A DNA stretch of 64,000 nt from Bacillota bacterium. Lineage in GTDB: Bacteria; Bacillota; Sulfobacillia; JACIYH01. Below, in pieces: positions 1 to 64,000 of this stretch. How positions within the stretch are numbered: position 1 is the first letter of the stretch; each line of letters opens with the position of its first letter. The notes beneath the pieces are model-generated. The model was not told where the DNA came from, did no database searches, and saw only the letters and a program-made list of their open reading frames with translations. The stretch is taken from the NCBI GenBank assembly GCA_040757085.1, contig JBFLXJ010000027.1:1-64000 (forward strand), read 5' to 3'. Both the position numbers and the translations under genes were made by a program.

Positions 1-53
1 CATTCCCACCGCATTTGTCAACCATATGCCCTTCCTTTTCGTGGCTACAAACT

Positions 54-81
54 TCAAACAGAAATAACGCGGAAACCCGCG
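54..81 (-). terminator. Rho-independent terminator of the left tad locus
   Basis: On the minus strand a CGCGG stem (77-81), a 4-base loop and a CCGCG arm (68-72) are followed by a T-rich tail (TTATTTCTG, 59-67). It lies just downstream of the short tad locus and ends it. A second 7-bp hairpin (arms 87-93 and 103-109) lies between it and the last codon. I see nothing in bases 1-53. Confidence 0.7.
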
Positions 82-104
82 CCGCACCTGAACCTAAGCC
101 CTGT

Positions 105-176
105 TCAGGGCCGGGAGCTTGCGTCTAACCCCAGTACCGCCAGGAAAACCACCGCTCCCACCCACGCCGCCGTCAT
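105..176 (-). pseudogene. 23-codon remnant in the position of TadB
   Basis: An ATG at 176 overlaps the stop of the upstream TadA ATPase gene in an ATGA junction, the same coupling used inside the intact tad operon. The peptide starts [17 protein letters not shown], a single hydrophobic segment like the N-terminus of a TadB-type inner-membrane protein. It stops after 23 codons and a terminator follows. I read this as the stump of a lost tadB/tadC end. A genuine micropeptide is possible but less likely. Confidence 0.45.
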
Positions 177-1498
177 TTGCTCCCCCCTCCGTCGACCCAG
201 GCGGGGACGGTCAACCCCTCCCGCAGCACCCTTTCCGCCTGCTCCCGCCCGAACACCGCCCCGTCCATCCTGTGAAACGTCCCGGCACGGCCGTCCTCGC
301 CCACGTACCGGTATACCGGGCGCAAGGGAGGCCCTTCCCTGCAGACCAGGCTAACTTCCAACACTCGCCTCCGGCCGTCGTGAAAACGTGCCTGTTGTAC
401 GATCACGTCCAGGGCGTTGCGGATCTGCCGCCTCACGGCCGGCAGAGGAAGATGAGCATCGGCCGTCAGAACCATGTTTTCCAGCCTGACCAGGGCCTCG
501 GCACTGGAGTTGGCATGCAACGTGCAGGCGGAACCGGGGTGACCCGTGTTCATGGCCTGGAGCATGTCCAGAGCCTCCCCGCCCCGGCATTCCCCCACCA
601 CGATGCGATCAGGGCGCATGCGCAGGGCATTGCGGAGCAACTGCCGCATGGTGACTTCGCCCTTGCCCTCGGCGTTGGGAGGGCGACACTCAAGACGCAC
701 CACGTGAGGAAGATCGATGCGCAGTTCGGCCGAGTCCTCAATGGTAATGATGCGCTCTCCCGCGGGGAGGGACGAGGCCAGCGCGTTGAGGGTGGTGGTC
801 TTACCTGAGGCTGCCCCACCGTTGATCAGCACGTTGAGCCGCCCGCGCAAGCACAGGGCCAGGAACTCAGCCATCTCCGGACTCATGGTGCCGAGGCGAA
901 CGAGATCATCCAGCGACAGAGGGCGCCCCGGAAACTTGCGCACCGTGAGGACAGGCCCGACCAGGCTCAGGGGCGGGATGATGACGTTGATGCGGGAACC
1001 GTCGGGTAACCTTCCGTCCGCGTAGGGCGAGGACAGATCCACGCGCCGGCCCAACGGTGCCACCATGCGGGTGATGAGGTGCATGAGGTCGTCCTCGTCC
1101 CGGAAGGTGATCGAGGTGGATTCCAGCCTTCCATGCCTTTCCACGAATACCTGCCCGGGCCCGTTCACCATCACCTCGGTCACGTCCGGGTCAGCCATCA
1201 ACGGCTCCAGCGGCCCGTACCCCACCATGGCCGAGGTAAGTTCATCCGCAAGCGCTTCCCGGCTCAGGCGGGCGTGTCCCACGTTGTCCCGCACCAGCGT
1301 CTGCAGGACCACCGACCGTAGCTTCTCGCGCCGCTGGCGGTCCCGTCGCGCCTCGCTGAGCAACTGGCCGTGCTCCTCCAGCAAACGGGGCTGCAACATC
1401 CGCAAGAGCTCGTCCAGCGTGGGCGACGCCTGCCCATCCGCCCCGGGGTGAGCGGCCGGCGGAGGAACCGCAGCGAGACGCCTCAGCAATCCTCCCAT
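173..1498 (-). CDS. tadA: Tad/Flp pilus assembly ATPase (TadA/CpaF), copy 1
   Basis: Secretion ATPase of the TadA/CpaF family, 441 residues, which would power Tad pilus assembly from the cytoplasmic face of the membrane. The central region has the family motifs: [18 protein letters not shown] in the N-terminal domain, a Walker A variant [14 protein letters not shown], the Asp-box region and an R-rich His/Arg segment ([19 protein letters not shown]). The Walker A reads GAASGKT rather than the GGTGSGKT of copy 2. The ATG at 1498 is chosen because an AGGGGGAG ribosome site precedes it; it starts 11 bases after the stop of the ParA-like gene. Third gene of a short minus-strand tad locus that lacks TadB and TadC. 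Confidence 0.9.
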
Positions 1499-1509
1499 GG
1501 CGCTCCCCC

Positions 1510-2889
1510 TTAAGATCTGCGCAGCCGCGGTGAAACCCTCCGGCCGAACCACCCACGCCGGCTGCACTCGCCGTGCTGCATGGAATCATCGCCCACGGGG
1601 TACATCCTCTGGGCCAGATCCAGGAGGGCTGTCGCCAGAGGCCCGGTTTGGCGAAGCACATACGGGGTACCCTCCATGACGGCTCTGGCTGCTCCGGGGT
1701 CGTCCGGAAGCAGCGCGGCCGGGGCGATCCCCAGAAAGGCCTGAATGTCGCGGACATCGGGGCAACCTTCCCGGTACCGGTTAACCACCAGTCCCACCGT
1801 GCTGCGGTGTATGCCCAGCCGGGGGACGAGGTCCAGGAAGACCCGGGCCTGGTACAGACAGGCGGGGTCCTGCACCACTAGCAAGAGGATGCGGGTAGCT
1901 CCCTCGAGGGCCTGACACAGGGCCTCGTCGCAGGGGCTCGGTGCGGTATCGATCACCACCACCGGGAAACTCCCCCTGGCACTGGCCAGAATATTGCGAA
2001 GGTGATCCTGCCCTATGAACTCGGCCAGTTCCGGCCGCAAAGGACCCTTCAGCACGTACAGCCCTGACCCGGTGTGTCTCACCAGGTGCTCCCGCAGCAC
2101 CTCCGGGCTGATGTCCCGCCCGGAGTTGACCAGTTCCAGGATACCCGGCCCCCCCTGCAGGTTCAGGTGGATACTGGCGTCGGCGGAGGGGAGATCCCAG
2201 TCCAGCAACAGCACCTCCGCCCCACGTGAAGAGAGAGCCGCACCCAGGTTAACGGCCACGAAGGTCTTCCCCACGCCTCCTTTGGGACTGCACACCGTGA
2301 CCACCTGGGGCGCGGGAAAGCCCTCCCACCCCCAGGGACGCGGTGCCGCAAACGCCCCCTCTCCACCCGTGCCCGCTGGGACAGGAGAAACACCCGCAGG
2401 CCCGCGGGAGGGCTCCCGCCGGTCGGTGACCACCCCGTGAGGCGCCCCCGACCGGGCGGGCGGAAACGATGGGGTGGGCGGCGCCGGCGTGGCAGGCGAT
2501 TGGGTCGGCGTCTGCCTGCACCCGTTACCGCCCCCGCCCGCCAGTATCTGGCGGACGGTCTCTACCAGGCGGCGGTAGTCAGGGGGAGAGGGGAACAAGT
2601 ACCAACCGGCGGGGAGCGGACCCGCGTCCCGCCCATCAGGCCCGGATACCATCACCACAGGCAGGTCGGGAAACAACCAGGCGAGGTTGCTGACCAGGGC
2701 CGCCAGGTCCCAGATCCCTTCCAGATCGGTGGTAAGCACCAGGACGCCCGGATGGCAGCGATCTATGGTCCCGAATAGCAACTCCGCCTGGGTCACTTCG
2801 GCCGCCGGCGCTATGCCGCTGCGCTTCAGCGCGAGGGACAGCAGGGAATCTCGTCCTGCCAGCACGACCCCGTTCCCACTCACGGACAT
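1510..2889 (-). CDS. CpaE/TadZ-like ParA/MinD ATPase, copy 1
   Basis: A 459-residue protein. An N-terminal region of about 115 residues resembles an atypical receiver domain without a clear phospho-acceptor Asp. A Pro-rich, low-complexity linker (about 120-195) follows, then a MinD/ParA ATPase domain with an intact deviant Walker A (CSPKGGVGKT) including the signature lysine, a LLLDWDLPSADA switch and VVIDTAPSP. TadZ/CpaE proteins position the Tad machine at the membrane, so this is the likely role. It lies between the CpaB-like gene and tadA. The start is set by the reading frame; a weak GGGGGGCGCC precedes the ATG. Confidence 0.8.
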   Translation of the reverse strand: MSVSGNGVVLAGRDSLLSLALKRSGIAPAAEVTQAELLFGTIDRCHPGVLVLTTDLEGIWDLAALVSNLAWLFPDLPVVMVSGPDGRDAGPLPAGWYLFPSPPDYRRLVETVRQILAGGGGNGCRQTPTQSPATPAPPTPSFPPARSGAPHGVVTDRREPSRGPAGVSPVPAGTGGEGAFAAPRPWGWEGFPAPQVVTVCSPKGGVGKTFVAVNLGAALSSRGAEVLLLDWDLPSADASIHLNLQGGPGILELVNSGRDISPEVLREHLVRHTGSGLYVLKGPLRPELAEFIGQDHLRNILASARGSFPVVVIDTAPSPCDEALCQALEGATRILLLVVQDPACLYQARVFLDLVPRLGIHRSTVGLVVNRYREGCPDVRDIQAFLGIAPAALLPDDPGAARAVMEGTPYVLRQTGPLATALLDLAQRMYPVGDDSMQHGECSRRGWFGRRVSPRLRRS

Positions 2890-2984
2890 GTGGCGCCCCC
2901 CTCATCTCACTTGCCTGCCGCTCGCTCCTCGGGACCCGACCGCCCGCCATGCTACGCCCCCGTGCCTGCGCGGTAGGCGGCCTC

Positions 2985-3794
2985 TCAGGGGGGCTGCGGA
3001 GCACCCGTCCCGCCGGGCCCCGCGTCGCCCGCCACCCCACTGGTCGGAGGCAGGTAGAGGTTTTCCCATCCCACCCCGGACGTCAGTACCGGCTGCGGCT
3101 CGAGCGGACACAACATCAGGTACAACGAGCCATGTTCGAGGGCGAACGCCAGCCTTTCCGCCTCCGCCGCGCTGACGGCCACCACCACCCCCATGGGAAG
3201 CTCCCTTCCCTGCGGCCAGGGCTGCCCGCGCTCATCCCGCACCGCCAGCACCCTTAGTCCCTGCGCGAGCACGCGGGCGATGGCAGGCTGCCCCGGGTCA
3301 TCGCTCACGAAAAGCACGTCCACCAGACGGCCCGAGGTAATCGTGCCTCCGCCGGCCCGCTCGGCGGGAACGGGCAGCAACATAGCCCGCAGATGGGGCA
3401 GCAAATCGCAACCCACCCCTGCTTCCGCGGGTGACAGCGTGCGCACCCGGAGCACCTGCTCGCCCGCCACCAGCTCCACCTTTGTCACCCGTCCCACTCC
3501 GTCGCTCAAACACGTGAGCGCCTGGGGGTGAACGCCATCCCCCGGCAGCATCGCGACCCGCAGGTCACCCGGTTCCAAAACTTTCCCCGCCCGCACAGGT
3601 CGAGCCGCCACCACCACCGGATATCTCTCGCCCAAACTGTCCAGATAAAGATACACCGTCACTCCGGCCACCACCGCCAGAACGAGGCTGCCTGCCATCC
3701 GCCACCTGGCCCGCAAAGCGCCACCCCCCGTCAAGCGCCGCACCCTTCTTCCCCGCCGTACTGCTGCTCGCACGTCTTTCCCCCGACAGCCCAC
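2985..3794 (-). CDS. CpaB/RcpC-like SAF-domain pilus protein, copy 1
   Basis: About 269 residues. A basic N-terminus is followed by one membrane segment (AGSLVLAVVAGVTVYLYL, residues 34-51) and a SAF-type domain (RPVRAGKVLEPGDLRVAMLPGDG, a VGRV..VELVAGEQVL strand, SGRLVDVLFV). This matches CpaB/RcpC, the periplasmic-side Tad component, though it is shorter than the 446-residue copy at 10.8-12.1 kb. The GTG at 3794 is uncertain; the ATG at 3698, just before the membrane segment, is an alternative. It is the first gene of the left tad locus, and a sigma-A-like promoter lies about 175 bases upstream. Confidence 0.7.
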   Translation of the reverse strand: MGCRGKDVRAAVRRGRRVRRLTGGGALRARWRMAGSLVLAVVAGVTVYLYLDSLGERYPVVVAARPVRAGKVLEPGDLRVAMLPGDGVHPQALTCLSDGVGRVTKVELVAGEQVLRVRTLSPAEAGVGCDLLPHLRAMLLPVPAERAGGGTITSGRLVDVLFVSDDPGQPAIARVLAQGLRVLAVRDERGQPWPQGRELPMGVVVAVSAAEAERLAFALEHGSLYLMLCPLEPQPVLTSGVGWENLYLPPTSGVAGDAGPGGTGAPQPP

Positions 3795-3803
3795 ACCCCG
3801 GCA

Positions 3804-3902
3804 TCACCATTGAGTCCCGTCGGGACAGAGCCCGAGAAAGCGGGGAGGCGGACAGACGCCGGCGGCTCCCGGATCGACGCCTGCCCCTCCGCGTACGGCC
3901 AT
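3804..3902 (-). CDS. Possible 32-residue leader ORF of the left tad locus
   Basis: A short reading frame in the leader between the promoter at 3976-4004 and the CpaB-like gene. Its ATG at 3902 is preceded by a strong GGGGAGGTGAAGGAG site. The peptide contains VCPPP and GLCPDG, two cysteines and no membrane segment. It stops 10 bases before the downstream GTG, so translation could couple to that gene. I do not recognise it and cannot exclude that the ribosome site is fortuitous. Confidence 0.3.
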   Translation of the reverse strand: MAVRGGAGVDPGAAGVCPPPRFLGLCPDGTQW

Positions 3903-3975
3903 GCACTCCTTCACCTCCCCACCGGCACCAGCGGCCGCCACCCCCGGGGCATTCCGCCTCCCCCATTTCGACCGC

Positions 3976-4004
3976 ATCCTACCAGGTTTGCCAAGTCTTG
4001 TCAA
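3976..4004 (-). promoter_or_regulatory. Sigma-A-type promoter of the left tad locus
   Basis: On the minus strand a perfect TTGACA -35 box (3999-4004) is followed after 17 bases by TAGGAT (3976-3981). A second TTGACA copy lies 13 bases upstream (4018-4023). The promoter lies between the divergent CpaB-like and SLH genes and would give a leader of about 170 bases. Confidence 0.7.
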
Positions 4005-4064
4005 GCCCCCCGAAATGTGTCAATATAGGGGGGCCGGCGGCGCCCAACCTGGGAGGTGACTAAC

Positions 4065-5723
4065 GTGGAGATGAGGACTCCAACGGCCGGGGCGGCCCCG
4101 GTCGCCAGCCTGCGCGGGCGGCCAACCACTCTCGTCTTGGGGATGCTGGTCGTCGCTGCAGCCGGGCTCCTCGCGCCCTGCCGGGCGGTGGCAAAAGATC
4201 CGTGGTACGAGGACGTCTCCTCGCGCTTCTGGGCATACCGCGACATCCGCGTCATGTGGGAGGAAGAATGTACCGACGGCTGGGCGTTCACCCGCTGGCG
4301 GTGGGCCCCGTGGAGAGACTGGGAAGAGACGGTGGCGCGCTTTTACCCCAACGATCCGATCACCCGCGCTCAGTACGCCATGGTCATGGCCAAGACTTTG
4401 CGGCTGCATCCCCAAGATGACCGCCAGCCCACCTTCACCGACGTCCCCCGGGACTTCACCCTCTACGGCGACAAGCCCGGCTACGGCTACATCGAGGCCC
4501 TGGCAGCGCAGGGGTGGATCGTGGGGTCGGGAGACGGACGATTTCGCCCCCACGACTTCATCGAGCGTCAGCATGCGGTCGCGGTCCTGGTGAGGGCGCT
4601 GGGCCTAAGTTCGTTCGCGCAACTCATCGCGCCCGAAGCGGGTCGCTGCCTGGACCGATTCCCCGACGGGTACCAGGTCGACCCCATGCTGGCCCCCCAG
4701 ATGGCACTGGCGATCCGGCTGGGGATCATCATCGGGCACGACGACGGACGCCTGCGCCCCCGCGACAATCTTTGGCGCTGTCAGGCGGTGGCGATCCTGG
4801 CGCGATCCGCCCTCATCGACGCCACGGCAAACCCGCCCCACCTCAGCCCCGACGGAGACGGGGTGGAAGACACGACCAGCTTCACGTTCCGTACCCTGAA
4901 AAACCGCTCGACCCGCAGCTGGAGCCTGGCCATTGGGAACGTCGAGGGAGAGTGGTACCGCTCCTTTTATCCCGAAGGCCACCCGGGCGAGCCCCCGCCG
5001 TCTCTGGTGTGGGACGGGCGTGACGACCGGGAACGGAGCCTACCGGACGGAACCTACTTCTACCGGGCCTGGATCACCGACTCCCGCGGAGAACGGTTCC
5101 GTTCCGCCCTCAAACCCCTCACCCTGGAGCGCCGGCGCCTGTGGGGTAATCTGTACCCCTCGGAGGTCAACCCGGGGCAGAACCTCACCGTGCAAGCCTC
5201 TACCACCGGAGGGGCCCAGCGGGTCGTCGCCCACAGCGACGGCGTCACGTTTGAACTTACCCCCTCTTCGCCTCCCCTTCCCACGGGAAGCAACACCTGG
5301 AGCGCGGCCCTCACTGCTCCCGGCCACGCGGAAGAGGGGACCAGGCAGGTAAGGCTGGTGGCATCCTTTCCCGGCACCACCAGGACTCTCAACTTCTACT
5401 ACTACCTGCGTGATTCCATCACCCTCACGGGAACCCTCGATCCGAACCCTGCCCGCGCCGGTGGCCCAATTCGCATCGCGGCATTCACCAGCACCAACGC
5501 GTCCTCGGTGAAGGCGGAACTGCCCTGGGGGGAACCCCTCACCCTCCAACCCAGCCAGCCGGGCAGGTGGCAGGGATCCTTCCGCACCCGCCCCGACACC
5601 CCCGAAGGCACCTACACGGTGATGCTGGAGGCGCAGGCGGGAACAAGACGCAAGCGACACCCCCTCCAACTCGTCATCGAGGGTTCCACCCTGCAGGACC
5701 TGGCCATCATTCTCAGCGACTGA
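4065..5723 (+). CDS. S-layer-homology (SLH) surface protein with FlgD/Ig-like domain
   Basis: A secreted wall-associated protein of about 552 residues. The N-terminus has a basic stretch and a hydrophobic signal segment (LVLGMLVVAAAGLLAPCRAVA). Three SLH-type repeats follow over residues 50-265, with motifs such as FYPNDPITRAQYAMVMAKTL, GDGRFRPHDFIERQHAVAVL and DDGRLRPRDNLWRCQAVAIL. A short NPPHLSPDGDGVEDTTSF stretch opens a FlgD-like Ig domain (VWDGRDDRERSLPDGTYFYR), and beta-rich segments follow. A strong GGGAGGTGA site sits 5 bases before GTG 4065; ATG 4071 is equally possible. It lies between two tad loci on the opposite strand and overlaps the DUF192 gene tail by 11 bases. Confidence 0.85.
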   Translation: MEMRTPTAGAAPVASLRGRPTTLVLGMLVVAAAGLLAPCRAVAKDPWYEDVSSRFWAYRDIRVMWEEECTDGWAFTRWRWAPWRDWEETVARFYPNDPITRAQYAMVMAKTLRLHPQDDRQPTFTDVPRDFTLYGDKPGYGYIEALAAQGWIVGSGDGRFRPHDFIERQHAVAVLVRALGLSSFAQLIAPEAGRCLDRFPDGYQVDPMLAPQMALAIRLGIIIGHDDGRLRPRDNLWRCQAVAILARSALIDATANPPHLSPDGDGVEDTTSFTFRTLKNRSTRSWSLAIGNVEGEWYRSFYPEGHPGEPPPSLVWDGRDDRERSLPDGTYFYRAWITDSRGERFRSALKPLTLERRRLWGNLYPSEVNPGQNLTVQASTTGGAQRVVAHSDGVTFELTPSSPPLPTGSNTWSAALTAPGHAEEGTRQVRLVASFPGTTRTLNFYYYLRDSITLTGTLDPNPARAGGPIRIAAFTSTNASSVKAELPWGEPLTLQPSQPGRWQGSFRTRPDTPEGTYTVMLEAQAGTRRKRHPLQLVIEGSTLQDLAIILSD

Positions 5724-6114
5724 CGCCGGGGACGGCTCCCACGCTCGCCTCCACATCTTCCGCCAGGGCCATCTCGATCCGGTCACCCACCACGGTACCG
5801 GTCCGCGCCACCGTACCCGCGGGGAGCTCGAGCACGTAATAGCTGCCTTTCACCCAGGGCCCGCAACGGTTCGGTGGCATCGTGGTGGCGACCCGGATCA
5901 CCCGTCGCTCCTGGGTAATGTAGACCACATCGATGGGAAACCTCATGCCAAAGGTGTGTACGGCACGGCAGGGTGCCATAAGCAACCCCTGTCCCGGAAG
6001 GAGCGCACGCTTGCCCAGCAAGCCCCGCAAGCGGACCCAAAAGCTTTCCCCCGCCAGCGCGTTCTCCGCGAGCACAGCCCCCCGGGTAGCGTTCGTGACC
6101 CACACCATCTTCAC
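5713..6114 (-). CDS. DUF192 family protein at the end of the tad operon
   Basis: A DUF192 (COG1430) protein of about 133 residues, with the family signature LRGLLGK, CRAVHTFGMRFPIDVVYI and PGTVARTGTVVGDRIE. Its biochemical role is unknown; members often neighbour tad/type II secretion genes. Start: a GTG at 6114 that overlaps the TadC stop as GTGA. A following ATG (6108) is also possible. The 3' end overlaps the convergent SLH gene by 11 bases. Confidence 0.8.
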   Translation of the reverse strand: MKMVWVTNATRGAVLAENALAGESFWVRLRGLLGKRALLPGQGLLMAPCRAVHTFGMRFPIDVVYITQERRVIRVATTMPPNRCGPWVKGSYYVLELPAGTVARTGTVVGDRIEMALAEDVEASVGAVPGVSR

Positions 6115-7022
6115 CGCTGGAACAGCACCCCCATGATGCGCAACACAGCCGGCCCCAGTATGATCACGAGCAGCGAGGGGAAAATGCAAAACACCAGCGG
6201 GAACACCAGCTTCACCGGTGCCTGCATCGCCTGCTCCTCCGCTCTCTGCTTCTGGCGCCTGCGCATCTCCTCCGATTGAACACGCAAGGCCCGGGCCAGA
6301 CCGGTGCCCAGTTGCTCGGCCTGTATAATGGCCGCCGCAAATGCCTTCAGTTCGGGGAGACCCACCCGGCTTGCCAGGTGCTCGAGCGCGTCTGCCCTGG
6401 TAGCTCCCAGATTGACTTCCCGCAGGTAAACCTGCAATTCCTCGCTCAAGGGACCCGGCACCTTGGCGGCCACCTTTTGCAGCGCCCCATCAAACCCCAC
6501 CCCGGCCTCGACCGAAACGCAGAGCAGGTCGATGGCGTCCGGAAGCCTCTTCCTGATGGCCGCCCGGCGCCTGGAAATCACCCGCGACAGGACGAGGTCG
6601 GGCATACAGTATCCCACGACGGGCCATGCCAGCAGCGACAGGATGCGGCTTCCTCCTGACCCCGCCCCCGCCCACACAAACGCGAAGGCCAGGCCTCCCA
6701 CTCCCCCCAAGAGCTTCGCCGCGAGCAAACTGTCGGCAGGGAAAGGACGCCCCGCCTGCTCCGCCTTCTCCTGTAACGTCCTGCGCACGCGAGCCGGCGT
6801 CCAGCGCACTGCTACCTGCTCCAGGTCGCGCAGGAGGGGTGCCAGCGCCCGTTCCCGCAAAGGAGCTCGGGCCTGGTGCACAGGTTTCTTTGCCCGGCTG
6901 ATCCATTGCAGGCGCTTGGCCATCAACGCCTCTTCCTCTGTGGGGGCAAGGGCGGCGTACGTCACCGCCCATCCCGCGAGAAAACTGAGTACCAGCAGGC
7001 CCAGGCGCAGGTATCCTTCCAT
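6111..7022 (-). CDS. tadC: Tad pilus inner-membrane platform protein TadC
   Basis: Type II secretion F-domain protein of about 303 residues, with membrane segments near the N-terminus, near residues 95-130 and at the C-terminus (VKLVFPLVFCIFPSLLVIILGPAVLRIMGVL). The F-domain core reads RLPDAIDLLCVSVEAGVGFDGALQKVA, typical of TadC. With TadB it forms the membrane platform driven by the TadA ATPase. The ATG at 7022 has a GAGGTGG site 8 bases upstream; GTG 7034, one base after the TadB stop, is the alternative. Confidence 0.9.
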   Translation of the reverse strand: MEGYLRLGLLVLSFLAGWAVTYAALAPTEEEALMAKRLQWISRAKKPVHQARAPLRERALAPLLRDLEQVAVRWTPARVRRTLQEKAEQAGRPFPADSLLAAKLLGGVGGLAFAFVWAGAGSGGSRILSLLAWPVVGYCMPDLVLSRVISRRRAAIRKRLPDAIDLLCVSVEAGVGFDGALQKVAAKVPGPLSEELQVYLREVNLGATRADALEHLASRVGLPELKAFAAAIIQAEQLGTGLARALRVQSEEMRRRQKQRAEEQAMQAPVKLVFPLVFCIFPSLLVIILGPAVLRIMGVLFQR

Positions 7023-7035
7023 CGCGCCGTCCACC

Positions 7036-8010
7036 TCACATGTCCACGCTTACCAACTTGCGGATGATGAGGAAGCCAACCACGGACAGCACACCGCAGA
7101 CCGCCAGCATGAACTGCCCCGGGGCGCTGTTAATCATCACGTCGAGGTACTCGGGGTTGAGCCACCGTATCATCACCCCCAACGCGAGGGGCAAAGAGCC
7201 AATGATGATGCCGGACAGCCGCCCCTGAGCGGTGAGCGTTCGGATCTCCCCGCGGAGGCGCATCCGTTCCCGGATGGTCTGGCTCACCCGCTCGATCACC
7301 TGGGCCAGGTTGCCACCTGCCTCTCTCTGCACCATCACGGCGGCGACGACCAGGTCGAGGTCGGAACTGCCCACCCGCGCTGCCAGGCGGCGGAGGGCGT
7401 CTTCAAGGGGGACGTTCACCCGCGTTTCCTGCACCACCCGGGACAACTCCGGGCCCAGGGGGGCTGTGATCTGCTGGCCCACCGCATCGACCGCCTGCAG
7501 GAAGGATTGGCCGGCGCGCAATGCCCCCGCGATCATCACCAGGGCATCGGGGAGCTGGCGCTCAAAGGATGCCACCCGCCTCTGCAAACGCAGCCTGAGC
7601 CACGCCGCCGGAAGAGCCGCCCCTCCCGCGGCACCGCACAAAGCCACGATAGGATCGCGCCAGAACAGGCCCAGCGCGGCACCCATGAGCACGGCGATCA
7701 GGGTCAGAACGCAGAACTCGGCCGGCGCAAGGTCGATGCCCGCCCGCAGCAGGGCGCTCTCCAGGCCCTTTGGCGAGACGCGCCCAGCGGCGCCCCGGCC
7801 CAGTCGGGCAGCTGCCCTACCCACTACCGCGAACACACGGTGCTTGATTCCCACGCGCCCGCCCGAGGTGCGACCTGCCGGGGCCGCCTCTTCCCGCCGG
7901 CGGGCCCTCTCCCACCCCGTCCGCGGGGTGGCGCCGTGCGGCCAGATGGCCCACAGGGTTGCAAGAGCAGCAGTCATGAATACGCAGACGAGCAGATGGA
8001 AGATCGTCAC
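7036..8010 (-). CDS. tadB: Tad pilus inner-membrane platform protein TadB
   Basis: A 324-residue type II secretion F-domain protein: N-terminal membrane segment, basic linker, a second hydrophobic pair near residues 100-140, the F core (QLPDALVMIAGALRAGQSFLQAVDAVGQQI) and C-terminal membrane segments (GIIIGSLPLALGVMIRWL; FMLAVCGVLSVVGFLII). The GTG start overlaps the TadA stop in a GTGA junction, so translation is probably coupled. It is the platform partner of TadC. Confidence 0.9.
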   Translation of the reverse strand: MTIFHLLVCVFMTAALATLWAIWPHGATPRTGWERARRREEAAPAGRTSGGRVGIKHRVFAVVGRAAARLGRGAAGRVSPKGLESALLRAGIDLAPAEFCVLTLIAVLMGAALGLFWRDPIVALCGAAGGAALPAAWLRLRLQRRVASFERQLPDALVMIAGALRAGQSFLQAVDAVGQQITAPLGPELSRVVQETRVNVPLEDALRRLAARVGSSDLDLVVAAVMVQREAGGNLAQVIERVSQTIRERMRLRGEIRTLTAQGRLSGIIIGSLPLALGVMIRWLNPEYLDVMINSAPGQFMLAVCGVLSVVGFLIIRKLVSVDM

Positions 8011-9416
8011 CTCACATCCCTCCCGTCGGGATCGAACAATCCCGGTGGGAGTTCCACCCCGCTGGCGCTCAGCCGGTCCCAGAACCGGGGCACCATACCG
8101 GTGGGCCGGTGAACCGCCTGCAGCTTCCCATCAGGGCCCACTCCGGTTATGTCCAGCCGGAATATGTCCTGGAGTACGATCACATCCCCTTCCATCCCCT
8201 GCACCTCTGTCACGTGGGTGATCCGGCGGGTACCGTCTTTGAGGCGCGCCTGGTGGATGATCAGATCCAGGGCTGCCGCTATCTGCTCCCGCACCGCCCG
8301 CAAGGGCAGGTCCATCCCGGCCATGAGCACCATGGTCTCCAGTCGCGAGAGCAGGTCCCGGGGCGAATTGGCGTGTACGGTGGTCATGGAGCCGTCGTGA
8401 CCGGTATTCATGGCCTGGAGCATGTCCAGCGCCTCCCCGGTGCGGACCTCCCCCACTACGATGCGGTCCGGCCTCATGCGCAGGGCATTGCGCACCAGTT
8501 GCCGGATGGTGATCTCCCCCGCACCTTCCAGGTTGGGCGGCCGCGCCTCCAGCGAGACCACATGCTCCTGCTGCAGCTTCAACTCGGCCGCGTCCTCGAT
8601 GGTGATGATGCGTTCGTGCCGGGGGATGAAGGATGAAAGGACGTTGAGCGTGGTGGTTTTTCCGCTCCCGGTCCCCCCGGACACCACGATGTTCAGGCGT
8701 GCCAGGACCGCCGCGCGCAGGAACTGACATATGCGATCGTCCATGGTGGCCAACCGCACCAGATCGGACGCGGTCAAAGGTTCCCGGCTGAACTTGCGTA
8801 TGGTCAGGGTGGGGCCGGTTACGGCCACCGGCGGTATGATGGCGTTGACCCGGGACCCATCCGGCAGGCGGGCATCCACCATGGGGGAAGCCTCATCAAT
8901 GCGCCGACCCAGGGGAGCCACGATGCGCTCGATGAGGTCCAGCACTTCCTTCGGTCCGGAGAAACGGACGGAAGTAGGCTCGATGCGCCCGTTCCTTTCG
9001 ATGTACACCTGGTGCGGCCCGTTCACCATGACCTCCGTCACCGTAGGGTCATCGAGGAACGCCTGAATGGGCCCGTATCCTACTATACTGGCGGCGATCA
9101 CATCAGCGAGGCCGTCCTGCTCGAGGGGCGGCACCCCTTCTTCGCCCAGTACCTCCAGGATTACCTCTCGCACCTCCGGGCCAGGCGCGGCTTGCTCCTT
9201 GCGGGCCGCCAGGCGCTCCAGCAATCTGGCCTGGGCCTTGGCCCTGAGAGCGGCCACCGCCGCCTGCTGTTGTTCTCCCGCCGGGGGTGGGGCACAACGT
9301 TGCTTGGGGGCCTCCTGCTCGCTTCCCTGACCTGGCTGGAACGAGGCCCCGCGAGGAATGTATTTCTGGACCGGCGAGGGATCGCCCCTCTCGACCACAC
9401 GGCGATAAAGGCTCAT
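8007..9416 (-). CDS. tadA: Tad/Flp pilus assembly ATPase (TadA/CpaF), copy 2
   Basis: A 469-residue secretion ATPase of the TadA/CpaF family with canonical motifs: [19 protein letters not shown], Walker [24 protein letters not shown] and [20 protein letters not shown]. The ATG at 9416 overlaps the TadZ stop in an ATGA junction; a longer in-frame start exists 27 bases upstream but would run into the upstream gene. It is complete and sits in the intact operon just before tadB and tadC, so it is the likely working motor of the pilus. Confidence 0.93.
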
Positions 9417-10765
9417 AGTCCGCCTCCCAACCACCTGACCCATTCTCCCGGCCCCCGCCCCACCGAGAGCAGTCGCTGGTAGACAGAGGGACGGCGCTCC
9501 GCGGCTTGCCCGGGCGCAAGCGCCCCCCTGCGCTGTCGTTCACCGGCCGGCCTCCGGGTAGAGGCTTCAGCCGGGCTCTCCGCCACCGTGCCTGCCTGCC
9601 CATAAACCGGCCCTGCCAGGCTCTCTCCCATCGTGACCAGGGCACGGGCTGCCTCGCTACGGCCCCTCTTGAGCACGAAGGGTTGGCCCCGGTCCGCAGC
9701 CGCTGCTATCGTGGGCTCGTCCGCAGGGATAACGTACGAGACGGGATGATCCAGACCGCGAGATATCTGTTCCAGCTTGATGGACCGCTGGGGATCGTAG
9801 CGGTTCAGCACCAGCCGTACCTTTTCGGCGGGGTATCCCAGCTTACCCAACAGGACGTCCAGCAATCGCCCCGTGCGGTACAGCGCAGGGATCTCGGCGG
9901 TGGTGACCAGCATGATGACCTGGGCAGAATCGAGGGCCATCAGCGTAGCCTCGCGAAAGGTGCTCTCTGTGTCCACAACCAGGTAGTCACAAAGCCGGCG
10001 CAGACGTGAGATTACCTCCGAAACGTAGGGCCGGCCCGGTTCCTTGCGGGCCTCTCCGTCCACCTCCGCCGCCAGGTGTGGTTCCGGTGGCGCCGCCAGC
10101 AGGCCGGGAAGACCCGACGAACCCGGCGTGACAGCTTTCCAGACCACGTCCTCTGTGATCTCTCCCTCGCGGCGGCAGAGGTCCACGATGCTGGTGCGCG
10201 GCTCCACGCCCATCAGGACGGCCGCCACTCCAAACTCCAGATCCAGGTCCATCAGAACCGTCTTGCGTCCGCGCAAAGCCAGCCAGGACGCCAGGTTGAC
10301 GGCCAGGGTGGTCTTCCCCACCCCTCCTGAACCGAAGAACACCACGGTGAGGGCTCCCGATGCGGGGAGCGGAGTGGCAGGGAGATCGCCGATGCCTTCC
10401 CCGGCAGCCCTGATGGCGGTGAGCAACTCCTCCGCACTGAAAGGCTTAACCAGATAATCTCTTGCCCCTGCCCGCATGGCCCTGCGGAAGTCATCGGGAG
10501 TTGACTCCACGGATACCACGACCACGGCGGTGGCAACCTGGCCGCGTACGGCCTCCGCCACCTCTGCACCATCCATGCCGGGAAGACGCAGGTCCACCAC
10601 CATCACGTCAGGCCGCAGGGTCACGGCCATGGCAACGGCTTTCGGTCCGTCCTCGGCCTCCCCCACTACCTCCACTTCCCCCGAACCCGCCAGCATGGCC
10701 CTCAGGGCACTCCGCCAGACAGCAGAATCCTCCGCAATCAGGACCCGGATCCTGTCTTTTTCCAC
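9413..10765 (-). CDS. tadZ: TadZ/CpaE: receiver domain fused to MinD-like ATPase
   Basis: A 450-residue fusion. Residues 1-120 are a canonical CheY-like receiver: acidic pair in LIAEDS (12-13), phospho-acceptor Asp58 in VVDLRLPG and Lys107 in YLVKPF. Residues 138-390 are a MinD/ParA ATPase whose Walker A reads FFGSGGVGKTT, so the usual signature lysine before GG is replaced by Ser. A basic, low-complexity tail of about 70 residues follows. The GTG start at 10765 has a GAGGGAGTGAG site. TadZ localises the pilus machine; a phosphorylatable receiver suggests signalling input, perhaps from the nearby kinase. Confidence 0.9.
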   Translation of the reverse strand: MEKDRIRVLIAEDSAVWRSALRAMLAGSGEVEVVGEAEDGPKAVAMAVTLRPDVMVVDLRLPGMDGAEVAEAVRGQVATAVVVVSVESTPDDFRRAMRAGARDYLVKPFSAEELLTAIRAAGEGIGDLPATPLPASGALTVVFFGSGGVGKTTLAVNLASWLALRGRKTVLMDLDLEFGVAAVLMGVEPRTSIVDLCRREGEITEDVVWKAVTPGSSGLPGLLAAPPEPHLAAEVDGEARKEPGRPYVSEVISRLRRLCDYLVVDTESTFREATLMALDSAQVIMLVTTAEIPALYRTGRLLDVLLGKLGYPAEKVRLVLNRYDPQRSIKLEQISRGLDHPVSYVIPADEPTIAAAADRGQPFVLKRGRSEAARALVTMGESLAGPVYGQAGTVAESPAEASTRRPAGERQRRGALAPGQAAERRPSVYQRLLSVGRGPGEWVRWLGGGL

Positions 10766-10777
10766 GATCTCACTCCC

Positions 10778-12118
10778 TCACGGGCCAACCCACAACAAAA
10801 CCAGCATCTCGCTGTTGCCCCGGATGACCTGCTCGGAACGGAGGACTGCCGGTAGAGCGAGACGCGAGAACCCCTCAGGAGCCGTCAGACACTGAGGGCC
10901 GAGAAGGCCGTACACGATCAGGCAATTCCCGGCGCCCAGCGAAATGTTGGCGGTCAGGCGCTCCGCGCCGGGCCGGACTTCCTCGATCGGGTAGGCCACA
11001 CCGGACCCGTCGCCGGCTACCTCAGCCCTTTCCTTGGGGATATCCAGGTATCGCAACTGGGCTACGCCGGTTAGACTCCGGCTCCGGTTGTCAGCGCCTG
11101 CCACCAGCACCTCAAGCGAAAAACCGTAGTTGAGCCATGACAGGCTCCCGCGGCCCGTAACCGGCACACTGGACTCCAGCTCCCATCGCACCGGGGCACC
11201 GGACCCGCCCACCAGATCGCGCCGGGCAACCACACGAGCCTTCCCCGTACTTACAAGAGAATCCAGTGCACGGAGGAAAGCTGCGTCTCTCTCGCCCATC
11301 CCCGGCGGCCATCGCGGCCCCAGCCCGAGAGTGGTAAGGAGGGGCGACGGCACCTCGAACACAGCCGCCGTCCCGCGGAAGGGGGGCCCGGCGGAAGGCC
11401 GGAGCCGGGCAGTCCCACCTGCAGCAAAGGAGGATGTGGTGAGCTCGATCTCGCCTCGGGTCCACTCCCCTGCCACCGGGCGCAGGGCCAGGCGGATGCG
11501 CCCGGTCTCTTCCGCCAGGGTGAGAGCGATGGCCTGCTCCGGCGTGACTGCCAGGGTCACCGAACGCAGCTCCCCGGCGTCTCTGCCCCCGGCAGCCACC
11601 TCGGTCGCCTTGCCCACTGCCAGGACCTGCACATCTTCCAGAAGCAGGCGAGTCTTTTCCGCCCCGGCCACCTCCTGCGAGAATGTGGCGATGACGTCGA
11701 CCCGGTCACCCGGCTGGAGCAACCCCGCAACCGCCTTCACTTCGTCGGCGGCCACCGTCACCGCCCGGTACCCGGGAGGGACGTGCGTGCCCAGGCCGGC
11801 CCCGCCACCCGGAAGCACCAGCTTGCTCCGGAACACCAGTTCACCCGGCACCAAGGGAACCCGGGTCACCTTCCCCACCACCTGGCTCAGGTCGCTCATT
11901 GTCTCCGGTCCGGTGAGAGCGGGGGGTACTGCCTTCAAGACCAGGTCGGACGCCGCCAGGGTGGTCCCCGCCGCCACCGCCCGGGCTGCTGCGACCACCT
12001 GGACCTCTTCCGGAGGCTCCGGGGCCACCCTTTGTACCAGGGCGTATGTCCCCGACACGGCAACCAGCCCCACAAGTACGGGAAGCAGAACGAGCTTCAG
12101 TACCTGCCTGCGCGTCAT
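10778..12118 (-). CDS. cpaB: Flp pilus assembly protein CpaB/RcpC
   Basis: A 446-residue protein with one N-terminal membrane anchor (VLKLVLLPVLVGLVAVSGTYALV), a SAF domain (ARAVAAGTTLAASDLVLKAVP and VGKVTRVPLVPGELVF), then the RcpC core (PPGYRAVTVAADEVKAVAGLLQPGDRVDVIATF). The C-terminal 200 residues have no domain I recognise and are longer than in the family's shorter members. The ATG start is preceded by GGGGGGTCGGGC. It lies 12 bases upstream of tadZ in the intact operon. Confidence 0.88.
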   Translation of the reverse strand: MTRRQVLKLVLLPVLVGLVAVSGTYALVQRVAPEPPEEVQVVAAARAVAAGTTLAASDLVLKAVPPALTGPETMSDLSQVVGKVTRVPLVPGELVFRSKLVLPGGGAGLGTHVPPGYRAVTVAADEVKAVAGLLQPGDRVDVIATFSQEVAGAEKTRLLLEDVQVLAVGKATEVAAGGRDAGELRSVTLAVTPEQAIALTLAEETGRIRLALRPVAGEWTRGEIELTTSSFAAGGTARLRPSAGPPFRGTAAVFEVPSPLLTTLGLGPRWPPGMGERDAAFLRALDSLVSTGKARVVARRDLVGGSGAPVRWELESSVPVTGRGSLSWLNYGFSLEVLVAGADNRSRSLTGVAQLRYLDIPKERAEVAGDGSGVAYPIEEVRPGAERLTANISLGAGNCLIVYGLLGPQCLTAPEGFSRLALPAVLRSEQVIRGNSEMLVLLWVGP

Positions 12119-12136
12119 GCCCGACCCCCCACAACC

Positions 12137-13075
12137 TCAGCGGATCAGCCTAACCCCCAGGGCGTGCCACGGACGTGCCCGGTCCCAATCCCCCAGATCC
12201 CCCGCGGTAGCCCGGCGTACGAAGCGCCCGATGACGCACGAGTCCGATCCCGTCCCGGAGCAGTCCTCAAGGTAAAACCAGGCGAAGCCTACCACGGGGA
12301 CGTCGTCCCTACCCTGCACGCCCGAGAAATCCACCACGGGTACCAGAAGCAGGCGCGGAGACTCCGGAGCAAAATTTTCGAATGTTTCTCCGGGACGTGC
12401 CCTGGCCAGACGGGCCTGAATGGCCCGGCGGGTCGGGCCGGACATGTCGCCCGGCTCCGTCCGGAGCCGGTCACCGACGCGAACTACCTGGTCCCAGCCT
12501 TGGGCCAGTCTTTTTTCGTAGTTGTATGCCCCCTGCCCGCCCAGAGCCAGGGCATGGAAATTCCCGCGCTCCCCTTCACCCCCGGCCAGTTTCAGCGCGT
12601 ACCTTTCCCCCACCGTAAAATCCCCATCGCCCACCCCCAGGGGCACGATCCCCCGCGTCCCGGCCAGGGGTGCCACTGCAGCCTCCGCCCAGGTAGCAAC
12701 AGGCAGGTGAGCCACACCCCATATCCCCGCGAAGGTGGTGCCGGGGTCTGTGGCGGCACTGACCCGGACCACGCTCGGCGGTTCGCCCGGTGCGGCCACC
12801 TGGCCGCGTACCTCCCTGGCGGTCATGACTTCCACCTGCACCTGGTCCGGGGTGAGCCCGTGGCGGCAAGCGTACTCCAGCGCCACCTGCTGGGCTCTTT
12901 CGGGGTTATCGGGAAGTTCCACCACACCGGCCAGGGCCGCCGCGTCGACTGCGTCCTGCAACTCCATGCGGGCCAGATAACCCCGCCCCGCATCCAGGGC
13001 CAGCGCAGCCACCCCCATGAGGCTGGCGCCCACCAACGCGACCATGACCAGCACATATCCCCGCTCCCCGTGCAC
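12137..13075 (-). CDS. TadG-like pilus-associated protein
   Basis: 312 residues. The N-terminus RGYVLVMVALVGASLMGVAALALDAGR is the membrane segment of the TadG/TadE N-terminal domain, followed by YLARMELQDAVDAAALAG, the typical start of putative Flp-pilus-assembly TadG proteins. The remainder is an extracytoplasmic domain with a clear Cys pair near the end (LEDCSGTGSDSC), which could form a disulphide. The GTG start lies after a weak GAGGGCGGTGA site. Located between tadE and cpaB. Confidence 0.82.
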   Translation of the reverse strand: MHGERGYVLVMVALVGASLMGVAALALDAGRGYLARMELQDAVDAAALAGVVELPDNPERAQQVALEYACRHGLTPDQVQVEVMTAREVRGQVAAPGEPPSVVRVSAATDPGTTFAGIWGVAHLPVATWAEAAVAPLAGTRGIVPLGVGDGDFTVGERYALKLAGGEGERGNFHALALGGQGAYNYEKRLAQGWDQVVRVGDRLRTEPGDMSGPTRRAIQARLARARPGETFENFAPESPRLLLVPVVDFSGVQGRDDVPVVGFAWFYLEDCSGTGSDSCVIGRFVRRATAGDLGDWDRARPWHALGVRLIR

Positions 13076-13133
13076 GTCTCTTCACCGCCCTCACAACCGG
13101 AGCGGGCCTCTTCTCCCGATGATCGGCTGGTAT

Positions 13134-13547
13134 TCACTCGATACGCATGCAGACCCGCCTCTCTACCAGAAACAGGTGGCCCAGAAGGGGCTCGAAAAGG
13201 CCTACAACGGGACGGTAGGCAAACCGGACCGTCACCTCAAGGAGTCCTCCTGTGAACCTGGAGGAGGCGGGGGGAGTTATCAGCACCTCCAGCCGACTCG
13301 GGTCAAGCCCGGGGCAGGAAGCTATCACACGGTCCACGATGGCCTCATCGCCGGCTCCCGTGGCGCCGACGCGGGCTCCCTCCCGAGCAGCGTGTTCCAC
13401 CGTGAGATATACGCTGAGGAGCATGCCGAACTCCAAGATACCCAGCAGGAGCACGACCAGGACGGGCAGGGCCAGGGCCAGCTCCACCAGAGCCTGTCCC
13501 TTCTCCCCCCAGGCCAAATCATTCTCTCGCCGAGGTCGCCTGTTCAC
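13134..13547 (-). CDS. tadE: TadE-like minor pseudopilin
   Basis: 137 residues. A basic leader ends in EKG followed by QALVELALALPVLVVLLLGI, a class III prepilin-like site (cleavage after Gly, Glu at +5) and hydrophobic helix. EFGMLLSVYLTVEHAAREGARVGATG is the TadE signature. It probably forms a minor pseudopilin of the Tad pilus. A GTG start is preceded by GGGAGGTAG. No prepilin peptidase (TadV) gene is seen in this window. Confidence 0.88.
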   Translation of the reverse strand: MNRRPRRENDLAWGEKGQALVELALALPVLVVLLLGILEFGMLLSVYLTVEHAAREGARVGATGAGDEAIVDRVIASCPGLDPSRLEVLITPPASSRFTGGLLEVTVRFAYRPVVGLFEPLLGHLFLVERRVCMRIE

Positions 13548-13642
13548 CGGGGGCTACCTCCCTGGTCCACATGGCACTGTCTGCCGTCGGCCCCTGCATC
13601 GCGGCACGCCATCCTGCCCACGGCGCCTTCACGACCGCAGCT

Positions 13643-13676
13643 GAAGAAAACGGGTCCCACCTTCCGGCGGGACCCG
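13643..13676 (-). terminator. Terminator/attenuator between Flp pilin and the rest of the tad operon
   Basis: On the minus strand an 8-bp perfect stem (arms 13669-13676 and 13651-13658) is followed by TTTTCTTC. It lies 18 bases after the pilin stop and about 95 bases before tadE. Partial termination would give more pilin than machinery transcripts. Confidence 0.8.
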
Positions 13677-13693
13677 ATGGGCAGCGGGATTCA

Positions 13694-13882
13694 CTAGGGT
13701 CCTGGCAAGGCAAGCTTCTCCTTGATGCCAGTGAAAAGATCGCTCAGCCTGACGCCCAGCGCACCCAGTGCGACGATCACACCCACCGCGATGAGGGCGA
13801 TGATGAGGCCATACTCCACCAGCGACTGTCCCTTCTCGTCTGCGTAACGCGCCCGCAACCACGAGACCAGGTAGTTCAGCAT
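13694..13882 (-). CDS. flp: Flp/Fap-type major pilin
   Basis: A 62-residue prepilin. The leader ends DEKG and the mature part begins QSLVEYGLIIALIAVGVIVALG, the Flp signature (cleavage after Gly18, Glu/Tyr at +5/+6). The predicted mature pilin is only 44 residues. The ATG has a strong GGAAGGGAGGG site. It is the first gene of the intact tad operon, with a terminator on both sides, which fits separate, high-level expression of the structural subunit. Confidence 0.93.
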   Translation of the reverse strand: MLNYLVSWLRARYADEKGQSLVEYGLIIALIAVGVIVALGALGVRLSDLFTGIKEKLALPGP

Positions 13883-13940
13883 TGGTCAACCCTCCCTTCC
13901 TGCGGAGTTACCGCCCTGCGGTCCCTGACCGGGCTTCTGG

Positions 13941-13967
13941 AGACAAAATAGCAGGCCCAGGGCCTGC
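13941..13967 (-). terminator. Terminator between the response-regulator gene and Flp pilin
   Basis: On the minus strand GCAGGCC, a 3-base loop and GGCCTGC (13951-13967) are followed by TATTTTGTCT. It ends the kinase/regulator transcript, or acts as an attenuator in a pilin leader if the pilin promoter lies upstream of it. No clear promoter is seen in the 60 bases between it and the pilin ATG. Confidence 0.75.
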
Positions 13968-14114
13968 CCAGCATGAGTCTCTTGGCCTCATTTTCAGCCC
14001 GGGACCTTTGGCCAACCGCAGGGGACCGGCGGACCCACTCCGTCCCTGAGTGGTCCCGCAGTGGGGGTGAGGCAGACCGACGACAACCCAGTACCACCCC
14101 CGTCCCGGAGAAAG

Positions 14115-14765
14115 TCAGGCTCTCCGGGCGGGTATCAGCCACCCCTTCTGGTAACACAACGCCAGCATCTCCGAGCGGCCTTTCACTCCCAGCTTGCTGT
14201 AAATGTTGCTCAGGTGGTTCTTGACCGTTTTGGGCGTTACGTAGAGCCTGCGCGCTATTTCAGAGGTACCGAAGCCCTGGGCGAGCAAACCAACGATTTC
14301 CCATTCCCGGGCGGATAACCCGCCCGGACCCCCCCTTTCCCCATGTCGGCAGGGAATGCTGGCGAGTTTTTGGGCGACGGCGGAATGAATGAAAAGTTGA
14401 CCGCGAGAGGCTGCTCGGACGGCGTCTACCAAAACGGAGGGGTCTGCTTCCTTCAGCACGTATCCGTTCACACCCGCCCGCAGGGCCTCCTGCAGGTACT
14501 GAGTCTCGTCGTGGATGGTGAGGAGGACGATGCCCAGCTCGGGCCGGGCCTGGCGGATGGCTCTCGCCACCTCGATGCCGCTCAGGCCCGGCATACTGAT
14601 GTCCAGCACCACCACACCCGACGGCATCTGGGCGGCCTTCTCCACAGCATCCTTCCCATCGGAGGCCTCCGCCACCACCCGAAAGGACGGTTCCAACTCC
14701 AGCACTGCACGCAGACCCTGGCGGACCAGAGGATGGTCGTCGGCTACCAGTACCGCGATTTCCAC
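14115..14765 (-). CDS. NarL/LuxR-type response regulator
   Basis: About 216 residues. The receiver (1-118) has ADDHPLVRQG, phospho-acceptor Asp in VVVLDISMPG (about residue 55) and VLKEAD; the C-terminal LuxR helix-turn-helix reads LSAREWEIVGLLAQGFGTSEIARRLYVTPKTVKNHLSNIYSKLG. It probably receives phosphate from the adjacent DegS-type kinase. GTG 14765 fits the family N-terminus and has a GGAAGGGGG site; ATG 14786 is an alternative that adds a Gly-rich extension. Its position directly upstream of the pilin suggests control of the tad operon (inference). Confidence 0.9.
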   Translation of the reverse strand: MEIAVLVADDHPLVRQGLRAVLELEPSFRVVAEASDGKDAVEKAAQMPSGVVVLDISMPGLSGIEVARAIRQARPELGIVLLTIHDETQYLQEALRAGVNGYVLKEADPSVLVDAVRAASRGQLFIHSAVAQKLASIPCRHGERGGPGGLSAREWEIVGLLAQGFGTSEIARRLYVTPKTVKNHLSNIYSKLGVKGRSEMLALCYQKGWLIPARRA

Positions 14766-14823
14766 CCCGGACCCGCCCCCTTCCATGAGCTACCGCGCAT
14801 CTCCTGACACGCCCGCTCCATGC

Positions 14824-16044
14824 CTACTCCGGGGGCAGGGGGATCTCCGCCCCCACCTGGGTTCCCCGACCCACGCAGGACCTGATCCACCACTTGCCGC
14901 CCAGGAACTGTACTCTCTCCCTCATCCCCGCCAGCCCGAAGGTCTCCGGCGGCAGGGCAGCGGGGTCGAATCCCTTCCCCCGATCGTACACCACCAGGCG
15001 CACCTGATCCTTGCCCACGTGGAGGGACACCGCCGCTGTACCCACTCCCGCGTGTTTCCACACGTTGTTGAGTGCCTCCTGAAGGACCCGAAACAGGGCG
15101 ATTTCCACCGCCGCAGGCAGCCTCCGCTCCGCGCCCCGCACCTCCAGCCTGACCTCCAGCCCGGTTCGCTGCTGCCAGCCCCCCAGCCAGGATCGGATCG
15201 CGGGCACGAGCCCCAGCTCGTCCAGGCTCATGGGACGCAAGTCGAAGATGATGCGGCGGAGATCGAAAAGACACGTTCCCAACAGCTCCTTGAGGTCGCC
15301 CAGTTCACGCTGGGCCCGCACCGGATCCTCACCCAGGAACCGGCTGCACACCTCCGCGCGCATGAGGGCAGCGGCCATGGCCTGGGCAGGCCCGTCGTGG
15401 ATCTCCCGGGCCAGCCGCCGCCGCTCGTCCTCCTGGGCCCTGAGCAGGCTGAGACCCAGTCTGAAACGCTCCTGCCAGGACCCCACCTGAGCAGTGAGGT
15501 CGCGCAGGTTGCCGCTCAGGTAGCCCAGCACGACGCCCACCTGTGCCACCAGCTCCTCCGCCCGCCGGACCGCCTGCTCCAGGCCCCGAAAACGCCGCTC
15601 CAGTTCATCCCGCCGGCGCCGCAGTTCCTTTTCCTTCTCCTGGGCCACCAGCAACTGGGCGCGGGTCTCGACTGCCCTCTGGTAAGCGGCCTGGACCGCG
15701 TCTTCGCTGAAGGCGCTGAGATTGGAACTGACCTGCATGAGGGTGACGCGGGCCGCCCGCTCCTGCTGGTAGAGCTGGTCAACCAGCAGGATCTGCGCCG
15801 CCACCTGCTTGCGGACCTCTTGCAGTTCCCCCTTAACTTTATCGTACTCGGCGCGCGCGGACTCAGCGATGGCGTAGATCTGGGCCCGGCTGCGATCGAT
15901 CGCCGAGATGGTTTCCTGGATGATCCTTTCCAGCGCTTGCAGTTCCCCGCTTCCCAGCTCCTCCTCGCCACGGGCCGCGGGCGGACCGCTTGCCTTTTCT
16001 TTCACCAGGGCCACCTGCCCTTCGTCGCCGTCTGTTCCCTTCAT
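14824..16044 (-). CDS. DegS-type cytoplasmic sensor histidine kinase
   Basis: About 406 residues with no membrane segment. Residues 25-210 form a long coiled coil like the DegS sensor domain. The HisKA_3 phosphorylation site follows (RRLAREIHDGPAQAMAAALMR, His about 216), then the HATPase region (LFRVLQEALNNVWKHA, DRGKGFDPA, FGLAGMRERVQFLGG). ATG 16044 has a GGAGG site 6 bases upstream; a longer frame without a ribosome site exists. It precedes the response-regulator gene, forming a two-component pair. Confidence 0.9.
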   Translation of the reverse strand: MKGTDGDEGQVALVKEKASGPPAARGEEELGSGELQALERIIQETISAIDRSRAQIYAIAESARAEYDKVKGELQEVRKQVAAQILLVDQLYQQERAARVTLMQVSSNLSAFSEDAVQAAYQRAVETRAQLLVAQEKEKELRRRRDELERRFRGLEQAVRRAEELVAQVGVVLGYLSGNLRDLTAQVGSWQERFRLGLSLLRAQEDERRRLAREIHDGPAQAMAAALMRAEVCSRFLGEDPVRAQRELGDLKELLGTCLFDLRRIIFDLRPMSLDELGLVPAIRSWLGGWQQRTGLEVRLEVRGAERRLPAAVEIALFRVLQEALNNVWKHAGVGTAAVSLHVGKDQVRLVVYDRGKGFDPAALPPETFGLAGMRERVQFLGGKWWIRSCVGRGTQVGAEIPLPPE

Positions 16045-16139
16045 CCGGTACCTCCGGGGCGTAACAGACGCGGCGGAGGGGAGGGAGAAGGAACAGGGGT
16101 GCCGAAATCCGCAAGAGGAGGAATCGTGCGCTGACCTCT

Positions 16140-17204
16140 TTGCTGTCGCGATCTCCGCATAGGTTTCGCCACCTCCGTCTCGGGCCGGTCTACCGCCGCC
16201 CCTGGCGCATCCCCCTTGGCATCCTGGGGGCATGTCTTGTACTTACCGCGGTCATCGCAGGCCTGGTGTGGTGGGGGTCGCGCCCCGTTGACGCCGCCTC
16301 CGCAGCCACCGTGCGCATCTTCATCCCCGCCGGCTCCCCTGTAGAAAGTATCGGGGAAATCCTACACCGGGGCGGGGTCATCCGTCATCCCCTGGTCTTC
16401 CGCGCCCTGGTGGAGTGGATGGGGGTGTCCACCCGGCTCCGGGCGGGAGAGTACGACCTTTCTCCCGCCATGAATTTGCGGGAAATCATCCGCCGGCTGG
16501 TCCGGGGCGAAGTAGTCACCTATTCCTTCACTGTCCCGGAAGGGTTCACGGTGGAGCAGATAGCTGATCTCCTTGCCCGGCTCGGCCTGGCGGATCGGGA
16601 GAAGTTCCTCCGGGCGGCGTCCCGCCCCGAACTGGCGCCCTGCCCACCACCGCGCCCCCACCTGGTCCGTTATGCGCTGGAAGGCTACCTGTTCCCCGAT
16701 ACTTACCGGGTACCCCGGGGCACCAGCGAACCCGAGCTGGTATCCCTCATGGTGCGCCGATTCCAGGAAATATGGCAGGGGGAACTGGGCGAGAAGGCCC
16801 GGGCGCAGGGTATATCCGTGCACGACGTGGTGACCCTGGCCTCCATTGTGGAAAAGGAAACGCAGGTACCGGACGAACGTCCCGTGGTAGCCGGTGTGTT
16901 CTGGAACCGGCTGCGCCGGGGTATGCCCCTTCAAGCTGACCCCACCGTGCTGTACGCGTTGGGCAAGGTGGGGGGCACCTTATTGCGTCGCGACCTGCAG
17001 GTGGACTCCCCATACAACACTTACCTGTACGCCGGGCTGCCCCCGGGTCCGATCGCCAATCCCGGACAGGCAGCCCTGCGCGCGGTGGTCGAACCGGCCG
17101 CCACCGACTACCTGTATTTCGTCGCTCGCGGGGACGGCACCCACCACTTTTCGCGCACGCTCAGGGAGCACCTGCAGGCGGTCAGACGTTACCGCAGCCG
17201 CTAA
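16140..17204 (+). CDS. mltG: Endolytic murein transglycosylase MltG (YceG-like)
   Basis: 354 residues: one N-terminal membrane segment (IPLGILGACLVLTAVIAGLVWW), a LysM-like stretch (FTVPEGFTVEQIADLL), then the YceG catalytic domain with LEGYLFPDTYRVPRGTS, the catalytic Glu in LASIVEKETQVPDERPVVAGVFWNRL and DSPYNTYLYAGLPPGPIANPG. It cleaves nascent glycan strands and sets their length. The start is uncertain: a GAGGAGG site (16116-16122) leads to a GTG that hits TGA after one more codon. TTG 16140 is listed, and CTG 16131 has better spacing. Divergent from the DegS-type kinase. Confidence 0.9.
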   Translation: MLSRSPHRFRHLRLGPVYRRPWRIPLGILGACLVLTAVIAGLVWWGSRPVDAASAATVRIFIPAGSPVESIGEILHRGGVIRHPLVFRALVEWMGVSTRLRAGEYDLSPAMNLREIIRRLVRGEVVTYSFTVPEGFTVEQIADLLARLGLADREKFLRAASRPELAPCPPPRPHLVRYALEGYLFPDTYRVPRGTSEPELVSLMVRRFQEIWQGELGEKARAQGISVHDVVTLASIVEKETQVPDERPVVAGVFWNRLRRGMPLQADPTVLYALGKVGGTLLRRDLQVDSPYNTYLYAGLPPGPIANPGQAALRAVVEPAATDYLYFVARGDGTHHFSRTLREHLQAVRRYRSR

Positions 17205-17725
17205 TAAACCCGGCCGCGGCCGCACCGGCTGACCCCCAGGGCCCTCAGCACCAGGCTTTCCGGGTGACGAACCAGGCGGGTCCAGACGAACTCCCGGGTG
17301 GCCAGGGGAGTTACGAGAATCGTGAAGAGTCCCATGCGGTTGCCTCCCAGGACGTCCGTGAAAACTTGATCCCCTACCACGGCCGTCTCCCCGGCAGAGG
17401 TACCCATGATTTCCATGGCGCGGCGGAAGGCACGCCGCCGGGGTTTGCAGGCGTTGGCGATCCCCGGTATGCCCAGCAGGGCCGCGATTTCCCTCACTCT
17501 GCCCGCTCGTGCGTTGGCGGAAAGGCAGAGACGGAAGCCACGACTGCCGGCCTCGCGCACCCAGGCCAGCAACTGTTCACTCACCAGGGGGGATCCCCAG
17601 GCGACCAGGGTATTGTCCAGATCCAGGATAAGTCCCCGGATGCCCCGTTGCCACAGGGCATCCAGGTCAAGGTCGTACACGCTCGGTACCACCAGCCGCG
17701 GACGAAGATATTCCAGAAATCTCAT
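17201..17725 (-). CDS. yqeG: YqeG-family HAD phosphatase
   Basis: A 174-residue HAD-superfamily protein of the YqeG type. Motif I is LILDLDNTLVAW, motif II LCLSANA, the conserved Lys lies in ACKPRRRAF and motif IV is VVGDQVFTDVLGGNRMG. The substrate is unproven; some YqeG relatives are phosphatidylglycerophosphate phosphatases, but I cannot assign that here. The ATG has no ribosome site and lies about 10 bases from a -10 box, so the mRNA may be leaderless. It overlaps the mltG stop by 4 bases. Confidence 0.88.
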   Translation of the reverse strand: MRFLEYLRPRLVVPSVYDLDLDALWQRGIRGLILDLDNTLVAWGSPLVSEQLLAWVREAGSRGFRLCLSANARAGRVREIAALLGIPGIANACKPRRRAFRRAMEIMGTSAGETAVVGDQVFTDVLGGNRMGLFTILVTPLATREFVWTRLVRHPESLVLRALGVSRCGRGRVY

Positions 17726-17734
17726 GGCAGGCCC

Positions 17735-17743
17735 ATTATACCA
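17735..17743 (-). promoter_or_regulatory. Extended -10 promoter of yqeG
   Basis: On the minus strand TGGTATAAT (TATAAT at 17735-17740) lies directly before yqeG. The expected transcription start, about 7 bases downstream, falls within a few bases of the ATG at 17725. No -35 box is convincing. Confidence 0.6.
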
Positions 17744-17808
17744 CGTCCGCCTGACGGCGTCGCTACGTCACTCCCGGCTGCTCGGCGGTTCCGCCCGTCG
17801 CAGGGCCG

Positions 17809-18513
17809 CTACATCTGGAGGCCCTGCAGCAGGGAGTTCATGGTCTGGATGGCCCGCTTTTCAATGCGGCTCACGTAAGATCGCGAGATGCCCATCTGCC
17901 GGGCGATGTCCCTCTGCGTCTGTTTGATCCCGTCCCTGAGACCGTACCTTCTCTCCAGAACCTCCCTTTCCTTGCGGGGCAGCGCTTCCAGCCACTCGCG
18001 GACCCGGCAGCGCTGCCAGAGAGAATCCACCAGGTCGGGGACGGCCTCTTCCTCGCTGGTCAGCACCTCCATGAGGGTGACCTCGTTGCCCTCGCGGTCG
18101 ACCCCGATGGGGTCGTGCAGCGACACCTCCTTCCTGGCCTTCTTGCGGCTGCGCAGGTGCATCAGGATCTCGTTCTCCACGCACTTGGCCGCATAGGTGG
18201 CCAGCTTCGTTCCCCGCGCGGGGTCGTAGGTATCGATGGCCTTCATCAGCCCCAGGTTCCCCACGGAAATCAGGTCCTCCACGTCTTCCCGAGTGCTCTC
18301 AAACTTCTTAACTATATGGGCCACGAGGCGCAGGTTGTGCTCGATGAGCTTGTCGCGGGCTGCCCTGTCCCCGCGCCGCGACGCCTCCACGTACCTGGCC
18401 TCTTCCTGGGGGCTGAGGGGCCGGGGGAAGGACCCGCTCCCCAGATATCCTCCCCACAGCCCCATATAACGCAAAATGGCGGCAAGAAGACCCGCCAGTA
18501 CGCCAGCGTCCAT
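17809..18513 (-). CDS. sigK: Sporulation sigma factor SigK
   Basis: About 234 residues. A hydrophobic N-terminal stretch (GVLAGLLAAILRYMGLWGG) matches the pro-sequence of pro-sigma-K, which is removed before activation. The core is highly conserved: LIEHNLRLVAHIVKKFESTREDVEDLISVGNLGLMKAI, GTKLATYAAKCVENEILMHLR, VSLHDPIGVDREGNEV, and the region 4 helix-turn-helix QTQRDIARQMGISRSYVSRIEKRA. The gene is continuous, with no skin-like insertion. ATG 18513 has a GGGGGTG site; a longer frame to 18546 lacks one. It directs late mother-cell gene expression and shows the organism can probably form spores. Confidence 0.93.
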   Translation of the reverse strand: MDAGVLAGLLAAILRYMGLWGGYLGSGSFPRPLSPQEEARYVEASRRGDRAARDKLIEHNLRLVAHIVKKFESTREDVEDLISVGNLGLMKAIDTYDPARGTKLATYAAKCVENEILMHLRSRKKARKEVSLHDPIGVDREGNEVTLMEVLTSEEEAVPDLVDSLWQRCRVREWLEALPRKEREVLERRYGLRDGIKQTQRDIARQMGISRSYVSRIEKRAIQTMNSLLQGLQM

Positions 18514-18572
18514 GAGCGCACCCCCAACCACAGCGTCATAGTCCATTCATATGCTGCCGGGGGGGAAAAGCG

Positions 18573-18821
18573 CTACTCGCTCTGCGGACCGCTAAGGGTC
18601 TTGATCACCCCCGCCTCCATCACCACCGTGGGCACGCCCCAGATCCGTCGGGGGAGAAACCGTCGTGCCCTTACCGGGGGATTAGCATCGACTATGACCA
18701 CCAGGCAATCTTCACCCCCGGCGTCCTTGCCCACCCCGACCCCTACCACTTCGGGACGGGAGAGCAAGCTGCGGCGATGGCGCCTTACCAGGGCAGCACA
18801 CCTGGAACCCCGCCCGGACAT
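18573..18821 (-). CDS. Small protein with a PEVVGVGVG-type domain
   Basis: 82 residues. The pattern LLSRPEVVGVGVGK, then a short strand, a basic P-x-R segment and IWGVPTVVMEAGVI resembles the small N-terminal module found ahead of some trypsin-like proteases and as a stand-alone protein in Firmicutes. No catalytic residues are present, so I give no function. The ATG at 18821 is preceded by AGGAGCGGGAG. It lies 60 bases upstream of sigK on the same strand and could share its transcript. Confidence 0.6.
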   Translation of the reverse strand: MSGRGSRCAALVRRHRRSLLSRPEVVGVGVGKDAGGEDCLVVIVDANPPVRARRFLPRRIWGVPTVVMEAGVIKTLSGPQSE

Positions 18822-18930
18822 AGTCGCTCCCGCTCCTCTTCTTCACTATCATAATACGCCGCTGGCCTGCCATCTGCCAGTCCGCCGGAAGAAATGTGAC
18901 CACCCGCACGGGCCGGGGAGCCGACCAAAA

Positions 18931-18964
18931 TCGACAGTATTCGTGCCCCGGCCCCCCCTATAAT
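18931..18964 (+). promoter_or_regulatory. Possible promoter of the AbrB-like gene
   Basis: TATAAT lies at 18959-18964, 42 bases before the GTG start. The only -35 match is TCGACA at 18931-18936, giving a 22-base spacer, longer than normal. The -10 is good and the -35 weak. Confidence 0.4.
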
Positions 18965-19005
18965 CAGGGACGTAGCCCGAGCTACAGGAAAGGGGGAGGC
19001 ACCCG

Positions 19006-19212
19006 GTGAGCAAACCAGCACAGGAAATGCCGGGAAAGTTCCTAGGAAAGGTCACTGTGGAAGCAGGTGGTCTGTTGCCGCTCACCCCGCAGGTGCTCCA
19101 CCTTCTTGATATAAAGAGTGGAGACTACGTGTACCTGAAGGCAGACAGCAACTGCCTGGAGTTGCACAAGGTCTGCCTCAAGACCGCCCCCCTGGAGCAC
19201 CGCCTCGCATAG
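19006..19212 (+). CDS. AbrB/SpoVT-like swapped-hairpin DNA-binding protein
   Basis: 68 residues. FLGKVTVEAGGLLPLTPQVLHLLDIKSGDYVYLKADSNCLELHKV follows the AbrB-fold pattern (a G-K/R-V-T-V strand, a P at the turn, then L-G/D-I-K-x-G-D). These are dimeric transition-state or antitoxin-like regulators; which is unclear. No toxin gene neighbours it. GTG 19006 has an AAAGGGGGAGG site. A 7-bp hairpin (19250-19270) without a T tail lies downstream. Confidence 0.7.
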   Translation: MSKPAQEMPGKFLGKVTVEAGGLLPLTPQVLHLLDIKSGDYVYLKADSNCLELHKVCLKTAPLEHRLA

Positions 19213-19425
19213 ACGGCCCGCGAGATGCCACGTAAAGCCACCAGAGCCAGGGCGGCGGCGAATGCCGCCCCGGCCGACACCTTTCTGGCCCATGCCAGCC
19301 CGTGCACACTCGCCCACGACCATAACCCAGCCCAGCCAGCGTTGCAGGCCAGGGTTCCTGCTGCTACCACCCGGCAGACGCCCACACCCCTGGCCACCCC
19401 GCCACTGTGCTTGTGCCCGCAGGCC

Positions 19426-19456
19426 ACGAAAACAGCGGCTCCCACCCGGAGCCGCT
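19426..19456 (-). terminator. Terminator of the DUF1292 gene
   Basis: On the minus strand a 9-bp stem (arms 19448-19456 and 19434-19442, 5-base loop) is followed by GTTTTCGT. It lies 25 bases after the DUF1292 stop. The remaining stretch to 19213 holds no gene I can support. Confidence 0.8.
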
Positions 19457-19480
19457 TGCCGCCTGGCCTAGACAGAACGG

Positions 19481-19885
19481 CTACTTCCCTTTGCGCTCTT
19501 CCTCCTCTTCGTCCTCTTCGTCCTCTTCCTCTTCGTAATCTTCGTCCGGATCCTCGTCTTCTTCCTCCAAGTCTTCGTCGTCGAAGTCCTCGTCCTCTTC
19601 GAAATCGTCTTCTTCCTCTACCAGGGCCTCCCAGGCCTCAGCCACCTTTTCCCATTCGTCGTCGTCTTCGATATCCACCAGCACGTCCTCACCGTTTTCG
19701 TCTGTATCGATGCGCAGGATGACGGCGTCACCCTCGGCCTCTTCATCCTCGGCCTCCTCGCCCATGGGCAGGAGAATAGCGTAATCCTTCCCTTCGACCT
19801 CAATGACGTCCACGATGGCGAACTCGTGCTCCTTGCCGTCTTCATCGGTAAGGACTACCGTGTCCATCTCTTCATCCTTCGGCAC
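19481..19885 (-). CDS. DUF1292 family protein (YrzB-like) with long acidic tail
   Basis: 134 residues. Residues 5-75 carry the DUF1292 pattern: DTVVLTDEDGKEHEFAIVDVIEVEGKDYAILLP, then VILRIDTDENGEDVLVDIEDDDEWEKVAEAW. The last 45 residues are almost entirely Asp and Glu, an extreme version of the acidic tails seen in this family. The function is unknown. In many Firmicutes it lies by ruvX and mltG; here mltG is 3 kb away and ruvX 38 kb away. A GTG start is preceded by GAGGTGATG. It has its own strong promoter and terminator, so it is monocistronic. Confidence 0.85.
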   Translation of the reverse strand: MPKDEEMDTVVLTDEDGKEHEFAIVDVIEVEGKDYAILLPMGEEAEDEEAEGDAVILRIDTDENGEDVLVDIEDDDEWEKVAEAWEALVEEEDDFEEDEDFDDEDLEEEDEDPDEDYEEEEDEEDEEEEERKGK

Positions 19886-19917
19886 GGGGCATCACCTCGC
19901 TCCCCCAAGATGTGCTC

Positions 19918-19946
19918 ATTTTACCTGAGCGCAGGAAGGCTGTCAA
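19918..19946 (-). promoter_or_regulatory. Sigma-A promoter of the DUF1292 gene
   Basis: Minus-strand TTGACA (19941-19946), a 17-base spacer and TAAAAT (19918-19923): near-consensus. The predicted start is about 26 bases before the GTG codon. The rest of the 19.95-20.09 kb gap shows no gene. Confidence 0.85.
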
Positions 19947-20095
19947 CGTGGCCCAGCCTCGGCCACCTCGCTATAAGGGTGCCCTGCGCGGGGCCTTTTA
20001 ACCACCAGCTGCCCTGACCCAACTGCCGGGGCAGGCAGGGCGCACCGGCTGACCCCGCACCCGGCCGGCCAGGATCGCCCCGTCATCCCAACCGG

Positions 20096-20121
20096 CTGAC
20101 GCCGCCTTAGGGCGGCGTCAG
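20096..20121 (-). terminator. Strong hairpin over the stop codon of the FBP aldolase/phosphatase gene
   Basis: An 11-bp perfect stem (20096-20106 with 20111-20121, 4-base loop) overlaps the stop codon at 20118. No T-run follows on either strand, so it may stabilise the 3' end or act with Rho rather than be a classical terminator. Confidence 0.45.
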
Positions 20122-21212
20122 TCCGCGGGAACGAAGCGGCCTGCCAGACGCTTCATCACCTGGGGCATGGTGGTGTACTCCATCTCCTCCAGGTGCAGCC
20201 GATGGGGCTCAAATGGCCCGTGCCGCCGCATGTAGTCGGCGATCTCGAGTGCCTGCTGCCGCGCCCGGTCAAACGCAGGATCGGCAAAGAGATCCTGGGG
20301 ACCCACCAGCCGCCCCTCCGCGATCTGGAACCCCAGGGCAACCACCCGGGGCGGTCCGTCGAAGCGGGTGGGCGTGGCCTGCGCAACGCCGCAGGGCATG
20401 AGCGGGCCTACGTGCGATCCCCGCATCCATCCCGCCACCAGGTGCGGGCTGGCGAACGGTTCCAGGACCTCCCCCAGGGCTGGCATGCCGCTCTGGCAAC
20501 GCACTATGCACACGGGATCATCTTTGCCCACGTACCGACCGGCCATCAGGCTGAGGCGCTGGGTGCTCACGGCAGCAGCAACCTCGCCCAACTCCTTGCT
20601 GAATATGTGCTTGATGCAGAAACGCGACGGCGCCCCGATGAACACCAGGAGGTCGTACATTTCCTCGGGGAGGTCAAAGGTGACGACTGCCTTTTCCCGC
20701 ACGTCCATCACTTCGAACCGAAAGCCTGCATGCATCTTGGGGTCGATGACCAGGCCGCTCGTATTGAAGGGATCCGCAAATATGCGGTAAAGGGGCAGGT
20801 TGAATGCTCCCGGTTCGGTCTTGTCAGCCAAAAATACCACGACCGGCTCCGACGGCCGTTCCGCAATCTCCATTTCCGCCACGCCCGGCCCCATACCCCG
20901 CACATTGCCCGAAAAAGCGTCGCTGAGGAGGTCCTGACCCGCCCCGTACAGCTTGAGGTCCTTTGCCACCTTGGTGCAGGCCAAGAAGGTGCTCCACGCC
21001 AACTCGTGGACGGCCGGGTGGTCGACTCCGTGCCGGTGGCTCATGATCAGGGCCAGGTCGTCGCCCACCGAAGACACCCGGAAGTCCACCAGCAGGGAAC
21101 CGGCTGCTTCCAGGCATTCCCTGGCCCGCTCCTTTAGCGCCCCGTGCACTGAGGAATGTCCCACAAATCCGCCCACGTCTGCCTTAATCACACTCAGCGT
21201 TATCATCTCCAT
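20118..21212 (-). CDS. fbp: Bifunctional fructose-1,6-bisphosphate aldolase/phosphatase (archaeal type)
   Basis: 364 residues, the normal length for class V FBPase (FBPA/P). Motifs: ITLSVIKADVGGFVGHSSVH at the N-terminus (His at the substrate/metal site), VGDDLALIMSH, ADKTEPGAFNLPLYRIFADPFNTSGLVIDPKMHAGFRFEV, MYDLLVFIGAP and SHVGPLMP. The enzyme makes fructose 6-phosphate from triose phosphates in gluconeogenesis; the family is common in archaea and deep-branching or thermophilic bacteria. ATG 21212 has an AGGGGGAG site. It lies 14 bases after the rhomboid gene and is probably co-transcribed. Confidence 0.94.
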   Translation of the reverse strand: MEMITLSVIKADVGGFVGHSSVHGALKERARECLEAAGSLLVDFRVSSVGDDLALIMSHRHGVDHPAVHELAWSTFLACTKVAKDLKLYGAGQDLLSDAFSGNVRGMGPGVAEMEIAERPSEPVVVFLADKTEPGAFNLPLYRIFADPFNTSGLVIDPKMHAGFRFEVMDVREKAVVTFDLPEEMYDLLVFIGAPSRFCIKHIFSKELGEVAAAVSTQRLSLMAGRYVGKDDPVCIVRCQSGMPALGEVLEPFASPHLVAGWMRGSHVGPLMPCGVAQATPTRFDGPPRVVALGFQIAEGRLVGPQDLFADPAFDRARQQALEIADYMRRHGPFEPHRLHLEEMEYTTMPQVMKRLAGRFVPAD

Positions 21213-21226
21213 GGTCTCCCCCTCCC

Positions 21227-21910
21227 CTAGTCGTACAACCTGCGCCTGTCGCCCGCGAAGAACCCCACCAGGACCAACCCGCTCAGGAATCCCCCTATGT
21301 GGGCCCACCAGGCCACCTGCTGAGCACTGGGGACCCCCAGGGCCGCCACCCCGTTGGCCAGTTGCAGCAGGAACCAGCCGAACAGGAACAGGACGGCGGG
21401 CACCTGCACCACCGTGAGGAAAATCCCCAGGGGAACCAGGGTGGCCACCCGCGCACTGGGAAAGCTCACCAGGTACGCCCCCAGCACCCCGGCAATGGCC
21501 CCGCTGGCCCCGATGGCGGGCACACGAGAAGTCGGATCGGCCAGGATATGGGCAGCATTCCCGATCGCCCCCGCCAGGAGATAGAAAAGGAGAAAGCGCC
21601 CGTGCCCCATCCTGTCCTCCACGTTGTCCCCGAAGATCCACAGGTACAGCATGTTGGACAGAAGGTGCATCCATCCACCGTGCAGGAAGATGGACGTCAC
21701 GAGAGGTATGATCAGCACCCACCCGTACGCAAACAGGCGCTCAAGGGGCAAATAACGGGCCGGCACCACCCCCAGCGTGTGGACCACCAGCCACAGCTCC
21801 CGCGGTCCCAGGGTGACCTCATACAGGAACACGAGTACACTGACCGCCACCAGAAGCCGGGTGACCACGGGGTAACGGCGGGACGGTATGTCGTCGTGCA
21901 GGGGAATCAA
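21227..21910 (-). CDS. Rhomboid-family intramembrane serine protease
   Basis: 227 residues with six or seven membrane segments. The catalytic Ser is in GASGAIAGVLGAYL (about Ser136) and the His in WAHIGGFLSG (about His204). The LHGGWMHLLSNMLYLWIFGDNVED stretch is the conserved rhomboid loop and helix. The TTG start at 21910 is preceded by TAGGAGG. Substrate unknown. First gene of a two-gene unit with fbp, divergent from the M28-like gene. Confidence 0.92.
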   Translation of the reverse strand: MIPLHDDIPSRRYPVVTRLLVAVSVLVFLYEVTLGPRELWLVVHTLGVVPARYLPLERLFAYGWVLIIPLVTSIFLHGGWMHLLSNMLYLWIFGDNVEDRMGHGRFLLFYLLAGAIGNAAHILADPTSRVPAIGASGAIAGVLGAYLVSFPSARVATLVPLGIFLTVVQVPAVLFLFGWFLLQLANGVAALGVPSAQQVAWWAHIGGFLSGLVLVGFFAGDRRRLYD

Positions 21911-22041
21911 GAGGCGGGCCTCCTAGCGGGCAAGCAAAAGTCGCTCCAGGCTATTTCTCGGCTAACTGCAGGATTTCCTCCCCTGGCGGCGGAAATACGG
22001 TAGGTATGCCGGAGCCCCCGGCGCAGAAAGGAGAACCGGTC

Positions 22042-24084
22042 ATGTTCCGCAACGTCCTCAAACTTCTGAGCCAGGAGGTGTCCGGAGCACGCGCGCTGGA
22101 CACAGTGGCCGAAATCATCAGACATCATCGCATCCAGGCCAGTCCCGGTTTCCGGCAGGCCGCCCGGGCGATCACACCGCACCTTGAGCGGGCCGGGCTG
22201 GAGGTGGAACTCCATTCCTTTCCCGCCGACGGCCAGCACCGTTACTGGTCCTACTGCCCTGGACCGGAGTGGGAGTGCACCGATGCTGAACTCACCCTCC
22301 TGGCCCCCGTCCGGCGCCACCTGGCCAGGTGGGACGAGCAGAAGCTGTCGCTCATCCAGCGCAGCGCACCCACTCCTCCCGAAGGGGTAGACTGCCGGCT
22401 GGTCCTGGTGGAAAACGCCGATGACCCCGCTTCCTATCGAGACCTGGACCTGGGGGGCAGGGCGGTTATGGCCAGCGGTGACCTTGAGATCATCCGCCGC
22501 CTGGCCGTGGACCGGGGAGCGGTGGGCCTGGTCACCGACGGCATGCGCGAGTTTCCTCCCGTGCGCAGGCGCTGGGACCTGGCCGACGCCCTCCAGTACA
22601 CTTCATTCTGGTGGGCACCGGGCGAACAACCCATTTGGGGATTCGTCCTTTCTCCCCGCGCCGGTGACGAGATCAGGAAGATGCTGAAGGACGCCGGCCC
22701 GGAGGGCCTCCCCATCCACGTCCGGGTCAGCAGCCGCTTTTACGCGGGTAGCGTGGACGTGCTCTCCGCCTTCCTCCCCGGCATCTCCCCGGAGGAAGTG
22801 CTGGTGGTCGCCCACCTGTGCCACCCCCAGCCCTCCGCCAACGACAATGCCTCCGGGTCGGCCGCTGCGGTGGAAGCGCTGGTCAGCCTGGCCACCCTGA
22901 TAAGGCAAGGGCTACTGAGCCGCCCCCGGCGCGGGATCCGCCTGCTGCTCGTTCCCGAAATCAATGGCACCACCTGTTATCTGGCCCGCAACCCGGAAGT
23001 CCTCCGGCGAGCGGTGGCAGCCGTCAACCTGGACATGGTGGGAGAACGCCAGGACCTGTGCGGCAGCGTGCTCCAGGCGGAGGCGGGACCTCTGGCTACG
23101 CCCTCGTTCGGCTCCGACCTGCTGGCCCTCATCATGGCGGAAGCCCTGGCGGAAGGCACCAACTGGGCAGGTACGGCCCAACTCCCCGTCCTGCGGTGGA
23201 CGGAGACCCCCTTCTCCGGGGGATCGGACCACTACCTGCTTGCCGACCCCACAGTGGGGATCCCCTGTCCCATGATCATCCAGTGGCCGGACAAGTTTTA
23301 CCATACCAGCGCCGACACCCTGGACAAAGTAGACCCGGAGGCACTCCGGCGCGTGGCTGCAGCCACAGCCACCTACGCCTTCTTCCTCGCCGACGCCCAC
23401 CTCCCCCGGGTGGCCTGGCTGGCAGGTGAGATGACGGCTCGCTTTGCCTCCAGCCTGCACCGGGCAGTAAACGCAGCCCTGGGAGAGGCTCCGGAGACCC
23501 GGGGTGAACCGGCTCTCAGCACTGTCTGGCAGCGGGTGGAGGAAACCGTCAGATTCAGACTGCAACGGCGGCTGGCCGACCTGACCTCCCTGCAAAGGCT
23601 GCTCGCCCCCGACGAACAAGAATCCTTCCGGACCATAATGGGCTCCCTGGAAGAGGAGTGCAGGCAGGTAGCCGACCGGGAGCTCCGCCGCATCCACGCG
23701 GTTCTGCAGGCTGCCCACCGGGGAACCCCGGATCGCCCCCCAGAAACATCCCCGTCTCCGGCCACCGACGAGGAACGAGAGGCGGCCCGGTTGATCCCGC
23801 GCCGCGTGCTGCCCGGTCCCGTCGACATCCGCGAAGTGCTCGCCGCCCTGCCCTGCACCGAAGCCCTCGACTTCCTGCTCTTCGGGCGGGAACACAAGAA
23901 GCACGCCCGCACCCTGGAGGCCCAGTTGCTCTACTGGAGTGACGGGCAGCGCACCCTGGCCGAGGTACAACGGCTGGTCGAGCTGGAGACGGGCATCCGT
24001 AATACCACCTACGCCCTGCGCTACCTCAAGCTCCTGGCCCGCGCCGGCTTCCTGGAACTGCTCCCGCTATCCACCCGGTCCTAG
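22042..24084 (+). CDS. DUF4910-type M28-like aminopeptidase with C-terminal winged-helix-like region
   Basis: 680 residues. The peptidase core shows the M28 zinc ligands in order: VVAHLCHPQPSANDNASGS (His, Asp), LLVPEINGTT (Glu), NLDMVGE (Asp) and FYHTSADT (His). The N-terminal third resembles a PA-like insert. After residue 430 a helical region and a segment near 610-670 (SDGQRTLAEVQRLVELETG...YLKLLARAGFLEL) look like a winged helix. DUF4910/Iap-like proteins are cytosolic peptidases of uncertain substrate. ATG 22042 has an AAAGGAG site. The stop overlaps that of mtnP. Confidence 0.8.
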   Translation: MFRNVLKLLSQEVSGARALDTVAEIIRHHRIQASPGFRQAARAITPHLERAGLEVELHSFPADGQHRYWSYCPGPEWECTDAELTLLAPVRRHLARWDEQKLSLIQRSAPTPPEGVDCRLVLVENADDPASYRDLDLGGRAVMASGDLEIIRRLAVDRGAVGLVTDGMREFPPVRRRWDLADALQYTSFWWAPGEQPIWGFVLSPRAGDEIRKMLKDAGPEGLPIHVRVSSRFYAGSVDVLSAFLPGISPEEVLVVAHLCHPQPSANDNASGSAAAVEALVSLATLIRQGLLSRPRRGIRLLLVPEINGTTCYLARNPEVLRRAVAAVNLDMVGERQDLCGSVLQAEAGPLATPSFGSDLLALIMAEALAEGTNWAGTAQLPVLRWTETPFSGGSDHYLLADPTVGIPCPMIIQWPDKFYHTSADTLDKVDPEALRRVAAATATYAFFLADAHLPRVAWLAGEMTARFASSLHRAVNAALGEAPETRGEPALSTVWQRVEETVRFRLQRRLADLTSLQRLLAPDEQESFRTIMGSLEEECRQVADRELRRIHAVLQAAHRGTPDRPPETSPSPATDEEREAARLIPRRVLPGPVDIREVLAALPCTEALDFLLFGREHKKHARTLEAQLLYWSDGQRTLAEVQRLVELETGIRNTTYALRYLKLLARAGFLELLPLSTRS

Positions 24085-24884
24085 GCATTCAGGCGGGCCT
24101 GGCGGGAGATTTCCGCACAGCGGCATCCCCTCTCAGGCGGAAGGTGAGTCACGATTTCCACCAGCAGGGTGCGCAGCCGCTCGTTGTTCTCCGAGAACAC
24201 CCGCAGGACTTCCTCATGGGTAACCGGCTTGATATCCGCCCGGCCTTCCAGCCCCACGTCGTAATCGGTGATGAGCGATATGTTCAGGTAGCACATGCCC
24301 AGTTCCCGGGCCAGTACCACTTCCGGGTACTGGGTCATGTTGATCACTTCCCATCCCATCTGGGAGAACCAGCGGCTCTCTGCCCGGGTGGAAAACCGGG
24401 GCCCCTGGATCACCACCACCGTCCCCCTGCGGTGGCCGGGCAGCCCGAGAGCCTGCATGCGCTCCCAGGCGACGTCGCGTAATTCGGGACAGTAGGGGTC
24501 AGCGGTAGAAATGTGGGCGACGACGGGGCCATCGAAAAAAGTGTCTTTGCGGCCTGCGGTGCGATCCACGAACTGGTCGCACAGTACAAAGTCACCGGGG
24601 TGGATGCCAGGCTGCAGGCTCCCCGCCGCACAGGGACCTATGATACGGGTGACCCCCAGCTCCTTCATTGCCCACAGGTTGGCACGATAATTGATGGAAT
24701 GAGGAGGGTACTGGTGGTGCTTTCCGTGGCGGGGGAGAAAAGCCACCTTCCTCCCCCCGATCTCGGCAAGGACAATGCGGTCGCTGGGTGCCCCGTAAGG
24801 GGTGTCCACCGTGATCTCCCGAATTCCCTCCAGGAACTGGTAGAAGCCGGAGCCGCCGAAGATGCCAATCTCTGCCTCTGCCAT
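24081..24884 (-). CDS. mtnP: S-methyl-5'-thioadenosine phosphorylase
   Basis: 267 residues of the PNP/MTAP family: FGGSGFYQFL (phosphate loop), RHGKHHQYPPHSINYRAN, IGPCAAGSL, GPRFSTRAES and NMTQYPEVVLARELGMCY; the Met-Thr in this last motif points to MTA rather than guanosine. It splits methylthioadenosine into adenine and methylthioribose 1-phosphate. ATG 24884 has a GGGAGGTG site. Last gene of ireB-exporter-ahcY-apt-mtnP, and it supplies the adenine used by apt next to it. Confidence 0.93.
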   Translation of the reverse strand: MAEAEIGIFGGSGFYQFLEGIREITVDTPYGAPSDRIVLAEIGGRKVAFLPRHGKHHQYPPHSINYRANLWAMKELGVTRIIGPCAAGSLQPGIHPGDFVLCDQFVDRTAGRKDTFFDGPVVAHISTADPYCPELRDVAWERMQALGLPGHRRGTVVVIQGPRFSTRAESRWFSQMGWEVINMTQYPEVVLARELGMCYLNISLITDYDVGLEGRADIKPVTHEEVLRVFSENNERLRTLLVEIVTHLPPERGCRCAEISRQARLNA

Positions 24885-24917
24885 GGCCACACCTCCCGAA
24901 GCGATGGGCGCGCCCCC

Positions 24918-25442
24918 TCAGTCGAATTTGATGAGGGAAAACACAGGATATCCCGCCAGCTTTTCCCGGCCGCGCAAGGGTACAAGCTCGATGAGGAAGC
25001 AGAACCCAACCACCTGGCCACCTTCCCTCTCCACGAGAGTGCGCACGGCGCTGGCCGTTCCCCCCGTGGCGAGGAGGTCGTCCACCACCAGCACGCGCTG
25101 GCCGCGCTCGACGGCATCCGCGTGCATCTCCACCGCTGCCGTCCCGTATTCGAGCTGGTACTCCTGGCGCTCCTTGGCCCAGGGGAGTTTGCCCGGTTTG
25201 CGCACGGGCACGAACCCCACGCCCAGCCGCTCGGCAACCGGGGCCCCCACGATGAAGCCCCGCGATTCCACGCCCGCCACCAGATCCACCGGCACGCCCC
25301 TCCAGTGGTCGGCCAGCAGATCCAGCGCGTACCTGAAAGCAGCCGGATCACGCAGGAGCGGCGTGATATCGCGAAACAGGATCCCCGGCACGGGGAAATC
25401 GGGGACGTTCCTGATCAGTGCCGCCAGCCGGTCTACATCCAT
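24918..25442 (-). CDS. apt: Adenine phosphoribosyltransferase
   Basis: 174 residues, family length. FRDITPLLRDP and VAGVESRGFIVGAPVAERL are typical of Apt; the PRPP-binding loop is VLVVDDLLATGGTASA. It converts adenine and PRPP to AMP. ATG 25442 has an AGGGAGGGAGAG site; a longer in-frame extension overlaps ahcY and lacks a ribosome site. Placed between ahcY and mtnP, it recovers the adenine that methylthioadenosine cleavage releases. Confidence 0.95.
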   Translation of the reverse strand: MDVDRLAALIRNVPDFPVPGILFRDITPLLRDPAAFRYALDLLADHWRGVPVDLVAGVESRGFIVGAPVAERLGVGFVPVRKPGKLPWAKERQEYQLEYGTAAVEMHADAVERGQRVLVVDDLLATGGTASAVRTLVEREGGQVVGFCFLIELVPLRGREKLAGYPVFSLIKFD

Positions 25443-25534
25443 CGTATCTCTCCCTCCCTGGCCCTTCGCGGCCAAAGATCTTTCTTTCCTCCGTTGCCCC
25501 TGCGGAAACTCCCTCCTGCGACGGCCATGCCGGC

Positions 25535-26764
25535 CTACACCGTGCCCGCCTCCCACTGTTGCATATAGCGCCTCTGTTCCTCGGTGAGTTCCTGCAGGTT
25601 TATCCCCATGGCCCCCAGTTTCATGCGCGCCACCTGCTGGTCTATTTCCTCGGGCACCGGATACACGCCGGGGGTGAGACCGGGACGGGTCGCAAGCCAC
25701 GCCACCGTCAGGGCCTGGTCAGCAAAACTCATGTCCATCACCTCCGCCGGGTGGCCTTCGGCGCCGGCCAGGTTGACCAGGCGCCCCTCGGCCAGCAAGT
25801 ACACGCGCCTGCCATCGGGCAGGGTGTACTCGTCCACGTTTTCCCGGGCCCGGCGCCGCCTCCCCATGCTTTCCAGGGCCCCGATGTCGATTTCCACATT
25901 GAAGTGCCCGGCGTTGGCCAAGATGGCCCCGTCCTTCATCCTGCGTATGTGCTCTCCGCTGATGGCCCTGAGGTTGCCCGTCACCGTGATGAAGAGGTCT
26001 CCCCGCGGAGCCGCCTCGTCCATGGAGACGACCGGAAACCCTTCCATGGCCGCCTCCAGCGCCCGCAGGGGATCGACCTCGACCACCAGCACCTGTGCTC
26101 CCATGCCCCGGGCCCGCGCCGCCACTCCCCGGCCGCACCAGCCGTATCCCACCACCACCACGGTGCTCCCGGCGAGCAGGATATTGGTGGTCCTCAGGAT
26201 ACCATCCAGCGCTGACTGCCCGGTCCCGTACCGGTTGTCGAACAGGTACTTGGTACGGGCGTCATTCACGGCCACGATCGGGTAGCGCAACTTGCCGGCC
26301 CGGGCCAGGGCCTTCAGCCTGGTCACGCCCGTGGTGGTCTCTTCTGTACCGCCCCAGACGTCTGCCAGCAGGGACTCGCGCTCCTGGTGAATTACGGCCA
26401 CCAGGTCAGCCCCGTCATCCATGGTGATGTGAGGGCGGGTGTCCAGCACGTTGTGGATGTGGGCGTAGTACTCTTCCCTGGTCTCCCCCCGGCGAGCGTG
26501 CACGGCAATGCCCCGCTCGCCCAGGGCCGCTACCACGTCATCCTGCGTGCTCAGGGGATTGGAGGCACAAAGAGCCACCCGGGCCCCCCCTGCTTGCAGG
26601 GTCAGTACCAGGTTGGCTGTCTCCGTGGTGACGTGCAAACATGCCCCCACCCGCACGCCCGCCAGCGGCTTCTCGCTTTCCCAGCGACGCCTGATCTGCC
26701 CCAGCACCGGCATCCGCCTTGCCGCCCACTCGATGCGTTCCTCACCAGCTCTCGCCAGACTCAA
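25535..26764 (-). CDS. ahcY: Adenosylhomocysteinase (SAH hydrolase)
   Basis: 409 residues, the short prokaryotic type. HVTTETANLVLTLQAGGA, CASNPLSTQDDV, DDGADLVAVIH, NDARTKYLFDNRYGTGQSALDG and the NAD site VVVVGYGWCGRGVAARARGMGAQVLVVEVDP are clear. It hydrolyses S-adenosylhomocysteine to adenosine and homocysteine. TTG 26764 is the only fitting start; GGAGGAGGAGC precedes it, and an out-of-frame ATG-GGT-TGA lies between. Operon with apt and mtnP: recycling of methylation by-products. Confidence 0.95.
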   Translation of the reverse strand: MSLARAGEERIEWAARRMPVLGQIRRRWESEKPLAGVRVGACLHVTTETANLVLTLQAGGARVALCASNPLSTQDDVVAALGERGIAVHARRGETREEYYAHIHNVLDTRPHITMDDGADLVAVIHQERESLLADVWGGTEETTTGVTRLKALARAGKLRYPIVAVNDARTKYLFDNRYGTGQSALDGILRTTNILLAGSTVVVVGYGWCGRGVAARARGMGAQVLVVEVDPLRALEAAMEGFPVVSMDEAAPRGDLFITVTGNLRAISGEHIRRMKDGAILANAGHFNVEIDIGALESMGRRRRARENVDEYTLPDGRRVYLLAEGRLVNLAGAEGHPAEVMDMSFADQALTVAWLATRPGLTPGVYPVPEEIDQQVARMKLGAMGINLQELTEEQRRYMQQWEAGTV

Positions 26765-26807
26765 CCCATGCTCCTCCTCCCCGGCACCGCCTAGCCGGTT
26801 GCCGCCC

Positions 26808-27272
26808 TCAGCGCCCGATTGTCATTGCTGCCGCTGCTGCCGCCGCCAGCAGGGTGCCGGCCGTGGTCACACCCAGGGTTATGGCCAGCAGAGCCGGCCA
26901 GGGACGTATACCCAGGAAAGTCGCCGCCATTGCCCCCGTCCAGGCCCCCGTGCCGGGCAGAGGAATGGCCACGAACACAACCAGCCCCAACAGCCCCCAG
27001 CGCCTCACCCTGGCCGCCAGGCGCGACGAACTGCGCTCTCCCCACACCTTCAGGCGACTGTGCAGCCAGGGTTGCCGTTCCAGCCAGATCAATCCGGCAC
27101 GCGATCCCCAGAGCAAGAAAGGGACGGGAATCAAATTCCCCAGTACCGCCCAGGCCCAGGCCTCCCAAGGGGAAAACCCAAGCGCCAGTCCCAGCGGAAT
27201 AGCCCCCCTCAGTTCCGCCACCGGGGTGGCCGCAGTCGTCACCACCGCCAGCACCCGGTCGAAAAGGTCCAT
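26808..27272 (-). CDS. COG2426-type small multidrug export family membrane protein
   Basis: 154 residues with four to five hydrophobic segments. ATPVAELRGAIPLGLALGFSPWEAWAWAVLGNLIPVPFLL and VFVAIPLPGTGAWTGAMAATFLGI fit the Sm_multidrug_ex (COG2426) family. Transport of drugs is only an annotation tradition; the real substrate is unknown. It sits between ireB and ahcY with short gaps on the same strand. Confidence 0.82.
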   Translation of the reverse strand: MDLFDRVLAVVTTAATPVAELRGAIPLGLALGFSPWEAWAWAVLGNLIPVPFLLWGSRAGLIWLERQPWLHSRLKVWGERSSSRLAARVRRWGLLGLVVFVAIPLPGTGAWTGAMAATFLGIRPWPALLAITLGVTTAGTLLAAAAAAAMTIGR

Positions 27273-27290
27273 CCCCGCCCCTGCCTCCCG

Positions 27291-27560
27291 TCAGGTCTCT
27301 CTGTCGGCCGCGGTCACGTACGCCCGCACCAACTCCTCCAGGAGCTCGTGCCGTTCCACCTGACGCACCAGGTTCCGCGCGTCCTTGTAACTGGTGATGT
27401 AGGCCGGCTCACCCGAGAGCAAGTATCCCACTATCTGCTGGACGGGGTCGTGGGTGCCCTTGTCCTTCAGGGCGCGGTACACCCTGAGCAGAACCTCGCG
27501 GGCGTTGATCTGTCTTTCGCCCTGGGGGCGGAAGACCCTGGTGTCGCCTTCTCCGAACAC
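27291..27560 (-). CDS. ireB: IreB family regulatory phosphoprotein (UPF0297)
   Basis: 89 residues. [62 protein letters not shown] is the unmistakable UPF0297/IreB core. In Enterococcus IreB is a substrate of the IreK Ser/Thr kinase. GTG 27560 follows a GGGGAGG site; a longer TTG frame also exists. IreB normally sits beside alaS and ruvX, but here it leads the ahcY operon, about 25 kb from alaS. Divergent from the XRE gene. Confidence 0.92.
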
Positions 27561-27689
27561 GGCCAGACCTCCCCTTCCAGGATGCAACAACTATGTTTTC
27601 GCCGCCTGGGGCCACACTCCTTTCTCGGCACGGGCGATCCCTGGCACAGCCGCGAAGAACCACCCGAGACCAATACCGGGCAAGGAGAG

Positions 27690-27717
27690 TTGTCGAAACG
27701 ACGCTGAATTTTATACA
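27690..27717 (+). promoter_or_regulatory. Probable promoter of the XRE regulator
   Basis: TTGTCG (27690-27695), a 16-base spacer and TATACA (27712-27717), in an AT-richer patch 60 bases before the start codon. Each box matches four of six consensus bases. Confidence 0.5.
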
Positions 27718-27778
27718 TACTGCCGACAGGAATTTCCGGTTCGAGAGATAAGTAATCGGATGGAAAGGAGGTGACCGC

Positions 27779-28156
27779 TTGGAGTCGATGGGAGAGCGGC
27801 TACGCCGCCTTCGCCTGAGCCGGGGCATGAGCCTGCAAGACGTGGCGCACGCCGTGGGGTGCCATTACTCGACAGTTTCCGCCTATGAGCGGGGTACCCG
27901 CAACCCCAGCCAATCGGCTCTGGCTAGGCTGGCCCAGCTCTACCAGGTTTCCGTGCCATTCCTGGTGTGTGACGGCACCGACCTGGTAGGGATGCTGCCG
28001 CCCGAGATGAGGGAACTCTTCCACGTTGCCCGCGAGAGAACAGACGTCGCTCAGCTAGCCCTCCGGGCAGCCCAGTGCCGCCGCGAGGTGGTCTATCACA
28101 TCGACGGCCTTTTATCCCTTTTGCAGAGCGCGGCTAACCCTATGCCTGGCGAGTAA
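27779..28156 (+). CDS. XRE-family helix-turn-helix regulator
   Basis: 125 residues. An N-terminal Cro/CI helix-turn-helix: MGERLRRLRLSRGMSLQDVAHAVGCHYSTVSAYERGTRNPSQSALARLAQLYQVSVPFLV. The C-terminal 55 residues are helical without a known domain. An almost perfect AAGGAGGTGA ribosome site leads to TTG 27779; ATG 27788 is possible. Single gene, divergent from ireB, so it may regulate that operon (inference). Confidence 0.85.
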   Translation: MESMGERLRRLRLSRGMSLQDVAHAVGCHYSTVSAYERGTRNPSQSALARLAQLYQVSVPFLVCDGTDLVGMLPPEMRELFHVARERTDVAQLALRAAQCRREVVYHIDGLLSLLQSAANPMPGE

Positions 28157-28247
28157 GACTCCGTCTCCTCTGAGGTCCAGACATTCCCTTTGGATGAGGC
28201 GTGCCCCACCAGCCGGCATGCTGGAAGTACATACATAGGGGCGGGCA

Positions 28248-28281
28248 CCGGGCGCGGCGAACTGCCGCGCCCGGCCTTTCC
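28248..28281 (+). terminator. Hairpin between the XRE gene and thiC
   Basis: An 11-bp GC stem (28248-28258 with 28264-28274) is followed on the plus strand by CCTTTCC. It could end the XRE transcript and, read the other way, thiC. The T tail is short. Confidence 0.55.
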
Positions 28282-28355
28282 GACCACCTATGTCCCAGAC
28301 CCGCGCCTCCTGCCTCATGGCTACCAGCGCGCTGCTTCCCTTTGGCGCGGCCATC

Positions 28356-29663
28356 CTAAGCACGACCGGCCAGATACCCGGCCACCAGACGCATGGCGCA
28401 ATAGGGTCCGCACATGGAACACTCTGCCGCGCAGTCGGCTGCCACCCGCTCATTCTTCCGCTCCCACAGCGACCGGGCCGTCTGAGGGTCGATGGCCAGC
28501 TCCAGTTGCCTGGCCCAGTCGAGGGCCTTGCGCGCACGGGCCATCTCGCGATCCCACTCCCAGGCCGCCGCTATCCCCTTGGCCAGGTCGGCGGCGTGGG
28601 CAGCGATACGGGCTGCCACCACCCCTTCCCGCACCTCCTCCAGGTCGGGCAGCCCCAGGTGCTCGGAGCGCGTCACGTAACACAGGAAGTCAGCTCCTGC
28701 CGCCCCGGCCAGCGCCCCTCCGATGGCGGCCGTGATGTGGTCCCAACCCGGCGCCACATCGGTCACCAGGGGGCCCAGCACGTAGAAGGGAGCACCGTGG
28801 CACAAGCGTTTCTGGATCCTGACGTTGGCCTCGATCTGGGGGAGGGGAACATGACCCGGCCCCTCCACCATCACCTGCACCCCTGCCCGCCGGGCCTCGT
28901 CCACCAGTTCACCCAGGATCACCAGTTCCTCAACCTGGGCCCGGTCGGTGGCATCCGCCAGGCTCCCCGGGCGCATCCCGTCGCCGAGGCTCAAGGTGAC
29001 ATCGTACCGCCGCGCAATTTCCACCAGGCGGTCAAAGCGCTCGTAGAGGGGATTCTCCTTCCCGTGGTGAAGCATCCACCCGATGAGCAATGCCCCGCCC
29101 CGGCTGACCACATCCGTAAGCCTGCCCTCCCGGCGCAGGCGCTCCAGCGCCTGCCTGGTAACCCCGCAGTGCACGGTCATGAAGTCAACCCCGGAGGCAG
29201 CATGTTCCTCGATAACATCCCACAGTTCCTCGGCATCCATCTGCACGATGGAACCGTGCCGCGCCTGCGCTCGAACCGCCGCCTCGTACACCGGGACCGT
29301 GCCCACCGGCACGGGAGAGGCATCCAGTACCATCCCGCGACAGCGAGCCACCTCCTCAGGGCCACCTGTGCTCAGATCCATTACCGTGTCGGTTCCCGCC
29401 TCGAGGGCCACTTGCAGCTTCCGCTCCTCCCGTCCCACGTCGGGAAACGCGGTGGATATACCCAAATTCGCGTTCACCTTGGTGCGCAGCCCCGCACCCA
29501 CGCCTCGGGGATGCAAGGCCCGGTGATTCGGGTTGGCCGGGATCACCACCGTGCCCTCCGCCACCGCCTGCCTCACCTTTTCCGGCGACAAGCCCTCTTC
29601 CTGAGCCACCACCAGCATCTGGGCAGAAACCATACCCTGTCGAGCCGTTTCCAGTTGAGTCAT
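28356..29663 (-). CDS. thiC: Phosphomethylpyrimidine synthase ThiC
   Basis: 435 residues. A radical-SAM enzyme that turns aminoimidazole ribotide into the HMP-phosphate precursor of thiamine. Seen: LRTKVNANLGIST, MDLSTGGP, VDFMTVHCGVT, SRGGALLIGWM, LGDGMRPGS, VMVEGPGHVPL, YVLGPLVTDVAPGWDHITAAIGGA and the C-terminal cluster motif CSMCGPYC. Length fits the shorter bacterial/archaeal form. The ATG is preceded by GGGGGGTGAG. A TPP riboswitch lies in its leader; no other thi gene is nearby. Confidence 0.96.
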   Translation of the reverse strand: MTQLETARQGMVSAQMLVVAQEEGLSPEKVRQAVAEGTVVIPANPNHRALHPRGVGAGLRTKVNANLGISTAFPDVGREERKLQVALEAGTDTVMDLSTGGPEEVARCRGMVLDASPVPVGTVPVYEAAVRAQARHGSIVQMDAEELWDVIEEHAASGVDFMTVHCGVTRQALERLRREGRLTDVVSRGGALLIGWMLHHGKENPLYERFDRLVEIARRYDVTLSLGDGMRPGSLADATDRAQVEELVILGELVDEARRAGVQVMVEGPGHVPLPQIEANVRIQKRLCHGAPFYVLGPLVTDVAPGWDHITAAIGGALAGAAGADFLCYVTRSEHLGLPDLEEVREGVVAARIAAHAADLAKGIAAAWEWDREMARARKALDWARQLELAIDPQTARSLWERKNERVAADCAAECSMCGPYCAMRLVAGYLAGRA

Positions 29664-29726
29664 CGTATCTCACCCCCCGGCCACCTGGAGCACACCAAGC
29701 CGAGCACCCGAGCAGCCCCACACTTA

Positions 29727-29753
29727 AGGCCGCCCCAGCGGGAGGAGCGGCCT
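29727..29753 (-). terminator. Expression-platform hairpin of the thiC leader
   Basis: Just after the TPP aptamer, minus-strand AGGCCGC (29747-29753) pairs with GCGGCCT (29727-29733). No long T-run follows (TAAGTG), so the hairpin may be a weak terminator or a Rho/translation switch. Confidence 0.5.
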
Positions 29754-29761
29754 GACACCGT

Positions 29762-29843
29762 CCGCCACTTCCCTCCGCTGGCATTACCCAGATCAGGTTC
29801 CAGGGTTGAGGGAAACCCCTCTCTCAGCCCGAGGCACCCCTAG
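29762..29843 (-). promoter_or_regulatory. TPP (THI element) riboswitch of thiC
   Basis: On the minus strand the conserved blocks occur in order: GGGGTGCC near 29840, GGCTGAGA, then ACCCTGGAACCTGATCTGGG and TAATGCCAGCGGAGGGAAGT ending near 29763. It is a complete THI aptamer and represses thiC when thiamine pyrophosphate binds. A TAGAAT -10-like box lies at 29872-29877, upstream. Confidence 0.95.
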
Positions 29844-29917
29844 TGGCGCTATCCTTCGTTTGGCTGACCCGATTCTAACACATTCCGCCCCAACGCGGTA
29901 GCGGACCAAAAGACTCC

Positions 29918-31768
29918 TCACCGGCCCGAACAGGAATCTCCCCGCACACCAGGACGACTCCTTTCGTAGATCTCCGGCAGGTACCGTTCGTACAGGGCCA
30001 GGTTGAAAGCCCGGTGCACACCCTCCTCCTGGCGCAGCCGCCGCAGGGCCTCCAGGTCCAGGTCTGCCACTATCACGGCCTCCTCGTCATAGCGTTCCGC
30101 CTGGGCCAGCACACCGTCACCGTGAGGAGTAAGTTCCATGGGCGCAAAGATCCCGCTGCGCCCGGTGAGGGTAAGACCCATGAAACTGCCCACCATACAG
30201 GCGTGGATGCCGTACACCTGCGACTCCTGCACCCGGGGCCAGATACCCCTCAGGGCCTTCCAGACGTTGTACTCCTCTGGATTGGCGCTGGGGATCACGA
30301 CCACCTCGGCGCCGCGCTGGGCGAGGATGCGGAACGTCTCGAAGTAGGTGGCGTCCATGCATACCGGGGCGGCAAAGCGGCCCCAGGGGGCGTCGAACAC
30401 TGCCAGGTCGTCGCCGGTCTCCAGTCCCCACGCCACCTCCATGGGTATGAAGTGGCACTTCTGCTGCTCACCCAGTTTCTGCCCGTCGGGGCCGTAAACG
30501 TGGGCCACGTTGACCATGCGACCGCGGGCATCGGGCAGAATGGCGCTGCCGGCCACCACGTACATGCCGAACCGGCGGGCCGCCTCCGAGAAGCTCGCCT
30601 CGTGCACCTGTTGCACGGCGGGCGCGATGGCGCGGAATATGTCGGCCACCCTGGCATCGGGGCCCACCCGCCTGACCGCCTGGAGCAGGTCGCCGCCTGC
30701 GGTCAGTTCATGGATCCCCGGCATGAGGCCGAGCAGGGCGGTGGCTACATCCTCGGGAAAGGCCACCATCCGGGCACCCTGTTCCGCTGCCCGCCCGGCA
30801 AAGCTGAGGATCCTTTGGGCATATTCCTCTGGCGAGCCCACCAGTTCTAGCCGCATCTGCACCGCCGCCACCCGTACCCGGGCGGTTGCTTCACCCTCCG
30901 CCTCCTCGCGGGCGTGCGCATCGCCGGGCCCTGCCGTGTAAGCGCCCGGGAAGGACCGGTATACGGTGGGGAAGTAGCGACAGTACAGGCGGGGATTGAG
31001 GAGTCCGAGGACGGGGTAGCGTTCGATTACCTGCTCCCGTGCCGCGAAATCCAGCCGGGCGAGAACGAGACCTGCCCCATCAGGGGCGTCGTTCAAAATG
31101 CCGGTCTCGCCGGGGGTCATCTCGCAGGGGGCAAAGATGGCACTGCGGCCTTCAAACTCGACCTTTTCCCCTGTCGCCGGGCTGCGCAGGTGGCCGTGCA
31201 GGCAGCTTTCCACGCCGAAGGTCTGGTTCTGCTGCACTTCCTGCCAGATCCCGGCGATCTGCCGCCAGGAGGTGTAAGGACGGCGCACCGCCTGCAGCGA
31301 GAGCAGGATCTCCGCGCCCTGTAAGGCGAGGATGCGGCTTACCTCCGGGTACCAGGCGTCGGTGCCCACCAGCATCCCCAGACGGCCGACCTCGGTCCGA
31401 AAAGTGAGCAGGTCACCCCCTGCCACCAGGCCCCGTTCCCTCTCCTCGGGCAGCAGGTGGGTCTGCCACTGCCTGCCGATGAGCTTCCCGTCGGGGCCGA
31501 TGAGCAGGCCCGCATTCCCTTCCCCGGGTAAGCCCAGGGCCAGGTACACCCCTGCGTCCCGGGCCAGATCTCCCGCCGTCAGGGCAAGTGCCTCCGCCAT
31601 CCGAGGCCGGCTCCGGTCTACCAGGTCTGCCAGATGCGGTAGCACCACCAGGCTCGCGCCTGCCCCGGCCGCCCGCCGCACCGAATCGTCCAGCAAGCTG
31701 ACCAGATCTGCGGTGCTCTCGCAACACCGGGGCTCAAGCTGCACGGCACACGCTACGACCTCCAACAT
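29918..31768 (-). CDS. Tandem nitrilase-superfamily protein with an inactive first domain
   Basis: 616 residues with two carbon-nitrogen hydrolase domains (about 3-275 and 297-600). The second has a full triad: Glu339 (VAFPEDV), Lys437 (EQQKCHFIP) and Cys470 (PVCMDATYFE). Aligned by eye, the first has His45 (VVLPHLAD), Gln102 (RQWQTHLLP) and Gly135 (LVGTDAWYPE), so all three catalytic residues are gone. Both halves end with a similar LY..Y.P..Y..F/R pattern. The substrate is unknown; the family hydrolyses amides or nitriles. ATG 31768 follows GCAGGAGGTG. Upstream of thiC but outside its riboswitch. Confidence 0.85.
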   Translation of the reverse strand: MLEVVACAVQLEPRCCESTADLVSLLDDSVRRAAGAGASLVVLPHLADLVDRSRPRMAEALALTAGDLARDAGVYLALGLPGEGNAGLLIGPDGKLIGRQWQTHLLPEERERGLVAGGDLLTFRTEVGRLGMLVGTDAWYPEVSRILALQGAEILLSLQAVRRPYTSWRQIAGIWQEVQQNQTFGVESCLHGHLRSPATGEKVEFEGRSAIFAPCEMTPGETGILNDAPDGAGLVLARLDFAAREQVIERYPVLGLLNPRLYCRYFPTVYRSFPGAYTAGPGDAHAREEAEGEATARVRVAAVQMRLELVGSPEEYAQRILSFAGRAAEQGARMVAFPEDVATALLGLMPGIHELTAGGDLLQAVRRVGPDARVADIFRAIAPAVQQVHEASFSEAARRFGMYVVAGSAILPDARGRMVNVAHVYGPDGQKLGEQQKCHFIPMEVAWGLETGDDLAVFDAPWGRFAAPVCMDATYFETFRILAQRGAEVVVIPSANPEEYNVWKALRGIWPRVQESQVYGIHACMVGSFMGLTLTGRSGIFAPMELTPHGDGVLAQAERYDEEAVIVADLDLEALRRLRQEEGVHRAFNLALYERYLPEIYERSRPGVRGDSCSGR

Positions 31769-31871
31769 CCACACCTCCTGCGGAGCAATCCAGCATCGGG
31801 CGCCCCTCGCGCATCAGTCCTTCCGTGGCTACGCGACCCGAGTTCTCGCCACCGCCCCCAGGTCCAGGCCG

Positions 31872-32084
31872 CTAACTGAGGTATTCTTTGAGGGTCTGGC
31901 GGAGCCCTTCCAGGGATTGCTTCAGGGTGCCATCCCTCACCGCCTGTCCGGCCGCCCGCGACACTTGCCTCTTGACGGGCAACCAGGGGTTGGCAACAAT
32001 ATAACCGGCGGCTACACTGGCCAGACCAGTTGATCCTTCTGGTCTAACCTTACAAGCAAGCGCACGAAATGGGGTAGCAAACAC
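31872..32084 (-). CDS. Possible small single-pass membrane protein
   Basis: An open frame with a hydrophobic start (GLASVAAGYIVANPWLPV) and a basic-amphipathic end (RQVSRAAGQAVRDGTLKQSLEGLRQTLKEYLS), plausible as a small membrane protein. The start is unclear: GTG 32084 or a later non-ATG codon after AGAAGG. It would lie over the FadR-type promoter region on the other strand. Apart from this frame and the dyad at 32023-32045 I see nothing in 31769-32085. Confidence 0.3.
   Translation of the reverse strand: MFATPFRALACKVRPEGSTGLASVAAGYIVANPWLPVKRQVSRAAGQAVRDGTLKQSLEGLRQTLKEYLS
32023..32045 (+). promoter_or_regulatory. Inverted repeat, candidate FadR-type operator
   Basis: AGACCAG (32023-32029) and CTGGTCT (32039-32045) form a perfect 7-bp dyad with a 9-base spacer, 41 bases before the regulator's start. 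It contains TGGTCTAACC-like half sites of the kind bound by GntR/FadR proteins. Autoregulation is an inference. Confidence 0.5.
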
Positions 32085-32085
32085 T

Positions 32086-32841
32086 GTGGCACGTGAGCAA
32101 GGGAGCGGCAAACGGACGTCCGATCAAGTCGAAGAGCACATCATCAGAGCCATCCTGGACGGTACCTTTCCACCAGGCTCTGCCCTTCCTGGAGAGCGGG
32201 ACCTGGCCAGGCAGTTCGGAGTCGCTCGTCCCACCCTGCGCGAGGCCTTGCAAAGATTGGCCCGTGATGGCTGGATCACCATCCGCCACGGGCAACCCGC
32301 CAGCGTCAACTACTTCTGGCGGGAGGGGAACCTCAATGTGCTGGACAGGCTGGTCCAGCATGCGGAGCACCTCTCGCCCGATTTCATCACCCAGTTGCTC
32401 GAGGTCCGTGCAGCACTCGCTCCTGCCTTCAGCCGGGCAGCCGTCGCACGCCACCCCGCCAAAGTGGTGGCCGCACTCGCAGGAAGCGAGGATCTGGATG
32501 ACGATCCTGCCGCCTACGCAGCGTTCGACTGGGAACTCCAGCGCACCCTGGCCCTGCTCTCGGATAACCCCGTCTTCCTTCTCATGCTGAACGGATGCAG
32601 CACACTGTACGCACGGGCGGCGCACCAGTACTTTGCCCGCGCGGAGAACCGGACTGCGTCGCGGAACTTCTACCACCGTCTCCTCAACGCCGCCATGGCG
32701 TGCGACCCCGACAGAGCAGCCACCGCAGTCAGCGAGGCCATGCTCGAAAGCATCACCCTCTGGCAGGCAACCGTGAGAACGCAGCCGCCGGAAGCAAGCA
32801 GAATCACCGGCCTTCAGGCAGAGGGAGGCGGGCATCCGTGA
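32086..32841 (+). CDS. FadR-type GntR-family regulator with acyl-CoA-type C domain
   Basis: 251 residues. The N-terminal winged helix reads IIRAILDGTFPPGSALPGERDLARQFGVARPTLREALQRLARDGWITIRHGQPASVNYFWREGNLNVLD. It follows enterobacterial FadR closely (RDGW.TI.HG.P..VN.FW...LN.L), and the rest fits the FadR C-terminal domain (HYFA-like HQYFARAENR; NFYHRLL). That domain binds long-chain acyl-CoA in gamma-proteobacteria. The GTG start has a weak GGGGT site. Its stop overlaps the next gene as GTGA: first gene of the FadR - flavoprotein - GlpD - kinase operon. Confidence 0.85.
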   Translation: MAREQGSGKRTSDQVEEHIIRAILDGTFPPGSALPGERDLARQFGVARPTLREALQRLARDGWITIRHGQPASVNYFWREGNLNVLDRLVQHAEHLSPDFITQLLEVRAALAPAFSRAAVARHPAKVVAALAGSEDLDDDPAAYAAFDWELQRTLALLSDNPVFLLMLNGCSTLYARAAHQYFARAENRTASRNFYHRLLNAAMACDPDRAATAVSEAMLESITLWQATVRTQPPEASRITGLQAEGGGHP

Positions 32842-34427
32842 GAAGGTGGAATGGGTGGGGAGACGATACCGTCGATTACCCGGTGCCCCCGGCAGCACGC
32901 CGCTTCCTGGAGACAAGGCTGGGCCCGGGCCTCAGACCCCGGGACGTCACCCTGGCTGAGGTGGCATCCCGGGTGCCTCCTTCTCGTCTTCCGCCCCACC
33001 CCCTGGTAACCAGCGACCCCGAGCAAAGGGTGCGTCACGCCCTGGGCCAGAGCCTCCCCGACTGGATAGCCGCCCGCAGCGGAACGATCCCCGCTTTCCC
33101 CGACGGGGTCGCGTTCCCTACCACCAGCGGAGAGGTACGGGAGCTCATCAGGCACGCCCAGGAAGCTGGCGCAAGAGTAATCCCCTACGGGGGTGGGACC
33201 AGCGTGCTGGGACACCTCCGGGTCCCCCCAGACGGCGCTCCCACCCTGTCCGTCGACATGGGGCGCATGAGCCACCTGGTCAACCTGGACGAACTAAGTG
33301 GCCTGGCCACCTTCGAGGCGGGAGTCAGGGGCCCGGACCTGGAGGCGTCCCTGCGAACCCGCGGCTTCACCCTGGGACACTTCCCCCAGTCCTTCGAGTA
33401 CTCCACGCTGGGCGGCTGGGTCGCCACCCGCTCGGCGGGCCAGCAGTCACTGGGTTACGGCCGGATCGAGGACCTCTTCGCCGGGGGGAGGCTGGAAGCC
33501 CCCACGGGGACGCTGATCATCCCGCCATTCCCTGCCTCCGCAGCCGGACCCGACTTGCGGGAAGTAATCCTGGGTTCAGAGGGCAGGCTGGGCATTATCA
33601 CCGAAGTGACGGTGCGAGTCAGCCGCCTTCCCGAAGAAGAAGCTTTCCACGCCGTGTTCTTTCCCGACCTGGAGCACGGGATTGCAGCGGTGCGGGAGAT
33701 GGTGCAATCCTGCCTGCCGCTCTCCATGCTGCGTCTGAGCACGCCCGAAGAGACCGCAACCAACCTGATCCTGGCGGGCCGGGAGAAACTGATGCGGCTC
33801 CTGGAAAGATGGCTCGCGCTGCGGGGGGCAGGGCGACAGAAATGCATGCTGATCGTGGGCCTGTCGGGCCGAAGGGCGCAGGTGAAACATACCCGTCGCC
33901 AGGCCCTGAGCATCGCCCGGGACCACCGCGGTATCCACATCGGCCGCAGATTCGGTCACGAATGGGTCAAACACCGGTTCCGCACCCCTTACCTGCGCAA
34001 TACCCTCTGGGAGATAGGCTACGCCGCGGACACGCTGGAGACGGCCACCACCTGGACCGGCCTACCCCGTCTGCTGGAAGCCATCGAACGAGCACTCCGC
34101 CACGGGCTTGACGGTACGGGCGAAAGGACACACGTGTTTACCCACATCTCTCATGTCTACCCCCACGGTGCCAACATCTACACTACCTACCTCTACCGCC
34201 TGTCCCCCGACCCCCAGGAGTCACTGGAGCGGTGGCGGATTCTGAAGACGGCCGCCAGCCGGGCCATTGTGGCCGCTGGCGGCACCATCAGCCACCAGCA
34301 CGGGGTGGGGATTGATCACCGGCCGTACCTGGAAGCAGAGAAGGGACCCCTGGGGATGGAACTCCTCCGCGCCATCTGTCGTACCCTTGATCCCGGCGGG
34401 ATGATGAACCCGGGCAAGCTGGTGTGA
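32838..34427 (+). CDS. Alkyl-DHAP-synthase-like FAD-binding oxidase (AGPS family)
   Basis: 529 residues. The N-terminus RRWNGWGDDTVDYPVPPAARRFL is the signature of alkylglycerone-phosphate synthases. The FAD_binding_4 domain has PYGGGTSVLGHL, STLGGWVATRSAGQQSLGYGRIEDL and EGRLGIITEVTVRV. The C-terminal part has HISHVYPHGANIYTTYLYR and AGGTISHQHGVGIDH, matching the AGPS active-site region. AGPS exchanges the acyl chain of acyl-DHAP for a fatty alcohol, the first step of ether-lipid synthesis; bacterial homologues may do other chemistry. GTG 32838 overlaps the FadR stop and has GGGAGG upstream. Confidence 0.8.
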   Translation: MRRWNGWGDDTVDYPVPPAARRFLETRLGPGLRPRDVTLAEVASRVPPSRLPPHPLVTSDPEQRVRHALGQSLPDWIAARSGTIPAFPDGVAFPTTSGEVRELIRHAQEAGARVIPYGGGTSVLGHLRVPPDGAPTLSVDMGRMSHLVNLDELSGLATFEAGVRGPDLEASLRTRGFTLGHFPQSFEYSTLGGWVATRSAGQQSLGYGRIEDLFAGGRLEAPTGTLIIPPFPASAAGPDLREVILGSEGRLGIITEVTVRVSRLPEEEAFHAVFFPDLEHGIAAVREMVQSCLPLSMLRLSTPEETATNLILAGREKLMRLLERWLALRGAGRQKCMLIVGLSGRRAQVKHTRRQALSIARDHRGIHIGRRFGHEWVKHRFRTPYLRNTLWEIGYAADTLETATTWTGLPRLLEAIERALRHGLDGTGERTHVFTHISHVYPHGANIYTTYLYRLSPDPQESLERWRILKTAASRAIVAAGGTISHQHGVGIDHRPYLEAEKGPLGMELLRAICRTLDPGGMMNPGKLV

Positions 34428-34450
34428 GAACACGATAGGGGGTGGTACCC

Positions 34451-36061
34451 GTGCAGGGCGACCGCGCCCAACGCTGGGATCTCCTTGCTCAACCGTGGGA
34501 CATGGTGGTCATCGGAGGTGGGATAACGGGGGCCGGCATCCTGCGGGAAGCCACCCGCCGGGGTTATCGCACCCTGCTGCTGGAGCAACGCGACTTCGCC
34601 TGGGGAACCTCCAGCCGTTCCGGCAAGCTCGTCCACGGCGGCCTGCGTTACCTCAAGCAGGGCCAGATCAGGGTCACCTGGCACTCCGTCCGGGAGCGGG
34701 AGAGGCTGCTCCGGGACGCACCCGGGCTGGTAATCCCCCTCGGTATCCTGCTGCCTGTGTATCGAGGTGACCCGGTGGGTGTCACGCTCCTGCGAATTGG
34801 CCTCATCATATACGACCTCATTGCCATGCGTCGCGGCCACCGCTACCACGCCCGACCCGCCTTCGAGAAGCTGGCCCCGCACGCGCGCACCGAAGGCCTG
34901 CTGGGGGGCTTCTCGTACGGGGACGCCCTGACCGACGATGCCCGGCTGGTGCTGCGGGTATTAAGGGAGGCAATGAGGAACGGGGCCACGGCGCTGAACT
35001 ATGCCCGGGTTGAGGAGTTTCGTCGCTGCAGCCGCGGTCCCGTAGAAGGGGTCGTCGTCCGGGACGTGGTAACCGGACGAACTGCGGAGGTGCGGGCAAG
35101 GGTGGTCGTCAACGCCGCCGGCATCTGGGCGGATGAGTTGCGGTGCCGCCTGGGAAAGAGGCCCCGCCTCCGCCTGCTGCGCGGGAGCCATCTCATCTTT
35201 CCCGCCTCGCGCCTCCCCGTCACCCGGGGCATAAACGTGTTCCATCCTGGCGACGGCCGCCCCCTATACGTCCTGCCCTGGGAGGGGGTCACGCTGGTGG
35301 GTACTACCGACGTGGACCACGCAGAAGACCTGGAAGCAGAGCCCTGCATCAGCTCCGCCGAGGCAGAGTACCTGCTGACAGCCGTCCGGCACCATTTCCC
35401 CTCCCTGGACCTGTCCGAGGACGACGTGCTGGCCACCTTCTCCGGGGTACGCCCGGTGGTGGGAACAGGGGAAAAGGACCCCTCCAGAGAATCCCGAGAT
35501 TACGTGGTCTGGGTGGAGGAGCTGGTGACCGTGGCCGGCGGCAAGCTGACAACGTTCCAGGTGCTGGCCCGTGACGCGGTGCGCAGGGCGCAAAAACGTC
35601 TGGGTCCCGGCCGCAAGGGCGGTGTGACTGTCGTCCAAAGGCCCGTCACGGTTGACCTCGCTGCGACCTCCGACCTCCCCGAAATGGACCATGCCATCTG
35701 GCTCCGCCTCGTGGGTCGTTACGGGCCGGACGCCCTGGCACTGGTCCGGGGGGCGCGCCCGGAAGAACTCCACCCCGTTCCGGGGACGAATACTCTGTGG
35801 GCGGAACTGCGCTGGGCCGCTTCCTCCGAAGACGTCGTGCACCTGGACGACCTGCTCCTGCGACGCGTGCGCCTGGGAATTCAGCTTCCCCAGGGTGGAA
35901 TTCCCCTGCTGGGGCGCATCCGGCCCCTCGTCCAGCCCGCCCTGGGCTGGGACGACGCCCGGTGGCAATGGGAAGTCAAGCGGTATGCAGAACTGTGGCA
36001 GTCGGCATACAGCCCCTCCCCCGCCGCAGGGAGCAGGAGAGAGTCATGGGCAGAGAAATGA
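34451..36061 (+). CDS. glpD: Glycerol-3-phosphate dehydrogenase/oxidase GlpD
   Basis: About 536 residues. The FAD site is [51 protein letters not shown]; further family motifs are [25 protein letters not shown] and GVRPVVG, then the DAO C-terminal domain ([13 protein letters not shown]). It oxidises sn-glycerol 3-phosphate to DHAP at the membrane. GTG 34451 has a GGGGGTGG site; GTG 34442 is the longer choice. It supplies the DHAP that an alkyl-DHAP synthase branch would need. Confidence 0.92.
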
Positions 36062-37614
36062 TCCTAGCCATCGATGTAGGGACGCAGAGCGTCCGCGCCC
36101 TGATTTTCGACCCGCGTGGGAACCTCGTGCTGCAAGCGCGGGTCCCCCTGGTTCCCCCGTATTACTCGCCATACCCGGGGTGGGCAGAGCAGGATCCCAC
36201 TCAGTATTGGGAAAAAACTGCCCAGGCCTGTCAGACTCTGTGGGATCAGGGCAAAATCCCACCCCAGGCCCTGGCGGCGGTCACGCTGACCACGCAGAGG
36301 GCCACCGTGGTCAACCTGGATGCCAGTGGGCAACCCCTCCGCCCGGCCATCCTCTGGCCGGACCAGCGCCGGGCGCAGCGATTCCCCCGGGTGGGAGGCC
36401 GCTGGGGCTTGCTCTTCCGTCTGGCGGGCCTCCGGGACACGCTGACCTACCTGCAGGCCGAGGCCGAGGCCAACTGGCTGTGGGCCAATCAGCCCGACGT
36501 CTGGGAGCGGACTGCCCACTACCTGCTCCTCTCCGGCTACCTGACTTACCGGCTGACGGGGCGCTTCGTCGACTCCGTAGGATGCCAGGTGGGCTACATC
36601 CCCTTCGACTACCGCCGGCTGACCTGGGCGGCCCCTTCCGACTGGAAATGGCAGGCCCTCCCTGTGCGCAGGGACACCCTCCCCCAACTGGTACCCCCGG
36701 GGGAGAAGCTGGGAGAGGTGACGGCAGAGGCTGCCGCGATGACCGGCATCCCCGAGGGACTGCCCGTGATCGCCGCTGCGTCCGATAAGGCGTGCGAGGT
36801 GCTGGGAGCCGGATGCCTGGAGCCTTCCATGGGGTGCATCGGATACGGTACCACGGCCACGGTGAGCGTCACCTCCCCCCGCTATCTTGAGCCTATCCGG
36901 CTCATCCCGCCCTATCCCAGCGCCATCCCGGGGGCATACAACCTGGAGTTCCAGGTTTTCCGTGGTTTCTGGATGGTGTCGTGGTTCAAGGAGGAGTTCG
37001 CCTGGCCGGAGAAATCCGCCGCCGAACGCGAAGGTTTGCCCACCGAAGCAGTCCTGGACCGCCTGGCCGAGGGAATCCCTCCCGGGTCCCTGGGCCTGGT
37101 GCTGGAACCGTACTGGTCTCCTGGACTGCGGTTCCCCGGACCCGAGGCCCGGGGGGCAGTAATAGGCTTCAGCAGCTTTCACGGCCGCGCCCACCTGTAC
37201 CGGGCCCTCCTGGAAGGACTGGCATATGCCATGAGAGAAGGGAAGGAGCGTATCGAACGGCGGACGGGGGTGCCCGTCAGGGAACTGCGGGTATGCGGGG
37301 GAGGGTCGAACAGCGACCTGGCGATGCACATCACCGCTGACGTCTTCAACCTCCCCGCTTCCCGCCCCCACGTGCCGGAGGCCTCCGGCCTGGGAGCCGC
37401 AGTCCTGGCCGCCACCGGCGCAGGGCTACACCCCGACCTCGCTACTTCCGTGCGGGAGATGACCCGCACCGGGCGCGTCTTCGAGCCCCGGCGCGAGGCT
37501 GCGGCCGTGTACGACGTCCTGTACAGCCAGGTCTACCGGCACATGTACCCCAGGCTCCGTCCCTTCTACCAGGTCATCCGCAAGCTGTTCGCGCCCGCTC
37601 TCCCTACGGTGTAG
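36046..37614 (+). CDS. FGGY-family carbohydrate kinase, probably glycerol or polyol kinase
   Basis: 522 residues. N-terminal ATPase fold [20 protein letters not shown], substrate region [29 protein letters not shown], a putative catalytic Asp in [14 protein letters not shown], phosphate motif [11 protein letters not shown] and adenosine motif [27 protein letters not shown]. The specificity cannot be read; the GlpD neighbour makes glycerol or a related triol likely. ATG 36046 has a GGAGAGAG site and overlaps glpD by 16 bases. Last gene of the operon. Confidence 0.85.
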
Positions 37615-37728
37615 CCGGATAATGGCAGGCAACCTGGGCCCTGTTACTGACTCTATGCCCTCGGGGCTGCCCGTTTGCCGGGGATGCCAGTGAACCTCCT
37701 GCATCCCGAACTCTGCCCGGAATATTTC

Positions 37729-37752
37729 GAGCCGACCCCCGTGGGTCGGCTC
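37729..37752 (+). terminator. Bidirectional hairpin after the kinase gene
   Basis: A 10-bp perfect stem (37729-37738 with 37743-37752, 4-base loop) lies between the kinase and the convergent small membrane ORF. The minus-strand tail (GAAATATT) is AT-rich; the plus-strand tail is not. Confidence 0.6.
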
Positions 37753-37778
37753 ACTCACCGGAGGCACCACACTGGCAC

Positions 37779-37874
37779 CTAGACCCACCACAGAGCAAGG
37801 ACGGCGATTGTGAACACTGCCAGGATGATGAGCCAGTGCCACCAGGGACCGGGACCCGGAGCCTTGGTTTCCAC
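37779..37874 (-). CDS. 31-residue single-pass membrane protein
   Basis: Reading from GTG 37874 the peptide is a short acidic/Pro-Gly head (ETKAPGPGPWWHW) followed by one membrane helix (LIILAVFTIAVLALWWV) that ends at the C-terminus. The ribosome site AGAAGGAGGTGG is almost ideal, which is the main reason to believe it; a longer frame from 37967 lacks a site. Function unknown. It is convergent with the glycerol operon and divergent from yitT. The 37.88-38.07 kb gap shows nothing else. Confidence 0.5.
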   Translation of the reverse strand: METKAPGPGPWWHWLIILAVFTIAVLALWWV

Positions 37875-38074
37875 CTTTTCCACCTCCTTCTCACCTGCTA
37901 CAGAATATGCGGGCGACTGGCGGCCCGACACAGGGTCTTCCACCTTCAGTCCCCACATCCTGGTCACATAATATGAGCCCCCGGGAGGTTATCACCCCCT
38001 AACGAACAAGGCACCGCCGCGGCGCGGACGCCTATTTCTGCCCGGGGGGCAGCAGGCACCGGTACCCCCGCCCG

Positions 38075-38083
38075 TGGTATAAT
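38075..38083 (+). promoter_or_regulatory. Extended -10 promoter of the YitT-family gene
   Basis: TGGTATAAT, with consensus TATAAT at 38078-38083, lies 64 bases before the ATG. No clear -35 box, as expected for extended -10 promoters. Confidence 0.65.
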
Positions 38084-38146
38084 CGGCGCGGGCAAACCCG
38101 CGTCGTCGTCGCAGTGCCACGTTCTGACACCGGAATGGAGACAAAG

Positions 38147-39100
38147 ATGGGCGACCGTTTGCGCAGCGTTATCATGCTCACGCTTGGGGCGGGAATCTTC
38201 TCGGTGGGGCTGAACGGCCTGGTGGTGGCCAACGGTCTGGCTGAAGGCGGACTTTCCGGCGTCTCCGTGATCGTGCACTACTTTACGGGATGGCCGGTGG
38301 GCGTACTCTACCTGCTCCTGAACGTGCCGCTGCTCATACTGGGCTACTTTTCCCTGGGCGGGCGGTTCACCCTCCGGACGGTGGTGGGTGCCGGCCTGGT
38401 TACCGGCGCCCTGATACTTACCAGATCGGTCAGGTTCCCCATGCCCGACCTCCTCCTGGCGTCCCTCTACGGAGGTGTCGTGAACGGTGTGGGGCTGGGA
38501 CTCATGTTCCGAGCCGGCGGGTCGAGCGGCGGCCTGGACATCCTGGCCCAGCACCTCCGGCACCAGCGCGGCGTCACCGTGGCGGAAACCTACCTGGTTG
38601 CCGACGGCATCGTGCTGGCGGCGGCTGGATTCCTCCTGGGCGCCGACACGGCGCTGTACGCCCTGATAGTCACGTTCGTGGGCGGCCGCGTGGCCGATCT
38701 CATCCAGGAGGGACCCAACCGGGCCAAGGCTGTGCTCATCATTACCGACCGCATAGAGCCCCTTACCCACTACGTGACCTCGGTGCTGGAGCGCGGAGCC
38801 ACCATCTTCGACGTGCGCGGGGCGTACACCGGCCGGTCGAAGGGCCTGGTGATGACCGTGCTCAGTCGCCGGGAACTGGCCCGTCTCAAGCAGCAGGTAC
38901 GCCATCTGGACCCCGGCGCCTTCATGGTGGTGCAGGACGCCACCGAAGTGATCGGCGAGGGCTTCGGCACCATCGTTCCCCCCCATGGAGCAGGGGCCGC
39001 GCCCTTACCGGTCCGGCGCCCGGTGTTGAGGCGCAGGCGAAGAACTCAGCTGCCGGATCAGCGACCGGATATCGTCGGCGAGGGGAGCCCTCAACCGTAA
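38147..39100 (+). CDS. YitT-family membrane protein (DUF161 + DUF2179)
   Basis: About 317 residues. Five membrane segments in the first 190 residues (GGLSGVSVIVHYFTGWPVGVLYLLLNVPLLILGY and FRAGGSSGGLDILAQHLR are YitT hallmarks), then a cytosolic DUF2179 domain (RAKAVLIITDRIEPLTHYVTSVLERGATIFDVRGAYTG). Function unknown. ATG 38147 has GGAG 7 bases upstream; ATG 38135 is possible. The Arg-rich tail overlaps the convergent RluA gene by 96 bases. Confidence 0.88.
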   Translation: MGDRLRSVIMLTLGAGIFSVGLNGLVVANGLAEGGLSGVSVIVHYFTGWPVGVLYLLLNVPLLILGYFSLGGRFTLRTVVGAGLVTGALILTRSVRFPMPDLLLASLYGGVVNGVGLGLMFRAGGSSGGLDILAQHLRHQRGVTVAETYLVADGIVLAAAGFLLGADTALYALIVTFVGGRVADLIQEGPNRAKAVLIITDRIEPLTHYVTSVLERGATIFDVRGAYTGRSKGLVMTVLSRRELARLKQQVRHLDPGAFMVVQDATEVIGEGFGTIVPPHGAGAAPLPVRRPVLRRRRRTQLPDQRPDIVGEGSPQP

Positions 39101-39928
39101 GAGAGTTTCCTCCACCGGATGGGGAAAGCTGATCCTCCAGGCGTGCAGAGCTGGTCTGCTCATGTGCACGACCGGCATCTCTGCGCCGGGTGCGGGCCCC
39201 GATTGGGCAGGGCACGGCCGGGCACCATAGCGGGTATCTCCGACCAGGGGATGTCCCACCCCGGCCAGGTGGACCCGTATCTGATGCAGGCGTCCCGTCC
39301 GCGGGGTCACCAGGAGCAGGCTGGCATTCTCCCAGTGGCGCAGGACGCGATATGCGGTTACGGCGGGTTTCCCCGCTACCGGGGCAACGATTTCCACTTC
39401 GCGCTCTTCCGCGCGCGCGGGTACCCCCTCCGCCACTCCCAGGTACTCCCGCCTCATCTCTCCCCTTTCGCGCAGGAGACAGAGACGGTGCGCCACCACC
39501 GGGGACAGGGCAAACACGACCAGCCCCGAAGTCCCCCGGTCCAGGCGGTTGACGGGGCGGGGGACCGCGTCCGCTCCACGTGCCGCCAGCCATGCCACCA
39601 CCGCGTTGGCCAGGGTGCCCGCCTTCTCGTGGGCGGGATGCACCAGCATCCCCGCCGGCTTGTTCACCACCAGCAGGTGATGGTCCCAGTACACCACCTC
39701 GAGAGGGAGATCCTCGGCGGCGACTGTCCTCGTGCCGGCGTCTCCCCTGACTTCCACCTGATCACCGGCGTGCAGGACGTGGTCCAGGCGGACCGGCCGG
39801 CCGTTCACCGTGACCTCGCCAGCCCGCTTCAGACGCCGCAACAGTCCGCGCGACGCACCCCGGGCGCGCAGGGCCGCGCCCACCCGCATCCCGCTCTCGT
39901 TCTCCCCCGCGGTGAATCGCATCCACAT
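39005..39928 (-). CDS. RluA-family 23S rRNA/tRNA pseudouridine synthase
   Basis: About 307 residues. An N-terminal S4-like RNA-binding domain (RLKRAGEVTVNGRPVRLDHVLHAGDQVEV), then the RluA catalytic domain with VVNKPAGMLVHPA, the active-site Asp in PVNRLDRGTSGLVVFA, and TPRTGRLHQIRVHLAGVGHPLVGDTRYG. The exact uridine target cannot be read. The start is uncertain among GTG 39940, ATG 39928 and ATG 39922. The 3' end runs under the YitT-family gene. Confidence 0.9.
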   Translation of the reverse strand: MWMRFTAGENESGMRVGAALRARGASRGLLRRLKRAGEVTVNGRPVRLDHVLHAGDQVEVRGDAGTRTVAAEDLPLEVVYWDHHLLVVNKPAGMLVHPAHEKAGTLANAVVAWLAARGADAVPRPVNRLDRGTSGLVVFALSPVVAHRLCLLRERGEMRREYLGVAEGVPARAEEREVEIVAPVAGKPAVTAYRVLRHWENASLLLVTPRTGRLHQIRVHLAGVGHPLVGDTRYGARPCPAQSGPAPGAEMPVVHMSRPALHAWRISFPHPVEETLLRLRAPLADDIRSLIRQLSSSPAPQHRAPDR

Positions 39929-40067
39929 TCCCACCGCCACCCACCGTCCCGCACCCCATCATAGCACGCCCGCGGACAACCGGCAGGGAAACCGGCGACC
40001 GCAGGCGAATGGGAGCCCGGAACCGATCCCCTTACCAGAAGACATTACCGGGGGAAGGCTGGTGGTG

Positions 40068-41054
40068 ATGATGGCAAAAGCAGGCGTGGGCGAGATCCTG
40101 TACCTCTCTCGCGCGGACGTGGAGCGTGTGGGCCTCACCATGCCCGAGGTGATCGAGCTGGTTGAACAGGCCTTCCGGGAAAAGGGTGGGGGCTTCGTGG
40201 AGGTACCGCCCAAACCGGGGCTGCACCCGGCGGGGGATGCCTTCATCCATGCCATGCCCGCCTGGCTCAGCCGCATGGGTGCGGCCGGTATGAAGTGGGT
40301 CTCCGGCTATCCTCAGAATCAGGCCCGCGGGCTACCTTACATCAGTGGTCTCATCATCCTCAACGATCCCGAGACGGGCATTCCGCGGGCGGTAATGGAC
40401 TGCAGCTGGGTGACGGCGGTGCGCACGGCCGCAGCCACCGCCGTGGCGGCCAGGTACCTGGCGCGCCCGGATGCCCGGGTGATGGGTATCCTCGGCCTGG
40501 GTGTGCAGGGGCGCGCCAACCTGGAGGCCGTGCGGCACGTGCGCGACATCCGGGAGGTGCGTGCCTACGACATCGTCCCCGAGCGCCGGGACGCCTACGC
40601 CCGCGAAATGCAGGCGGCTACCGGCGTGCGGATCGTGCCCGTCGATACGCCGCGGGACGCCGTGGAAGGCTGCGACATCGTGGTCACCGCCGGGCCCATC
40701 CTCAAACACCCCACCCCCGTCATCGGGCCCGACTGGCTGAGTGCGGGCGTGCTGGCGGTACCCCTCGACTTCGACTCCTACTTCACCCCCGCCAGCATGT
40801 ACGCCATGGACTACTTCGTGACCGACGACACCGCCCAGTACCTCTACTACCGCGAAAGCGGCTACTTCGCGGGGTGCCCTGACCCCCACGCCGACCTGGG
40901 AGAGGTGGTCGTGGGCAGCAAGCCGGCCCGCACCAACCCCGCTCAGCGCATCATGTCCATGAATCTGGGCCTGGCCATCGAGGACATGGCCGTGGCCCAG
41001 GCCGTCTACCGCCGGGCACTGGAGAAGGGACTCGGCACTACCCTCCCCCTGTGA
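40068..41054 (+). CDS. Ornithine cyclodeaminase / mu-crystallin family enzyme
   Basis: 328 residues, family length. MPEVIELVEQAFREKGGGFVEVPPKPGLHP, MKWVSGYPQN, the NAD(P) fold VMGILGLGVQGRANLEAVRHVRDIREVRAYDI and GCDIVVTAG are typical. Members include ornithine cyclodeaminase, alanine dehydrogenase and imine reductases, so the substrate is open. ATG 40068 has GGGGGAAGG upstream; a longer frame overlaps the rluA-like gene on the other strand. Monocistronic by position. Confidence 0.85.
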   Translation: MMAKAGVGEILYLSRADVERVGLTMPEVIELVEQAFREKGGGFVEVPPKPGLHPAGDAFIHAMPAWLSRMGAAGMKWVSGYPQNQARGLPYISGLIILNDPETGIPRAVMDCSWVTAVRTAAATAVAARYLARPDARVMGILGLGVQGRANLEAVRHVRDIREVRAYDIVPERRDAYAREMQAATGVRIVPVDTPRDAVEGCDIVVTAGPILKHPTPVIGPDWLSAGVLAVPLDFDSYFTPASMYAMDYFVTDDTAQYLYYRESGYFAGCPDPHADLGEVVVGSKPARTNPAQRIMSMNLGLAIEDMAVAQAVYRRALEKGLGTTLPL

Positions 41055-41135
41055 CCCGCTCTCCCTCGCCCTGCCCAACATGGCGAGCGACCTGACCTAC
41101 AGCCTCGTCCTCGGCCCGACAGTGGTGGCGGCGCG

Positions 41136-42155
41136 TTAACAGCGGACCATGACGCCGACGGCGGCGGTGCGCTCGTCTTCCACCACGGCACCGTATCCCA
41201 CCACCGCACGCTCGAGGGATACTCCCTCGCCCACGATGGCGTCGGCCCACACCACGGTGTCTTGCAGGCGGGCACCCTTCCCCACCCTGACCCGCGGGCC
41301 CAGCACCACCCAGGGACCAACCTGAGCGCCCTTTTCCACCCGGCAACCATCCCCCAGCACGAACGGGGGAACCAGGCGGGCGCCCCGCTCAATCACCACG
41401 TTGTCCCCTATCCAGCCTCCCCCCTGCCGAGTCCCGGCCAGGGGGATAGCGGCGCGACTCTGCAGGATGTCCCTGTGCACCTGCAGGTAGCCCGCAGGGG
41501 TTCCCAGGTCATTCCAGTACCCCACCACCGGGAACCCATACACCGGATAGCCAGCCTGGATGAGACCGGGGAAGGTCTCCCTCTCCACTGAAACCGCCCG
41601 CCCCGCGGGGATCATCTCCAGCACGCGGGGATCAAACACGTAAATTCCTGCGTTTATGTAGTTGCTGGGAGCCTCCTCCCGGCGGGGCTTTTCCACGAAG
41701 CGCCTGATACGCCCGTCGGGGGCCAGGTCCACCACCCCGTAGGGAGAAGGGTCGCTAACCGGTGTAAGGGCAATGGTCACCGCCGCCCCCCGTTCCAGGT
41801 GGAACCGGTAGAGGGCCTGCAGTTCCGCACTCGAGACCACGTCGGCGTTGAACACCAGGAAGGGTTCTTGCAGGCCGAAGGCAGCGTTGCGGATAGCACC
41901 CCCCGTCCCCAGTGGCTCCGTCTCCAGCACCAGCGAGATCCACTCGTCCAGCCCCTGGCCGCGGAAGTGGTCGCGGATCACTTCCCAGCGGTGGCACGCC
42001 GTGCACAGGATGCGACCCACTCCCTGCGCCCGGCAACTGGCCGCCAGCCTGTCCAGCCAGGGCTGGTTGGCCACGGGCACCATGGGCTTGGGGAGAGTCT
42101 CCGTCAAGGGGTGCAACCTGGTTCCCTGTCCACCGGCCAGAAAGACAGCGTCCAC
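41136..42155 (-). CDS. Sugar-phosphate nucleotidyltransferase with left-handed beta-helix
   Basis: 339 residues. NTP-transferase signature AVFLAGGQGTRLHPLTETLPKPMVPVANQP, EPLGTGGAIRNA, FLVFNADVVSS, FVEKPRREEAPSNYINAGIYVFDP, then hexapeptide repeats after residue 240 (IGDNVVIERGARLV, VRVGKGARL). It probably makes a nucleotide sugar (mannose- or glucose-1-phosphate type) for surface glycans. GTG 42155 has a superb GGAGGAGGTGG site, which decides the start. Own promoter at 42223-42252. Confidence 0.88.
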   Translation of the reverse strand: MDAVFLAGGQGTRLHPLTETLPKPMVPVANQPWLDRLAASCRAQGVGRILCTACHRWEVIRDHFRGQGLDEWISLVLETEPLGTGGAIRNAAFGLQEPFLVFNADVVSSAELQALYRFHLERGAAVTIALTPVSDPSPYGVVDLAPDGRIRRFVEKPRREEAPSNYINAGIYVFDPRVLEMIPAGRAVSVERETFPGLIQAGYPVYGFPVVGYWNDLGTPAGYLQVHRDILQSRAAIPLAGTRQGGGWIGDNVVIERGARLVPPFVLGDGCRVEKGAQVGPWVVLGPRVRVGKGARLQDTVVWADAIVGEGVSLERAVVGYGAVVEDERTAAVGVMVRC

Positions 42156-42181
42156 AGATGCCACCTCCTCCAAGACAGGGC

Positions 42182-42207
42182 GCAAGGCCGGCTGGCTCCG
42201 GCCTTGC
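42182..42207 (-). other. Stem-loop in the 5' leader of the nucleotidyltransferase gene
   Basis: A 10-bp perfect stem (42198-42207 with 42182-42191, 6-base loop) lies just downstream of the predicted transcription start and about 14 bases before the ribosome site. It could protect the mRNA end; no T-run follows, so it is not a terminator. Confidence 0.5.
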
Positions 42208-42222
42208 CTGAATTACATTTTT

Positions 42223-42252
42223 AATCTAGACGAGGAAGCAGCTACCTGTCAA
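42223..42252 (-). promoter_or_regulatory. Sigma-A promoter of the nucleotidyltransferase gene
   Basis: Minus-strand TTGACA (42247-42252), an 18-base spacer and TAGATT (42223-42228). It lies in the gap after ilvC and separates this gene from the leu-ilv operon. Confidence 0.7.
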
Positions 42253-42319
42253 CCTCGGCCAGGACCGGCCCCCTCTATTTTACCCGCCGCACGCCACCCT
42301 GAAGACCATCCGGCACAAC

Positions 42320-42344
42320 CGGGACGTGACCGCCCGGCGTCCCG
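42320..42344 (-). terminator. Hairpin at the end of the leu-ilv operon
   Basis: Six bases after the ilvC stop, CGGGACG (42338-42344) pairs with CGTCCCG (42320-42326) on the minus strand. The tail (GTTGTG) is only weakly T-rich, so termination may be partial or assisted. Confidence 0.5.
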
Positions 42345-42349
42345 CTGAC

Positions 42350-43348
42350 CTAGCGGCGGGCCCCCTTCAACCAGGGCATCATGGCCCGCAGCTTCTCGCC
42401 CACCTGCTCGATAGGATGGGCGGCCTCCCGCGCCATCAGGCTGGTAAGGACGGGCCGGCCGGCCTGGTTCTCCAGGATCCACTCTCGGGCAAACTCTCCC
42501 GACTGGATGCGGGTCAGCGCTTCCTTCATGGCTTGCTTGACCTGCGGACCCACGATGCGCGACCCCATGGTGAGGTCGCCGTACTTGGCGGTGTCGGAGA
42601 CCCCGCGACGCATGTGGGTGATACCGCCCTCGTAGATGAGATCCACGATCAGTTTGAGCTCGTTGAGGCACTCGAAGTAGGCGATTTCAGGCTGGTAACC
42701 TGCCTCCACCAGGGTTTCGAAGCCGGCCTTGATAAGCGCGGTTACCCCACCGCACAGCACCGCCTGCTCGCCCAGGAGGTCGGTCTCGGTCTCCTCCCGG
42801 AAAGTGGTCTCGATCACTCCGGCCCGGGTGCACCCTATGGCCCTGGCGTAAGCCAGAGCGATCGGGTAGGCAGACCCGGACGCGTCCTGGTGCACCGCCA
42901 GAAGGGCGGGGACGCCGGCCCCCTCCAGGTACAGGCGGCGGAGCAGCGCCCCGGGGGCCTTGGGGGCCACCATGAACACGTCCACGTCGGGCGGGGGGAC
43001 CACCTGACCGTACAGGATGTTGAAGCCGTGGGCGAACCCCAGGGCCTTCCCTGCCCCCAGGTGAGGTCGTACCTGCTCTTCGTACACCTGGCGGTGCTGG
43101 TGGTCGGGGAGGAGGAACATGATCACCTGGGACGCCGCCGCCGCGTCCGCGGGCGTCGCCACCCGGAAGCCATCCCCACTCGCCCGATCCCACGAGGGGC
43201 CGGGACGGAGGCCAACCACCACTTCGATGCCGCTATCCCTCAAGTTCTGCGCTTGCGCACTTCCCTGGCTGCCATAGCCCAACACGGCTACCCGCAAGCC
43301 TTGCAACCGCCCCAGGTCGGCGTCCCGGTCGTACAGTACCCTGGCCAT
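42350..43348 (-). CDS. ilvC: Ketol-acid reductoisomerase
   Basis: 332 residues, class I length. [35 protein letters not shown] is the NADPH site; [38 protein letters not shown], and the metal-ligand segments [13 protein letters not shown] and [18 protein letters not shown] follow. It converts acetolactate to dihydroxyisovalerate. ATG 43348 has a GAGGAGG site. Last gene of the operon; its first 116 bases overlap the ilvN reading frame. Confidence 0.96.
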
Positions 43349-43847
43349 GCCACATACCTCCTCTCGATTCCTTGCTGCCACGGGCCATGGCGATCTTGCC
43401 CGTGCGGACCACTTCCATGATCCCGAACTCGCGCAGAAGTTCCACCATGGCCGACACTTTGTCTTCGTCCCCGGTAATTTCGATCACCAGGCTGCGCCGG
43501 GCAACATCCACGATCTTGGCCCGGAAAATATCCACAACCTGCATAATGGCGGCCCGCTGGGCCGGGGGAGCATGCACCCGCACCAGCGCCAGTTCCCGGC
43601 CGATGGCATCGGGTTCCTCGAGGGCTGACACCTTGATCACGTTGATCAGCTTGTGCAGCTGCTTCTGCACCTGCTCCAGGACGTGCTCGTCCCCGTCCAC
43701 CACGATGGTCATGCGGGAAAGAGAGGGGTCCTGTGTGACACCCACCGCCAGACTCTGAATGTTGAATCCCCGCCGGCCGAACAGGCCGGCCACCCGGGCG
43801 AGAACACCGGGCTGATTTTCCACCAGCACGGAAAAGGTGCGCTTCAT
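43233..43847 (-). CDS. ilvN: Acetolactate synthase small (regulatory) subunit, extended
   Basis: 204 residues against a usual 160-170. ACT domain: [47 protein letters not shown], then the second domain ending in [20 protein letters not shown], where the family normally stops. A further 45 or so residues run, out of frame, across the start of ilvC. It gives valine feedback control of IlvB. ATG 43847 has a GAAGGGGGTGA site, 15 bases after ilvB. Confidence 0.92.
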
Positions 43848-43862
43848 GCCTCATCACCCCCT

Positions 43863-45515
43863 TCACCAGCTCACGATGATGCGGGCCAGAGGCTCCCCGG
43901 CGGGTACCATGGGGAGCACCTTTTCGTCCGCGGGCACCAGGCAGTGCAGCAGCCCGGGCCCCGGCTCGGCCAGCAACGCCGACAAACCGTCTTCCAGCTC
44001 GCCGGGATCAGTGACCCGCCAGGCCCTGATCCCATACGCCTGAGCCAGCGCCAACCAGTCGGGTCCCTGCAGGGACACCGCCACCAGGTTGCCCCCGAAG
44101 AACATGTCCTGCCACTGACGAACCATGCCCAGGCTGCCGTTGTCGAGAAGCACTATCTTGATGGGAAGTTGCTCCTGCTTCACGGTAGCAAGTTCCTGCA
44201 GATTCATCTGCAGGCTCCCATCTCCCGTCACCAGCACCACCGTCTTATCCGGGCACCCCACCTGGGCTCCCACGGCGGCAGGGAGGCCGTATCCCATGGC
44301 CCCCAAGCCACCCGAGGTGAGGAGGGTACGGGGATGATAGAAGGGATAGTGCTGCGCCACCCACATCTGGTGCTGACCCACGTCAGTGACCAGTACCAGG
44401 CGGCCCTGGCGGGCCAGGTCGCCGGTAGCGCTGGCCAGGGCCCGCACGACGCGCACGCCCATGCCATCCTGCCCCGCCCGACACCGGAAGGAACCTACCT
44501 GCGCGAGCCACTCGTCGTTGCGCCTCTCCGGTACCAGGGGGATGAGGGCCTCCAGCACCCGCCCCACGTCTCCCACAATGGGAATGTGCGCGGGCACGTT
44601 CTTTCCCAGCTCGGCGGGATCCACGTCCACGTGAATGACCTGGGCTCCCTGGGCAAAAGCCTCCCGTTTTCCCGTCACCCGGTCGCTGAACCGCACCCCC
44701 AGGGCCAGCAGCACGTCACATTCCTGGACAGCCCGGTTGGCCGCCACGGTGCCGTGCATCCCTATCATCCCGAGGAACAGGGGATGATCGGCCGGCATCG
44801 TCCCCAGACCCATGAGGGTGCTGGCCACGGGAAGGCCAGCCTTCTCGGCCAGACCCACCACGAGGGGGCCGGCTTCCGCCCACTTCACCCCGCCCCCGCT
44901 CAAGAGGAGCGGCCGTCTTGCCGATGCCAGTGCCTCCGCCGCCCTGGCCACCTGGGCGGGGTGGCCGTCCCGACGGGGCTTGTATCCCGGCAGCCGGGGG
45001 GTGGCATCGACTCCGGCCGGGACCTCTCCCTCCGCCACGTCGCGCGGCAAATCCACCAGGACCGGCCCTTTGCGCCCCGCCTGGGCCAGGTATATCGCCT
45101 CGTTCAGTACCCGGGGCAGATCCTCCACCCGGCTCACCAGGTAGTTGTGCTTCGTAAGGGGCATGGTGGCCCCGAAGATGTCCGTCTCCTGGAAGGCATC
45201 CCGCCCCAGCTGGCCGGTGGGAACCTGACCGGTGACGGCCAGCACCGGCACCGAATCCAGGAAGGCGTTGGTCAGTCCGCACAGGAGGTTGAGCGCCCCC
45301 GGTCCGGAGGTGGCGATGCAGGCCCCCAGCCTGCCCGTGGCGCGGGCGTAACCGTCGGCGGCCATGGCGGCCGCCTGCTCGTGTCGTACCAGGACGTGGC
45401 GGATCGACGGGGGTAGCACGTCGTACACGGGGATGACCGCCCCGCCCGGATAACCGAATATCACCTCGACCCCGTGCTCAACCAGCGAACTCCAGAGGAA
45501 CTGCGCTCCCGTCAT
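43863..45515 (-). CDS. ilvB: Acetolactate synthase large (catalytic) subunit
   Basis: 550 residues. [13 protein letters not shown], the ThDP Glu in [69 protein letters not shown] and the [12 protein letters not shown] (GDG..N) ThDP-Mg motif are all present. It condenses pyruvate to acetolactate (or with 2-ketobutyrate). The ATG overlaps the ilvD stop in an ATGA junction. Works with IlvN encoded just downstream. Confidence 0.96.
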
Positions 45516-47194
45516 CGCCGTTCGCCCCCCGTGGACGCGGTCAAGACCGCACAGCGGGCGGCATCTGTCACCAGTGCCCGGTAGCGTTGCAGGATGCCCG
45601 CGGGCACTTCCCGCACCGGGCGCTGCCAGGCGGCCCGACGCCGGGAGAGTTCCTCCTCAGAAACGAGCAGGTCAAGCCGGGCAGCGGCCACGTCCAGTGA
45701 GATGAGGTCGCCGTCCTCCACCAGGGCCAGCGGCCCGCCCGCGTACGCCTCCGGGCTGACGTGTCCCACGGCCCCGCCCCGGGAGGCCCCGGAGAAACGG
45801 CCGTCGGTGATCAGGAACACCTTGCCTTCCAGCCCTCGACCCGTCAGCGCGGACGTGGCCTGCAGCATCTCCCGCATCCCGGGGCCGCCCGCAGGACCCT
45901 CGTACCGGATCACCAGCGCCTGCCCGGCCTCAACCTGGCCTGCCAGGATGGCTTCGACTGCCTGCTCCTCTCCATCGAACACCCGTGCCCGGCCCTGTTG
46001 CCGCCAGGCCTCGGGGGCAAGTGCGGCCGTCTTGATGATGGCCCCGGACGGCGCCAGGCTCCCGTACAGCACGCGCAGGCCACCCGTGCTCGCCCAGGGG
46101 TCGGCCAGAGGACGCACGACCTGACCGTCGGGGCCGGGCGCGTTCCGCACGTTTTGGGCCACGGTGGCTCCGGTCACGGTGAGGGCTTCACCCTCCAGCA
46201 GGCCGCCCTCGTACAGCTCCCTCATCACCACCGGCAAACCACCCACCCGGTCCAGGTCCTCCACGAACAGGTCTCCGGCGGGACTGAGTCGGCAAATGTG
46301 GGGGGTACGGCGGCTGATGCGGTCCGCCAGCTCGAGGTCGAACCTCACCGCCGCTTCGGCCGCGATCGCCCCCAGGTGCAGGATGCTGTTGGTTGAACCC
46401 CCCAGGGCCATATCCACGGCCAGGGCATTCGCCACCGCCGGGGGAGTGACAATACGGGAAGTGCGCAGGTCCGCCCGCCAGGCCGCCACCGCCTGCCTTC
46501 CCGTGGCCCGGGCCAGGGCCAGGCGACGGCTCGAGGTGGCCGGCACGGTGGCGCTGCCGGGCAGGGCCATCCCCAGGGCCTCCGCCATGGCAGCCATGGT
46601 GTTGGCGGTGAACATACCCGCGCACGAACCCGGACCCGGACAGGCGGCCATTTCCACCTCGCGCAGGCCAGCTGCGTCCAGCCGTCCGTCAGCATGGGCC
46701 CCCACCGCCTCGAAGACGTCCGAGAGGTCAAGCCTCCTGTCTCCCAGTTTCCCCGCCAGCATGGGACCTCCCCCGCAAAATATGGCGGGGATGTCCAGGC
46801 GGGCCGCAGCCATGAGCATGCCCGGCACGATCTTGTCGCAACTGGCCACCAGCACCACGGCATCGAGGGCATGAGCCTGGACCATGACTTCCACGCAGTC
46901 GGCGATGAGTTCCCGGCTGGGAAGAGAGTACCGCATGCCCGCGTGACCCATGGCCAGGCCATCGCACACTCCCGGAACACCGAAGGGAAGGGGGATTCCT
47001 CCCGCCTCCCGGACGCCCTGGGCCACCGCCTCGGCCAGGGTCCCCAGGTGCATGTGGCCGGGCACCAACTGGCCCCAGGAAACGGCGATCCCCACCAGGG
47101 GCCGGGCCAGGTCGTCGTCGCCCAGGCCCAGGGCACGCAAAAGGGAACGGTGGGGAGCTCGTTCCGGTCCCCTCTTGATGACGTCGCTCCTCAT
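45512..47194 (-). CDS. ilvD: Dihydroxy-acid dehydratase
   Basis: 560 residues, full length. The three Fe-S cysteines are in [26 protein letters not shown] and [62 protein letters not shown] are typical. It dehydrates the dihydroxy acids to the 2-keto acids of valine and isoleucine. The ATG overlaps the ilvE stop (ATGA). Confidence 0.96.
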
Positions 47195-48096
47195 GATCGC
47201 TCGCCTCCACCTCGCGCCCCTACCAGACCCCGCGTTGAGGAAGGAGCGTTGCGGGTGAGCTCATGGAAGGCTTCCGTGAGCCGCTGCGTGACCGGCCCCG
47301 GCTTACCCGTTCCCACCTGGCGCCCGTCCACCTCCACCACGGGCATGATCTCGCAGGCGGTGCCGGTGAGGAAGCACTCGTCGGCCACGTACAGGTCGTG
47401 CCGGCAGAAAAGCTTCTCTTCCACCGGGACACCCATGCCGCGGGCCAGTTCCATCACTGCGGCGCGGGTGATCCCTTCCAGGATGCCCACGAACGCCGGA
47501 GGCGTGATGAGGACGCCCCGGCGCAGGATGAATATGTTCTCGCCGGTGGCCTCCACCACATAGCCCTCCGGGTTGAGCAGGATGGCCTCCGGATACCCCG
47601 CCAGCACGGCGTCCAGCTTGGCCAGGATGTTGTTCAGGTAGTTAAGGGATTTCACGCGGGGGTTGAGGGCGTTGACCCCCACCCGCTGGGTGGAAGCGGT
47701 CATGGCCCGCAACCCCTGCCGGTACAGTTCCGGCGGATACAGGGCGATATGGTCGGTGATGATGATCACGTTGGGGGAAGTACACTTTCGCGGGTCGAGC
47801 CCCAGGTCTCCCTCCCCGCGGGTCACTATCAGGCGGATGTATGCATCCGTGAGGCCGTTAGCCTCCAGGGTGGAGTAGATGGCCTCCCCCATCTGCTCGA
47901 TCCCGATGGGGATGGTTAGCATGATCGCCCGTGCCGACTCGTACAGGCGCACCAGGTGTTCCTCCATCTTGAACACCCGGCCTCCGTAGGCGCGGATCCC
48001 TTCGAATACCCCGTCCCCGTACAGGAGGCCGTGGTCGAAGACGGACACCCGGGCCTCTTCCGCGGGCACCAGCTTACCGTTGAAGTATACGAGCAT
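47191..48096 (-). CDS. ilvE: Branched-chain amino acid aminotransferase
   Basis: 301 residues, class IV PLP aminotransferase. [56 protein letters not shown], the PLP Lys in [35 protein letters not shown] and [21 protein letters not shown] are clear. It transfers amino groups to the valine, leucine and isoleucine keto acids. ATG 48096 has a GGGAGGGATAACG site. Confidence 0.95.
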
Positions 48097-48098
48097 CG

Positions 48099-49235
48099 TT
48101 ATCCCTCCCGAATGGCTTCTCGAACCAGGTCCCCCATGGCCGCCGTGCCCACCACGCGCGACCCGGGTTCCTCCAGGTCAGGCGTGCGGTAACCCGCTTC
48201 CAGCACCCGCCGGACGGCGGATTCTATGCGCGCGGCGGCCCGTGCACCCTGCCCGCCGGCACACGCGTACTGGAGCAGCATGCCCGCACTCAGGATAGCC
48301 GCCAGGGGATTGGCCCGGTCCTGTCCCGCCAGAGCGGGCGCCGACCCGTGCACGGGCTCGAACAGGCCCGGACCCGCATCGCTCAGCGAAGCCGAAGGCA
48401 AGAGCCCCAGGGATCCCACCAGCGCCCCGCCCAGGTCGCTCAGGATGTCCCCGAAGGTGTTCTCGGTGACCACCACATCCAGCCGCCAGGGCCGCAACAC
48501 CATTTCCATGGCGGCAGCATCCACATACATGTGCTCAGTGTCCACCTCGGGATAAGCTGATCGCAGAGCCTCTACCATTTCCCGCCATAACCGGGAACTG
48601 GAGAGGACGTTTGCCTTATCCACCGACAGAAGGCGCCGCGAGCGCTCACTGGCCAGCCGGAATGCCAGCCGCACCACCCGCTCGATCTGGCGGCTGGTGT
48701 ACCACATGGTGTCGACGGCGACGGACCCGCAGCCGTCCGCCCAGCGCCCGCTGGGCTTACCGTAATAAAGGCCCCCTGACAGTTCCCGCACCACCAGGAT
48801 GTCCAGACCCCGCTCGAGGATCTCGGGCCGCAGAGGGGATGCTCCCGCCAGAGAGGGATAAAGCTTCACGGGCCGCAGGTTGGCCCACAGGCCCAGACCC
48901 TGGCGCAGGGCCAGCAGCCCTGCCTCCGGGCGCCTGTCCGCGGGCAGGCCGTCCCAGCGCGGACCCCCCACCGCCCCCAGCAGCACCGCGTCCGCCTGCC
49001 GGCAAGCCCGCAACACCTCTTCGGGAAGAGGCTCACCCGCCTCATCGATGGCCGCCCCGCCCACGGGAAAGTATTCGCATGCCAGCGCGATCCCCTCCGC
49101 CGCCGCGGCCACCTCCATGACCTTCACCGCCTGGGCAATCACCTCGGGCCCGATGCCGTCCCCGGGCAGAACCACCACCTTCAGGCGGCAGCCATCCATC
49201 CCCCCCGCACCCCGAGCACCCTCACCAGCGCTCAC
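48099..49235 (-). CDS. leuB: 3-isopropylmalate dehydrogenase
   Basis: 378 residues. [61 protein letters not shown], the signature [31 protein letters not shown] and [19 protein letters not shown] are present. It oxidises and decarboxylates 3-isopropylmalate. The GTG at 49235 overlaps the leuD stop (GTGA); ATG 49199 is the alternative start. Confidence 0.95.
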
Positions 49236-49750
49236 CGGTCACATCCTCCCCCGGCCCCGCGCACGAGGCGCTGTCTGACGTACTCCACCAGGCCTCCCGC
49301 CTGCCACACCTCTCGGGCCGCTCCCGCCGGGAACGTCACCGGGATACCCTCTCCCGAGGAGAGGTACAGCACCCCGTCCTCCCCGTCTATCAGGATCTCT
49401 TCGCCCGGCTGTACCCGTGCAGCTGCTTCGGCCGACTCCACGAGCAGCAGGCCCAGGTTTACGGCGTTGCGGAAGAATATGCGGGCGAAGGAGGCAGCCA
49501 CCACTGCCGCCACCCCGCAGGCCTGCAAGGCCCGGGGGGCGTGTTCCCGCGAGCTGCCGCAGCCGAAGTTCCTCCCCGCCACCACCACGTCCCCGGGGCG
49601 CACCCGGGCCGGAAACTCCGGGTCTGCCACCTCCAGACAGTGTGCCGCCAGCACCTGGGGATCGTGGGTGTAAAGATAGCGGGCCGGAATAATGACGTCG
49701 GTGTCCACGTCATCCCCGAACTTCCACGCCCTACCCGCGATGCGGGCCAC
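49232..49750 (-). CDS. leuD: 3-isopropylmalate dehydratase, small subunit
   Basis: 172 residues. [68 protein letters not shown] is the LeuD swivel-domain signature. It partners LeuC to isomerise isopropylmalate. GTG 49750 has a GAGGAGGTGATC site, right after the leuC stop. Confidence 0.95.
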
Positions 49751-49751
49751 C

Positions 49752-50960
49752 CTAGATCACCTCCTCCGGGTGCGCGATGCACCCCGCCAGTGCAGTTGCG
49801 GCCGCCACCGCCGGACCGGCCAGGTACACCCTGCTCTCCGGGTGACCCATCCGACCCCGGAAGTTCCGGTTGGTGGTGGCCAGACAAACCTCGCCCTCGG
49901 CCAGCACCCCCATGTGGCCGCCCAAACAGGGACCACAGGTGGGAGTAGAAACCGCCGCTCCCGCTTCCAGGAAAACGTGGATTAACCCCGCCTGCAGGGC
50001 ACGCCGGTAGACGTCCTGCGTGGCGGGGATGACGATCAGCCTCACCCGCGGGTGAACCTTCCTGCCCGCCAGGATCTCCGCCGCGACGGCGAGGTCGTAC
50101 AGCCGCCCGTTGGTGCAAGAACCGATGACCACCTGATCCACCGGCGTCCCCGCCACCTCGCGGATCGGCACCACGTTGGCAGGCGAATAGGGACACGCCA
50201 CCTGGGGCTCTAGGCCTGATACGTCCCAGGTGTAACGACCGGCCACTTCCGCCCCCGCCTCGCTTTGCCAGTCACCCATGGGCACCAACCCGGCTTTCGC
50301 CCCCGCCTCCACCGCCATGTTGCACAGGGTCAGCCTGCCATCGAGGGGAAGTGCGGCTACAGCCTCCCCGCCGAACTCCAGCGCCATGTAGTTGGCACCT
50401 TCCGTCCCCAGTCGGGATATCAGGAACAGGGCCAGGTCCTTGCCCCCCACCCAGCGTGGCAACTGCCCCTTGAACTCCACACGGAGAGTGGCGGGAACGC
50501 GGAACCACAGTTCGCCGAGAGCCATGGCACAGGCCAGGTCGGTGGACCCCACCCCGGTGGCAAAAACACCCAGGGCGCCACAGGTGCAGGTGTGGGAATC
50601 CGCTCCCACCAGGAGGTCCCCCGGGCGCAGGATTCCCAGCTCCGGCAACAACGCATGCTCGATGCCCATTCGACCCACTTCGTAATAGTGGACGATGCCC
50701 TGCTCGCGGGCGAATTCCCTGGTCACCCGGGCCTGAGCGGCCGAGGCGATGTCCTTGGCGGGCAGGAAATGGTCGGGCACCAGGATAATCCGGCCGGGAT
50801 CAAAAACCCGGTCGCACCCCATGGCCCGCATCTGGTCTATGGCCAGGGGAGCGGTGATGTCGTTCGCCAGACACCAGTCCACCCGAGCCCACACCGTCTC
50901 CCCGGGCTCCACCTGCTTGCGCCCGGCGTGGGCAGCCAGGATCTTCTCCGCAGCCGTCAT
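49752..50960 (-). CDS. leuC: 3-isopropylmalate dehydratase, large subunit
   Basis: About 402 residues, the shorter archaeal/Firmicutes HacA-like LeuC type. [65 protein letters not shown] and [34 protein letters not shown] carry the 4Fe-4S cysteines. ATG 50960 has a GAGGTG site; GTG 50972 immediately after the leuA stop is possible. Confidence 0.95.
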
Positions 50961-50973
50961 GGGTCGGGACACC

Positions 50974-52518
<1,545 letters not shown>

Positions 52519-52550
52519 CTGCCACCCCTCCTGAATCGTTAGCAGTCCCA

Positions 52551-52615
52551 TCAATACAAAGAACCCGAAGAGGCATGGATCCTTCCGAACAGGAACCTGC
52601 CGCTCGGGTCTTTTG
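52551..52615 (-). terminator. Intrinsic terminator in the leuA leader
   Basis: On the minus strand a long interrupted hairpin (CCCGA...TCGGG, GGCA...TGCC, then an inner GGTTCCT/AGGATCC stem) is followed by TTCTTTGTATT. It lies between the riboswitch and leuA, and is the likely read-through control point. Confidence 0.75.
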
Positions 52616-52659
52616 TACCCACGGTGTACCCGGGAGGGCACCTCCTGGCCCCTGCTCCC

Positions 52660-52735
52660 GGGCCGATACCGCTTGGTCGCTGGCCACCCGGACCACGACG
52701 CCGGATGCGGAACCCTAGGTATCCTTCCTGCGACC
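52660..52735 (-). promoter_or_regulatory. ykkC-class riboswitch of the leu-ilv operon, probably ppGpp type
   Basis: On the minus strand a P1 stem (GATACC/GGTATC, 52718-52723 with 52665-52670) encloses the conserved CTAGGGTTCCG (52709-52719 region) and GGTCCGGGTGGCC (52682-52694), the hallmark pair of the ykkC family. The classes sense guanidine, ppGpp or PRPP. Position before branched-chain amino acid genes is typical of ppGpp riboswitches, so that is my assignment; the discriminating bases need alignment. It starts about 40 bases after the alaS stop. Confidence 0.75.
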
Positions 52736-52775
52736 TCGTGTGGTGCTTTTGACTAAGCCATATACGACGTCGCTG

Positions 52776-55523
52776 TCAGGATTCCTCCTGCGCCTGGGCA
52801 CGAACTTCGCCGACGGCGCGCGCCAGGGCTGCCTCGATGCCGGCCGGGTTGCGCCCCCCGGCTTCCGCCATGTGGGCTTTGCCCCCACCACCCCCGCCCA
52901 CCAGGGGAGCCAGGGACTTGATCAGGCGGCCGGCGTGCACGCCCCGCCCGGCCAGGTCGGGGCTGACCATGGCCAGCAGATACGCGCGGCCTTCTTCCTC
53001 GGCCCCCAGGATCACGACCCCGGACCCCAGGCTGTCCCGCACGGCATCACCCAGGGTGCGCATGGCCTGCCGATCGGGGAGCGGGCAGCGAGCCGCCACC
53101 ACCTTGATCCCGTCAACATCCACGGCCCCGGATGCCAGCAGCTTCGCCTCGCGGCCCAGCAGGGAGGCCTGCAGGGAGTCGATGCGCCGCTGGGCAGCAG
53201 CCACTTCCTGACGCAGTTCGGCGACCCGGGCGGGAAGCTTCTGGGGAGGAACCCCCAGAGGTCCGGCGGACTCTACCAGGAGTTCTTCCTGGCGCCGGGA
53301 CCAGGCCAGAGCGGCCCTCCCCGCCACCGCCTCCACCCTCCGCACACCCGCCCCCACCGCCGAGGAGGAGGTGAGGCGGAACATCCCCACCTGCCCGGTA
53401 GAACGCACATGGGTGCCGCCGCACAGTTCAAGGCTGAAATCCCCCATGCGCACGACCCGCACCGTGTCCCCGTACTTTTCTCCGAAGAGAGCCACCGCCC
53501 CCATGGCCATGGCCTCTTCCCGGGAAGTGAACAGTACCTCCACGGGGAGGTCGGCCATCACCTGCTCGTTCACCAGGTCTTCCACCTGGCGCAGCTGGGC
53601 CGGGGTTGGGGCCTCATAGTGTACGAAGTCGAAGCGCAGGCGGTCGGGTGCCACCAGGGAGCCGGCCTGAGTGGCATGGCTGCCCAGCACCTGCCGCAGG
53701 GCCCGGTGCAGGAGGTGAGTGGCCGTGTGGTGACGGGCGGTATCCAGGCGGCGGTCCCCATCCACCCGCGCCCGCACCCGGTCTCCCACCCGCAGGGAGC
53801 CCCGCTCCACCTCTACCAGGTGCAGGATGCGGCCCCCGGGAGTGCGCTGGACATCCAGCACGCCGGCGGTCATGGCCCCGTGCTCCAATTCGCCCGTATC
53901 TGCCACCTGCCCGCCCGCCTCGGCGTAAAACGGCGTCCGGTCGAGCAGCACCCGCGCCCGCCCGCCCGCGGGCACCTCATTGAGCAGCCTGTCCCGCCCG
54001 AGAGCCTCATTTCCCTGGCCCGCGGCGGGCTCGATCGCCCGGCTCTGTGCCGCCTGGACCGGCCCGCGTTCCGCCGGCCCAGCCGTCCACCCGTCGGCTT
54101 CGCCGGGCGGCAGGAGGGCGAGCACCACCGCCTCTTCCTCCAGGCGGTCATATCCGACGAAATCCGTCGCCGGATACTGGGAGAGGAGCATGTCCAGCGG
54201 GGAACCGATGTCCCACCCCTCGACCGCTCGCGCCGCCCGCGCCCTCTCCCGCTGCTCCTCCATGGCCTGCTCGAACCCTTCCCGGTCCAGACCCAGGCCG
54301 TGTTCCGAGGCGATGTCGGCGGTCAGGTCGGGCGGGAACCCGTAGGTGTCGTACAGGAGGAAGGCATCCCGCCCGGGCAGCCTGTCCAATCCCTTCTCCT
54401 TTGCCGCCGCCACCAGTTCCAGGGCCCGCGCCGTGCCTTCGGCCAGGGTCTGGCGGAAGCGTTCCTCTTCGGCGCGCAGCACGCCGGCCACCTGGGCGGC
54501 GGCGGCCCGTAGGTGGACGTAGGGATCCCCCATGATGTCCACCACCACCGGCACCAACCGGTGCAGGAAGGGTTCGCCGATGCCCAGAGACTGCCCGTAA
54601 CGCACCGCGCGACGCAAAAGTCGCCTTATCACGTACCCCCGCCCTTCGTTGGAGGGCAACACCCCCTCGGCCACCGCAAAGGCGATGGCCCGCAGGTGGT
54701 CGGCTATCACCCGCATGGCCACGTCGTCCGCTTCGCTGGCTCCGTACCGTTTGCCCGCCAGCCGCGCCGCCTCGTTCACTAAGGGGAAGAGCAGGTCGCT
54801 CTCAAAGTTGGAGCTAACCCCCTGCATCACGGAGGCGATGCGCTCCAGACCCATCCCGGTATCGATGTTCTTGCGGGGCAGGGGAACATACTCGCCGTTT
54901 TCCAGGTGGTTGAACTGGCTGAACACCAGGTTCCACAACTCCAGGTACCGTGAGCACTCGCACCCCGGCCGGCAGTCGGGCGACCCACATCCGAAGGCCG
55001 GTCCCCGGTCGATGTAGATTTCCGAGCAGGGTCCGCACGGGCCGGGGCCGATATCCCAGAAGTTGGTCTCGTCGTCCACCACCCTTTCGCGCGGCAACCC
55101 CACGTCCCGGACCCATATCTGGCGAGCCTCGTCGTCGGTGGGGTGAACGCTGGCCCACAATTCCTGGCGCGGCAACCCCAGCACCCCGGTCAGGTACTCC
55201 CAGGCCCAGACGATGGCCTCCCGCTTGAAGTAGTCGCCGATCGAGAAGTTGCCCAGCATTTCGAACAGGGTGTGATGGCGCGGCGTGTGCCCCACGTTCT
55301 CGATGTCGGTCGTCCGTAAGGAGAGCTGACTGGATGCCAGCCGGCGCCGCGGGGGCTCCACCTTGCCCGCGAAGTACGGCTTGAGGGGCGCCACGCCGGC
55401 GTTGATCCACAGCAGCGTGGGGTCATCCCGCGGCACCAGCGGGGCACTATCCAGCACCAGATGATCTCGCGCCGCGAAGAAGTCCAGGAACTTCTGCCTC
55501 AACTCTCTTCCCGTCACCCTCAT
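52776..55523 (-). CDS. alaS: Alanyl-tRNA synthetase
   Basis: About 915 residues. Aminoacylation domain: TGRELRQKFLDFFAARDH, INAGVAPLKPYF, HHTLFEMLGNFSIGDYFK, GPCGPCSEIYID, LWNLVFSQFN, NIDTGMGLERIA. Editing domain: ARHHTATHLLHRALRQVLG and CGGTHVRSTGQVG. The C-terminal C-Ala domain ends in GGGGGGKAHMAEAGG. An additional cysteine-rich insert (FGCGSPDCRPGCECSR) is a likely zinc site. ATG 55523 and GTG 55517 are both served by GAGGAGG. T-box controlled. Confidence 0.96.
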   Translation of the reverse strand: MRVTGRELRQKFLDFFAARDHLVLDSAPLVPRDDPTLLWINAGVAPLKPYFAGKVEPPRRRLASSQLSLRTTDIENVGHTPRHHTLFEMLGNFSIGDYFKREAIVWAWEYLTGVLGLPRQELWASVHPTDDEARQIWVRDVGLPRERVVDDETNFWDIGPGPCGPCSEIYIDRGPAFGCGSPDCRPGCECSRYLELWNLVFSQFNHLENGEYVPLPRKNIDTGMGLERIASVMQGVSSNFESDLLFPLVNEAARLAGKRYGASEADDVAMRVIADHLRAIAFAVAEGVLPSNEGRGYVIRRLLRRAVRYGQSLGIGEPFLHRLVPVVVDIMGDPYVHLRAAAAQVAGVLRAEEERFRQTLAEGTARALELVAAAKEKGLDRLPGRDAFLLYDTYGFPPDLTADIASEHGLGLDREGFEQAMEEQRERARAARAVEGWDIGSPLDMLLSQYPATDFVGYDRLEEEAVVLALLPPGEADGWTAGPAERGPVQAAQSRAIEPAAGQGNEALGRDRLLNEVPAGGRARVLLDRTPFYAEAGGQVADTGELEHGAMTAGVLDVQRTPGGRILHLVEVERGSLRVGDRVRARVDGDRRLDTARHHTATHLLHRALRQVLGSHATQAGSLVAPDRLRFDFVHYEAPTPAQLRQVEDLVNEQVMADLPVEVLFTSREEAMAMGAVALFGEKYGDTVRVVRMGDFSLELCGGTHVRSTGQVGMFRLTSSSAVGAGVRRVEAVAGRAALAWSRRQEELLVESAGPLGVPPQKLPARVAELRQEVAAAQRRIDSLQASLLGREAKLLASGAVDVDGIKVVAARCPLPDRQAMRTLGDAVRDSLGSGVVILGAEEEGRAYLLAMVSPDLAGRGVHAGRLIKSLAPLVGGGGGGKAHMAEAGGRNPAGIEAALARAVGEVRAQAQEES

Positions 55524-55584
55524 CTCCTCCTCTACTAGCTTTGCACGGCCGGGCTTCACACGGGGCTTTCGTCCCACTGGCGAC

Positions 55585-55905
55585 AAAAAGGATCCCTCGC
55601 CCGCAGGGGCGAGGGATCGGTCGCGGTACCACCCTGTTCACCGCCGCGTCACCGCGACGGCCTCAGCGGGTGCGAGCGCACTCCGAGCCCCATCCCGGCG
55701 TCCTCGCGCGTCTCGGGATGCGCACCACCCTGTGCTTAACGGACACCACCGCCGGCGCCTACTCGCCCGGCCATCGGCACTGCGAACTTTCGGCATCGGA
55801 ACTCGGGGGAGGCATTCAGCCGCTTCCCCGGGAAGCCTCGCAGCCGTGGGCTTCCTCTCTGCACGGTCAGGCGGCTTACTCGGCCCCGTCATCGCTTTGT
55901 CCATG
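55585..55905 (-). promoter_or_regulatory. T-box leader of alaS with terminator
   Basis: On the minus strand the leader begins near 55900 with a stem I start GATGACGGGGC and GAGTA motif. It ends with the canonical T-box AGGGTGGTACCGCGA (55621-55635) and a 12-bp terminator stem (55607-55618 with 55591-55602) followed by TTTTT (55585-55589). Uncharged tRNA-Ala would favour the antiterminator. A second ACAGGGTGGT lies 96 bases upstream (55724-55733). I could not fix the specifier codon by eye. Confidence 0.9.
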
Positions 55906-55940
55906 ATTCTACGGGACCATCCTCCTCCTGTCAATGTCAA
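55906..55940 (-). promoter_or_regulatory. Sigma-A promoter of alaS
   Basis: Minus-strand TTGACA (55929-55934), a 17-base spacer and TAGAAT (55906-55911); a second TTGACA abuts it upstream (55935-55940). Directly precedes the T-box. Confidence 0.85.
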
Positions 55941-56019
55941 CGCCACAGTGGCGGCTGACCGGCTCACGGCTCCCCGCAGGCAAACGCGTAAGGCCCCGAA
56001 GATCCTGCCGCGCCGGCTC

Positions 56020-56049
56020 TTGGCTGGGGAGCATGTGGCAAGGTAGAAT
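56020..56049 (+). promoter_or_regulatory. Probable promoter of the M28 peptidase gene
   Basis: TTGGCT (56020-56025), an 18-base spacer and TAGAAT (56044-56049), 35 bases before the ATG. Confidence 0.55.
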
Positions 56050-56084
56050 GGCTCCAAGGCAGTACGAACAAAGGGGGGGCCGGA

Positions 56085-57311
56085 ATGCGGGATCCCGTCG
56101 ACCACGTCCGGGAACTGGCGGTGGGGATTGGGCCTCGGGGAGCTACCACCGAGGGCGAGCGCCGGGGCTCCGAATATGCACGGCGCGAGATGGAGCGCTG
56201 GGCCGCCAGCGTGAAAGTGGAGCCGTTTGCTTCCTGTCCTTCGCTGAGCTGGCCCTGGGGACTGGTGGCATTGCTCCTGCTGGCCAGCTCGGTGCTGATC
56301 TGGGTGCGGCCCTGGTTGGCCGTGGCCACTGCTGCTGCGGGATTCGTCGCCTTCGCGGGGCTGGCCCGGGGCTCCTTCGAGGTGGGGCGGCTGTTCCCCG
56401 GGCGGCCCAGCCGGAACGTCCTGGGAATAGTGAGGCCCCGGGGAGAAGTACGCCACCGGGTGATCCTGGCCGCCCACGTGGACACCACGCGCTCTGCGCT
56501 GTTCTATCATCCCCGGCGCCTGCACCTCTTCCGGCTCAACCACATCCTCAACATCACCACCAGCGGCGGCCTGCTCTTATTCAGCCTCCTGGCGGCTCTC
56601 AGAATTCCCCCTGCCGTAGTATGGTGGCAGGTGCTCAGCCTGCCCCTGGCCGTCATAGCGCTCTACGGCGGGTACGTCCTGCTGCACCGGGAGTTGTTCT
56701 GCGACTACATTCCTGGCGCCAACGACAACGCGTCCGGGGTGGCCGTGGCCCTCTCGGTGGGGGAAGCGGTGGCGGCGGAGCCCTTGGAAACCACCGAATT
56801 GTGGTGCCTGATCACGGGATGTGAGGAAGTAGGATACGCAGTGGGCATGGATCGCTTCGTCCGCGCCCACATCGGGGAACTCAGGGATGCCGACATCCTG
56901 GTGCTGGATTCGGTGGGCGCCGGCCACATCCGCTACCTCACCGGCGAAGGAATCATGGGGTACCTGCCCATGGCTCCCGACTTGGTGAGCCTGGCCGCCG
57001 AGGTCGCGGGCACGTTTCCCGAGTGGGACATCCGGGGGACCAGATTCGGCCTGGGCTACACCGACGCCACCCCCGCCCTGATGCGCGGTCTCCGGGCCCT
57101 GGCCCTCTTCACCCTGGACGACCGCGGGCTGATCAGGAACTACCACTGGCCTTCCGACACCCTCGAGAACATCGAAGCCGAGACTCTCCGCCGGGTTACC
57201 ACCTACACCCTGGCCCTTGTCCGCGCCATTGACCGGCGCCGCGCAACCGGCGACAGCACACCGCCGGTCTCCGGAACCAGGCATTCGCATGGAGGAGGAG
57301 GCACCTCGTGA
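56085..57311 (+). CDS. Membrane-anchored M28-family metallopeptidase
   Basis: 408 residues. Zinc-site motifs: ILAAHVDTTRS, GANDNASGVAVAL, ITGCEEVGYAVG, VLDSVGAG and NYHWPSDTLENI. Two membrane segments near residues 57-95 and a further hydrophobic pair near 155-200 lie inside the peptidase domain as an insertion. Substrate unknown. ATG 56085 has an AAGGGGGGG site. Co-transcribed with the DUF554 gene (GTGA overlap). Confidence 0.85.
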   Translation: MRDPVDHVRELAVGIGPRGATTEGERRGSEYARREMERWAASVKVEPFASCPSLSWPWGLVALLLLASSVLIWVRPWLAVATAAAGFVAFAGLARGSFEVGRLFPGRPSRNVLGIVRPRGEVRHRVILAAHVDTTRSALFYHPRRLHLFRLNHILNITTSGGLLLFSLLAALRIPPAVVWWQVLSLPLAVIALYGGYVLLHRELFCDYIPGANDNASGVAVALSVGEAVAAEPLETTELWCLITGCEEVGYAVGMDRFVRAHIGELRDADILVLDSVGAGHIRYLTGEGIMGYLPMAPDLVSLAAEVAGTFPEWDIRGTRFGLGYTDATPALMRGLRALALFTLDDRGLIRNYHWPSDTLENIEAETLRRVTTYTLALVRAIDRRRATGDSTPPVSGTRHSHGGGGTS

Positions 57312-58006
57312 CGGGAACGCTCATCAACACGGCCACGGTAATCGCGGGAGGCACCGCCGGCACCCTGCTGGGAAACCGGCTCCCCGCCCGGGTGCGGGAG
57401 ACCGTGATGGACGCCCTGGGGCTCACCACCATTCTCATCGGGCTCAAGATGGCCCTGGAAACCTCCAACGTGCTGCTCCTCTTGGGTAACCTGCTCCTGG
57501 GAGGCATCGTGGGGGAACTTCTGGATATCGATGCCGCCCTGAACCGCCTGGCCAGGCGCCTGGAGGAAAGGATCTTCGCCCGCTCCTCCGGGAAAGCAGG
57601 TACCGGAGGCCAGTTCGCGCGGGGCTTCGTCACGGCTTCCCTGGTGTTCTGTGTGGGGCCCATGACCATCATGGGTTCCATCCAGGACGGCCTCACCGGC
57701 GACTACAGCACTCTGGCCATCAAGGCCATGCTGGATGGATTCGCCGCCCTCGCCTTCGCTTCGTCCCTGGGTATGGGTGTGACCTTCTCCGCCCTGGTGG
57801 TACTGGTCTACCAGGGAAGCCTCACTCTGGCGGCTACCTGGGCGCAGGCGATCCTCACGCCTCCCATGGTGGCGGAGATGACCGCCACCGGCGGGCTGCT
57901 CATATTCGCCATCGGCCTGGGACTGCTGGAACTAAAGCGCATCCGGGTCGCCAACCTGCTCCCCGCGATCTTCCTGGCCCCGGCGCTGGTCGCCCTGCTC
58001 AACTGA
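57308..58006 (+). CDS. DUF554 (YdfK-like) membrane protein
   Basis: 232 residues with six or more hydrophobic segments. GTLINTATVIAGGTAGTLLGNRLP at the N-terminus, ALGLTTILIGLKMAL and FVTASLVFCVGPMTIMGSIQDGLTGDYSTLAIKAMLDGFAALAFAS are the DUF554 hallmarks. Function unknown; possibly a transporter. GTG overlaps the peptidase stop. Its 3' end overlaps ruvX by 75 bases. Confidence 0.9.
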   Translation: MTGTLINTATVIAGGTAGTLLGNRLPARVRETVMDALGLTTILIGLKMALETSNVLLLLGNLLLGGIVGELLDIDAALNRLARRLEERIFARSSGKAGTGGQFARGFVTASLVFCVGPMTIMGSIQDGLTGDYSTLAIKAMLDGFAALAFASSLGMGVTFSALVVLVYQGSLTLAATWAQAILTPPMVAEMTATGGLLIFAIGLGLLELKRIRVANLLPAIFLAPALVALLN

Positions 58007-58486
58007 ATGCTGCTCGCTTAGCTGAGATAAGGGTTGGTCGTCGGCCCTCGTGAACCCCGGCCGCTGACTGCGGGCGTGCCGGGAGGCCAGGTAGGATTCC
58101 AGGATGAGGACCGCCGCCGTTTTGTCGATCACCTGACGCCGCCGGCGCCTGCTGAGGTCGGCATGGATCAGCAGGCGCTCGGCCTGGCGGGTGGTGAGGC
58201 GCTCGTCTTGCAGGCGCACGGGGAGGCCGGTGGCAGCCTCCAGCCGGCGGGCAAAGTTCTCGGCCTGCTGAGCCTGGGGACCGCGGCTGCCGTCCAGGGA
58301 AAGCGGTAACCCCACGACCAGTTCCGTCACACCCCACTCCCGCACCAGGCGAAGCACCTCGCCCAGGTCGTGCTCACGGTTGCGCCTCCGGATCACGCCT
58401 ATGCCCTGGCCGGTCAGCTCAAGGGGATCGGACACGGCAACCCCGATCGTCTTGCTGCCCACGTCAAGCGCCATAATCCTGCCCAA
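57932..58486 (-). CDS. ruvX: RuvX/YqgF-family Holliday junction resolvase-like protein
   Basis: About 184 residues against a usual 140. GRIMALDVGSKTIGVAVSDPL, VVGLPLSLDGSRGPQAQQAENFARRLE, DERLTTRQAERLL and DKTAAVLILESYLASR are conserved. It acts in 16S rRNA 5'-end maturation and/or DNA recombination. The extra 45 C-terminal residues lie antisense to the DUF554 gene. The start is uncertain: TTG 58486 fits the family, ATG 58510 and GTG 58534 are longer. Confidence 0.88.
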   Translation of the reverse strand: MGRIMALDVGSKTIGVAVSDPLELTGQGIGVIRRRNREHDLGEVLRLVREWGVTELVVGLPLSLDGSRGPQAQQAENFARRLEAATGLPVRLQDERLTTRQAERLLIHADLSRRRRRQVIDKTAAVLILESYLASRHARSQRPGFTRADDQPLSQLSEQHSVEQGDQRRGQEDRGEQVGDPDAL

Positions 58487-58622
58487 CAGCCGTTCACCAT
58501 CGAGGATCATACCACGACTGGCGACTGCTGTCACTATCGATCCCCCGCCGGTGACCGGCTCGGGTGCCCACCCCAACGCACCGCCACGCTCGTGCCTGCC
58601 AATCGGCATCCTCACCGGCCCC

Positions 58623-59672
58623 TTACCGCTGCCGCCCGCCGTGCCGGTCGCGGTCGGGAGTGTCGACCCAGCACTGGTATGCCAGGGACACCAGGGGACG
58701 GAGCACCCCGGCAGCAGGAACGGCCAGGATCATCCCGGTGAGCCCGCCCAGCCATCCCCCCGCCAGTACCGCCCCCGCCACCACCAGCGGATGCAGGCCC
58801 GTGCGCTGCCCCACTATGCGGGGAGTGAGCAGGCCGGCTTCAAGTTGCTGGATCACGACCAGGACCGCCACCACCTTGATCACCATGGCCGGACCCCTGG
58901 TCAGGGCCAGCAATACGGCGGGGATGCTTCCCAGGACGGGCCCGAAGTACGGCACCAGGTCCGTCAGTCCCGCCACCAGTCCCAGCAGGAGCGGGAACGG
59001 CATTCCCAGCACGAACATGGCCGCTGCCACCAGAAGCCCCACCACGCCTGCTACGATCACCTGCCCGCGGAAGAATCCCCCCACCGCCCTGTCGATCTCC
59101 GCTACCGCCCGCCAACCCTTCTCCCCCAGGTGCCAGGGAACCAGGCAGAAAAGCCAGGCCTTGATGGCTTCCAGGTCGCGCAGGAAAAAATAGGCGAGAA
59201 ATGGCGAGAGAAGAAAGCTCGCCACCACGGGAGCGCTGCTCATGGCACCCCGCACCGCATCCCGGGCGCTGCTCAGCATCGCCGCCTGGGCGGTGAGCAC
59301 GGCATCGTTCACTGCCGCCCGCAGAGCGGCGGGCAACCAGGGGGCAGCGAAACGTGCCTGCAGACCGGAAACCCACCTGCTGAGGCCGTCCAGGTAGAGG
59401 GGAAGCTGGGACGCCGCCATCCCCAACTCCGCCAGGAGCCGGGGCAGGAAACCCAGTAAGAAGGCGGCTGCCGCCGCTGCCATTCCGGCGTATACCGCGG
59501 CAATGGCGGCTGTGCGGCCCAGCCCCCGCTTTTGCAGCCACACCACTGCCGGGTTGAGGAGATACACCAGGGCGAGCGCCCCCAGGAAAGGCGGGAGGGT
59601 TCGCCTCACCAGGTACAGCAACAGTACCGCCGCCCCGCAGAAGCCCACCAGGGCCAGAGTCCTGCGTCCCAC
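58623..59672 (-). CDS. AI-2E/PerM-family membrane permease
   Basis: About 349 residues, usual length. Seven or eight hydrophobic segments; GALALVYLLNPAVVWLQKRG, FLLSPFLAYFFLRDLEAIK, GFFRGQVIVAGVVGLLVAAAMFVLGMPFPLLLGLVAGLTDLVPYFGPVLGSIPAVLLAL and GQRTGLHPLVVAGAVLAGGWLGGLTGMILAVP are diagnostic. Substrate unknown despite the family name. GTG 59672 chosen from family alignment; the longer frame overlaps the YtxH-like gene. Commonly lies between mnmA and alaS in Firmicutes. Confidence 0.87.
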   Translation of the reverse strand: MGRRTLALVGFCGAAVLLLYLVRRTLPPFLGALALVYLLNPAVVWLQKRGLGRTAAIAAVYAGMAAAAAAFLLGFLPRLLAELGMAASQLPLYLDGLSRWVSGLQARFAAPWLPAALRAAVNDAVLTAQAAMLSSARDAVRGAMSSAPVVASFLLSPFLAYFFLRDLEAIKAWLFCLVPWHLGEKGWRAVAEIDRAVGGFFRGQVIVAGVVGLLVAAAMFVLGMPFPLLLGLVAGLTDLVPYFGPVLGSIPAVLLALTRGPAMVIKVVAVLVVIQQLEAGLLTPRIVGQRTGLHPLVVAGAVLAGGWLGGLTGMILAVPAAGVLRPLVSLAYQCWVDTPDRDRHGGRQR

Positions 59673-59728
59673 ACGGAGCCCGGCCTGCTTTGCCGGAGCC
59701 TCTCTCCCGCTCCCGAGAGGATGTCCCT

Positions 59729-59938
59729 CTATCTCACCACCATCCGCACCGCGCGCGACCGGATGCCTTTCCACGCGCGCCGGATGCCGCGGCGGGCGGC
59801 TTCGCCGGCGACGTCGACCAGGCGCCGCCGCGAGATGGCCCGCGTCTCCGGAGTCATGAAGAGCGTGGCTGCGATGCCCAGGATGGACCCGGCCAGCAGG
59901 CCTCGCCAAAAACTGCCCACGACTATCACTTCCTCCAT
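59729..59938 (-). CDS. YtxH-like small membrane-anchored protein
   Basis: 69 residues: one hydrophobic segment (FWRGLLAGSILGIAATLFMTPETR) and a basic amphipathic tail, as in YtxH-domain stress proteins. The ATG has a weak AGGGGACTGAG site. Part of the minus-strand run from iscR to ruvX. Confidence 0.65.
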   Translation of the reverse strand: MEEVIVVGSFWRGLLAGSILGIAATLFMTPETRAISRRRLVDVAGEAARRGIRRAWKGIRSRAVRMVVR

Positions 59939-59987
59939 CTCAGTCCCCTATGCCCTTATTCACCCTCACCCGTGTGTTCACGTGCCC

Positions 59988-60209
59988 TCAGGAGTCCGGG
60001 CGCGATTCCTCCGCCCGGCGGACACCGGCGAGATCCCTCACCTCTTCCGGCCGCAAATGGACCAGGGTGCCGTCCTCTTGCACGCGGTAGACCTGGATCC
60101 CCCGCCGGCCGGCGGAGAACTCCACACAGCATTCCCAGCAATAGTATTGCCCGCTCCCCACCCTCCCGGTGGCCCTGCCACCGCAGACGGGGCACACGAC
60201 AGTGTACAC
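59988..60209 (-). CDS. Small zinc-ribbon protein
   Basis: 73 residues. Two CxxC knuckles (VCPVCGGR and YYCWECC) separated by 15 residues form a zinc ribbon; the rest (VYRVQEDGTLVHLRPEEVRDLAG) has no known domain. GTG 60209 follows a GAGGAGG site. Between mnmA and the YtxH-like gene, same strand. Function unknown. Confidence 0.7.
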   Translation of the reverse strand: MYTVVCPVCGGRATGRVGSGQYYCWECCVEFSAGRRGIQVYRVQEDGTLVHLRPEEVRDLAGVRRAEESRPDS

Positions 60210-60279
60210 ATTCGTCCTCCTCAAATAGAGTTGAGGGGGGCGAACCCTCGTCAGTTAGTATCCCGCCTCCAACAAAGCT

Positions 60280-61425
60280 TCATTCCTGCCGTCCGCCCGG
60301 CGACAAAGATGGCGGCCCATCCCACCCTGTTCTTTCGCCGCAGGGCTGGGCGATGGTGGCTCCTCCCACCACAGCATCGCCCTGGTAAAACACCACGGCC
60401 TGCCCGGGCGCGATGGCCCGCTGCGGCTCCCGGAAATCCACCCTCACGCGTCGCTCTGGCAGCGGCGTCACCAGGGCAGGCAGCGCCGGCCCGCGGTACC
60501 TCACCTGCGCTTCCACCTCGAGGGGTCCGTCAGGCCAGTCAAAGGGAATGAAGCGAGCATCCTCGCCCTCCAGGGACCGTCCCAGCAGTTCTGCCTGCCG
60601 GCCCACCACCAGAGCGTTCTCCCGGGGGCGGATTTCCACCACGTACCAGGGTCCGGGACGCCGGACGCCCAGACCCCGCCGCTGTCCCACAGTGAAGAAG
60701 GCAACGCCGGGGTGCTCACCCAGCACCTCCCCGTCGGTGCTGACGATGGGGCCGGGGGCAAAAACGCGCTCGCCGAGCCGCGAGCGCAGGAATTCGCGGT
60801 AGTCGCCGCCAGGGATGAAGCAAACCTCCTGGCTCTCCGGACGCCCCGCAGTCGGAAATCCCCTTTTGCGGGCCATTTCCCGTACCTCGGCCTTGGCCAG
60901 GTTCCCCAGGGGCAGGAGCAGGTGGGCCAGCTGTTCCTGATCGAGGTTGTAGAGGACGTAGGACTGGTCTTTCCTGCGGTCCCGGCCCCGCCAGAGCAGG
61001 TAGCGACCCGCCGGAGAAGCCAGTACGCGAGCATAGTGCCCCGTAGCCAGAAACTCGCACTCCAGGGCCCGGGCCCGGTCCCACAGGACGCCCAGCTTGA
61101 TCACGCGGTTACAGACCACACAGGGGTTCGGCGTCCGGCCGGCAAGGTATTCCTGGATGAAGTGCTGCACCACAAGGCGCTCAAACTCCTCGCGCATGTC
61201 GAGCACGTAGTAGGGGATACCCAGGCGCGCCGCCACCTGGCGAGCTCCTTCAGCCGCCTCGAGGGAACAGCATACCTTCTCCACGCCGGCCTCCTCTCCC
61301 GGGAGCTTCATGGTGATGCCCACCACGGAGAAGCCGGCCTCAACCAGCAAAGCGGCGGCGACCGAACTGTCGACGCCGCCGCTCATGGCCACCAGCACCC
61401 GATCCCCGTCAGCTCGCCTGTTCAC
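60280..61425 (-). CDS. mnmA: tRNA 2-thiouridylase MnmA
   Basis: 381 residues. PP-loop VLVAMSGGVDSSVAAALLVEAGFSVVGITMKL, the catalytic Cys in NPCVVCNRVIK, ATGHYAR, KDQSYVLYNLDQEQLAHLLLPLG, the second Cys in PESQEVCFIP, and FTVGQRRGLG. It thiolates U34 of Lys, Glu and Gln tRNAs with sulfur from the NifS desulfurase encoded upstream. GTG 61425 overlaps nifU by 17 bases. Confidence 0.95.
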   Translation of the reverse strand: MNRRADGDRVLVAMSGGVDSSVAAALLVEAGFSVVGITMKLPGEEAGVEKVCCSLEAAEGARQVAARLGIPYYVLDMREEFERLVVQHFIQEYLAGRTPNPCVVCNRVIKLGVLWDRARALECEFLATGHYARVLASPAGRYLLWRGRDRRKDQSYVLYNLDQEQLAHLLLPLGNLAKAEVREMARKRGFPTAGRPESQEVCFIPGGDYREFLRSRLGERVFAPGPIVSTDGEVLGEHPGVAFFTVGQRRGLGVRRPGPWYVVEIRPRENALVVGRQAELLGRSLEGEDARFIPFDWPDGPLEVEAQVRYRGPALPALVTPLPERRVRVDFREPQRAIAPGQAVVFYQGDAVVGGATIAQPCGERTGWDGPPSLSPGGRQE

Positions 61426-61921
61426 CCTCCGCCTCGTCGCCTCCAGCTCTTCCTCGGGCCATCTCGTTGCCGTCAGTGCTATCGCCCGTTGACTTATGGC
61501 TGTCGCCGTCGTCGCCCTCGCCCGCGGGCCGGACTGCACCATCGGTCTTCTGACCGTCACCGCGCGACAGGTAATCCTTGATGGCCGCGTGCAGAGCATC
61601 GGCAGCCAGGTTGGAACAGTGCATCTTGATGGGCGGCAGGCCACCCAGCGCCTCCGCGACCGCCCTGTTCGTTATCTTCATGGCCTCTTGGAGCGTCTTG
61701 CCCTTCACCAGTTCCGTCACCATGCTCGAGGTGGCAATGGCGGCGCCACACCCGAAGGTCAGGAACTTGATGTCCTCTATACGGTTATCTTTCACCCGAA
61801 TGGTGATCTTCATCAGATCCCCGCACACCGGGTTGCCCACCGTACCCACCCCATCGGGGTCAGGGATCTCTCCCACGTTGCGCGGATTGGTGAAGTGCTC
61901 CATCACTTTCTGGCTGTACAC
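61409..61921 (-). CDS. nifU: NifU/IscU-type Fe-S cluster scaffold
   Basis: 170 residues. YSQKVMEHFTNPRNVGEIPDPDGVGTVGNPVCGDLM, FLTFGCGAAIATSSM and IKMHCSNLAADALHAAI give the three scaffold cysteines. After residue 120 a 45-residue hydrophilic Gly/Asp/Glu tail, unusual for IscU, continues to the stop. GTG 61921 follows GGGGGGATC and matches the usual MYS start. Gap of 19 bases from nifS. Confidence 0.93.
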   Translation of the reverse strand: MYSQKVMEHFTNPRNVGEIPDPDGVGTVGNPVCGDLMKITIRVKDNRIEDIKFLTFGCGAAIATSSMVTELVKGKTLQEAMKITNRAVAEALGGLPPIKMHCSNLAADALHAAIKDYLSRGDGQKTDGAVRPAGEGDDGDSHKSTGDSTDGNEMARGRAGGDEAEGEQAS

Positions 61922-61940
61922 TGTGATCCCCCCAACCACT

Positions 61941-63110
61941 TCACGGTACCCGGCTGCTCCATAGGGGCGACATGGCCCGCAGCCGGGCTACGATCTCGGC
62001 CAGGGAATCGGCCACGTAAGCGGTGTCCTCTTCCGTGGTGGACATCCCCACCGTCATACGCAGGGAGCCGTGGGCCACCTCATGCGGAATCCCCATGGCC
62101 AGCAACACGTGAGAGGGTTCCAGAGACCCCGACGTGCAGGCTGATCCAGAGGAAGCAGCTATCCCCTTCATGTCCAGGTTCAGCAGCATCGATTCTCCTT
62201 CCACGTAGCGGACGCTGATGTTCAGGTTGTTGGGCAACCTCCGCGTGGGATGCCCGTTCAGGCGCACCTCGGGTACCTTCTCCTGGATGCGCTCCCACAG
62301 GACATCCCGTACCCGGCGGTAGTGCTCCACCCGCTCGTCGAAGTGCAACCGGGCCAGTTCGGCAGCCTTACCCAGCCCCACGATACCCGGGACCCCCTCC
62401 GTGCCAGCCCTGCGCTTGCGCTCGTGCGCTCCACCGTGCTGTAGCGGCGTCAGCCGCACCCCCCGGCGCACGTAAAGGGCGCCCACACCCTTGGGCCCGT
62501 AAATCTTGTGTCCCGAAAGGGAAAGCAAGTCTACACCCAGGGCATGGACGTCTATGGGCACCTGCCCAACCGCCTGCACCGCATCGGTGTGAAACCGCAC
62601 GCCCCGCTCCCGGCAGATGCGGGCGATCTCGGCCACTGGCTGCACCGTCCCCACCTCGTTGTTGGCCGCCATGATCGACACCAGGATGGTGGAGGGAGTG
62701 ATGGCGCGCCCCACCTCTTCCGGGTCCACCATGCCGTACCGGTCGACAGGGAGGTAAGTGGCGCGGAACCCCTGCTTCTCCAGCCACTCCACCGTGTGGA
62801 GGACAGCGTGATGCTCCACAGTCGATGTGATGATGTGGTCGCCCTTGTCGCGCAACTCCCACGCCGTACCCTTGATGGCGAGGTTGTCGGCCTCGGTACC
62901 ACCGCTGGTGAACACTATCTCCTCGGCGTCTGCCCCAATGAGCGCAGCCACCTGCGCCCTGGCCGTATCCACCCCTGCCCGCGCCTCCCGGCCGAAGGAG
63001 TGGATGCTGGAAGGGTTGCCCCAATCCTGCAACATGTAGCGCCTCATCACTTCCACCACTTCCGGGTGGACAGGAGTGGTCGCCGCATGATCAAGGTACA
63101 CGCGCCGCAT
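61941..63110 (-). CDS. nifS: Cysteine desulfurase NifS/IscS
   Basis: 389 residues. YLDHAATTPVHPEV, FTSGGTEADNLAIKG, VEHHAVLHTVEWLEKQGF, MAANNEVGTVQPV, the PLP Lys in LSLSGHKIYGPKGVGALYV, HGGAHERKRRAGTEGVPGIVGLG and the catalytic Cys in SSGSACTSGSLEPSHVL. It delivers sulfur for Fe-S clusters and MnmA. It follows the iscR-like gene with no gap. Confidence 0.96.
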   Translation of the reverse strand: MRRVYLDHAATTPVHPEVVEVMRRYMLQDWGNPSSIHSFGREARAGVDTARAQVAALIGADAEEIVFTSGGTEADNLAIKGTAWELRDKGDHIITSTVEHHAVLHTVEWLEKQGFRATYLPVDRYGMVDPEEVGRAITPSTILVSIMAANNEVGTVQPVAEIARICRERGVRFHTDAVQAVGQVPIDVHALGVDLLSLSGHKIYGPKGVGALYVRRGVRLTPLQHGGAHERKRRAGTEGVPGIVGLGKAAELARLHFDERVEHYRRVRDVLWERIQEKVPEVRLNGHPTRRLPNNLNISVRYVEGESMLLNLDMKGIAASSGSACTSGSLEPSHVLLAMGIPHEVAHGSLRMTVGMSTTEEDTAYVADSLAEIVARLRAMSPLWSSRVP

Positions 63111-63749
63111 CTAACCGCCCCTTTCCTCGCCTGCTGATCTCCGGACCGATCCGCCAGGTGTGGCCTCCCCCGGTGATAAAACGGCATGTCCTCCCTCTGC
63201 CCGCAGTCGCACCGGGCGTACCTCTGCCCGTACTGGGCCCGGCCCCTCTACCGACACCGGAGCCGGGCACGCGTCTCCCGGCACCGGAGCGGGGCATCCG
63301 CCCTCGTTCGGCACTGCGTCTTCGCAACCTGTCTCACCGGCTTCCCGGCAGAGGTCGGCCAGCGTGATGGAATCCAGCACCCTGGCGATGCTCTGGGAAA
63401 CCCGCTCCCAAACACCCCGGGCCACGCATCCCTCCGCCCGGCCGCAGTGTTCCACGCCGGCTCCCGGGACAGTGCAGTCTGTCACCGCGATGGGGCCCTC
63501 GAGGACCCGCACCACATCGCCCACCGTGATCTCCTGCGCTGGACGGGCCAACTGGTATCCACCCTGGGCACCCCGCACACTGCGAACCAGACCGGCCTCC
63601 CGGAGCGGGCCCACCAGTTGCTCCAGGTAGTGCTGCGACAGTCCCTGCCTCCGGGCGATGACATGCAGAGGGAGCGGGCCCCCGCGGGCAGAACGGGCCA
63701 GTTCGTACATCGCCTTGACTCCGTATCTTCCTTTCGTAGAAAGCTTCAT
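63111..63749 (-). CDS. iscR: Rrf2-family regulator of the IscR type
   Basis: 212 residues. Winged helix KLSTKGRYGVKAMYELARSARGGPLPLHVIARRQGLSQHYLEQLVGPLREAGLVRSVRGAQGGYQLARP, then three cysteines (DCTVPGAGVEHC...GC) spaced as Fe-S ligands of IscR. The last 70 residues are Pro/Cys/Gly-rich with no known domain, and are longer than IscR or CymR. ATG 63749 matches the family start. Probable Fe-S-sensing repressor of its own operon. Confidence 0.88.
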   Translation of the reverse strand: MKLSTKGRYGVKAMYELARSARGGPLPLHVIARRQGLSQHYLEQLVGPLREAGLVRSVRGAQGGYQLARPAQEITVGDVVRVLEGPIAVTDCTVPGAGVEHCGRAEGCVARGVWERVSQSIARVLDSITLADLCREAGETGCEDAVPNEGGCPAPVPGDACPAPVSVEGPGPVRAEVRPVRLRAEGGHAVLSPGEATPGGSVRRSAGEERGG

Positions 63750-63785
63750 GCCGACCTGGTCCCTCTGCTTTCCCGTACCGGCAAT

Positions 63786-63804
63786 CCCGAGCAAAATACT
63801 CAAG
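63786..63804 (-). promoter_or_regulatory. IscR-like operator
   Basis: On the minus strand CTTGAG, 7 bases and CTCGGG form a near-perfect dyad just downstream of the predicted transcription start. The 25 bases around it match the E. coli IscR type 1 consensus at about 18 positions by eye. Binding here would block initiation. Confidence 0.6.
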
Positions 63805-63815
63805 ATTTCACCCCC

Positions 63816-63844
63816 ATGTTATCATCGCCCCGCCCACCTGTCAA
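63816..63844 (-). promoter_or_regulatory. Sigma-A promoter of the iscR-nifS-nifU-mnmA operon
   Basis: Minus-strand TTGACA (63839-63844), a 17-base spacer and TAACAT (63816-63821). The operator dyad lies immediately downstream. Confidence 0.8.
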
Positions 63845-63913
63845 CTAAGAAGCCGGCGCCCGGCACGGGAGCCGGCGGGGGGCCGGGTGCAACCCCGCAA
63901 ATTCCACATGTGG

Positions 63914-64000
63914 TATACTGGGCGGCAGCAAGGTCTCGGCAGGAGCAGGTTGTACGAGGCCCGAGATGTAGCGGCACCAATTCTGGGCCCAGTGACATCA
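63914..64000 (+). other. Promoter and possible structured RNA or leader at the window edge
   Basis: TGTGGTATACT (about 63910-63920) resembles an extended -10 box reading rightwards. The next 75 bases hold an inverted repeat (TCTCGG ... CCGAGA) and no reading frame I can support before the window ends. In Firmicutes a 6S RNA gene often lies near the cymR/iscR gene, so a non-coding RNA is one guess. The region 63850-63890 holds GC-rich hairpins. Confidence 0.3.

Follow-up and report, generated by a model that had tools for sequence, protein, structure and literature searches.

Four adjacent genes in a Bacillota genome probably form a self-contained, FadR-controlled catabolic operon for glycerol ether lipids, with the substrate, the direction of the pathway, the step involving water and the response to acyl-CoA being what we infer. 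We favor catabolism because the kinase of the operon is not GlpK-like, because a DAGK-family enzyme substitutes for it elsewhere, and because a eukaryote-type bacterial locus for alkylglycerone-phosphate synthase (AGPS) has different partners. The original prediction of a fatty-acid-responsive ether-lipid module is thus supported in its outline, but the evidence favors degradation over synthesis.

Operon layout and conservation across bacteria

The operon lies at positions 32086-37614 of the window, that is, the whole 64,000-nucleotide stretch of DNA that was analyzed, and all four genes are on the plus strand. The first gene, fadR (32086-32841; GTG start, 251 aa), encodes a GntR/FadR-type regulator with a FadR_C domain that matches NF003444. 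It is followed by an AGPS-like FAD enzyme of the SHQHGVG subtype, the proposed ether-splitting enzyme (32838-34427; GTG start, 529 aa), a GlpD-like FAD-dependent glycerol-3-phosphate dehydrogenase, the proposed alkyl-glycerol-3-phosphate dehydrogenase (34451-36061; possible alternative start at 34442), and an FGGY kinase of a distinct subfamily, the proposed 1-O-alkylglycerol kinase (36046-37614). The tight packing described initially is confirmed by the gene coordinates: fadR and the AGPS-like gene overlap by 4 bases (GTGA), a gap of 23 bases separates the latter from glpD, and the glpD and kinase genes overlap by 16 bases.

The gene order and identity are not due to chance: many phyla share this arrangement of the three enzyme genes, with 45-79% identity. 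They are found together in Bacillota, Chloroflexota, Pseudomonadota, Acidobacteriota and others; the recurring order among relatives bears out the anticipated co-conservation of the operon and shows that its description as a module "in a Bacillota" was too narrow. GlpD adjoins the AGPS-like gene in 75 of 77 loci. In roughly one of every four testable loci the kinase gene is not adjacent, which counts against a catabolic reading; a second kinase copy was not found in two genomes (G028 and G012). In Streptomyces and Tsukamurella, a DAGK_cat lipid kinase is encoded beside the AGPS-like and GlpD genes and replaces the FGGY kinase. This actinobacterial glpD/TetR/AGPS-like/DAGK-family cluster (Streptomyces fungicidicus, Tsukamurella), of which Rv2249c-Rv2252 of M. 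tuberculosis is presumably another example, shares with our operon an AGPS-like gene and glpD side by side and a kinase, but it carries a non-homologous DAGK-family enzyme and TetR in place of FGGY and FadR, and its AGPS-like protein is only 39-41% identical.

Pfam analysis of 20 neighboring genes of module loci revealed mostly unrelated genes, and no uptake, lipase or alcohol-oxidation gene was consistently linked to these loci, which also counts against catabolism. One Fe-alcohol dehydrogenase (locus L031) and one TMEM164-family gene (locus L106) near module loci are hints only. In line with degradation, we identified no convincing fatty acyl-CoA reductase (FAR) in seven module genomes, where PF07993 is a weak test that matches all 14 control genomes too. 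Acyl-CoA dehydrogenases do occur in module genomes, yet they are present in 51 of 61 of the class and do not discriminate.

The flavoprotein and its AGPS affiliation

The flavoprotein belongs to AGPS and not to the D-2-hydroxyacid oxidases, as established by its tree position, fold and catalytic residues. This agrees with the AGPS-type assignment made originally and settles the choice between AGPS and 2-hydroxyacid oxidases that had been set out with it. Both motifs that led to the assignment are present, WNGWG at residues 4-8 and SHQHGVG at residues 485-491. In the phylogenetic tree the protein groups with AGPS, separated from GlcD/D-LDH types by a branch of 2.6 (support 100), and the module clade itself has a support of 100. 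The best match among solved structures is Dictyostelium AGPS (2uuu, E 2.6e-75), versus 3e-29 for D-lactate dehydrogenase. Additionally, the AF2 model is nearest to 2uuu, 4bby and 5ae1; the top 37 PDB fold matches are all AGPS chains, and TMq is 0.80-0.91 for nearly all AGPS chains versus about 0.70 for LDHD.

An operon for 2-hydroxyacid or glycerol oxidation, with a flavoprotein of the GlcD/D-lactate type, could be proposed on the basis of the same Pfam domains and a weak match to TIGR00387 glcD (117 bits, far under the cut-off of 568), but it is contradicted by the tree, the fold and the active-site motif, and we consider it extremely improbable. These same three features rule out a GlcD/D-lactate oxidase identity for the protein itself. 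It has neither the SGEHGIG motif nor a GlcD/D-LDH placement; SGEHGIG is found instead in GlcD-type paralogues encoded by the same genome, which branch on the opposite side of the tree.

The equivalents of guinea-pig AGPS residues R419, R515, Y578, H615 and H617 are invariant in all 87 members examined, and the catalytic Arg, Arg and Tyr (R299, R387 and Y448 in the flavoprotein) are found in 87/87. R419/R515/Y578 correspond to R352/R447/Y508 of Dictyostelium AGPS, which are required for catalysis (PMC3509576). The enzyme shares with AGPS (Dictyostelium 2UUU, guinea pig 4BBY) the fold, the clade, the WNGWG N-terminus, the Arg/Arg/Tyr set and two of three histidines, but the triple histidine of SHHHGVG is absent, the middle position being Gln in 83 of 87 members. 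This substitution, which may weigh against a catabolic role, tracks operon type imperfectly: His is retained in four copies, of which at least one (L029) has the full enzyme set. To our knowledge, all characterized AGPS enzymes work in the synthetic direction, which counts against a catabolic role.

The FadR regulator and its predicted operator

Judging by its sequence, the regulator is a close FadR homologue of the true FadR type, as originally suggested; the NF003444 score (212.3 bits, above the cut-off of 189), the DNA-reading residues and a conserved operator all bear this out. The score against the narrower TIGR02812 is 205.7, under its cut-off of 249.2. The DNA-reading residues R35, R45, T47, R49 and G66 are invariant in 24/24 copies and are accompanied by a TGGTNNNACCA-type operator. 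Equivalents of the E. coli FadR ligand-site residues R105, Y179, Y193, S219 and W223 are kept, while F149 is replaced by His or Gln; the ligand contact G216 is Met in all copies, which counts against a catabolic reading.

The predicted operator, ACTGGCCAGACCAGT (positions 32016-32030), has one mismatch to ACTGGTCNGACCAGT; neither the window nor the whole 2.67-Mb genome has another site with one mismatch or fewer. A sigma-70-type promoter-like site, TTGGCA-17-TACACT, lies at positions 31990-32018 of the plus strand, and its second hexamer overlaps the operator; four promoter-like sites were observed in the region versus 0.6 in shuffles. In relatives, clear TTGACA-TATAAT promoters occupy the corresponding position with respect to the operator, and the arrangement of operator over promoter is present at most of their fadR-containing loci and at none of the loci lacking fadR. 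A possible second, weaker FadR-type site, TGGTCTAACCT (32040-32050), stands out by its position only, 22 bases downstream of the operator, since sites of this type occur at chance level (21 across the window against an expected 21.2). The position of the operator matches that of the FadR repressor at E. coli fad promoters (PMC9329746). The locus shares with the E. coli FadR regulon a FadR homologue, the same operator and a site over -10/+1, but control here is seemingly local, with one operon headed by the regulator and no fad genes attached; such local FadR operons occur in Bacillota, Chloroflexota and Acidobacteriota.

Kinase, dehydrogenase and the proposed degradation pathway

A glycerol kinase identity is ruled out for the FGGY enzyme by three replaced contact residues, by the separate GlpK encoded in the genome and by the DAGK-family enzyme that takes the place of FGGY in Actinobacteria. 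Among the residues that we take to be the glycerol contacts of GlpK (R83, E84, W103, Y135, D245, Q246 and F270), E84 is replaced by A, S or G in 55/55 sequences, Q246 by K in 54/55 and F270 by T in 55/55, with R83, W103 and D245 retained. The protein scores 167 bits against TIGR01311, under the cut-off of 590, and a canonical GlpK encoded elsewhere in the genome scores 751 bits. The pocket, the separate GlpK and the actinobacterial substitute all speak against the initial suggestion of a plain conversion of glycerol to DHAP by the kinase and GlpD, which we disfavor. The dehydrogenase is GlpD-like rather than a standard GlpD: it keeps the residues of the substrate and flavin sites (HGGLRY, R317 and K354), and scores 298.6 against PRK12266, under the cut-off of 360. 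The operon resembles GlpK-GlpD glycerol catabolism in pairing an FGGY kinase with an FAD-dependent G3P dehydrogenase, but differs in its kinase pocket, in the separate GlpK of the same genome and in the added AGPS-like enzyme.

In the pathway that we propose, the FGGY kinase would phosphorylate the free sn-3 hydroxyl of 1-O-alkylglycerol, and GlpD would oxidize the sn-2 hydroxyl of alkyl-glycerol-3-phosphate to a ketone, yielding 1-O-alkyl-DHAP and passing electrons to quinone. The AGPS-like enzyme would then run AGPS chemistry backwards: abstraction of the C1 proton would be followed by a flavin N5 adduct and expulsion of the fatty alcohol, after which water (or a fatty acid) would capture the adduct and set free DHAP (or acyl-DHAP). 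The fatty alcohol would be oxidized to acyl-CoA, and this acyl-CoA would displace FadR from the operator overlapping the operon's own promoter. There is about an even chance that this represents a widespread, O2-independent route by which bacteria degrade glycerol ether lipids, combining phosphorylation, oxidation and retro-AGPS cleavage, which acyl-CoA controls through FadR and in which an unrelated kinase serves in Actinobacteria. Our search of the open-access literature turned up no degradation operon that combines a kinase, GlpD and AGPS; this alone does not establish novelty.

The enzymes might instead act, by the same sequence of phosphorylation, oxidation and cleavage of an ether or acetal, on another O-substituted glycerol, such as glycosylglycerol, an aryl glycerol ether or polyglycerol. 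The usual substrates of FGGY kinases are polar, Roseibium has a more distant AGPS/LDH-like gene, an FGGY kinase and a Ugp-type transporter together, and some AGPS-like genes reside on plasmids of dioxane degraders. However, FadR and the conserved operator point to fatty acyl groups, a lipid kinase takes the place of FGGY in Actinobacteria, and loci of the module clade lack a linked sugar transporter, which makes such a substrate rather improbable. Salvage of monoacylglycerol or lysophosphatidic acid, with the AGPS-like enzyme freeing fatty acid from ester-linked acyl-DHAP, would agree with the facts that AGPS normally begins with acyl-DHAP and frees fatty acid and that FadR senses acyl-CoA; it is quite improbable, since lipases cut esters with neither ATP nor a flavoenzyme and AGPS chemistry would presumably be superfluous.

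In a rival reading, the operon serves ether-lipid biosynthesis: the kinase and GlpD would turn glycerol into DHAP, acyl-DHAP would come from an unlinked acyltransferase, and the flavoprotein would form alkyl-DHAP in the manner of the animal enzyme. All AGPS catalytic residues save the middle His are kept, but we regard such biosynthesis as unlikely. The pocket of the kinase is unlike that of GlpK and a DAGK-type kinase substitutes for it in Actinobacteria; quinone-linked GlpD runs oxidatively, and FadR is typically a repressor of degradation genes. Synthesis is how AGPS homologues in metagenomes have been read, as markers of ether lipids or plasmalogens (PMC11868695). In Ca. Promineifilum breve, a fatty acyl-CoA reductase is encoded nine genes away from an AGPS gene (PMC11948995), an arrangement that could likewise point to synthesis. 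Two loci with synthetic-type neighbors are also operon-like clusters with a bacterial AGPS homologue: the one eukaryote-type locus that we examined (L129, Streptomyces sp. NBC_01450) has acyltransferase and SDR neighbors, as does MXAN_1676 in the MXAN_1676-1674 operon of Myxococcus (PMC9131029). Their neighbors are FAR/GNPAT-like or PlsC-type acyltransferase and SDR genes, with no kinase, GlpD or FadR, whereas our operon is not accompanied by an acyltransferase, a FAR or an alkyl-DHAP reductase. Operon partners (kinase and GlpD versus acyltransferase and reductase) thus offer a test of degrader versus synthesizer, and surveys that take a bacterial AGPS homologue as a synthesis marker (e.g. PMC11868695) might partly count degraders.

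If the proposed pathway is correct, AGPS chemistry would prove to be used in reverse, and an O2-independent route would exist in many phyla, anaerobic lineages included, with a bearing on the persistence of ether lipids in sediments. Reviews describe alkylglycerol monooxygenase (AGMO), which needs O2 and tetrahydrobiopterin, as the only known alkylglycerol-degrading enzyme (PMC7911779, PMC9192799). The proposed outcome, breakdown of alkylglycerol, is common to both; AGMO is a membrane oxygenase dependent on these two compounds, while the route suggested here would need neither.

Layout and conservation of the operon

The original prediction described four tightly packed plus-strand genes, and the window sequence confirms their spacing. 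The first gene, fadR (32086-32841), overlaps by GTGA with the gene of the flavoprotein resembling alkylglycerone-phosphate synthase (AGPS; 32838-34427), which is followed after a 23-base gap by the GlpD gene (34451-36061) and, with a 16-base overlap, by the FGGY kinase gene (36046-37614). The source genome is 2.67 Mb long and 98% complete.

A scan of genome contigs yielded 80 loci (51-68% identity) from many phyla, with Oxalobacteraceae over-represented; because many of these loci are from metagenome bins, individual taxon labels are unsafe. GlpD is encoded immediately 3' of the AGPS-like gene in 75 of 77 testable loci, and the FGGY kinase comes next in 48 of 66 loci by our script rule, or in 50 when two overlapping kinase copies that the rule overlooked (L090 and L113) are counted. 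The co-conservation in relatives on which the original prediction hung is supported; fadR lies immediately 5' of the AGPS-like gene in 22 of 75 loci. The regulator is present in Chloroflexota (14/26), Acidobacteriota (3/3), Thermodesulfobacteriota (2/2) and also Bacillota. None of the 29 Oxalobacteraceae loci carries it, and 26 of them have an Arabinose_bd-domain regulator of the AraC type in its place. No conserved neighbors outside the core module of flavoprotein, GlpD and kinase genes were found around the module loci. A 618-amino acid protein with two CN_hydrolase (nitrilase-type) matches is encoded in the window at 29918-31774 on the minus strand, and a 718-amino acid relative lies near the module in a same-genus genome (L028:3439-5592).

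Identity of the flavoprotein and the kinase

Judged by sequence and predicted structure, the flavoprotein is of the AGPS type, as originally predicted. In a search against solved structures its closest match was Dictyostelium AGPS (2uuu, E 2.6e-75), followed by guinea-pig AGPS (5.7e-58), with D-lactate dehydrogenase behind both (3e-29). In a 51-row tree built by a quick method, module flavoproteins group together as one clade (SH-aLRT 100). They fall with AGPS, and a branch of 2.6 substitutions (support 100) separates them and AGPS from the source genome's own GlcD/D-LDH types. The 37 best PDB matches of the AF2 model (pLDDT 88) are all AGPS chains, nearly all at TMq 0.80-0.91, and LDHD comes after them at about 0.70; this distance and the long branch speak against a GlcD/D-LDH type. 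Equivalents of guinea-pig R419, R515, Y578, H615 and H617 are kept in 87/87 aligned module proteins, and that of H616 is Gln in 83/87. Mutagenesis of Dictyostelium AGPS has shown the same Arg, Arg and Tyr to be important (PMC3509576).

More distant AGPS-like genes from the same bacterial class (L034, L036, L039) are accompanied by a GlpD-like gene and one for a cysteine-rich, GlpC-like protein (CCG), an arrangement suggestive of a GlpABC-type version of the module; the CCG cluster recurs at L042, which groups with D-LDH types. AGPS-like genes are also found on plasmids of the dioxane degraders Xanthobacter dioxanivorans (L127, adjoining glutathione S-transferase, glcF and two further FAD-linked oxidase genes) and Mycobacterium dioxanotrophicus (L130), possibly reflecting other ether-splitting uses of the family. 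On a Rhodococcus plasmid (L126) such a gene adjoins an SDR, an acyl-CoA dehydrogenase and an FA_hydroxylase-family protein of the alkylglycerol monooxygenase (AGMO) superfamily.

The kinase and GlpD had been thought simply to feed glycerol to DHAP, a proposal that is not supported. The kinase scores well under the curated cut-offs for GlpK, XylB and LsrK, and its AF2 model is equidistant from all three. Of the residues that contact glycerol in E. coli GlpK, whose numbering is used here, R83, W103 and D245 are retained across the 55 module kinases compared, E84 is replaced by A, S or G and F270 by Thr in every case, and Q246 by Lys in 54. The source genome also encodes a separate canonical GlpK (751 bits). 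Judged by the cut-offs, the three replacements and this second gene, the kinase is not a glycerol kinase. In Streptomyces fungicidicus and Tsukamurella tyrosinosolvens the gene for an AGPS-like protein (39-41% identity) lies together with those for GlpD and a lipid kinase of the DAGK_cat/YegS type, a layout shared by M. tuberculosis Rv2249c-Rv2252. Rv2252 has been reported as a diacylglycerol kinase (PMC3229680). That a lipid kinase takes the place of the FGGY kinase here is an argument for a lipid substrate of the latter. A Roseibium plasmid locus (L132), labeled here a sugar-type analogue of the module, combines an AGPS/LDH-like gene with genes for an FGGY kinase (annotated as xylulokinase), a glycerol dehydrogenase and a transporter of the Ugp type. 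On an Anaerolineales contig a TMEM164-family gene (L106:12209-12940, plus strand; 194 bits) follows the FGGY kinase gene; animal TMEM164 is an acyltransferase for ether phospholipids.

FadR and its putative operator

The regulator was correctly assigned to the FadR type: it exceeds the NCBIfam FadR cut-off, aligns to E. coli FadR end to end, and the DNA-reading residues R35, R45, T47, R49 and G66 are kept in 24/24 module FadRs. In the ligand pocket of these 24 proteins R105, Y179, Y193 and S219 are constant, W223 is nearly so, and G216 is replaced by Met.

Upstream, ACTGGCCAGACCAGT at 32016-32030 is one base off ACTGGTCNGACCAGT and is a putative FadR operator; neither the window nor the rest of the source genome has another site this close (one mismatch or none). 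We surveyed 25 fadR-bearing loci with upstream sequence (window included) and 62 loci without fadR. The former have a site with at most three mismatches in 18 cases and at most four in 23, mostly 35-80 bases from the aligned fadR start; among the latter, 0/62 have fewer than four and one has exactly four. The operator immediately follows a TTGACA-TATAAT-type promoter in relatives, and the end of the promoter-like site in the window (TTGGCA-17-TACACT) falls within it, a geometry that is the same as that of FadR repression on E. coli fad promoters (PMC9329746). On balance, FadR is best predicted to repress this operon locally, its own gene included, until acyl-CoA releases it. In the same-genus genome fadR matches only in pieces (L028, about 8588-8864) and looks decayed, the three enzyme genes are intact, and the operator is weaker (four mismatches).

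Proposed ether-lipid breakdown and comparison with synthesis loci

AGPS follows a ping-pong mechanism in which a base abstracts a proton at C1, a flavin N5 adduct forms, the C1 substituent leaves and an alcohol attacks (PMC3509576). We propose that the three enzymes would act in series on one substrate: the kinase would convert alkylglycerol to alkyl-G3P, the quinone-linked, oxidative GlpD would yield alkyl-DHAP, and the AGPS-like enzyme, with its second half-reaction reversed, would expel the fatty alcohol, whereupon water would free DHAP. The product chain would supply the signal read by FadR. At loci with no adjacent kinase (e.g. in G028 and G012) alkyl-G3P might come from phospholipid breakdown or another kinase. 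One locus (L031:11179-12381, plus strand) encodes an Fe-containing alcohol dehydrogenase, a candidate fatty-alcohol dehydrogenase, 40 bases 3' of agps-glpD.

We lean, with modest confidence, towards this catabolic role in ether-lipid breakdown over synthesis. No description of a kinase-GlpD-AGPS degradation operon was found in the open-access papers searched, where AGMO is described as the only known enzyme degrading alkylglycerols (PMC7911779; PMC9192799). The enzyme families are known; their combination and the proposed direction are new within this literature.

Bacterial AGPS homologues have been taken as ether-lipid synthesis genes (PMC11868695; PMC11948995), and the AGPS-like enzyme would then make alkyl-DHAP. 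We prefer this less, since it would leave the kinase and GlpD making only DHAP, already supplied by glycolysis, and since the synthesis partners (acyltransferase, fatty acyl-CoA reductase (FAR), reductase) are not the module's companions. The PF07993 profile, an unspecific model, gave no more than weak matches over seven module genomes. Such partners accompany AGPS at two other loci: at a Streptomyces NBC_01450 locus (L129), whose AGPS groups with eukaryotic enzymes in the 51-row tree, genes for an SDR and a PF01553 acyltransferase lie ahead of the AGPS gene, and Myxococcus MXAN_1676 is accompanied by a FAR/GNPAT-like protein and an NAD-dependent epimerase/dehydratase (PMC9131029). These are the neighbors expected for synthesis; in the module, favored here as catabolic, a kinase and an oxidative dehydrogenase occupy their place.
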